Shown piece by piece: positions 1 to 32,501 of a stretch of 32,501 nucleotides of DNA. Under the pieces are notes generated by a model. The model did not search any database. It saw only the letters and a list, made by a program, of their open reading frames with translations, and was not told the origin of the DNA. The DNA lies in the NCBI GenBank assembly GCA_026994795.1, contig JALWQB010000005.1, forward strand, positions 1 to 32,501, read 5' to 3'. The translations under genes and the position numbers were made by a program. Source of the stretch: Deltaproteobacteria bacterium. GTDB lineage: Bacteria; Desulfobacterota; Dissulfuribacteria; Dissulfuribacterales; Dissulfuribacteraceae. Numbering within the stretch: position 1 is the stretch's first letter; the number at the start of each line of letters is the position of its first letter.

Positions 1-350
1 TTTGTTAAAAATAAACCCCCTACTCCTGAAGTTCCAACTAATCCAAGAGCATAAGGTTTATTGTCGCCATATAAATTAAGGCCATATTGCTTAGACAGTA
101 TAGCAAGCCCCCATCCATCGGGTAATGTATCCTCAAAAATCAATAATGGTGGTGAAAAACCAACGGAGCGAAATATGCCTTCTTTTAAAGGAAGGTGCAA
201 TGGGTCAATTGGATAGCCTGTTTGCAGCCATTTTGTTAAATACCTAAAGAAAAGATTTTTACCCCTAATAAGAAGTTCTCCACATTTGGTATACTTTCCA
301 TCTAAACCTACTATCCATACGTCACAAAAACTTTCTTTTTTATTTGCCAT
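1..350 (-). CDS. HipA-family kinase/toxin, N-terminal part (runs off window)
   Basis: An open frame of 116 codons reads leftward from an ATG at 350 and is cut by the window edge. The visible protein resembles the HipA N-terminal domain. It has an early FFRYLTKW segment, then FEDTLPDGWG at about residue 80 and a GLVGTSGVGGL segment near residue 108; the F-x-D-x-LPDGWG and glycine-rich LG-x-x-G elements are typical of HipA-like proteins. HipA proteins are Ser/Thr kinases, classically toxins paired with a DNA-binding HipB antitoxin. The kinase domain lies outside the window, so activity cannot be judged. No hipB-like gene lies upstream (positions 351-1150), which is unusual because hipB normally precedes hipA. 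The start codon sits at the predicted transcription start, so the mRNA may be leaderless. The gene lies in decayed accessory DNA. Confidence 0.72.
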   Translation of the reverse strand, partial: MANKKESFCDVWIVGLDGKYTKCGELLIRGKNLFFRYLTKWLQTGYPIDPLHLPLKEGIFRSVGFSPPLLIFEDTLPDGWGLAILSKQYGLNLYGDNKPYALGLVGTSGVGGLFLT

Positions 351-385
351 AGTTTGATAATATTAAATATGTGATACATTGTCAA
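350..385 (-). promoter_or_regulatory. sigma70-type promoter of the HipA-like gene
   Basis: Reading leftward, a perfect -35 TTGACA (380-385), a 17-nt spacer and a -10 TATTAT (357-362) end 7 nt before the ATG at 350. The predicted transcription start is therefore at or next to the A of the start codon. No Shine-Dalgarno sequence fits between them. Confidence 0.6.
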
Positions 386-480
386 TAAATAATGGTTATA
401 ATGTATTATAAAATGAACTTTTATTTGCTGCGCCCTCATAAGATCCTTACTTTAAGGAGGTTGACAACAATTGGAATAAA

Positions 481-580
481 AGGACTGAGTGATGAGGACT
501 GAGCGATGAGGACTGAGGACTGAGTGATGAGGACTGAGCGATGAGGACTGAGGACTGAGGACTGAGTGATGAGGACTGAG
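481..580. repeat. tandem repeat of AGGACTG / [14 protein letters not shown]
   Basis: About 100 bases are built from a 7-base unit AGGACTG and a 14-base unit [14 protein letters not shown] (Y is T or C), alternating in irregular order. Copies are nearly exact, which points to recent slippage. No coding frame or RNA structure is evident, and it lies between the HipA-like gene and the integrase remnant. Confidence 0.85.
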
Positions 581-729
581 TTAAGAGAAGGCATAGCGGT
601 AGTGGTGAAGCTTCCACCCTACACTGGGAGGGTGCCTGCCAGTCCGTGCCCCAATATGCCTGACCTCCTCAAATCCATCCACCCCTCCCTGAAGAGAGGG
701 GTGTAACGCAAGACAAGCCTTCCATTTTT
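581..729. other. non-coding stretch with two short inverted repeats
   Basis: No gene is visible. It contains two hairpin-forming sequences: CACCCT/AGGGTG at 615-634 (8-nt loop) and CACCCCTC/GAGGGGTG at 680-703 (8-nt loop). Neither is followed by a T run on either strand, so they are poor terminator candidates. GC content looks higher than in the surrounding intergenic DNA, which suggests a different origin. Together with the tandem repeat it fills the gap from 351 to 729. Confidence 0.5.
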
Positions 730-1110
730 CTATGGCAAGAAAACGAAGTGGAAAGCCATTGAACGAAAACCGTGAATAACAAACTCTTTTTTCAGTATTC
801 CCATACGTCTTAAGGCTGCAAGTAAGGCATTATCGCTCAAAGGATGTTCATACCTTCTTGGTTATGGAAAGACATATTTGCTTTTAATGTCTGTAACAGG
901 TTGCATATACTGTAATATTTCTATAGCTTGACGTGATAACGGTAATATAGGAGGATATCTGCTCTTCATTTTCTCCGCAGGAATTTTCCATTCTTTTCTA
1001 TCCCAGTCTATTTCTGACCATTCGCAATGACGCAGTTCTTTATGCCTTACGAAAACATGGGTTATCCTGAGCCATCGTGGGTCATTGTGAACTATGTTTT
1101 TTGTAGCATT
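730..1110 (-). pseudogene. tyrosine-recombinase (phage/island integrase) remnant
   Basis: Reading leftward, one frame gives a recognisable catalytic-domain fragment of a P4-type integrase. It runs from FVRHKELRHCEWSEIDWD (the region of the first catalytic Arg), through KIPAEKMKSR and LPLSRQAIEIL, to YVFP, then an in-frame TAA, then LSDNALLAALRRMG and HGFRSMA (the H-x-x-R motif). After about position 752 the similarity stops, so the C-terminal tyrosine motif is missing, as are the N-terminal arm-binding and core-binding domains. The internal stop and the missing catalytic Tyr make it non-functional. It lies immediately 3' of tRNA-Ala, the usual position for integrases that target tRNA 3' ends, and so looks like the scar of an excised or decayed genomic island. 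Confidence 0.85.
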
Positions 1111-1153
1111 TCAGGCAATTAATAGCTATAACTACCTATTTTTATTGAGCTTT

Positions 1154-1229
1154 TGGTGGAGCCGAGCGGGATCGAACCGCTGACCTCGTGAATGCCATTC
1201 ACGCGCTCTCCCAACTGAGCTACGGCCCC
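1154..1229 (-). tRNA. tRNA-Ala (GGC)
   Basis: The 76-nt sequence reads from GGGGCCG at 1229 down to an encoded CCA at 1154. The acceptor stem pairs fully and includes the G3:U70 wobble that marks alanine tRNAs. The anticodon stem CGTGA/TCACG encloses ATGGCAT, giving anticodon GGC. The T-loop GTTCGATCCC is intact. It is the probable integration site of the decayed island to its left. Confidence 0.97.
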
Positions 1230-1258
1230 GTTTAAAAAATAAATTTACAGGGTAAACA

Positions 1259-1287
1259 AGAGTAAATATAGTTGGCTTAATTGTCAA
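1259..1287 (-). promoter_or_regulatory. probable tRNA-Ala promoter
   Basis: On the minus strand, TTGACA (1282-1287) and TACTCT (1259-1264) are 17 nt apart, placing the transcript start about 20 nt before the tRNA. The -10 matches consensus only moderately. Confidence 0.45.
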
Positions 1288-1354
1288 GTATTAGTGTGTT
1301 GCTTTATTGTCAACAATTTTTCTGTAGAGGATAAAGATAAACCGCTTTGCCCAA

Positions 1355-1375
1355 TTTTGCCGTGCAGGATTTAGA
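1355..1375 (+). repeat. dispersed intergenic motif, copy 1
   Basis: The sequence TTTTGCCGTGCAGGATTTAG matches motif copies near 2564, 3117, 6877 and 10000. It lies just downstream of the ispG stop codon. Function is unknown. Confidence 0.5.
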
Positions 1376-1377
1376 AT

Positions 1378-2466
1378 TTAGGTTATACTTTCACCTTTCA
1401 CTTCTATAAGTTCCTCAACTACCTGCCAGAATTCATCTATTAAAACATCTTCTTTCACCTTTTTCACTATCTTTCCTCCCTTAAATATAATGCCAACACC
1501 CTTGCCTCCTGCTACGCCCACATCTGCATCCCTTGCCTCTCCCGGTCCATTTACCACGCAGCCCATAACTGCAATCTTTAATGGCGTCTCAATTGCCGCT
1601 GCCCTCTTCTCTACCTCCTGAACAAGAGAAAACAGGTCAATCTCACACCTTCCGCATGTGGGACAGGAAATTATTTCCGCCCCCCTGCACCTTATTCCTG
1701 CTGCCCTCAATATCTCATAGGCAACCTGCACCTCTTCAACAGGCGGCCGCGTAAGAGATACCCTGATAGTATCCCCAATGCCCTTCATCAACAATGCGCC
1801 TATTGCCATGCTGCTCTTCACTGTACCTGCAATCAGCCCGCCTGCCTCAGTAACTCCAAGGTGTAAGGGGAGGTCAGTGGCCTCTGAAAGCATCTCATAG
1901 GCCCTTACCGTTGTTATAACATCAGATGATTTTATTGATATCTTTATTAAATTATGACTAAGCTCAGCTACCCTTTCAACATTTCTCAATGCGCTCTCAA
2001 CAAGCGCCTCTGGGGTTGCCCCCTGATATTTTTTCCTAATATCCTTCTCAAGGCTGCCAGCATTGACCCCTACCCTTATGGGAATATTCTTTGCCCTTGC
2101 TGCCTCAACAACCCTCTTCAATTTCTCAATTCCTCCAATATTACCGGGATTTATGCGTATTCCATCAGCGCCATTCTCCATAGCCTCAACCGCAAGACGC
2201 CAATCAAAATGTATATCTGCAATAATGGGCACAGAACTTGCTTTCTTAATCGCAGAGATGGCCTGAGCGGCATTTATATCAGGGACAGCGACCCTTACAA
2301 CCTCGCAGCCCGAGGCAGCAAGGAGCTGTATCTGGGCAACTGTCGCCTCAACATCTCTTGTATCAGTATTGGTCATGGACTGGACTGCCACTGGATTACC
2401 GCCTCCAATGGCGACATGACCGACATAAATAACCTTTGTGGGTCGTCTCTTCATAGGCTCACTCAC
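1378..2466 (-). CDS. ispG: 4-hydroxy-3-methylbut-2-en-1-yl diphosphate synthase (flavodoxin)
   Basis: IspG (GcpE) converts 2-C-methylerythritol 2,4-cyclodiphosphate to HMBPP, the penultimate step of the non-mevalonate isoprenoid pathway, with a [4Fe-4S] cluster. The 362-residue protein starts with the family's VAVQSMTNTDT segment, followed by the TIM-barrel motifs IIADIHFD and GIRINPGNIGG. The C-terminal cluster domain carries C268-x2-C271 (SCPTCGR) and C303 within MGCVVNGPGE, with E310 as the expected fourth ligand. Length is normal for the short bacterial form. The first codon used here is GTG at 2466; an in-frame ATG at 2454 (MKRRPT) is equally plausible and neither has a strong ribosome-binding site. 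It appears to be transcribed alone. Confidence 0.97.
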   Translation of the reverse strand: MSEPMKRRPTKVIYVGHVAIGGGNPVAVQSMTNTDTRDVEATVAQIQLLAASGCEVVRVAVPDINAAQAISAIKKASSVPIIADIHFDWRLAVEAMENGADGIRINPGNIGGIEKLKRVVEAARAKNIPIRVGVNAGSLEKDIRKKYQGATPEALVESALRNVERVAELSHNLIKISIKSSDVITTVRAYEMLSEATDLPLHLGVTEAGGLIAGTVKSSMAIGALLMKGIGDTIRVSLTRPPVEEVQVAYEILRAAGIRCRGAEIISCPTCGRCEIDLFSLVQEVEKRAAAIETPLKIAVMGCVVNGPGEARDADVGVAGGKGVGIIFKGGKIVKKVKEDVLIDEFWQVVEELIEVKGESIT

Positions 2467-2560
2467 AATACATCAATAATGTCAGTTGGGCAATGTATAA
2501 AAATTTGATAATACAGTACAGGAGAAGAAATGGACAAATGAGTTCAGTCATTAAATTAAA

Positions 2561-2580
2561 CCTAAATGCAGGATTTAGGT
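2561..2580. repeat. dispersed intergenic motif, copy 2 (palindromic)
   Basis: CCTAAATGCAGGATTTAGG contains the GCAGGATTTAGG core of the dispersed motif and forms an inverted repeat CCTAAAT...ATTTAGG. It lies between ispG and the promoter of the next gene. Confidence 0.45.
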
Positions 2581-2589
2581 TAAATATTA

Positions 2590-2620
2590 TTGACTACTGC
2601 TTTATATTAATTTAATATAA
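2590..2620 (+). promoter_or_regulatory. promoter with overlapping palindrome
   Basis: A -35 TTGACT (2590-2595), a 17-nt spacer and a -10 TAATAT (2613-2618) precede the gene at 2642. The inverted repeat TTATATTAA/TTAATATAA (2602-2610 and 2612-2620) covers the -10 and could be a repressor site. The DNA is very AT-rich, so a chance palindrome is possible. Confidence 0.55.
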
Positions 2621-2641
2621 ACTATAAAAGAGGTGAAGGCC

Positions 2642-3112
2642 ATGATAAAAATACAATCGCCAACTACTCCAATCACCCCAAATGTTGACCAAACTTCAAC
2701 GGAAAAATCCGGGAAGTCTGCATCCACATCCGGCGTCGGCGCTTTTAATGAAATCTTTATGCAGCAAATAAAGGGGACACAAGAGGCTGAAAAGACCGCC
2801 CCTTTAGCGCCAGTTACACAAATTAGTGGAGCAACACAGGCATCAGAGGCCCAGCGCCACGCCCTTCAGATCGGAGAAGATAGCGTAACCATGCTGGATA
2901 TGCTATCTAACACCCTTATTGAAGGGGACAATGATATTGAAAAACATCTTGACACTATTGGAAGCCTATTAATGAAGCAGACTGAGGCGCTAAGGGATGT
3001 TAGGGATATGTTAGAAGGCCACGATCCACTAAAAGAAACCGTTAATGAGATAGGGGTAAAGACAGCAGTTGAGGCACATAAAATACAAAGAGGGGATTAC
3101 TCAAGGTTATAA
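2642..3112 (+). CDS. conserved-looking small protein of unknown function
   Basis: A 156-residue soluble protein. The N-terminal 60 residues are rich in Ser, Thr, Pro and Gln and look disordered. The C-terminal half is predicted helical and contains MLDMLSNTLIE and LDTIGSLLMKQTEALRDV, ending with VEAHKIQRGDYSRL. That ending (VE-x-x-K-x-x-RGDY) recalls small proteins seen near flagellar or motility genes in deltaproteobacteria, but I cannot name the family with confidence. An AGAGGTG ribosome-binding site 6 nt before the ATG at 2642 favours this start over a GTG at 2633. It has its own promoter and points opposite to its neighbours ispG and purA. No signal peptide or membrane segment is seen. 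Confidence 0.75.
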   Translation: MIKIQSPTTPITPNVDQTSTEKSGKSASTSGVGAFNEIFMQQIKGTQEAEKTAPLAPVTQISGATQASEAQRHALQIGEDSVTMLDMLSNTLIEGDNDIEKHLDTIGSLLMKQTEALRDVRDMLEGHDPLKETVNEIGVKTAVEAHKIQRGDYSRL

Positions 3113-3115
3113 TTG

Positions 3116-3146
3116 TCCCCTAAACCCTGCACGGCAAAAGGGGCCA
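3116..3146 (-). repeat. dispersed intergenic motif, copy 3
   Basis: CCCTAAACCCTGCACGGCAA followed by AAGGGGCC begins directly after the stop codon of the gene ending at 3112. It is the reverse orientation of copy 1, with the same GCCGTGCAGG core. Confidence 0.5.
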
Positions 3147-3278
3147 AAAAACTGAAAATCGTGGTAGATTGAGTCACATAATCCATTATGCTCCTCAATA
3201 CGCGCCTTGCATGCACAAAAAAATACAGCGCATTACAACATTTCATACATAACACGACATTAGGTTCTATTTAAACAA

Positions 3279-3391
3279 GTAGGGGCACGTTCCAACGTGC
3301 CCCTACCTGCTGAAAATTTTAGTTCCGGTCGATAGAAATACTGTTTAGGAATCGATCCACTACGTGCCCCCGTTGCCTACGTGCCCCTACG
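3279..3391. repeat. GTAGGGGCACGTT palindrome and two extra half-copies
   Basis: GTAGGGGCACGTT (3279-3291) and its exact reverse complement (3294-3306) are separated by two bases, making a perfect 13-bp hairpin. Two further ACGTGCCCC half-sites follow at 3362-3370 and 3379-3390. The arrangement resembles short dispersed palindromic (REP/MITE-like) elements. It fills the convergent gap between the gene ending at 3112 and purA. No T run follows, so it is not an obvious terminator. Confidence 0.75.
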
Positions 3392-3411
3392 GCTGTTAAG
3401 CGCCCTATAAA

Positions 3412-4719
<1,308 letters not shown>

Positions 4720-4775
4720 CTAACTATCTAAGTGATATCTGACAATGAGATAAAAGTTATAGCGAAGCTATTCAA

Positions 4776-4836
4776 CCTGCCTTCAACTCATTGACATAAA
4801 AAATATTTTTTATCTATATTTAAAGGCGAAGGCAGG
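4776..4836. repeat. nested inverted repeat between waaA and purA
   Basis: Outer arms CCTGCCTTC (4776-4784) and GAAGGCAGG (4828-4836) are perfect 9-bp complements. Between them lies an 18-bp self-complementary sequence ATAAAAAATATTTTTTAT (4796-4813). In RNA this could form a hairpin that limits read-through from waaA into purA, but there is no classic GC stem followed by a T run. Confidence 0.5.
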
Positions 4837-4845
4837 ATTGAGGTA

Positions 4846-6285
4846 TTATTGCACATTTGTGCATTTTTGACAAGGCAGAGAATCTATTATCTCCAAATAC
4901 TTATCAACGACTCCGCCGTTTCTTATAACAAACTCCCCTGCCCTTTTGCCCATTTTACGCCTCTTAACATTATCAACCACAAGCATATTAAGCATCTCAT
5001 ACATCTGGCGTTCATCACCCGCCCTTAATCCGCCCCCCGCCCTTTCAAGCGCGGTCATTACATCTAAAATTGACTCAATATATGGCCCCGATATCACTGG
5101 AAGCCCCATTGAGGCAGGCTCAATGGCATTATGCCCTCCAACAGGGACAAATGTCCCCCCAATTATTGCGATATCACATATTGAATAAAGCCTTAAAAGC
5201 TCGCCAAGCGTATCAAATATAACCACATCGCAATCATTATAATTGCCTTCCTTATATCCCTCGCCCATTTCCGTGCGAAGCCTGTATGTCAATCCCGCCT
5301 TATCCACAATATCTCCTATCTCTTTCGCCCTTTTAATATCGCGTGGGGCGATAAATAACTGGATAGCTCCTCCATTTATATCTTTTAATCCCTTTTTAAC
5401 CCTTACAAAAGAGCTTATAATTAACTCCTCTTCTCCGCTATGAGTGCTTCCAGCGACAATTTTTACAGTATTGCCCCTTAACCCCAATTCCCTCAGCGTA
5501 TTTTCCCTCTTCATATCATCAATGTATTTGTTTACCTTTGACAGGGCTGCATCAAACTTCATGCTTCCAACTGCCATTATGCCATCCTGAGTTAAACAGC
5601 CAACATGGCTTTTCCCATAAGATACCCTTTTCCATACGGATAAAAGCCTTTCCATATCCCCCATTGACTGCATGGCAACCACTGAAAACGCCCCATATAA
5701 AAGGCGCGCCGCCCATGGAAACCTCTCAAGCCTTGAGGCTGCCCGTTGTGATATGCTCCCGTTTACCATAATCAGCCCTGCGCCACTTTTTCGCATCCTC
5801 CATACAAGGGTTGGCCATATATCCGTCTCAATCAGGATAAATACATCAGGACGCACCATAGCAATCGCCCTGTTTACAATGGGCATGAGGTCAAAAGGAA
5901 GGGCAAAGCGGCCTGAAAGCCACCTCCCCCAGCTCTTCTCAAGCTCTCTGAGCCCGTCAGGGGTAGAAGAACTGCCCCAAATTACTGCATCAGGCCACCT
6001 CACTGCAATCTTTTCAATCAATATTGTCCCGGCACGCACCTCGCCAAAAGAAAGCGCATGAACCCAAAATACCTTTTTCTTACCCTCACCTGCACCTTCC
6101 TTATTTCTCTCCCCTCCAGTCAAGCGCCTTATGTCCTTTATATCTGAAATAAAAAGCCTCTTTAATGTAATTGCCCTATACTTTGGTGAAAAAAGACGCG
6201 GGATGAGGAAAAACAAAAACGCCGGCACAAGCGCTAATATCTGAAATATCCAGTAAAAGTATAATAAAAATGGGGCGCGGGGCAT
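4846..6285 (-). CDS. waaA: 3-deoxy-D-manno-octulosonic acid (Kdo) transferase
   Basis: WaaA (KdtA, GT30 family) adds Kdo from CMP-Kdo to lipid IVA at the inner face of the inner membrane, building the LPS inner core. The protein begins with a hydrophobic anchor (residues about 6-30), then VHALSFGEVRAG with the catalytic Glu, LPFDLMP, and ETDIWPTLVWRMRKSG. The C-terminal Rossmann half has AGSTHSGEEELI, FIAPRD and GGTFVPVGGHNAIEPASMGLPVISGP, the nucleotide-sugar-binding signature. At 479 residues it is somewhat longer than the roughly 420 typical. I place the start at ATG 6285 (MPRAPFLL): a GAGGG ribosome-binding site precedes it, and it lies one base after the stop of the upstream small gene. 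A start at 6342 would only add a basic tail overlapping that gene. Confidence 0.95.
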   Translation of the reverse strand: MPRAPFLLYFYWIFQILALVPAFLFFLIPRLFSPKYRAITLKRLFISDIKDIRRLTGGERNKEGAGEGKKKVFWVHALSFGEVRAGTILIEKIAVRWPDAVIWGSSSTPDGLRELEKSWGRWLSGRFALPFDLMPIVNRAIAMVRPDVFILIETDIWPTLVWRMRKSGAGLIMVNGSISQRAASRLERFPWAARLLYGAFSVVAMQSMGDMERLLSVWKRVSYGKSHVGCLTQDGIMAVGSMKFDAALSKVNKYIDDMKRENTLRELGLRGNTVKIVAGSTHSGEEELIISSFVRVKKGLKDINGGAIQLFIAPRDIKRAKEIGDIVDKAGLTYRLRTEMGEGYKEGNYNDCDVVIFDTLGELLRLYSICDIAIIGGTFVPVGGHNAIEPASMGLPVISGPYIESILDVMTALERAGGGLRAGDERQMYEMLNMLVVDNVKRRKMGKRAGEFVIRNGGVVDKYLEIIDSLPCQKCTNVQ

Positions 6286-6286
6286 A

Positions 6287-6472
6287 CTATCGCCCTCTTT
6301 TCTCGCCCTTTTCCCTCTTCTCATATAGATGACACTCCTCACCTGAAGACTCTTCTACAACAATAAACGGCGCCCTCTTTGCCTTAAACCCGAATGCCCT
6401 GCACCCATAAGGACGCCTCTGGTCCCATGTTATATAATAAAATTTGCAAGTAATACACTTATTATTAGCCAC
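6287..6472 (-). CDS. small four-cysteine protein coupled to waaA
   Basis: A 61-residue protein with C6-x2-C9 near the N-terminus, then YYITWDQRRPYGCRAFGFKAK containing C24, a hydrophobic VVEESSGEEC stretch with C47, and a basic Lys/Arg-rich tail. I recognise the pattern CxxC..YY-x-TWD...P-GCRA-GFK...SSG-x-x-C as recurring in small conserved proteins of Gram-negative bacteria. Databases have given some of them unreliable names, so I assign no function. Four cysteines could hold zinc or an Fe-S cluster. Its TAG stop and the waaA ATG are one base apart, so the two are probably translationally coupled. A promoter lies about 20-30 nt upstream of its ATG. Confidence 0.8.
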   Translation of the reverse strand: MANNKCITCKFYYITWDQRRPYGCRAFGFKAKRAPFIVVEESSGEECHLYEKREKGEKRGR

Positions 6473-6485
6473 TTATTAGCGCTCT

Positions 6486-6528
6486 CTTATCCCCTTCAAT
6501 TTTACTCTAAATCCTTGACCATTATCAA
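6486..6528 (-). promoter_or_regulatory. promoter with FNR-like site before the small gene/waaA pair
   Basis: On the minus strand a -35 TTGATA (6523-6528) and a -10 TAAAAT (6499-6504) are 18 nt apart. Overlapping the -35 is TTGACCATTATCAA on the plus strand (6515-6528), matching the FNR consensus TTGATNNNNATCAA at 9 of 10 positions. The site would sit near -30 of this promoter, a repressing position. If a weaker GATAAG (6486-6491) served as -10 instead, the site would sit near -42, an activating position. Confidence 0.4.
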
Positions 6529-6587
6529 GGCAGTATAAGATCAAGAAATATAACGCTCTTAAAATAAAAATTAGATGTAATCGGGGG

Positions 6588-6614
6588 AAAAAGGGGGGGA
6601 GGAATGCCCTCCCC
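6588..6614 (-). terminator. rho-independent terminator, minus strand
   Basis: Reading leftward, GGGGAGG (6614-6608), the loop GCATT and CCTCCCC (6602-6596) form a perfect 7-bp GC stem, followed by CCC and then TTTTT (6592-6588). It would end transcripts coming from the right, most likely the chemoreceptor mRNA, whose stop codon is about 315 bases upstream. Confidence 0.6.
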
Positions 6615-6928
6615 TCCCCTCTATGTCGGCCTGTAAACTGTATTCCATTAGAACGCAATAATAAACGGGGTCTTCTGAGGGATACTAAAAAGGGGGCGAA
6701 AAGCATATTTAAATGGTTCTGGTTTCTCAGTTCATTAATCGGGAAAAATTAGCCTCACTTAATCAGCTCTCTTTCTCTCTTTTTACCCGCTTAAAGCATA
6801 GAAACAAGGGTATCAGCCATTTGGGACCAAAAGCCGTAATACGCCTCACAGCCTGTATCTCTTTCGCTATTTTTTACCTAAATCCTGCAACAATTGGCGA
6901 GTCTGCCCAAGATTCGAGGCGTGAGGGG
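6615..6928. other. non-coding stretch between terminator and chemoreceptor
   Basis: No convincing gene is seen on either strand. It would form a long 3' untranslated region of the chemoreceptor transcript or hold an unrecognised small RNA. I see no match to tmRNA, RNase P, SRP or 6S RNA cores. The only feature noted is a copy of the dispersed CCTAAATCCTGC motif at 6877-6890. Confidence 0.4.
6877..6890 (-). repeat. dispersed intergenic motif, copy 4
   Basis: ACCTAAATCCTGCAA shares the CCTAAATCCTGC core with the other copies. The GGCAAAA extension is absent here. Confidence 0.35.
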
Positions 6929-8863
6929 CTATGTCTTATTCATATCAGCTATAGAAAGCCATTTATCAAATATAGGCATTATATTTCTTACAATTGGCTC
7001 TATATCCTCAGAAAGTGCATTTATCACCTCATGTTTTGGCCTCTTCTGCCTGATAAGCTCTATTATTTTATGCGCCGATTTGTGCAATTCATTGTGTATC
7101 GGGGTAAGCTCATTAATAATCTCTCTCTCTTGCGGAGTGGTTGGCTGATATTCATATAAGAACCTTCCAAGGGCGCACTTGTTGGGGTCAGTCTCAACCC
7201 TTGGCTCCTGATACTTAAATATAGCGCTCAATACATTGCCCACCCACATAAAATGCTGGTTCATTATCGCCTTTATTCTGCAATGAAGATATGAATTTTC
7301 TATAGCTATATCTACAGCAGATGGATCAACATCCGTCTCCTTACTGATCTCTTCCGCCTGTTCACTAATGGTAACAACGGCCTTTCTCGCCATCTCAAGA
7401 GAGCTTCCAAGTATAACAAATTCATCAGCGGCGCTGAGCAAGAGGTCGGTCTTCTCCTTTACAAGCCTTGCTCCGTCTGCGCCCTGCTCCACGCTCTCGT
7501 TTATCTCCCCTACAGTTGCGGTCTGCTCCTCAGTGGCGCTTGCGATGGTATTGGCAAGGTCATTGACCTCAGAGACGATTGAGGTAATAAGCTCCACAGA
7601 CTCCACCGCTGCCTTCGTATCCGTCTGAATTGCCTCAACCATTGCTGTAATCTCCTGAGTTGACTGGGCAGTCTGCTTCGCAAGCTCCTTTACCTCATTG
7701 GCCACAACTGCAAAGCCCTTTCCTGCCTCGCCCGCCCTTGCCGCCTCTATTGTGGCATTAAGGGCAAGCAGGTTTGTCTGCTCCGCAATGCTGTTAATCA
7801 CCTGAATGATATTATCTATCTTTTGAGAGCTTTCCCCGAGCCTTTGTATAATCTCAGATGATTCCTGCGCCCTCACCTGAGCCTCATTGGTCCTTTCCGC
7901 CGTTGTTGAGACGCTTTTTGCAATCTCGTTTGTGGCAATGGTCATTTCAGAGACAGATTTTGACACTGTCTCAAGGCTTTCCGCCGCCATTGTTGAGGCC
8001 TGGGAGACATCTTCCGCCATTTGATTGAGCTTATTGGAATGCTCCATAATCTGAGATGCGGAGTCCTGAACAACATTTTCAACGCCTTTAAGCGAATCAT
8101 TAGAGACAAATGTTGTAAGCATCTGGCTCCCTACAGTGGTAACAAGGCAGTTATACGCCCTGTTGAGCTTGCTTATCTCATCAGGCCCATTTATATCCAA
8201 TGTCTTATCAAAATGACCTTCAGACGCCCTTATAAGGACCGCCACTGCATTATTAAGAGGAGACAATACAAATTTTTTCAACAGTATAATGGAGATAACA
8301 AACAGGACGAACCCGATAAGGAGCATAACGACAAGAACCTCCAGTAAATAGGTAACCTTTTTATTATTTATAGATTCATAACGTTTTGTTACCGCATTCG
8401 CCTGCTTTAATAAAGGGATATTATTTTCTGTAATATAAGATATGGCCTTATCAATCTCTTCCTTATCTGAAGTGTCTTTTAAGGCAATAATGGCATTTTT
8501 AAATGGCATCCACATCTCTTTTAGCCGCCTTAGCTCTCTAATAAGCTCATCATCTGTTGGAGCGGCAATCTTCATCTCATCGCTCCCATTCATCAGCGCA
8601 TTGAGGCTCTTGTCAAATAGCCCCATAGACGCCTCTAAGCTGTTTAACCATTTCCCGTCCTTATTTGTTGTTATATATAAAAAGGATTCTTTTGCCATCT
8701 TTTGACTCAGCATCCTCTGCCTTCCCGAAACATTAATTGCAACAGCATCTCCCTTTTGCTTGGATACAGTAAAAAATATATAGGCCACAGAGATAAGGTC
8801 AGTCATAAATAATGTTGCAAGTAGCACACTGATAATAACTGAAATCTTATAAAAGCGCTTCAT
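6929..8863 (-). CDS. methyl-accepting chemotaxis protein with PilJ-type sensor and CZB domain
   Basis: A 644-residue chemoreceptor. TM1 spans about residues 8-33 and TM2 about 172-197. The periplasmic region between them contains [18 protein letters not shown] (43-60), the signature of the PilJ/NarX-like N-terminal sensor fold. A HAMP region follows (about 198-250), then a long helical signalling domain with the conserved hairpin [23 protein letters not shown] (361-383). The C-terminus holds a chemoreceptor zinc-binding (CZB) domain with likely ligands H537, C563 (KCALGRFL), H590 and H594. CZB domains bind zinc and have been tied to metal, pH or hypochlorite sensing. The start has AAAGGAGG 10 nt upstream. 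The gene is monocistronic and is preceded by a textbook FNR-type promoter. The absence of che genes nearby means it feeds a pathway encoded elsewhere. Confidence 0.95.
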
Positions 8864-8994
8864 AATAAGAATACCTCCTTTAAACTGTTTTTAAACTTCC
8901 TTTTATTTTTTTAAAAAAACAAAATTTTAAATAAAATAAAAATATATTATATTTTAATTGATATTTATAAGCAATCTTTGTATCATTTCCCTTT

Positions 8995-9036
8995 ATTATA
9001 GCCCAATCCTCTAACACAACCATTGATTTATATCAA
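8995..9036 (-). promoter_or_regulatory. class II FNR/CRP-type promoter of the chemoreceptor gene
   Basis: A perfect FNR-consensus palindrome, TTGATTTATATCAA (9023-9036), stands 22 nt upstream of a perfect -10 TATAAT (minus strand, 8995-9000). The site centre falls about 41.5 nt before the predicted transcription start (near 8988), the standard position for class II activation, and there is no good -35 hexamer. The site overlaps the last codons of dus. The leader to the ATG is about 125 nt and very AT-rich. The regulator could be FNR or a relative such as DNR/NnrR. Confidence 0.75.
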
Positions 9037-9977
9037 GTATCAATAAAAAAATTTTTAATTTTTTTTACAAACGCCATGATTTCCTTGGAGCTCTCCATAT
9101 CAGCAAGCCTCATGCGGATAGCCTTCGCATTTTTAATGCCTTTTAAATAACGAAAAATATGTCGTTTTAGGGGATATATAGCGTCTTTTCCACCGTAAAA
9201 GCCGTTAATGTCTTCTAAGTGCCTAAGTATCTCGTCTTTATTCTCAATAATGGATATATCCTGTGATGGGACATCTTTACTGGCCTTTAGATGCTTAAAT
9301 ATCCAGGGCATTCCAATTGCGCCTCTTCCTATGAGCGCCCCATCTGCCCCTGATTGCGCAAGGCAGGCGTTCAGGGTCTCAAGGTCTATTACATCGCCGT
9401 TCGCCATAAACCTGATGTTAAGCGCATCACTTATTGGCCTCAGCCTGCGCCATAAAGGCTCCCCCCTAAACATCTGAGACTTTGTCCTTGCATGTATGGC
9501 TATTGAAGATACGCCTATTTTCTGGAGCCCTATTGAAAGCGGCAGGGCGTTAAGCTCCTTTTCAGACCACCCAAGCCTCATCTTTACGGTTACCGGCACA
9601 TCCACTGCCTTTAGCACAGCCTCAACAATCCTGAAGGCAAGGTCAGGGTCTCTCATAAGGGCAGAGCCCGCCCCCTGTCTCACTACCTTCTTTTCTGGAC
9701 ACCCCATATTTATATCTATGCCCCTCGCCCCAAGGTCAACGGCAATAATCGCTGCCTCTGCCATTACATTCGGGACGCTTCCCATCAACTGGGCATAGGT
9801 CATGGGCTCTTTGTCAATGTCCTTTAGCATACGCAATGTCTTTGGGGAGCGCCTTATAAGGGCATCAGAAGAAAGCATCTCCGTTATCGCGTAATCTGCG
9901 CCAAACCTGTAACAAAGCCTCCTGAAAGGGGCGTCAGTAAAAGAGACTAACGGTGATAAGGCGATTTTAATAGGCAT
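9033..9977 (-). CDS. dus: tRNA-dihydrouridine synthase (DusB-like)
   Basis: Dus enzymes use FMN and NADPH to reduce uridines in the tRNA D-loop. The 314-residue protein has the TIM-barrel start LSPLVSFTDAPFRRLCYRFGADYAITEM, the active-site segment DINMGCPEKKVVRQGAGSALM with catalytic C93, VKMRLGW, IHARTKSQMFRGEPLW, FMANGDVID and the FMN-phosphate segment GALIGRGAIGMPWIF. The small C-terminal helical domain is present. Length is normal. Which D-loop position it modifies cannot be read from the sequence; the layout is closest to DusB. Its final codons overlap the FNR-type site of the next gene. The 5' side faces recN, divergently, across a 256-bp gap. Confidence 0.95.
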   Translation of the reverse strand: MPIKIALSPLVSFTDAPFRRLCYRFGADYAITEMLSSDALIRRSPKTLRMLKDIDKEPMTYAQLMGSVPNVMAEAAIIAVDLGARGIDINMGCPEKKVVRQGAGSALMRDPDLAFRIVEAVLKAVDVPVTVKMRLGWSEKELNALPLSIGLQKIGVSSIAIHARTKSQMFRGEPLWRRLRPISDALNIRFMANGDVIDLETLNACLAQSGADGALIGRGAIGMPWIFKHLKASKDVPSQDISIIENKDEILRHLEDINGFYGGKDAIYPLKRHIFRYLKGIKNAKAIRMRLADMESSKEIMAFVKKIKNFFIDT

Positions 9978-9998
9978 TTTCGCTATTGGTCATCAGAT

Positions 9999-10031
9999 AT
10001 TAAACCCAAATCCCTCACGGCAAAAGGGGGC
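9999..10031 (-). repeat. dispersed intergenic motif, copy 5
   Basis: Just upstream of dus, AAACCCAAATCCCTCACGG followed by CAAAAGGGGG matches the reverse of copy 1 (TTTTGCCGTGCAGGATTTAG) with a few changes. Confidence 0.45.
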
Positions 10032-10131
10032 AAATTCCAATTTCATTAAATTAACCATGAACCATGCTCAGGATTAATTGTCAATATGCGGCCCCCTCGC
10101 ACAAACAATATAATAACCCGATAAATCCATA

Positions 10132-10160
10132 TTGATTTGAAAGAGAACTACGTTTATCAT
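10132..10160 (+). promoter_or_regulatory. probable recN promoter
   Basis: TTGATT (10132-10137) and TATCAT (10155-10160) are exactly 17 nt apart and lie about 75 nt upstream of the recN ATG. I see no convincing LexA box, although recN is often SOS-controlled. Confidence 0.4.
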
Positions 10161-10233
10161 ATTCGCTGTTAATCAGATTCAGACCGAACAGGCAACAACA
10201 GTCACTAATAATCATTTTGAACTAAAAGGCCTT

Positions 10234-11919
10234 ATGTTAAGGGAACTTATACTTGAAAACTTTATACTTATCCGCTCGCTCCATCTAAACCTTAAAAAGG
10301 GCTTTACTGTCTTTACCGGCGAGACAGGCGCGGGGAAAAGCCTCCTTGTGAGGGCGATGAAACTCCTAATGGGCCAGAGATATACAGGGGAACTGCTGTC
10401 AAATGACGCCCGGCAGCTCACCATCCAGGGGGTATTTGAAATAGATGAAGAAAAGAGAGGCTCACTTGCTGAAATAGGCATTACAATAGATGATAACATT
10501 TTGATAATAAAAAGGATATTTTCAAAAGACAAACCCTCAAGAACATATATAAACGGCATGGCGGTTACGCTTTCTGAGTTGAAGCAGGTTGCTTGCGGGT
10601 TATTGAGCATAGCGGGGCAGCATGAATACCACGGGCTGTTAAAAAGCGACGCCCACTATGACTGGCTTGATATGTTTGGCGGCCTTATGGAATTAAGGAG
10701 AGAAGTCTCTCGCTTATACAATGATGTAAGGTCTCTTGAAGGGCAAAGGGATGAACTTTTATCCCGTCTTGAAGCAGTTAATGAAAAGAGGCAGATTTTG
10801 ACTGATAAGATAAAGGAGATAGAGGCAGTAGCGCCGCAAGAAGGAGAGGATGATAGGATTGAGGGGGAGCTTTCAACGCTTAAAGAGGCATCTTTATTAA
10901 AAGAGCTTTCATACGCTGCATATAACCTCTTATACGGGATGAACAACTCCTGTGAAGGGCTCCTCTCAAGGGCGCTGGAGACGGTGGAGAGGCTTTCTGA
11001 TATTGACGAAAACGCGCTTTCTCTTGCAGGGCGCATAGACTCGGCCCTTACTGAGATAAAGGACATTGCATTTGAGCTTCAGCGCTATCATGATTCAATA
11101 AGGGATGATGCATACAGGATTGAGGAGCTTGAGGCAAGGCTTAATGCCATAAGACGACTGTTATTAAGGCACGGGCCTACAATAGAGGACTGTTTGAAGA
11201 CAAAAGAGGAGATGGAAAAGGAGCTTATTGAGCTTAAAAAGCCTCAAAAGGCAGTCGCCTCCATTGAAGATGAGCTGTCTAAAAAGAGGCGGCATCTTTT
11301 AAGGCTTGCAAAGGAGCTGTCAGAAAAGAGGAAAGAGGCATCAATTGCTCTTGAAAAAAGGGTTAATAAAGGGCTTAAAGGGCTTTTTACGCACAAGTGC
11401 GCCTTTTTTATAGTTGTTGATACGCCAGTAGATATCACTGATAGTAATATCGGGCAGTTTGGCATTGATAAGGTGAGATTTATGTTCAGCCCCAATACCG
11501 GCATAGAGCCGATGCCAATTGAAAAGATTGCATCCGGAGGGGAGCTGTCACGGGTAATGCTTGCGTTAAGGATCGCCCTTTCTGACAAGCTCCAGACAGG
11601 GACAATCCTCTTTGACGAGATTGATGCAGGCATTGGCGGAAAGACTGCAAACTTTATAGGAGAAAGGCTCAAGTTGCTTGGAAAGACCATGCAGGTCATG
11701 TGCGTATCACACTTTCCGCAGGTTGCGGCAATGGCGGACAATCATTTTAAGGTCATAAAAGAGATAAGGGGAGAGAGGACAGAGACCAGCATTATTGAGC
11801 TGAAAGAGAAGAAACAAAGGCTAAGTGAGTTTACAAGGATGCTCGGGGCTGAGACTGAAGAGGCAAAGGAATACGCAAACTTTCTCATTAAACGGGGGAT
11901 GGAAGCTAAGTGTCAGTAA
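10234..11919 (+). CDS. recN: DNA repair protein RecN
   Basis: RecN is an SMC-like ATPase that gathers DNA ends at double-strand breaks. The 561-residue protein begins with the standard LRELILENFILI strand pair, then Walker A GETGAGKS (29-36). The middle is long coiled coil, with heptads around residues 155-215 and 280-375. The ABC signature IASGGELSRVMLAL and Walker B TILFDEIDAGIGGKTA follow in the C-terminal head, with the VSHFPQVAA switch. Length fits the family. The 3' end overlaps the start of the PP-loop gene by 10 bp, so the two are probably co-transcribed and translationally coupled. Confidence 0.97.
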   Translation: MLRELILENFILIRSLHLNLKKGFTVFTGETGAGKSLLVRAMKLLMGQRYTGELLSNDARQLTIQGVFEIDEEKRGSLAEIGITIDDNILIIKRIFSKDKPSRTYINGMAVTLSELKQVACGLLSIAGQHEYHGLLKSDAHYDWLDMFGGLMELRREVSRLYNDVRSLEGQRDELLSRLEAVNEKRQILTDKIKEIEAVAPQEGEDDRIEGELSTLKEASLLKELSYAAYNLLYGMNNSCEGLLSRALETVERLSDIDENALSLAGRIDSALTEIKDIAFELQRYHDSIRDDAYRIEELEARLNAIRRLLLRHGPTIEDCLKTKEEMEKELIELKKPQKAVASIEDELSKKRRHLLRLAKELSEKRKEASIALEKRVNKGLKGLFTHKCAFFIVVDTPVDITDSNIGQFGIDKVRFMFSPNTGIEPMPIEKIASGGELSRVMLALRIALSDKLQTGTILFDEIDAGIGGKTANFIGERLKLLGKTMQVMCVSHFPQVAAMADNHFKVIKEIRGERTETSIIELKEKKQRLSEFTRMLGAETEEAKEYANFLIKRGMEAKCQ

Positions 11920-12923
11920 GGGCGCTTTTATTGTTCTCAGGCGGTCTTGACAGCATACTATCAGCAAAGGTCCTTGAGGCTCAGGGTATAGAGGTGATAT
12001 GCCTTAAATTCGCCACCCCGTTTTTTTCTGCGCGGGCAATAACTGATATAGATGGAACGGATAAAAGGGCAAGTAGAAAATACGGGCTTAACATAAAGAT
12101 AATTGACATAAGCAAGGACTTTATAAATATGCTCTATTCTCCGCCTCATGGATATGGCAAGTGCCTGAACCCATGCCTTGACTGTAAGATACTTATGATA
12201 AAAAAGGCGCTTGGCCTTATGGATGTATATGGGGCATCCTTTATTGCCACAGGAGAGGTAATAGGCCAGAGGCCAATGAGCCAAAGGAGGGATGCAATGA
12301 GGATTATTGAACGGGATAGCGGCGCAGAGGGGCTCCTTGTGCGCCCGCTCTGCGCAAAGAGCCTTGCCCCGACAAGGGCGGAGATTGAAGGGCTTGTCAA
12401 AAGAGACGGCTTAATGGCGCTCTCAGGCAGAGGCAGAAAAGAACAGATAAGGCTTGCAAGAGAGTTCGGCGTCAAAGATTACCCTGCCCCTGCAGGCGGA
12501 TGCGTGCTTACTGACCCCATCCTTTCAAAAAGATTCAAAAAGATTATGTCCATATATAAAGACAATATAACGCCTAACGACTTTCTGCTCGCGCAGGTCG
12601 GAAGGCACTTTTTTCTTGATACAGGCAGCGGCGTTCATCATTGGCTCATAATAGGGAGGGACCAGAGAGAGAATAAAAAGATTGAGGCATTAAAAAGAAT
12701 GGGGGATATATTGATGACCGCTGAAAATGCCCCTTCTCCCACTGCTATCGTAAGGCGCTTTAGAGATAATAACCAGATGGCTGATAAATATACAGGCGGC
12801 CATTTTGGCGATATTGAGGATATTAAAGATATTGAGGATATTAAAGATATATTTTTAAGATATATTAAAAAGGGAAGGGATAAGGCAGTCTTAAGGATAG
12901 AAAGAGTAGGGTCTCTCCCCTAA
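11910..12923 (+). CDS. PP-loop ATPase, tRNA-thiolation-like, with NFACT-R-like C-terminus
   Basis: A 337-residue protein whose N-terminal half is a PP-loop ATPase (SGGLDS at 10-15), as in the tRNA sulfur-transfer enzymes ThiI and MnmA. It carries C85-x3-C89-x2-C92 in GKCLNPCLDCK and C198 in PAPAGGCVLTD. The LNPC-x2-C motif plus a distant Cys mirrors the cysteine layout of MnmA, so an Fe-S or persulfide-dependent thiolation is likely. The C-terminal part (FLLAQVGRHFFLDTGSGVHHWLIIGRD) resembles the NFACT-R RNA-binding domain. Databases often label such proteins ThiI, but the THUMP and rhodanese domains are absent, so I give no symbol. GTG start; overlaps recN by 10 bp and the convergent mtaB by 4 bp. 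An 18-bp duplication lies near the C-terminus. Confidence 0.85.
   Translation: MSVRALLLFSGGLDSILSAKVLEAQGIEVICLKFATPFFSARAITDIDGTDKRASRKYGLNIKIIDISKDFINMLYSPPHGYGKCLNPCLDCKILMIKKALGLMDVYGASFIATGEVIGQRPMSQRRDAMRIIERDSGAEGLLVRPLCAKSLAPTRAEIEGLVKRDGLMALSGRGRKEQIRLAREFGVKDYPAPAGGCVLTDPILSKRFKKIMSIYKDNITPNDFLLAQVGRHFFLDTGSGVHHWLIIGRDQRENKKIEALKRMGDILMTAENAPSPTAIVRRFRDNNQMADKYTGGHFGDIEDIKDIEDIKDIFLRYIKKGRDKAVLRIERVGSLP
12810..12850 (+). repeat. in-gene tandem duplication (18-bp unit)
   Basis: GATATTGAGGATATTAAA occurs twice in tandem (12810-12827 and 12828-12845), with the start of a third copy. It encodes a DIEDIK repeat in the C-terminal region of the PP-loop protein and keeps the frame. Confidence 0.85.
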
Positions 12924-14287
12924 AAACATCTCAAGCTCCCTGTTAAAAAGAGAGGCTCTTTACTGATCCCCTCAACCCTTGCCACTGCCTCTTTATTTAT
13001 AAGGCCCTCTATCACAACAACCTCATTATTATCCTTATCCATGCCCCTGCCAAAATCTCTGTCAATATCTACGCATACATACAAATAATTTTCTGTATAA
13101 CCCGACATCGCGCCCCTTTTATAATCAATGGTCTCAGGCAAAAACACAACATCCCTTCCGATAAAGGAGGAGTAAAAGGCCATCTTTTTTCTATAGCCAA
13201 TCTCCCTTATCGCCTTACAGCGCCTCTTTTTCTCTTTCTTGTCAACTGTCTCCTTAAACCCGTACGCCCTTGTGCCGGGCCTTTTAGAAAACGGAAACAC
13301 ATGGAGATAGGTTACAGGGCTCTTTTCTATAACCTCTATAGTCTTTAAAAAATCCTGTTCTTCCTCATTGCAAAACCCAACAAGGACATCTGCGCCGATA
13401 GAGGCGTCTGGCATAAGGCGCCTTATTGAAAGGGTCTTTTCTATAAACATCTCAGGGTCATAATCCCTTGACATCGCCCTTAGAACCCTTTTGCTCCCGC
13501 TCTGAAGCGGGATATGAAGGTGTTTGCAGATGTTATCCCTCTCCTCTATAAGCGATATAAGCCCATCTGTGAGCTCTTTTGGCTCTATTGAGCTTAACCT
13601 GAACCTTATGCCCCTAAAACGTGAGCTAAGGGTATCTATTAAGGATAACAGATCTAAATCTTTATCAGCAAGGTCTTTTCCATAACAGCCTATATGGGTG
13701 CCGGTAACTACGACCTCCTTTATACCGGCGTCATCATATCTTTTGACCTGCTCTATTGCCCTATTAAGAGAAAGGCTCTTAGACCTGCCCCTCGCATACG
13801 GGACAATGCAATAGGAGCAAAAGGCATCGCAGCCGTCCTGCACCCTTAAATATGCCCTTGTCCTCTCACCTTGCGGCCTTGAAAGGCTAAATGGGTGTAT
13901 CGGGCTCTGCTTGAAGATATCGCCAACAAATATCTCCAAGCACTCCATTGAGGGGGGTTCTAAGTCTAAGAGCCTTGTTTTCTGGTCATTTCCAATAACG
14001 CATACAGAGGCGTCAACTGAGTCAACTATCTCCCAAGGGGCTATCTGGGCATAACACCCTGTAACAATGACCTTTGCATGCGGATTGCGCCTTATGGCCT
14101 TTCTAATCGCCTGCCTTGCCTGATAACATGCCCGAGACGTAACAGCGCAGGTATTTATAATAAACACATCAAAATCATCATCAAATGAAGATACAAGAGA
14201 ATGACCCTTTTTCTTAATCCCCTCTTCTATGGCCTGTGATTCAAACTGATTTACCTTGCATCCAAGCGTAAACAGCTTTATCCGCAT
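12920..14287 (-). CDS. mtaB: tRNA (N6-threonylcarbamoyladenosine-2)-methylthiotransferase
   Basis: MtaB turns t6A37 into ms2t6A in tRNAs reading ANN codons, using two [4Fe-4S] clusters and SAM. The 455-residue protein has the UPF0004 domain with C10 (FTLGCKVNQFES), C47 (NTCAVT) and C78 (VTGCYAQ). The radical-SAM motif C153-x3-C157-x2-C160 (CDAFCSYC) follows, with VTGTHIGCYG and the HIPLQSGS segment. The C-terminal TRAM-like region is weak. The VNQFES signature and TGTHIG favour MtaB over MiaB or RimO. Its start overlaps the end of mnmA by 10 bp, with GGAGG 9 nt upstream of the ATG, so the pair forms a tRNA-modification operon. Confidence 0.95.
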   Translation of the reverse strand: MRIKLFTLGCKVNQFESQAIEEGIKKKGHSLVSSFDDDFDVFIINTCAVTSRACYQARQAIRKAIRRNPHAKVIVTGCYAQIAPWEIVDSVDASVCVIGNDQKTRLLDLEPPSMECLEIFVGDIFKQSPIHPFSLSRPQGERTRAYLRVQDGCDAFCSYCIVPYARGRSKSLSLNRAIEQVKRYDDAGIKEVVVTGTHIGCYGKDLADKDLDLLSLIDTLSSRFRGIRFRLSSIEPKELTDGLISLIEERDNICKHLHIPLQSGSKRVLRAMSRDYDPEMFIEKTLSIRRLMPDASIGADVLVGFCNEEEQDFLKTIEVIEKSPVTYLHVFPFSKRPGTRAYGFKETVDKKEKKRRCKAIREIGYRKKMAFYSSFIGRDVVFLPETIDYKRGAMSGYTENYLYVCVDIDRDFGRGMDKDNNEVVVIEGLINKEAVARVEGISKEPLFLTGSLRCF

Positions 14288-15450
14288 ATAATGCCGCCTC
14301 CGACCACAACATCATTCCAGTAAAAGACAGCGGACTGACCAGCAGTAATAGCAGATTGACTCTCAAAAAAATGCACCCGGCACCTGCTGCCACCCTCTCC
14401 TGCATCATCTGGCCTGCAAGAAGTTATCGCCCCCTCTTCATCTTTTGTCGCCTCATCCATCATCTCAATACGGGCAGGCGCCCCATGATGACGAGACCTT
14501 ATCTTTACTAATACATTATTAGATATAGTCAAGGCCATCCCGTATGGCACAAGCCAATTTATATCCCTTACCTCCATAGCGTTAGAAAACGTATGCTCCT
14601 TGTGCCCTACATATAATATGTTGTCTCCGATATCCATCCCTATTACATAATATGGCCTTTTACCAGCTATATTAATCCCTCGTCTCTGTCCAATAGTATA
14701 GTTCCATAACCCTTGATGCCTTCCAATCACCTCTCCTGTGGGCTTAAACACAATATCGCCCTCTCTTGCGCCAAGATACTTGACTAAAAACCTCCTGTAA
14801 TCCCCGTCAATGAAGCATACCTCCTGGCTCTCTTTATGCGCCAGCTCCAATATGCCTGAGCGCCTCACAATATCAACGACCTGCGTTTTGGTCATATCAG
14901 ATAATGGAAAGATAATATCCTTTAACCAGCGGCGCTTGAGCCTGTACAGAAAATAACTCTGGTCTTTCTGCCTGTCTCCTGCCCGTTTTAAAATCCATAA
15001 GGGGCTGCAATAATCTGAACTGGATGAATTATCAGCATTTATTATCCCTTTTAAACCATTCCATAACTTATGTCTTCTCTCTATCCTTGCATAATGACCT
15101 GTTGAAAAGGCATCTGCGCCTATCTCTTCCTTTAACCTCATTCCGTATGAAAATTTTATAACAGGATTACAGATAACGCATGGATTTGGCGTAAGCCCAT
15201 TTCTGTAACTATCTTTAAAATAGGCGATGACCTCTCTATAAAACTCCTGAGATACATCCAAGACATATAGCCTTATTCCAAGCCTTGAGGCGATCTCCCC
15301 TACCCTCTCCTCATGATTATACTCATTCTCGAGAGGCATCCTTAAATAAAGCCCTGCAACCTCCCAGCCTGCCTCCTTTAACAAAATGGATGCCGCAGCG
15401 CTGTCAACCCCGCCTGACATCGCCACAAGGCATAGCTTGCTCTTTAACAA
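14278..15450 (-). CDS. mnmA: tRNA-specific 2-thiouridylase MnmA
   Basis: MnmA adds sulfur to C2 of U34 in Lys, Glu and Gln tRNAs after ATP activation. The 390-residue protein has PP-loop SGGVDS (12-17), STGHYARI, DQSYFLYRL and the tRNA-binding C-terminal barrel (NYTIGQRRGI, PYYVIG, KIRSRHHGAPA). Catalytic cysteines are C94 in NPCVICNPVIKF and C212 in SQEVCFID. C91 adds a CxxC, the three-cysteine layout reported for Fe-S-type MnmA. Residues 140-165 contain a short Ser-rich insert. The start is TTG with AGGAG 6 nt upstream, and it has a good promoter of its own. It is the first gene of the mnmA-mtaB pair. Confidence 0.96.
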   Translation of the reverse strand: MLKSKLCLVAMSGGVDSAAASILLKEAGWEVAGLYLRMPLENEYNHEERVGEIASRLGIRLYVLDVSQEFYREVIAYFKDSYRNGLTPNPCVICNPVIKFSYGMRLKEEIGADAFSTGHYARIERRHKLWNGLKGIINADNSSSSDYCSPLWILKRAGDRQKDQSYFLYRLKRRWLKDIIFPLSDMTKTQVVDIVRRSGILELAHKESQEVCFIDGDYRRFLVKYLGAREGDIVFKPTGEVIGRHQGLWNYTIGQRRGINIAGKRPYYVIGMDIGDNILYVGHKEHTFSNAMEVRDINWLVPYGMALTISNNVLVKIRSRHHGAPARIEMMDEATKDEEGAITSCRPDDAGEGGSRCRVHFFESQSAITAGQSAVFYWNDVVVGGGIICG

Positions 15451-15481
15451 TTATATCTCCTATACAACGATTATACTCAAC

Positions 15482-15510
15482 ATCATAATTATATTCAGGG
15501 GATTAGACAA
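15482..15510 (-). promoter_or_regulatory. promoter of mnmA-mtaB
   Basis: On the minus strand, TTGTCT (15505-15510) and TATGAT (15482-15487) are 17 nt apart, placing the start of transcription about 25 nt before the TTG codon of mnmA. Confidence 0.5.
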
Positions 15511-15612
15511 GGGAAACAGGCCGGAATCATTTCTATAGACAATTCCTTCAATGTCATATATGCTATATCCCGAATCTGAAACGCGGCTATTTTGGATGAG
15601 CTTGAGGGTAAT

Positions 15613-16410
15613 ATGATTGCATTTTTAAGCGATTTTGGTTTAAAAGACCCTTATGCCGGGATCGTAAAGGGTGTCATAACCTCTATTGCCCCTGATTGCA
15701 GGATAATAGACTTAACGCATCAAATTCCCTTTGGAGATGTCCATTATGCCGCCTTTGTCCTTGATATATCTTATAAGCATTTCCCCATAGGGACAATATT
15801 TTTATGTGTTGTTGACCCAGGGGTAGGCTCAGATAGAATGGGTATTATAGGCGTCTCAAAAAAGGGATATTATTTCGTTGGGCCTGATAACGGGCTATTT
15901 TCCTATATAGAAAAGAGAGAAAAACTGTGTTTTTATAAGATAGAAAACCCCTCTTTTTTCATAAGCAATAATAAAGCGGATATAAGCTCTTCTTTTCATG
16001 GACGAGATATTTTCGCCCCTGTTTGCGCCCATCTTTATAGGGGAGTAAGCCCTTCTGAGATAGGCCCAAGGTTAGATGATAGAGGCCATATAACCTTAGA
16101 GCTTCCATCTGTTAAATCCCATAAATATAACATCAAGGGAAACATCGTATATTTTGATGGATTCGGTAATGCAATTACAAATATAGAGAATGACCTTATA
16201 AAAAAGGCGTTTGGCTCAATGCCAATAACTATAAAGGTTAATGATAAAAAACTGCCTCTTATTAAATTTTATAAGAAGGGGGCGGATAAAGGGGCATTTG
16301 GCATAATAGGAAGTCATGGATTATTAGAGATCTCAGTTTATATGGATAGCGCCAAAGACTATTTAGGGCTTTTTTTAGGCGACAACATAGAATTAGAACC
16401 TTCCAAGTAG
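15613..16410 (+). CDS. SAM hydrolase / SAM hydroxide adenosyltransferase family (DUF62)
   Basis: The family splits S-adenosylmethionine; most members use water to give adenosine and methionine, and a few relatives are fluorinases or chlorinases. The 265-residue protein shows the hallmark FLSDFGLKDPYAGIVKGVI start, DLTHQIPFGDV, VVDPGVGSDR, VGPDNGLFSY, FHGRDIFAPVCAHL and the C-terminal DGFGNAITNI. The Asp of SDFG and the RDIFAP segment match hydroxide-type enzymes; no halogenase-specific change is evident. The ATG at 15613 has a GAGG ribosome-binding site 5-6 nt before it and is preferred over a TTG at 15592. The physiological role is poorly understood. It is divergent from mnmA, and its 3' end overlaps the convergent dciA-like gene by 52 bp. 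Confidence 0.92.
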   Translation: MIAFLSDFGLKDPYAGIVKGVITSIAPDCRIIDLTHQIPFGDVHYAAFVLDISYKHFPIGTIFLCVVDPGVGSDRMGIIGVSKKGYYFVGPDNGLFSYIEKREKLCFYKIENPSFFISNNKADISSSFHGRDIFAPVCAHLYRGVSPSEIGPRLDDRGHITLELPSVKSHKYNIKGNIVYFDGFGNAITNIENDLIKKAFGSMPITIKVNDKKLPLIKFYKKGADKGAFGIIGSHGLLEISVYMDSAKDYLGLFLGDNIELEPSK

Positions 16411-16892
16411 GCTTTCCTCAATTTAAAGGCAATATATAGCCTTTGAAGCCGCTTTTTAAGCTCGGCATCACTGACTCTTCCAGTAATTTCATCCGCTTGC
16501 CTTTTTATCGCTGGCGGTATCTTGGTGTTATTCCCGTTCTTTTTGTTGATTTTATGACCTCTGGGCATATTTTGATTAATTTTATTATGGTCAATTTCTC
16601 CGACTTTTAACCTAATATCAGAAATCTTCGCCCCTTCAGGCAGCCCTTCATTTAATAATGACAATATATTGAGCCTCTCCATAAATAACTGATTCATCCA
16701 GATATGGTCAGCTACTATGACAAACAGGGTATTATCCTTTAACACCTTAACCGGCCATGCGTATTGTGAGACATTATCCCCCACAATCTGCCTCCACTTA
16801 CGCCATATTATCCCCTGAGCCCTGCGCTTCTCCCAACCGGGCCTTCTTTTATATATGTCATCTATTATTGAGGAGAGGCTTTTAATAGTCAT
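16359..16892 (-). CDS. DciA-like DUF721 protein (replicative helicase loader family)
   Basis: A 177-residue protein. The N-terminal 100 residues match DUF721: IIDDIYKRRPGW, then W-x-x-IVGDNVSQYAWPVKVLKDNTLFVIVADHIWMNQLFMER and an IRLKVG segment. DciA is the ancestral bacterial loader of the DnaB helicase, and DUF721 proteins are its relatives. The C-terminal 70 residues are basic, Asn/Lys-rich and probably disordered, apart from a short helical stretch. The stop lies inside the coding sequence of the convergent SAM-hydrolase gene. The start is spaced 194 bp from ssb, which is transcribed the other way, placing two replication-related genes side by side. Confidence 0.85.
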   Translation of the reverse strand: MTIKSLSSIIDDIYKRRPGWEKRRAQGIIWRKWRQIVGDNVSQYAWPVKVLKDNTLFVIVADHIWMNQLFMERLNILSLLNEGLPEGAKISDIRLKVGEIDHNKINQNMPRGHKINKKNGNNTKIPPAIKRQADEITGRVSDAELKKRLQRLYIAFKLRKAYLEGSNSMLSPKKSPK

Positions 16893-16999
16893 TTTATCTT
16901 ATTTTCCTAATGGATTTAGGCGCTCTTAATTATGACCTTATAATAGGCCATAATCCAGATGTCCGCAAGTATGCGTTGACAACAAGGGGATTTAAGACC

Positions 17000-17029
17000 T
17001 TGACTACAGTTATATGTTACTGATAGAAT
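17000..17029 (+). promoter_or_regulatory. probable ssb promoter
   Basis: TTGACT (17000-17005) and TAGAAT (17024-17029) are 18 nt apart, about 57 nt upstream of the ssb ATG. A second TTGACA lies shortly before (16977-16982) without a clear partner. Confidence 0.45.
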
Positions 17030-17086
17030 AATTAAAGACTAAAAAATGATTACGGCCTAAAATAAGAAAGGAGAATTGACTACATT

Positions 17087-17485
17087 ATGGCAAGGGGATT
17101 AAATAAGGTTATGCTCATAGGACATCTGGGGGCGGACCCAGAAATAAGATATACCCAGTCCGGCACCGCTGTCGCCACCTTTAAGATTGCCACCAATTAC
17201 AATGTAAAACGCGGAGAGGAATGGGTTGAAGACACTGAATGGCACAGGGTGGTAGCATGGGAGAGGCTTGCGGATATAGCAAGTCAATATCTCAAAAAGG
17301 GGATGCTTGTCTATATAGAGGGCAAGATGAAGACAAGGACATGGGAAGACCAAGACGGCAACAAGCGCTGGATAACTGAGGTGCTGGCAAGAGATATACA
17401 GATGTTAGGGCCTAAGGGCGCGCAGACATCCTCTGAAAGCGAGCTTGAGCCTCCCCCTATAGAGGAAGAGGACGTGCCATTTTAA
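17087..17485 (+). CDS. ssb: single-stranded DNA-binding protein
   Basis: SSB coats single-stranded DNA during replication and repair and recruits partners through its acidic tail. The 132-residue protein has the OB-fold start [45 protein letters not shown] and [18 protein letters not shown] short linker ends in the acidic tip EEEDVPF, the protein-interaction tail. The GGAG ribosome-binding site is 13 nt from the ATG, longer than usual, but no other in-frame start is available. The next gene starts 13 bp later, so they are probably co-transcribed. Confidence 0.97.
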
Positions 17486-17497
17486 CAAGCAGGCCGG

Positions 17498-18664
17498 ATG
17501 AAACATAAAAAGGGGGCTCTTTATACCGGTCTTTGCTCTCAAATAGAGCCGCTCATTATAGATGCAATAGAGAAAAGGCTCTTTCCGGGCTGTGCGATTG
17601 GGGTATGGGACAAAGAGGCAGGCGATGCCCTATTATGCTGGGGGAGAGAGACGTACGCCCCCGACCATCTACCTATCACGCCATATACCATCTTTGACCT
17701 CGCCTCTTTGACAAAACCCCTTTCAACCACCCTATTAACTGCCTACCTTATATCTCATAAGGAGATAGGGCGTGAAGAGATCGGGCTTGAAACCTCTCTT
17801 GGAGATATTGCCCAATACTTGCCCTGCTGCCCCGAGGACAAACAAGGGTTGACGATAGCTGATTTATTATGCCATACGGCAGGGTTTCCACCATATCTGC
17901 CATTATATAAGATGGCAGGGTCAAAGGACGAATATTTAAAGATTATCTTAAACGCTGATATATCAGCCTCTTGGGCTGACTTTGGATATAAGACAGGGCG
18001 ATACAGAAGAAATTGGGAGAAGGCTCATAAAAAAAGGGTCTATAGTGATTTAGGCTTTATACTGCTCGGCATCATATTAGAGAGGATATTTGATATGCCT
18101 TTAAATGAGGCTTTTAATGCCTATATACTGCCGTTTTGGGAAATAAAATCAGACCTAATAGGATATAGCGAAATATGCGCCCATAAAAATTCTATCGCCC
18201 CAACCTTAAAGTGTACTGAAAGGCTTCGTTTTATAAGGGGAGAGGTAAATGACCTTAATGCATGGAAGGCGGGAGGGATATGTGGACATGCAGGGCTTTT
18301 TGCATCATTAAGCTCCATTTTAGCCATGCTGAAACATCTATATAATGACCTCTCAGATAACTTTAACTCTCCATCCAATACCTTTATGCCAACTTCTGTT
18401 AAACAGGCTATCCTGTCCTGTCCAAGCCTTGGATTTGATACCCCCTCTTTAAGAAATTCTCAGGCAGGAAAAAGATTTTCCTCTGCCTCTATCGGCCACC
18501 TTGGATATACGGGGACATCCTTTTGGATAGATATGGAGCAGGGGATAATAATTACTGTATTGACAAACAGGACTTACCCCTATGACTCCAGCGATAGCAG
18601 GGAATTAATAAAGATATTCCGGCGAAACATACATGATGCAATAATAGAGGCGCTCAGGGGGTAA
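17498..18664 (+). CDS. serine hydrolase, class C beta-lactamase / esterase family
   Basis: A 388-residue member of the beta-lactamase-like serine hydrolases. The active-site S70-x-x-K73 lies in DLASLTKPL, the second motif is Y182-S-D in VYSDLGFILLG, and the third is the HLGYTGTS segment near 334-341. Typical family features TPYTIFDLAS, HTAGFPPY and CGHAGLFAS are present. No signal peptide is visible, so it is probably cytoplasmic, or an unusual N-terminus hides export. The family includes esterases and peptidases as well as true lactamases, so antibiotic resistance should not be assumed. It follows ssb after 12 bp and precedes the membrane protein by 8 bp. Confidence 0.88.
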   Translation: MKHKKGALYTGLCSQIEPLIIDAIEKRLFPGCAIGVWDKEAGDALLCWGRETYAPDHLPITPYTIFDLASLTKPLSTTLLTAYLISHKEIGREEIGLETSLGDIAQYLPCCPEDKQGLTIADLLCHTAGFPPYLPLYKMAGSKDEYLKIILNADISASWADFGYKTGRYRRNWEKAHKKRVYSDLGFILLGIILERIFDMPLNEAFNAYILPFWEIKSDLIGYSEICAHKNSIAPTLKCTERLRFIRGEVNDLNAWKAGGICGHAGLFASLSSILAMLKHLYNDLSDNFNSPSNTFMPTSVKQAILSCPSLGFDTPSLRNSQAGKRFSSASIGHLGYTGTSFWIDMEQGIIITVLTNRTYPYDSSDSRELIKIFRRNIHDAIIEALRG

Positions 18665-18672
18665 TTGGAACC

Positions 18673-19974
18673 TTGTATATTATCTCTTTGTATCTTATAC
18701 CATATATTGCCATTATATCCTATGTCTTATATTTTCCCTATATCCCCATGCAGGACTTTCCTGATTGGTTATATCAGGGACACTTATTCGGCATGTTGTT
18801 AAAAGGCGATTTCCCCCCCTGCGTCTCTCTGAATGATTATATAGCCCCAAATATCATTTCCACTCTTATTATAGGCATATTGTCCACAATGGCTCCACCG
18901 CTTATAGCAGGCAAGATATTTTTGACGCTTTTATTGTGCCTACTCTTTTATGGTATCTATTTTTATATAAAAAAAAGCCAGCTAAACGACTGCCAAATCA
19001 TAGCCTCCTCCATAGCCTTTATGCTCTCCTTTAATTTCAATTTTTTTCATGGAAATGTAAATTTTCTATTTTCCCTTTCAGTGGCCTTCATAGGAGGGGC
19101 ATATATATTATACTATAAAGAATTAAAAGGCTTATGGTTAGTTCTAATAAATTTTATAGGGTTTTTATCACATTTTTTTGGATATTGCCTGTTAGGGCTT
19201 TGTCTTTTATCAAGATTGCTCTATGATGAACGCTATTCTCTCAAAAAGAAAACGGTTTTATTTTTATCATCGCACCTTATCCCATTGGCATTATTCGTCC
19301 ATTATCTTTTAAATAGAGAGTATAGTCATTCAACTCTCGCTTATGGGGGCTCTATAATAAATTTTTTATTCAAAAAGCTCTCTATATTTGCCCTGTATTT
19401 TTCCTTGTTTCAGGGCCTGTCAGGATGTTATTCGCCTCCTCTTCTTTTACAGTATCTAAACTGGATTACGATGTCGTTTTTCATGGGTATTATCATCTTA
19501 TCATTTGCCTCTAAAGCTGTTTTCTATTCTAACGCAAACAGACTCTTAAATAAAAACGATAATATTATCAAAAGATTAATGTTAATAATCTCAGCGCTGA
19601 CAATAGTATTTATTATTCTTCCCATTAACTGCTGCGGGATAATAAGGCCATCTGAACGATTAGTTATATTCTGGTTTGTTACATCACTATTAATTTGCCT
19701 GCCACTATTAAAGTCCTTAACCCCAAGGCTCTTTAAGTTTATAAAGATATCCTTTTTATTCTTAACTATATTGTGTTATTTAAATTTAATTATGATGACA
19801 TTCAAATATAATGACTTTTTAGCCCATAACATCATTCCTCAAAACTCTTATCCCCAACAAAATGGTTTCCAGTTTCATGACGCCTTTTCAAGACTGCGTT
19901 ATTATAAGGCTATAAGAGACAAAGAATGTATTGGGGGATTTTCTACGGGATTATTTAATTTTAAAGGCAGATAA
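18673..19974 (+). CDS. polytopic membrane protein, possibly GT-C-like
   Basis: A 433-residue hydrophobic protein with about ten membrane segments, starting at residue 3 (YIISLYLIPYIAIISYVLYF). The first non-cytoplasmic loop holds MQDFPDWLYQGHLFG, an acidic, aromatic loop in the position where GT-C glycosyltransferases keep catalytic Asp residues. I cannot assign it to a named family. The start is TTG at 18673, eight bases after the serine hydrolase, with AGGGGG about 12 nt upstream; a later start is possible. The region is more AT-rich than its neighbours, as expected for Phe/Leu/Ile-rich protein. A cell-envelope role is a guess from topology only. Confidence 0.75.
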   Translation: MYIISLYLIPYIAIISYVLYFPYIPMQDFPDWLYQGHLFGMLLKGDFPPCVSLNDYIAPNIISTLIIGILSTMAPPLIAGKIFLTLLLCLLFYGIYFYIKKSQLNDCQIIASSIAFMLSFNFNFFHGNVNFLFSLSVAFIGGAYILYYKELKGLWLVLINFIGFLSHFFGYCLLGLCLLSRLLYDERYSLKKKTVLFLSSHLIPLALFVHYLLNREYSHSTLAYGGSIINFLFKKLSIFALYFSLFQGLSGCYSPPLLLQYLNWITMSFFMGIIILSFASKAVFYSNANRLLNKNDNIIKRLMLIISALTIVFIILPINCCGIIRPSERLVIFWFVTSLLICLPLLKSLTPRLFKFIKISFLFLTILCYLNLIMMTFKYNDFLAHNIIPQNSYPQQNGFQFHDAFSRLRYYKAIRDKECIGGFSTGLFNFKGR

Positions 19975-20006
19975 ATTGCTTTATTAAGGAATTAAGTTAT
20001 TTTCTA

Positions 20007-20879
20007 TCAATTATTAAGTAATAAGTTATTATACAATATTATATCAATAGCGGTAAAAAAGAAGAGTATAAGGCTTACAAGGCCATTAAGTGTAAAAAAT
20101 GCAAGGTTCATTCTGGAGAGGTCAGAGGGAGATATTACCCTTCTTTGCATTATAAATAATATTGATACACCCACAAGCCCTGCATAATAGACTGCGCCCC
20201 TTGTTGTCATTATCCCTATGATAACAAAGATAAAAAATGAGACAACATGGAATATCGCCGATATAATAAACGCCCTTTTTAGGCCAAGCCATGAGGGGAT
20301 GGAATAAAGCCCTGCCTCTCTATCAAAATCCTTATCAAGGCATGCATACAATATGTCAAAGCCCGCTACCCAAAACATTACCCCTATTGATATTAATATA
20401 GGGGTTATTGAAATTGAGCCCTTTACTGCTACCCAGCCTGCAAGTGGAGCCATGCCTATTGCAAGCCCTAAGAACAGATGGCACAATGGGGTAAAGCGTT
20501 TTGTGTATGAATATGCAAGTATTATAAAATAGATAAATGGAGACAGTATAAAAGATAACCTATTCAGGAGATAGGCGGCTCCAAAAAAGGCGCAGGAAGA
20601 CATTATTACCATTGCCCATGCCTCAAAAAGGCTCACTTCTCCCGTTACTAACTGACGGCTCTTTGTCCTTGGGTTTTTCGCATCATAGTCTCTATCAACT
20701 ATCCTGTTAAATGACATTGCTGCTGTCCTTCCCCCGACCATCCCAAGCAATATTAAAAGGGATGTCCTCATATCAGGAAACCCATCTTTAGAAAGCATTG
20801 CGCCCATAAATGCAAAAGGCAGGGCAAAGACAGTATGCTCAAACTTTATCATCTCAAAAAGGGCTAATAATCGTTTCAT
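20007..20879 (-). CDS. UbiA-family polyprenyltransferase (quinone biosynthesis, MqnP/UbiA-like)
   Basis: UbiA-family enzymes attach a polyprenyl chain to an aromatic acceptor in the membrane. The 290-residue protein has eight or nine membrane segments. It carries both Mg-prenyl-diphosphate motifs: N58RIVDRDYD66 and D175ILYACLDKDFD186. The pattern FEHTVFALPFAFMGA and SFNRIVDRDYDAKNPRT is that of proteins labelled 4-hydroxybenzoate prenyltransferase. In anaerobes these often serve as MqnP in futalosine-route menaquinone synthesis; which applies here cannot be settled without the rest of the pathway. It lies 13 bp downstream of rfbB and is probably co-transcribed with it. Confidence 0.9.
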   Translation of the reverse strand: MKRLLALFEMIKFEHTVFALPFAFMGAMLSKDGFPDMRTSLLILLGMVGGRTAAMSFNRIVDRDYDAKNPRTKSRQLVTGEVSLFEAWAMVIMSSCAFFGAAYLLNRLSFILSPFIYFIILAYSYTKRFTPLCHLFLGLAIGMAPLAGWVAVKGSISITPILISIGVMFWVAGFDILYACLDKDFDREAGLYSIPSWLGLKRAFIISAIFHVVSFFIFVIIGIMTTRGAVYYAGLVGVSILFIMQRRVISPSDLSRMNLAFFTLNGLVSLILFFFTAIDIILYNNLLLNN

Positions 20880-20892
20880 TTATAATGTCTCT

Positions 20893-21879
20893 TTACTTTG
20901 CGTTTTTTAATAATTTTTTCCACCAATCCACATTTTCTCTATACCAATTAATAGTATCATATATGCCCTGTTCAAATTCTATCTTAGGAAACCAGCCAAG
21001 CTCATTTCTTGCCTTATCTATATTCATTGCATAGCGCCTGTCATGTCCCAACCTGTCAGCGACAAAGGTTATGAGCCCCTCCCCCTTATTAAGGGTCCCT
21101 AATATCAGTTTTACTATTTCAAGATTTGTCTTCTCGCATTCACCGCCAAGATTATAGACATCTCCAATCTTACCTTTCTCAAGGGCCGCCAGAATTCCCC
21201 TGCAGTGGTCATCAACATGTATCCAGTCCCTTATGTTCATTCCATCACCATATACTGGCAAAGGCATATCCTGCATAGCGTTAATTGTCATTAGGGGCAT
21301 TAACTTTTCAGGATATTGATATGGGCCGTAATTGTTAGAGCATCGCGTTATAATTATCGGTATGCCATAGGTCTTAATTGCTGCCCTTAACAGAAAATCG
21401 GCAGATGCCTTTGATGCGGCATAGGGGCTGTTTGGGGCAAGGGGAGTAGTCTCTTTAAATGGAGGATCATCTGGGCCAAGGCTTCCATATACCTCATCAG
21501 TTGACACATGGAGCAGTACCTTTACCCTTGCATCGCCTGCCTCCCTTATTGTATCTATAATTGTCTGAACCCCAATACAGTTAGTTGTTATAAAGGGATA
21601 GGCATCTTTTATCGAACGGTCAACATGGGTTTCAGCAGCAAAGTTTACAATGGCATCTGCCTCGCTTATAATATCTCTTATGATGTCCCTGTCCTCAATC
21701 CTTCCATGAACAAACTGATATCTTGGATTATCTTCTATATCCCTTAAATTATCAAGATTTCCAGCATAAGTAAGGGCATCTAAGTTTATTATATCCCAGT
21801 TTCTCTCCTTTATAATAAGGCGAATAAAATTACTTCCAATAAAGCCAGCTCCACCTGTTACGAGTATCTTTTTAAACAT
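20893..21879 (-). CDS. rfbB: dTDP-glucose 4,6-dehydratase
   Basis: RmlB/RfbB converts dTDP-glucose to dTDP-4-keto-6-deoxyglucose for L-rhamnose and other surface sugars. The 328-residue short-chain dehydrogenase has the NAD-binding TGGAGFIGSNF (8-18), VNFAAETHVDRSI, STDEVYGSLG, the catalytic Y-x3-K in SPYAASKASADFL, TRCSNNYGPYQYPEKLMPL and VYGDGMNIRDWIHVDDHC. Length is standard. The other rml genes are not in the window. The nearby waaA and the GT-C-like membrane protein fit a general envelope theme but are not in one cluster. Confidence 0.96.
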   Translation of the reverse strand: MFKKILVTGGAGFIGSNFIRLIIKERNWDIINLDALTYAGNLDNLRDIEDNPRYQFVHGRIEDRDIIRDIISEADAIVNFAAETHVDRSIKDAYPFITTNCIGVQTIIDTIREAGDARVKVLLHVSTDEVYGSLGPDDPPFKETTPLAPNSPYAASKASADFLLRAAIKTYGIPIIITRCSNNYGPYQYPEKLMPLMTINAMQDMPLPVYGDGMNIRDWIHVDDHCRGILAALEKGKIGDVYNLGGECEKTNLEIVKLILGTLNKGEGLITFVADRLGHDRRYAMNIDKARNELGWFPKIEFEQGIYDTINWYRENVDWWKKLLKNAK

Positions 21880-21957
21880 ATTTTAAATGTCCCTTTCTTC
21901 ACTTTATATCTCTATAATTTTCTTCATATTTTTTTAAATAATACTTAATATGCCTTT

Positions 21958-23085
21958 CTAAATCTCATCTTTTTCATTAAATGCCGCATCCCAGTCTTTC
22001 CACACAGGGTCATAGCCATGTCTTTTTATATACTGATATACCTCTTGAGGGGAACGCCTATCGTGTATATCAAACTGAGCGGCGCTATCACGGCTCTGTC
22101 CTGTATATCCGCCTGGCATCGTGCAAGAGCCAGCGCTCATCTGGGTTATGCCAAGTGGAAGCAGGTTATTTCTGAGCCCTTCCCTTTCTCTCGTAGATAG
22201 GACTATGCCTGCATCATGTATAAGAAGCCTCATTGCGCATATAAGCTGAACCAGATTTTTATCGGATACAGGGCTTAATGGCCTGAATCCGCCCTCAGCA
22301 TGACATATCCGCGGAAAGGATATGGTTACAAGGCTTTGCCAGCAGCGCTTTGAGAGATAAAGTGCATGAAGGCCCGTAAAAAATCCATCTATCCTGAAGT
22401 CTGAAAGCCCCAAGAGCGCCCCAATGCCTATACGCCTCATACCCGCCTTTGCCCCCCTTTCAGGGGTAAGCAGCCTCCAGACATAATCACGCTTCTTCCC
22501 CCTGGGATGAAGCCGTATATAGAGGTCCTTATCGTATGTCTCCTGATAGATTGTAAGCCCGTCAACCCCTGCCTTTATAAGCCTTTTGTATTCATCCACT
22601 GTAAGGGGAAATATCTCTATGGAAATTGAGCTAAAAAGATGAGAAAGCCTCTTTACCGCCTCTTCTATAAGGTCTATCCCGCACCTGTCCGGCGCCTCAC
22701 CTGTAAGAAGCAATATATGGCGAAATCCATTGTAATATAGAAATTTTGCCTCTTTTTCTATCTCTTCAATAGTCAGCGTCTTTCTGTTTATCTTATTTTT
22801 TACGTTAAACCCGCAGTAAAGACACGAATTAGAACATTCATTTGATATGTATAAAGGGGCATACAGGAGTATGGTATTGCCAAACCTCTTTTGGGTTATA
22901 TAATGGGCATTTTGAGCCATCTGCTCTAAAAAATCTTCTGCAGCAGGGGATAAAAGAGCCATAAAGTCATAAATGTCTATCTTATCCTGTAATAGAGCCC
23001 TCTTGACATCTTTGGGCGAAGCATTATAGATTATTTCTTTTACCTTATCAGGGCTAAAGCGCTTAATAGTGTCTAAAAAGGTCAT
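21958..23085 (-). CDS. thiH: 2-iminoacetate synthase (tyrosine lyase) ThiH
   Basis: ThiH is a radical-SAM enzyme that cleaves tyrosine to dehydroglycine (2-iminoacetate) and p-cresol, supplying the glycine-derived part of the thiazole ring in anaerobes. The 375-residue protein has C84-x3-C88-x2-C91 (ECSNSCLYCGF), LLTGEAPDRCG, VDGLTIYQETYDKDLYIRLHPRGKKRDY, RIGIGALLGLSDFR and the C-terminal ISAGS-like segment QMSAGSCTMPGGY. Last gene of the thiFSGH cluster, 74 bp after thiG. Using ThiH rather than the oxygen-dependent oxidase ThiO fits an anaerobic or low-oxygen life. Confidence 0.96.
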   Translation of the reverse strand: MTFLDTIKRFSPDKVKEIIYNASPKDVKRALLQDKIDIYDFMALLSPAAEDFLEQMAQNAHYITQKRFGNTILLYAPLYISNECSNSCLYCGFNVKNKINRKTLTIEEIEKEAKFLYYNGFRHILLLTGEAPDRCGIDLIEEAVKRLSHLFSSISIEIFPLTVDEYKRLIKAGVDGLTIYQETYDKDLYIRLHPRGKKRDYVWRLLTPERGAKAGMRRIGIGALLGLSDFRIDGFFTGLHALYLSKRCWQSLVTISFPRICHAEGGFRPLSPVSDKNLVQLICAMRLLIHDAGIVLSTREREGLRNNLLPLGITQMSAGSCTMPGGYTGQSRDSAAQFDIHDRRSPQEVYQYIKRHGYDPVWKDWDAAFNEKDEI

Positions 23086-23159
23086 ATCCTGATTATTGTC
23101 CCTATTGTCTGTATGTTTTCCAAATATATTCTAACCATATTACAGCGCATAATTTGAGG

Positions 23160-24002
23160 CTATTCATATAAAAAGTCAGTAAGCGGGCTTGAGGCAGATG
23201 CCTTTACGCCCTGTTCTGGAAGACCTGCAAGAAATGCCGTCCTGCCTGCCTCTACTGAAAGCCTGAATGCCCTTGCCATATCAGGAGGAGATGGGCTTAC
23301 TGCAATAGCAGTATTGACAAGCACGGCATCCGCCCCCATCTCCATTGCCTCAGCAGCATGAGACGGGGCGCCAAGCCCTGCATCAACGACAACAGGAACT
23401 GTTGCCTGCTCAATTATTATTGCTATCTGCTCCCTTGTCTTAATCCCCCTATTTGTGCCAATTGGGGCGCCAAGAGGCATTACAGTTGCTGCGCCGATAT
23501 CTTGAAGCCTCTTTGCAAGCACAGGGTCTGCATTTATATAAGGAAGCACTGTAAAGCCCTCCTTCACAAGCACTCTGGCGGCCTTCAATGTCTCAACAGG
23601 GTCAGGGAGGAGATAATAAGGGTCAGGAGTAACTTCAAGTTTTACCCATGGCTCGCATCCTGCCGCCCTTGAAAGCCTTGCAAGCCTTACAGCCTCTTCA
23701 GCATCCCTTGCCCCGCTGGTGTTTGGAAGCAAAAGATATTTATCCCTGTCTATATAACGCAACATATTATCGTCAGGATTATTAATCTCTACCCTCCTCA
23801 GGGCCACAGTTACTATTTGCGCCCCTGACGCCTCTATTGCCATGAGCATAATCTCGGGAGAAGAAAACTTACCAGTCCCCACCATAAGACGAGACGAAAA
23901 TGCCCTTCCGCTTATAATCAGCTTATCATCCTTCAGAGTATCCACATTGTCATTAACAGTATCATGCCCAACAATATGACGCCCTATTTCTCCCATGATC
24001 AC
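23160..24002 (-). CDS. thiG: thiazole synthase
   Basis: ThiG builds the thiazole phosphate of thiamine from deoxyxylulose 5-phosphate, dehydroglycine and ThiS-thiocarboxylate. The 280-residue TIM-barrel protein has [43 protein letters not shown] (with the Schiff-base lysine), [44 protein letters not shown] and [11 protein letters not shown]. It carries about 20 extra N-terminal residues compared with the usual 256 or so. The GTG at 24002 directly follows the thiS stop; an ATG two codons later (23996) suits the GGAGGAGG site better. Confidence 0.97.
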
Positions 24003-24278
24003 TTATCCTCCTCCCACAAAACTCACTATTTCAATCCTATCACCATGATTTAACGATATATTATTAAACTCTTCCCTCAGAGCTATCTTTTTATTTATCT
24101 CAACAGCTACTTTTAACGGGTCAATATTGAGCTCAGAAAGCAAGGCTGATATGGTATAAGATTGAGGCAGCGCTCGGTCTTTTCCATTTATTGAAACCGT
24201 TATTGAAGATTTACCCCTATAATTTTGTATAGGCTCTTTTGTAATAACAGCGTCCCTCTTTTCATCTATATCATTCAT
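24003..24278 (-). CDS. thiS: sulfur carrier protein ThiS, N-terminally extended
   Basis: ThiS is a ubiquitin-fold carrier whose C-terminal glycine is adenylated by ThiF and then thiocarboxylated to deliver sulfur to ThiG. The last 66 residues are a complete ThiS (ITVSINGKDRALPQ, ISALLSELNI, VAVEINKKIALREEF, GDRIEIVSFVGGG) ending in the functional Gly-Gly. About 25 hydrophilic residues precede it, which most ThiS proteins lack. The ATG at 24278 has a good AGAGGGGAG site, and no methionine lies at the domain edge, so the extension looks real. The stop codon abuts the thiG start. Confidence 0.93.
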   Translation of the reverse strand: MNDIDEKRDAVITKEPIQNYRGKSSITVSINGKDRALPQSYTISALLSELNIDPLKVAVEINKKIALREEFNNISLNHGDRIEIVSFVGGG

Positions 24279-24337
24279 AGCGCTCCCCTCTTTTCAGGAT
24301 GCTAATAATGCATAGTTCGCTAAATTAAATTAACCAC

Positions 24338-24964
24338 TTATGGAGTTAATCCAAGCAATAGACGTATAACAGCGTTGGCCTGATGAGAAAACGCAATCCC
24401 CACCCTTGTCGCCATTAAGGGCGTATCAGGGCCAACCTCTGTCTTTCCATCTCCCACTATATATAAATTATCGCTATGCCTTTTGGTCTTTATAGTGCTG
24501 GCCTTACCATATCCTGCTATGCCAGAGGCAGCTATTATGGGTTTATTCGGGTGCCTCAACCTCACTGCCTCTATTAGCATAGCCTTTTCTTCTGCCTTGT
24601 CAAATGCCTCCACTAATACATCTACAGGGTCAAATATAGATATATTCTCATGAGTAACCCGCAAACAATGCGCCTCTATCTTTAAATAGGGATTGATGCT
24701 TTTAAGGTTTTGTGTTATCGCCTCTGTCTTCTTAATGCCTATCTGTTCAATAAAATATTGCTGTCTGTGGATATTAGAAGGGTCAACAATATCAAAATCA
24801 GCCAAGACAAACGCCCCAACGCCTGCCCTTGCAAGCAAGACAGCGACGCCTGAACCAAGACCCCCTAAACCTGCTATGCCTACAGTGGCGCCTTTAAGCC
24901 TTTCGTGAACTCTAAGCCCATGCCTCTCAATAAAGATATTATCAAATTCCCGCTCTGTAAGCAC
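24338..24964 (-). CDS. thiF: ThiF-family adenylyltransferase
   Basis: ThiF adenylates the ThiS C-terminus. The 208-residue E1-like protein has the nucleotide-binding GIAGLGGLGSGVAVLLARAGVG (31-52), VLADFDIVDPSNIHRQQYF with the conserved Asp/Arg residues, IGIKKTEA and the ASGIAGYGKA segment. It belongs to the short class found in thiFSGH clusters of anaerobes, lacking the zinc CxxC pairs of E. coli ThiF. GTG start with only a weak AAGGG site nearby. It is 59 bp upstream of thiS and is probably the first thi gene of the operon; the rubredoxin gene lies 128 bp further upstream on the same strand. No TPP riboswitch was recognised in that gap. Confidence 0.92.
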   Translation of the reverse strand: MLTEREFDNIFIERHGLRVHERLKGATVGIAGLGGLGSGVAVLLARAGVGAFVLADFDIVDPSNIHRQQYFIEQIGIKKTEAITQNLKSINPYLKIEAHCLRVTHENISIFDPVDVLVEAFDKAEEKAMLIEAVRLRHPNKPIIAASGIAGYGKASTIKTKRHSDNLYIVGDGKTEVGPDTPLMATRVGIAFSHQANAVIRLLLGLTP

Positions 24965-25092
24965 ACCCTTTATAATGCCTCTGCCTCTTATATATCATTA
25001 TATAATTCTATCCTCTTTACCCTGTCTTATACTGTAAGCAATCTATTAGCAATAATTATGGAAACAAAGAATTTTTTCTCCATTGTTTTTTG

Positions 25093-25251
25093 CTAATCAG
25101 CAGGATAAAAATTCTCTTTTTCTGCCCCGCACACAGGACATACCCAGTCTTCTGGAAGGTCTTCAAAAGAGGTCCCCGGCTCTATCCCATGCTCAATATC
25201 GCCTTCTTCAGGGTCATAAACATAACCACAAGGACATTCCATCTTTTGCAT
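25093..25251 (-). CDS. rubredoxin with CxC first knuckle
   Basis: A 52-residue rubredoxin, a small one-iron electron carrier of anaerobes and microaerophiles. After [18 protein letters not shown] come [24 protein letters not shown] and a short tail. The second iron knuckle is the usual CPVCG (C38, C41). The first is C6-P-C8-G, one residue shorter than the usual C-x2-C-G. The start ATG has GGAGGG 6 nt upstream. It lies between the hemerythrin-chemoreceptor gene and thiF, all on the minus strand. Rubredoxins commonly pass electrons to oxygen- or superoxide-reducing enzymes, none of which are in the window. Confidence 0.93.
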
Positions 25252-25318
25252 ATTTTTCCCTCCTTTAAGCTATTTTTTATCTGTTTTATATTATTAAGTT
25301 ATATAAATTACTTTATGT

Positions 25319-27691
25319 TTATCTCAATCCCTTTTCATTTAAAAATTTGCTATATTTTTTATCAGTTATACATATATGATTTGAAAGCCAGTCCCTTAAA
25401 AACTTTAAAAGCTCTATTGAGACTGTTGTCTTGCCAGAATCAAAGGCATCTTTAAAATCAAGTACCTTTTTCGCAAGGTCTTGATGTATCTTTATGTGAG
25501 CATCCTTTTCAGGATAATCATATTCTTTAAAATATTTTTCCTCTGTCCCAAAGTGATATACCGTATATTCAATAAGCTCATTCAATATATTAGATATTAC
25601 AGATTTGCTCTTCCCTGTTGAAAATGCACTATGAAGGGTATTTACCATATTGATAAGTTTTTTGTGCTGTTCATCTATCTCCTTAATATTTACTGAGAAT
25701 TGAGGACCCCACTGAAGGAATTGAGAAGATGAAGACGATTGAGTAGCTTTTGCTCTATCTGCAAATTTTTCTTTGCCCATTATAGAAACTGTCTTTCCCC
25801 TTAACATTCCATCCCATTCAAAAAGTAATCCTATGACATTATTAAAGTATGGCGCTATATTTTCATTAAAATAGGATATTACCTCTTCTCTTGACCTTCC
25901 CTGAGATATGAGGGATTGAAGCTCAACCACATTTTTGTGCATTGTATTATGCTCTGGAATAAGCTTTGCCATAATTCCCTTTATAGCTGGTTCAGTTGGG
26001 GTATAACTGGATAAAAATTTCCCCAGTCCACACTTAGAGGGGTCAGTTACTACCTCAGGCGGCACCATTGATATTATACCTGCAATAACCTTCTGTCTCC
26101 ACTGAAGGTGTTGAAATAATGCCATATTTACCTTGAGGGCCTCAGGCAAGTATTTCATAAGCCTCTTGCTAAGCTCTGTATCAACTACAAACTGGGCAGC
26201 AAGGATGTTGGACTCTTCCTTAAACAGCTCCATACCCTTTTCACATACCTTAAGCTCACTGTTCATGTCAGTAAGCTCATGGATATCTTCCGTAAGGATA
26301 GACGCATTTTCTTCAAGCCCCGTTACCAGCCCGCTTACATGTGATACATTTTCTGTAATCTCTGATATAGTAGCGGTCTGCTCTTCTGTAGCGCTGGCTA
26401 TTGTATTGGCAAGGTCAGTTACCGCCTCAATAGAACTTGCGATAGTAGAAACGGATTTTACCGCGCTTTTGGTATTTGCCTGTATCTCTGTAACCATCTG
26501 GGTTATCTCTTCTGTCGCCTGAGATGTCTGCTTTGCCAGTTCTTTCACCTCATTCGCCACTACCGCAAAGCCCTTTCCAGCCTCGCCTGCCCTTGCAGCC
26601 TCAATAGTCGCATTTAATGCAAGAAGATTGGTCTGCTCTGCAATAGCGCTTATTACCTGAATTACGCTCCCTATCTTTTCTGAACTCTCATTAAGCCCCT
26701 CAATAACCTCATTGGCCTGAAACGCTAATGACCGCGCATCATCTGCCTGTTGAGCGGCCTCCTGCACATGCTGAGCTATTTCATTTGCCGCTATTGAGAG
26801 GTCTTGCATTGCCTTTGTAACGGATTCAATATTTTGGCTTGATTCTGTAGAGGCATTTGAAAGGTCGCTTGATACTGAGCTTACCTTATCTGTAAATCCT
26901 CCAATATTGAAAACAGCCTTTGACAATGCCTCTTTTACATTATCAATGAGCTCATCTTGAGAGCTTATGGAGGAAATCATATTTATTATGCCTGCGCTAA
27001 AATAATTATATACCTCTATAAGATGTCTTACCTCGCTTGGCCCGTATGGGGTGAGAGAATGCGTAAAACTGCCTGATGACGCCTCTCCTAAAATATCCAT
27101 GACCGATTTTAACGGCTTCATAACAAATCTTGAATTAAAAAAGGTAACAAACATTATAAAAAATACGCCTCCAATAAGCAAAGTAAATAAAAAAACATGG
27201 TAAACGGAAGAATAGTTTTCATATACGTTATGGAGTTTCTTAGAAAGGGCTTCTATCTCAGCCTTTAACATTATAGTCTGAGATGATATTTTATCGGCTG
27301 TTTCATTAGAATAATTTTGAATAAGATCGTCTATATCATCTAAAAGGGCTCTTTCTAATCTTAAAATCTTATCAAATGATAATTTTCCAGAAATATCCCT
27401 TAAAAATTGGTCTATATCAGATTTTATCTTATAAAGTTCATCATTAACTTTATTAGTTTCCCCTTTACTTTCCATCAGTTCTATCTTTTCAATCTTTCCT
27501 TCAAGAGCGGTGAGCATAATAATATTTTTTGTTAGTATCTCTTTTTGATTGAAAATATCTTCCGTCTTCTCTTGATAATAAAGGGCGCTTATTATTGCAA
27601 TCAATGTAGCCGCGAACATAACCGCAACTATCCCAGGTATTGCTATCTTTAAAGAATAGACCTTCCTTATTATTTCTCTTATTATCTTCAT
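25319..27691 (-). CDS. chemoreceptor with CZB and C-terminal hemerythrin domains
   Basis: A 790-residue methyl-accepting chemotaxis protein. TM1 covers about residues 15-38 and TM2 about 164-186, enclosing a helical four-helix-type periplasmic sensor. HAMP (about 187-240) and the signalling domain follow, with the hairpin [23 protein letters not shown] (352-374). A CZB zinc domain has likely ligands H528, C554 (KCGLGKFL), H581 and H585. After a Ser-rich linker (650-656) comes a complete bacteriohemerythrin with ligands H676, H713, E717 or E718, H732, H736, H772 and D777. Hemerythrins bind O2 at a di-iron site, so this receptor probably combines metal or oxidant and oxygen sensing for aerotaxis-like behaviour. 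The signalling core is very close to that of the receptor at 6929-8863. Confidence 0.95.
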
Positions 27692-27788
27692 TAAGAATAT
27701 AAGCCTCCCCTATTAAAATAAAATCATAATAATTTAGTATAATTATAAAATAATTATCTTAAATAATTATCTTTAAATAAGACAATAC

Positions 27789-27808
27789 TTAATTAGGCGT
27801 CTAATTAA
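27789..27808. promoter_or_regulatory. perfect inverted repeat, possible operator
   Basis: TTAATTAG and CTAATTAA are exact complements separated by GCGT. The site lies in the leader of the hemerythrin chemoreceptor, about 30-50 nt after the predicted transcription start. It could be a repressor site or an RNA hairpin. The regulator is unknown. Confidence 0.45.
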
Positions 27809-27843
27809 TAATCTTACTATACGAATTTGGCCTTGCGGCTCTA

Positions 27844-27872
27844 TTATTACTATTAATATCTCCTTGCGTCAA
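27844..27872 (-). promoter_or_regulatory. probable promoter of the hemerythrin chemoreceptor
   Basis: On the minus strand, TTGACG (27867-27872) and TAATAA (27844-27849) are 17 nt apart. They lie between the aldolase stop and the chemoreceptor start, giving a leader of about 145 nt. Confidence 0.4.
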
Positions 27873-27896
27873 TGTGAAAAAGGAGCCTATATTAAA

Positions 27897-28520
27897 TTAC
27901 GTTATATCAGGAAATTTTAAATCATTTTTAAGAAGATAGGTTAAAATTGTCGTCTTCGCGCAGCTCTCGACCGCTTCAGCAAGGTTAAAGGCAGCTTCAA
28001 GATTTTTACCGCAAGCCACCATGCCATGTCTCATCATTATACATACATTAGGGGGGTCAGGGCATTTAGAGAGGCTATGCCCTACCTCAAGGGCAAGCTC
28101 CTTAGAGCCAGGCGGATAATATGGAATTACCTCAACCCTTCCTATCACATAGGCCGCTTCTATAAGAAGCGCGGGGCCGTCTATGGTGCGCTGAGACAGA
28201 TAAAGGGCATTTGTCCAAGGGGCGTGACTATGAATTATCGCCTTTATATCTGGGCGTCTTTTATATACCTCTATATGAAGCGTAAGCTCTGAAGTAGGCG
28301 TCTTCCCCGAAATATGCCCTGCCCTCCCCCCGTTTAACTTTACCGCTGATATATCTTCACACCTTAGAAACCCCTTGTTATATCCTGTAGGAGTAATCAA
28401 AATCACATCATCATAGGAAATTTTTAGGCTTATATTACCATCAGTTCCTGATATAAGACCTCTATTGTATAATATTTTTCCTATATTACATATTTTCTTT
28501 CTTAATGGCAAATAATTCAT
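27897..28520 (-). CDS. class II aldolase/adducin-family protein (FucA-like)
   Basis: A 207-residue zinc-dependent aldolase of the L-fuculose-1-phosphate aldolase type. Visible features are GLISGTDGNISLK, the phosphate-binding ITPTGYNKG, the catalytic Glu in TSELTLH (E78), zinc ligands H97 and H99 in IIHSHAPWTNAL, and H165 in MRHGMVACG. Relatives act on fuculose-, rhamnulose-, ribulose- and 5-deoxy- or methylthio-pentulose-phosphates, so the substrate is not determined; a role in salvage of SAM by-products is possible. The start is placed at ATG 28520 (MNYLPLRKK), 8 nt after GGAGG. A TTG at 28535 would read through that ribosome-binding site. It is divergent from the porin gene. Confidence 0.88.
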   Translation of the reverse strand: MNYLPLRKKICNIGKILYNRGLISGTDGNISLKISYDDVILITPTGYNKGFLRCEDISAVKLNGGRAGHISGKTPTSELTLHIEVYKRRPDIKAIIHSHAPWTNALYLSQRTIDGPALLIEAAYVIGRVEVIPYYPPGSKELALEVGHSLSKCPDPPNVCIMMRHGMVACGKNLEAAFNLAEAVESCAKTTILTYLLKNDLKFPDIT

Positions 28521-28604
28521 TATATTGTCCTCCAAAAATTTAAATTATATGTGACTTATTGATAAAATTAAAATAAATTTTTTCATTAACTCAATAAAGA
28601 GTTC

Positions 28605-28632
28605 TTGACAGATTGATATTTTTAATTAATCT
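28605..28632 (+). promoter_or_regulatory. possible promoter of the porin gene
   Basis: A perfect -35 TTGACA (28605-28610) is followed 16 nt later by TAATCT (28627-28632). The surrounding DNA is AT-rich, so the -10 assignment is uncertain. Confidence 0.35.
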
Positions 28633-28676
28633 TTTTTTATCATAATTAATAAAAAAATCATAGTGGAGGGATTACT

Positions 28677-30515
28677 ATGAGAAAGTTCTTAATTGGCCTT
28701 TTATTTATTGGTTTGGTGTTTCCTCAAATCGCTGCGGCAGGGGTATATACTCCTTCAACTGAGGAGCTATTAAAAAAGATTGAGCAACTGAGCAAGGAGC
28801 TCAAAAAGGTAAAACATCAGTTGGCTGAGATACGGGCTCAACAGGAAGAACAGGAAGACGTAGCTGATACAGTTGATGATCTGTCAGAGATGGTTGAAAA
28901 GATGGCAGTAGACGGTGTTGGGCGTTTTGATTTTTCAGGAGATTATCGGTTTAGGCTTGACTCTACAAGGGCTCACGTAAAGGGTTATTGGAACGGTATG
29001 GACTTATTTGTCCCTATGCAAACTGCAATGACCGCATTTGCAGGCATGAACGCCGCTACATTAGGCGCAACCTTACAGCCTGCAATGCCAATGCTTCCCC
29101 AAGATTTACAGGCGCAGATGGGCGGCCTTATGGGGATGTGGGACCAAATGAGCGAAAAGGCAAGAATGGCTGCCCTATTTCAGATGATGGGCTCTCTTGA
29201 TAATGAGATGCGCATCAATCTTATGAAGATGGCAGGGGTGAGTGAAGATGCGATAAGGTCGGCTAAATATAAGGGAGAAGATATTGATAATGACCTTCTC
29301 TATACAAATCGTGTCCGTTTTAACATTCAGGTAAAGGCGACTGAAAACATTAAATTTAAGGGACGCTTGGCAATGTATAAGGTGTGGGGCATGGAGACGG
29401 CCAGCGTTACTGCTGTGCCCTTTGGAATGAATGGCTTTGTATGGGACCCCAACATCTCAAGACGTCCCAACGATAATACATTAAGGGTAGAGATGGGATA
29501 TGTAAACTTTGTAAACATATTTGGCCTTCCAATGTGGTTTTCAATAGGAAGAAGGCCAACGGTAGACGGACCGCCTCTTCAGCTCAAATACAATTATGAC
29601 AAGAGATATGCCACCCCTGTAGCGCTTGGAGTTGACTGGACATTTGACGGCCTTACCATAGGATATATGTATAGCAACCCGTGGCCTGGCAAGATCCGTA
29701 TATGTTATGGCAGGGGATATGAATCAGGTTTCGGCGATGCCTATGATATGTTTGGAGGCAACAGGCTTGATGACACTGACTTATACGGCATAAGCTGGGA
29801 TGTAATAAATGATAGAGAGCTTAATATGTTCGCTAACCTCCAGATATTCAGGGCGGCTGATGTTCCGAACTATATGGAATTTTACTCTCTTTTAACAGTA
29901 AATCCTGCTGACTCGGGCGCTGCATTAAAGAGCATGGATTATCTCCAGAGCGGTATGTTTGATGGCTATCAGGTAGGGGATATATACCATGCAAGCGGCG
30001 TATTTATGCATTCATTTAAAGGAATTGACTATTTTGTAAGCGCAGGATTGAGCAGGACAGAATCAAACTTTGTCGACCCTACCGGCCTCTTCCCGGGTCT
30101 TTTAAACGGGCCAGGGGAGAGGAAAAATCACTGGGGCTGGGCAGCCTATGCTGGCGTCCGCATACCTTTAGAAGAGCTTAACAGCAAACTGGGATTAGAA
30201 TATAATCATGGCTCCCGTTACTGGATCAACTTCACCCCTGCCTCTGATGACTTATACCTATCAAAACTTGCTACAAGGGGAGATGTGGCGGAAGTTTACT
30301 GGATATGGGATATCCCAGATACACCCCTTAGCAAATATGGAAAGGCATTTATGAGGTTCGGCTATCAATATTACTGGATTGATTATACTGGCAGCGGAAA
30401 CTGGATGGGCAAGCCTGTTGATATGGACGACCTTGATAATATGCTAAATGCGCAGCAATTTGCCCCTATTGACAGGATGGATAACTTCTATATGACATTT
30501 GAAGTCTATTTCTAA
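28677..30515 (+). CDS. outer-membrane beta-barrel protein, DUF3373-type porin
   Basis: A 612-residue exported protein. A signal peptide spans residues 1-21 (MRKFLIGLLF...AAA). A coiled coil (about 25-78) probably lies in the periplasm or against peptidoglycan. The barrel begins at GRFDFSGDYRFRLDS and continues with alternating strands such as NRVRFNIQVKATENIKFKGRLAMYKVWG and LRVEMGYVNFVNIFGLPMWFSIGRRP, ending with Phe (MTFEVYF) as needed for barrel assembly. This layout matches DUF3373 proteins of unknown substrate. Residues 108-185 are an unusual Met-rich insert (16 Met in 78 residues). Ribosome-binding site GGAGGG and a downstream terminator mark it as a single-gene transcript. Confidence 0.88.
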   Translation: MRKFLIGLLFIGLVFPQIAAAGVYTPSTEELLKKIEQLSKELKKVKHQLAEIRAQQEEQEDVADTVDDLSEMVEKMAVDGVGRFDFSGDYRFRLDSTRAHVKGYWNGMDLFVPMQTAMTAFAGMNAATLGATLQPAMPMLPQDLQAQMGGLMGMWDQMSEKARMAALFQMMGSLDNEMRINLMKMAGVSEDAIRSAKYKGEDIDNDLLYTNRVRFNIQVKATENIKFKGRLAMYKVWGMETASVTAVPFGMNGFVWDPNISRRPNDNTLRVEMGYVNFVNIFGLPMWFSIGRRPTVDGPPLQLKYNYDKRYATPVALGVDWTFDGLTIGYMYSNPWPGKIRICYGRGYESGFGDAYDMFGGNRLDDTDLYGISWDVINDRELNMFANLQIFRAADVPNYMEFYSLLTVNPADSGAALKSMDYLQSGMFDGYQVGDIYHASGVFMHSFKGIDYFVSAGLSRTESNFVDPTGLFPGLLNGPGERKNHWGWAAYAGVRIPLEELNSKLGLEYNHGSRYWINFTPASDDLYLSKLATRGDVAEVYWIWDIPDTPLSKYGKAFMRFGYQYYWIDYTGSGNWMGKPVDMDDLDNMLNAQQFAPIDRMDNFYMTFEVYF

Positions 30516-30548
30516 TCCTGCAATAATTAGATAGACAATAATAATTAC

Positions 30549-30579
30549 AAGGGAGGGGGCTTGACCACCTCCCTTTTTT
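30549..30579 (+). terminator. rho-independent terminator of the porin gene
   Basis: AAGGGAGG (30549-30556) pairs with CCTCCCTT (30568-30575), followed by a run of T residues, 34 nt after the porin stop codon. Confidence 0.88.
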
Positions 30580-30619
30580 ATTTTAAACTTATGCCAACCA
30601 TTGAGGAGGTTAAAATGAA

Positions 30620-30880
30620 ATGCCGATACATGAATTTAAGTGTGATAGCTGTAATTATGAATTTGAGCTTTTGATAATGAGCAAGGAGGAATTAGGCTCT
30701 GTCAGGTGTCCTAAATGCCAGAGCCCTGAATGTAATAAACTTATGAGCGCTACTAACTATGCAATGGGCGACATGACCGGAAGCAAATCATCTTCTGATA
30801 TGAGTGGGAGAAATATAAAACAACATTCCTGTGATACAGGGAGCTGTACAAGTTTTAATTTGCCTGGTTATTCTCAATAA
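30620..30880 (+). CDS. FmdB-family zinc-ribbon protein
   Basis: An 86-residue small protein with an FmdB-like zinc ribbon: MPIHEFKCDSCNYEFE with C8-x2-C11, then C30-P-K-C33, and an extra C38. The family (CxxC_CXXC_SSSS) was first linked to regulation of formamidase genes, but its general role is unknown. The C-terminal third is Ser/Gly-rich with two more cysteines and looks flexible. The GGAGG ribosome-binding site is 10 nt before this ATG; an out-of-frame ATG at 30615 sits at a more usual 5-nt distance and opens a 19-residue overlapping reading frame. Confidence 0.88.
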   Translation: MPIHEFKCDSCNYEFELLIMSKEELGSVRCPKCQSPECNKLMSATNYAMGDMTGSKSSSDMSGRNIKQHSCDTGSCTSFNLPGYSQ

Positions 30881-30942
30881 GATATGCTTATATTATCTAT
30901 TTCCAACAGGATTAATTCATTTAAAATGCTTTTGCCTTTTAT

Positions 30943-31028
30943 GCCCGGGTGGTGGAATTGGTAGACACAAGGGATTTAAAATCCCTTGGGGCAGAGTCCC
31001 CGTGCGAGTTCGACTCTCGCCCCGGGCA
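30943..31028 (+). tRNA. tRNA-Leu (TAA)
   Basis: An 86-nt class II tRNA. The acceptor stem GCCCGGG/CCCGGGC pairs perfectly, with discriminator A at 31028. The anticodon loop TTTAAAA gives anticodon TAA, a long variable arm follows (TTGGGGCAGAGTCCCCGT region), and the T-arm is GCGAGTTCGACTCTCGC. The CCA is not encoded, unlike the tRNA-Ala in this window. Confidence 0.97.
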
Positions 31029-31187
31029 TTAACTTACATCTTCACATCTATATCAAATAGCTTCAATTATCTATAATTATTCATCTTTTTAGATTAAGCA
31101 ATAATCATACCACTACCATTCGTAATCAAAAAATCCTCATTCGTAAACGGTCTTTAAAACGGTAATAAAATCCTTGACGGTTTTTAT
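31029..31187. other. intergenic DNA between tRNA-Leu and the ISL3 remnant
   Basis: No gene is seen. Short repeated words (CATTCGTAA twice, ACGGT three times) are present near 31117-31181. This could be the site the element inserted into. Confidence 0.4.
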
Positions 31188-32377
31188 GGCTCTCGCTATC
31201 TTCTGAGGTTTATATATGCCTCCTCAGAAAAATTTGTGGGTTATATCCGGCACGGGTAGTTTTCCAAGTGAGTGATATAATGCTACTTCTCGATATAAAT
31301 CACTTCTAAATCCATACGATTTTCTGAAGGTCAATTTTGCTTTGTTGTTGAATCCCTCTACTGTGCCTGAGGAATACTCTTTCTTAGCACGAAAATAATT
31401 CAAGATTAACTCTTTATGAGAACGAATCATTTTAACGAATTTATTCATTTGAGGCAGATCATGGTGGTCCATTACCTCTTTTGTCCATTCATCTATAAAA
31501 CAAGACGCTGAAGCAACATCAGGACAATCCCATAAATCATCAAAGGCCTCTTTTGCAAGATAGGCTTTTACTGTTACAAGATTCAACTGTAATAGCTCTT
31601 TGAGCCTGTTTATAGCTTTTTCTTTAAGATTAGATGCCTTTTTAAGAAATATCCACCTTGTATTTTTTAAATAAGCAGGTTGTTTCTCTTCTTTTAAACG
31701 AACCACCTCTTGACGACGAACATCGTCAACAGCCTTATTTAAATGAGCTACGATGTGAAAACGATCAAGGACATGGACTGCTTGACTGAAACGTTCCTTG
31801 ATTACTTCCAAATATGCCTTCCACATATCTGAACATACAAATTCTATCTGCTTACAACGTTTCTCTCCCAGAAAATCACAAAATCGATCCAAAATTGATT
31901 TGGAACGCCCTTTTCCTAACCATAAAAGACGTCTTTGACCTACATCCAACTGATACACAAGAGTCAGGTATTGATGACCCTTCTTGTACTGTATCTCATC
32001 TACTCCTATTGCCTTGATACCATCTAAATTACGATGAGCTAAACCCCAATTGACCACCCAGGTAACTGCTGATGCCACCATATCCCACGAAACATGAAAT
32101 ATACTGGCCACATCCTTCCATGAAAGATATCTTGCCCATTGCCCTAAAAAACAGGCCAGTTGAATAGTCACCGGGCCCTTGCCTGTTGACCAAGGCACTA
32201 ACTCTACTTTCACTCCTTTACAATGAACGCAATTCACACGTCTCATACTATAAAGAAGAACTACCATTATCCCCCATATAGGAGGTAATATGAACTCCCT
32301 GACTGGAAGATGATCGTATGTGCTGCCAGGCTTTTTACAGCACGAACAAATAGGATGGCTGTTCTTCCTGGGAACAA
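31188..32377 (-). mobile_element. ISL3-family insertion sequence, truncated
   Basis: The element holds the ISL3 transposase gene. Its left edge is probably near 31188, where GGCTCTCGCTATC resembles ISL3 terminal repeats, which often begin GGCTCT or GGGTCT. An inverted repeat CTGAGG/CCTCAG (31203-31227) spans the transposase stop. The right end is lost where an IS3-family element begins at about 32378, so the element can no longer move by itself. Confidence 0.7.
31224..32267 (-). CDS. ISL3-family transposase, 5' end lost
   Basis: ISL3 transposases are DDE enzymes. The frame from ATG 32267 codes for 347 residues with GVDEIQYKKGH (first Asp), VCSDMWKAYLEV (second Asp), VLDRFHIVAHLNKAVDDVRR and EYSSGTVEGFNNKAKL (final Glu). 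The same frame stays open upstream to about 32377 and encodes the family's missing N-terminal part, PRKNSHPICSCCKKPGSTYD followed by PVREFILPPIWG, including a zinc-finger pair, but no start codon. Compared with intact relatives about 35 N-terminal residues are gone, replaced by the IS3-family sequence. A protein starting at 32267 would lack half the zinc finger, so it is probably inactive. Confidence 0.85.
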   Translation of the reverse strand: MVVLLYSMRRVNCVHCKGVKVELVPWSTGKGPVTIQLACFLGQWARYLSWKDVASIFHVSWDMVASAVTWVVNWGLAHRNLDGIKAIGVDEIQYKKGHQYLTLVYQLDVGQRRLLWLGKGRSKSILDRFCDFLGEKRCKQIEFVCSDMWKAYLEVIKERFSQAVHVLDRFHIVAHLNKAVDDVRRQEVVRLKEEKQPAYLKNTRWIFLKKASNLKEKAINRLKELLQLNLVTVKAYLAKEAFDDLWDCPDVASASCFIDEWTKEVMDHHDLPQMNKFVKMIRSHKELILNYFRAKKEYSSGTVEGFNNKAKLTFRKSYGFRSDLYREVALYHSLGKLPVPDITHKFF

Positions 32378-32501
32378 TGAGGTGGACCCCAATGTCAAGA
32401 CAAAAAATGAGGTTTTTTAAGGTGGATCATTAACATGCTCATTATTGCAATATTTAAAATAAACTTCTGCAGGAGTTTTATATCCAAGAGCTTCATGAAG
32501 A
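32378..32501 (-). mobile_element. IS3-family insertion sequence, right end (runs off window)
   Basis: The inferred terminal repeat TGAGGTGGACCCCAATGTC starts at 32378 with the TG end typical of IS3 elements. The transposase tail follows inward. The insertion splits the ISL3 transposase gene. Confidence 0.65.
32417..32501 (-). CDS. IS3-family transposase (OrfB), C-terminal tail
   Basis: The last 27 codons are visible: LHEALGYKTPAEVYFKYC, a few more residues, then TAA at 32417-32419. The motif HEALGY-x-TPAEVYF is the usual end of IS3-family OrfB integrase-type transposases. The catalytic region lies outside the window. Confidence 0.8.
   Translation of the reverse strand, partial: LHEALGYKTPAEVYFKYCNNEHVNDPP

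Follow-up and report, generated by a model that had tools for sequence, protein, structure and literature searches.

What does a chemoreceptor sense when its cytoplasmic tail appears to hold two different metal-binding domains, a CZB zinc domain and a hemerythrin (Hr) domain? The question is raised by a gene in the window, that is, the whole stretch of 32,501 nucleotides that was analysed, from contig JALWQB010000005.1 of a Deltaproteobacteria bacterium. The gene (25319..27691, minus strand) encodes a protein of 790 aa, from an ATG start, with GGGGAGG approximately 13 nt on its 5' side, to a stop codon at 25319-25321. We favour, with moderate confidence, the reading that its product is a DcrH-like receptor for oxygen or redox taxis, in which the CZB domain would sit on the signalling coil, a tethered di-iron domain would provide the O2 input, a rubredoxin would reset the sensor, and the response would probably be avoidance.

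Domain order and metal-site signatures

Two hydrophobic, putative membrane segments were recognised by eye, at residues ~14-37 (27581..27652) and ~166-188 (27128..27196), and between them lies a rapidly diverging periplasmic region (residues 39-165, 27197..27577). Further along the chain, all on the minus strand, follow a HAMP-like region (residues 186-233, 26993..27136), the MCP signalling domain (residues 308-452, 26336..26770), the CZB domain (residues ~505-635, 25787..26179), a linker (residues 634-655, 25727..25792) and the Hr domain (residues 661-790, 25322..25711). The search of the domain architecture proposed in an earlier note, made from the DNA alone, placed MCPsignal (PF00015; 127.3 bits, cut-off 34.6, E 7.2e-37) and Hemerythrin (PF01814, residues 669-780; 60.2 bits, cut-off 25.3) above the Pfam cut-offs, and HAMP (24.4 bits, cut-off 25) and CZB (residues 528-590; 24.7 bits, E 3e-5, curated cut-off 29.4) slightly below them. 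As read from its sequence, the protein is likely a membrane-anchored receptor with an inner tail that carries a zinc-sensing domain and then an oxygen-binding di-iron domain.

The ligand positions of both domains were assigned from CZB and Hr motifs and from two published works (PMC12871147 and PMC9388753), and residue numbers correspond to the alignment numbering plus 494. The CZB domain holds a 3His/1Cys set (H528, C554, H581 and H585), and the Hr domain five His, one Glu and one Asp (H676, H713, E717, H732, H736, H772 and D777). All 11 residues were invariant in the eight sequences aligned (8/8), which bears out the earlier claim that a full CZB set and seven Hr ligands occur in one protein; no ligand was lost on closer alignment, and both metal-site signatures are kept.

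The seven Hr ligands are kept in all 11 complete Hr domains of the family, the Hr domain of L062 being interrupted by a contig end. Moreover, a profile search matched the DcrH hemerythrin in the PDB (E 9.5e-36), and the fold agreed with the DcrH Hr crystal structure with a TM of 0.90 over the target. An AlphaFold model of the CZB and Hr domains together reached an overall pLDDT of 81.6 and a pTM of 0.43, with pLDDT below 50 in the linker (model residues 190-211, block means of 32), where identity among orthologues is only 0-24%. The model thus predicts that CZB and Hr are each folded and that the tether between them is disordered, and the disordered linker and the pTM together mean that no fixed contact between CZB and Hr is predicted. 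A disordered and poorly conserved tether would also suit an Hr domain that does not signal, but works as an O2 buffer or scavenger shielding the CZB thiolate and the receptor, with CZB alone reporting the redox state; the near-identical paralogue in genome G101, which has CZB and lacks Hr, points the same way. However, receptors of the plain MCP-Hr type, with no CZB, are frequent, so that in many receptors Hr serves on its own, and one di-iron site per chain would be small for scavenging; we regard this explanation as unlikely.

We then considered the CZB domain, which in the favoured oxygen/redox receptor would be a working zinc site. The CZB domain of the orthologue L058 likewise scored under the Pfam cut-off, and those of G101 (35.2 bits) and L045 (34.9 bits) scored over it, which lends support to the weak CZB match of the window protein. 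A family profile of eight sequences matched the DgcZ CZB crystal structure 3t9o (E 0.0017), and a PDB search with the window CZB sequence alone returned only unrelated helical proteins and no CZB structure. The AlphaFold model of the domain (pLDDT 89.3) had 3t9o_B, the DgcZ CZB, as its top Foldseek match (E 5.5e-3); in VIA-align the CZB comparison reached Z 11.8 at rank 12, other four-helix bundles scoring equally high. The two scores below the cut-off would fit a DcrH-like O2 receptor in which CZB has lost zinc sensing and merely connects the coil to Hr as a structural joint. Against this, the 3His/1Cys set is invariant in 12/12 orthologues, the very divergent L117 included, and C554 lies at the start of a short helix in the model, the same place as that described for TlpD C340 (PMC12871147), which makes the joint a rather improbable reading.

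The region-by-region comparison of the window protein with G029 and G181 further indicates where the input of the oxygen/redox receptor would lie. Identity to G029 and G181, respectively, was 14% and 14% in the periplasmic region, 65% and 65% in the signalling domain, 51% and 53% in CZB, 24% and 20% in the linker, and 69% and 62% in Hr. In G269, also aligned, the periplasmic region is absent (10/127 positions aligned); the L117 open frame is of similar size (653 aa vs 657 aa in G269), and it begins with hydrophobic segments. As Hr and CZB are far better conserved than the periplasmic region, the conserved input is probably cytoplasmic. A periplasmic main sensor, with CZB and Hr merely tuning, could be read from the PilJ-type periplasmic domains of L045 (38.0 bits) and of the sister receptor described below, but is hardly probable given the ~14% identity among closest relatives, the deletion in G269, and the absence of any Pfam match in this region of the window protein. 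A cytoplasmic redox or oxygen input is supported by the family conservation, the diverged or deleted periplasmic domain and an adjoining rubredoxin gene, and the receptor might, as the earlier note proposed, integrate the zinc or oxidant state with oxygen.

The same note had described a sister receptor in the window sharing the core without Hr, and such a receptor is indeed present (6929..8863, minus strand): Pfam found PilJ (73.6 bits), HAMP, MCPsignal and CZB (39.4 bits) in that order, and no Hr. It is 38% identical to the CZB-Hr receptor over residues 130-628, and, together with orthologues of its own, it forms a different clade, which marks it as an old paralogue.

Occurrence and ancestry of the CZB-Hr pairing

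In a survey of 297 genomes from the phylum of the window organism, 149 matched the C-terminal 296 residues of the receptor, nearly all of the matches listed being to Hr only, and eight (8/297, own genome included) hold CZB and Hr in one frame. A scan of named genomes, covering the best 80 of 440 relatives, added L059, L061, L062 and L117; L058 and L060 are repeats of G181 and G155 and were not counted anew. Within those best 80 of 440, both domains in the order of the window occurred only in records of Deltaproteobacteria, Thermodesulfobacteriaceae, Thermodesulfobacteriales and Thermodesulfatator. The identical domain order in 12 genomes rules out a chance fusion or an assembly artefact. Outside the phylum, 113 of 295 genomes of the L066 phylum (Nitrospirae) matched, and no CZB was found upstream of Hr in the best multi-domain matches (L142-L145, L147 and L148), which are plain MCP-Hr proteins. 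In viral contigs, 66 stretches fitted the patterns and none was confirmed.

A tree of the receptor core, built with Hr removed from 22 sequences (12 with Hr and 10 with CZB only), joined the 12 Hr-bearing receptors and an Hr-less paralogue of G101 in one clade (bootstrap/SH-aLRT 98/99); L117 and L061_c are on long branches. Two changes explain this tree, a single gain of Hr and a single loss, the latter in the Hr-less paralogue, which shares its genome with a nearly identical Hr-bearing receptor. The two G101 genes (L047 6747-9251 and L049 3477-5486) are near-identical from approximately the second membrane segment through CZB; what sets them apart is the periplasmic region and the presence or absence of Hr. 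The pattern resembles gene conversion of the receptor core. A tree of Hr domains alone (125 rows, few columns) grouped 11 Hr domains of this architecture with one outsider, L080 (SH-aLRT 84). The latter (4495-6408) is an MCP-like Hr protein without CZB from a Bacteroidetes MAG, with an Hr that groups within the window family, and its placement may reflect horizontal transfer of Hr.

A second architecture was found in ten receptors (L038, L055, L056, L064, L065, L088, L090, L114, L156 and L157), in which CZB lies close to the N terminus, ahead of the HAMP region, and Hr is C-terminal. CZB scored over the Pfam cut-off in four of the ten (two in G106, one in G073 and one in G046). Since it precedes the HAMP region, CZB is probably periplasmic in these receptors. 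CZB and Hr have thus come together in chemoreceptors at least twice, in the second case probably on opposite sides of the membrane. Among the matches listed, seven of 65 long CZB open reading frames carry Hr, against approximately 2.2 expected (Fisher p 0.004), which, with counts made by hand, kinship ignored and long frames taken as receptors, weakly suggests a statistical link between the two domains in receptors. In addition, the MCP hairpin motif was present in 35 of the 37 listed long Hr frames without a CZB match, some proteins being repeated from overlapping loci.

Related arrangements were also encountered. Divergent receptors of family f35 beside an Hr gene have a CZB-like tail that lacks the Cys, and were not counted as CZB plus Hr. 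In genus g38, receptor-like genes with such a Cys-less tail (L153 3953-6028 and L154 3898-5984) have an Hr gene of the same orientation upstream, the frames nearly touching, and G100 has a similar pair by coordinates. A 768-aa open frame with three tandem CZB repeats near its N terminus was seen in L174 (1941-4244). With regard to the window family itself, the fact that the pairing is kept suggests that the cell may steer by combining two oxygen or redox readings.

Neighbouring genes and proposed working

A gene for a 52-aa rubredoxin (25093..25251, minus strand; Pfam Rubredoxin 80.2 bits) lies 67 nt 3' of the receptor gene, and no terminator-like site was found within 24900-28000. The same succession occurs in L058/G181 (rubredoxin at L058 5486-5644, 60-nt gap), where the remaining neighbours are different, and no rubredoxin gene lies beside the G029 orthologue; rubredoxin thus adjoins the receptor in one of two family relatives. 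The window and L058 rubredoxins have C-P-C in the first metal knuckle, a spacing common to both; the usual spacing is C-x-x-C. In Thermodesulfatator-type genomes, a hybrid-cluster (prismane) gene stands upstream of the receptor, recognised by Pfam in L044 (4932-6569) and L061 (2782-4410) and by its first residues in L062 (703-2340), which hints at NO or redox stress.

Regarding the genome that carries the window, two matches to CheA, three to flagellin and a strong one to cytochrome bd were obtained, and no match to COX1 (heme-copper oxidase) in the 96% complete assembly. This gene set would fit a motile anaerobe that is exposed to oxygen. Elsewhere in this genome, a stand-alone Hr gene was seen close to a further MCP gene of the same orientation (L053, contig C133, 12110-14651), and an ISL3-type transposase gene (31224-32267, minus strand) lies in the window near the contig end.

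In the favoured reading of a DcrH-like oxygen/redox receptor, the membrane-anchored protein would sense from the cytoplasm. CZB directly follows the signalling coiled coil, and its zinc occupancy would shift the kinase-control tip, as in TlpD. At the di-iron site of the tethered Hr, O2 would either bind or oxidise the site, and this change of state would be handed to the bundle of CZB and coil; the adjoining rubredoxin would then bring the oxidised site back to its reduced state, resetting the sensor. The output would be O2 avoidance, which is likely because the organism is anaerobe-like, by its cytochrome bd, flagellins and CheA and the lack of a heme-copper oxidase match; the direction of taxis is nevertheless unsure, as the CZB receptor McpA mediates attraction to O2 (PMC13370339, a preprint). 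What the analysis shows is the domains, their ligands, the conservation, the single origin of the family, the rubredoxin neighbour and, in the model, the disordered tether. Metal loading, O2 binding, coupling, the role of rubredoxin and the direction of taxis are all points that we infer.

In a more specific version, which we consider improbable, the two domains would form a relay: O2 would react at the Hr di-iron site, an oxidising equivalent, in the form of peroxide or of a redox-driven shift in the tethered domain, would reach the Cys-Zn switch of CZB, and rubredoxin would reset the iron. If true, the receptor would hold an in-built converter of O2 into a thiolate signal for chemotaxis, the coil reading the zinc/thiolate signal.

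Comparison with known systems

Each half of the receptor, MCP-Hr and CZB receptor, is of a known kind, and the pairing is unreported within the literature that we searched. PMC9665402 and PMC8846402 came up for the two domains together, and no description of the pairing was seen in the passages covered. The 2021 census of 10,140 CZB sequences (PMC8262984) describes membrane-bound and putative periplasmic CZB MCPs, in line with the CZB found here on a membrane-bound MCP, and lists globin among the accompanying domains; its main text makes no mention of hemerythrin. MCP-Hr receptors are given as the commonest known Hr fusions in the 2016 Hr census (PMC4919030), and CZB plus Hr may figure among the 56 architectures in its supplement.

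A close likeness is to DcrH from Desulfovibrio vulgaris, a membrane MCP whose C terminus forms a cytoplasmic Hr with the same seven ligands (PMC9388753). As described there, DcrH is a HAMP-MCP-Hr protein without CZB, whereas the window receptor has CZB between the coil and Hr, and also differs from DcrH as described by its disordered tether and adjoining rubredoxin gene. DcrH-Hr binds O2 with a Kd of 0.3 uM and autooxidises quickly (PMC9388753), and avoidance has been proposed for DcrH in reviews (PMC9388753; PMC13401364). TlpD from H. pylori (PMC12871147) and McpA from Salmonella (PMC13370339) also have CZB after the signalling coil, the former with the same 3His/1Cys set; both are described without Hr, which here lies beyond CZB. 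In addition, the window receptor has two putative membrane segments, while TlpD-like soluble CZB receptors have none.

These comparisons bear on how Hr is coupled to MCPs, DcrH included, a question that the same reviews state to be open (PMC9388753; PMC13401364): Hr is here placed beyond CZB, a domain with a zinc site linked to the kinase tip by a coupling now solved in TlpD (PMC12871147). The G101 pair offers a natural comparison with and without Hr. Moreover, should CZB receptors themselves be aerotaxis receptors, as put forward in a 2026 preprint on McpA (PMC13370339), the window receptor may obtain two readings of O2, each by its own chemistry.
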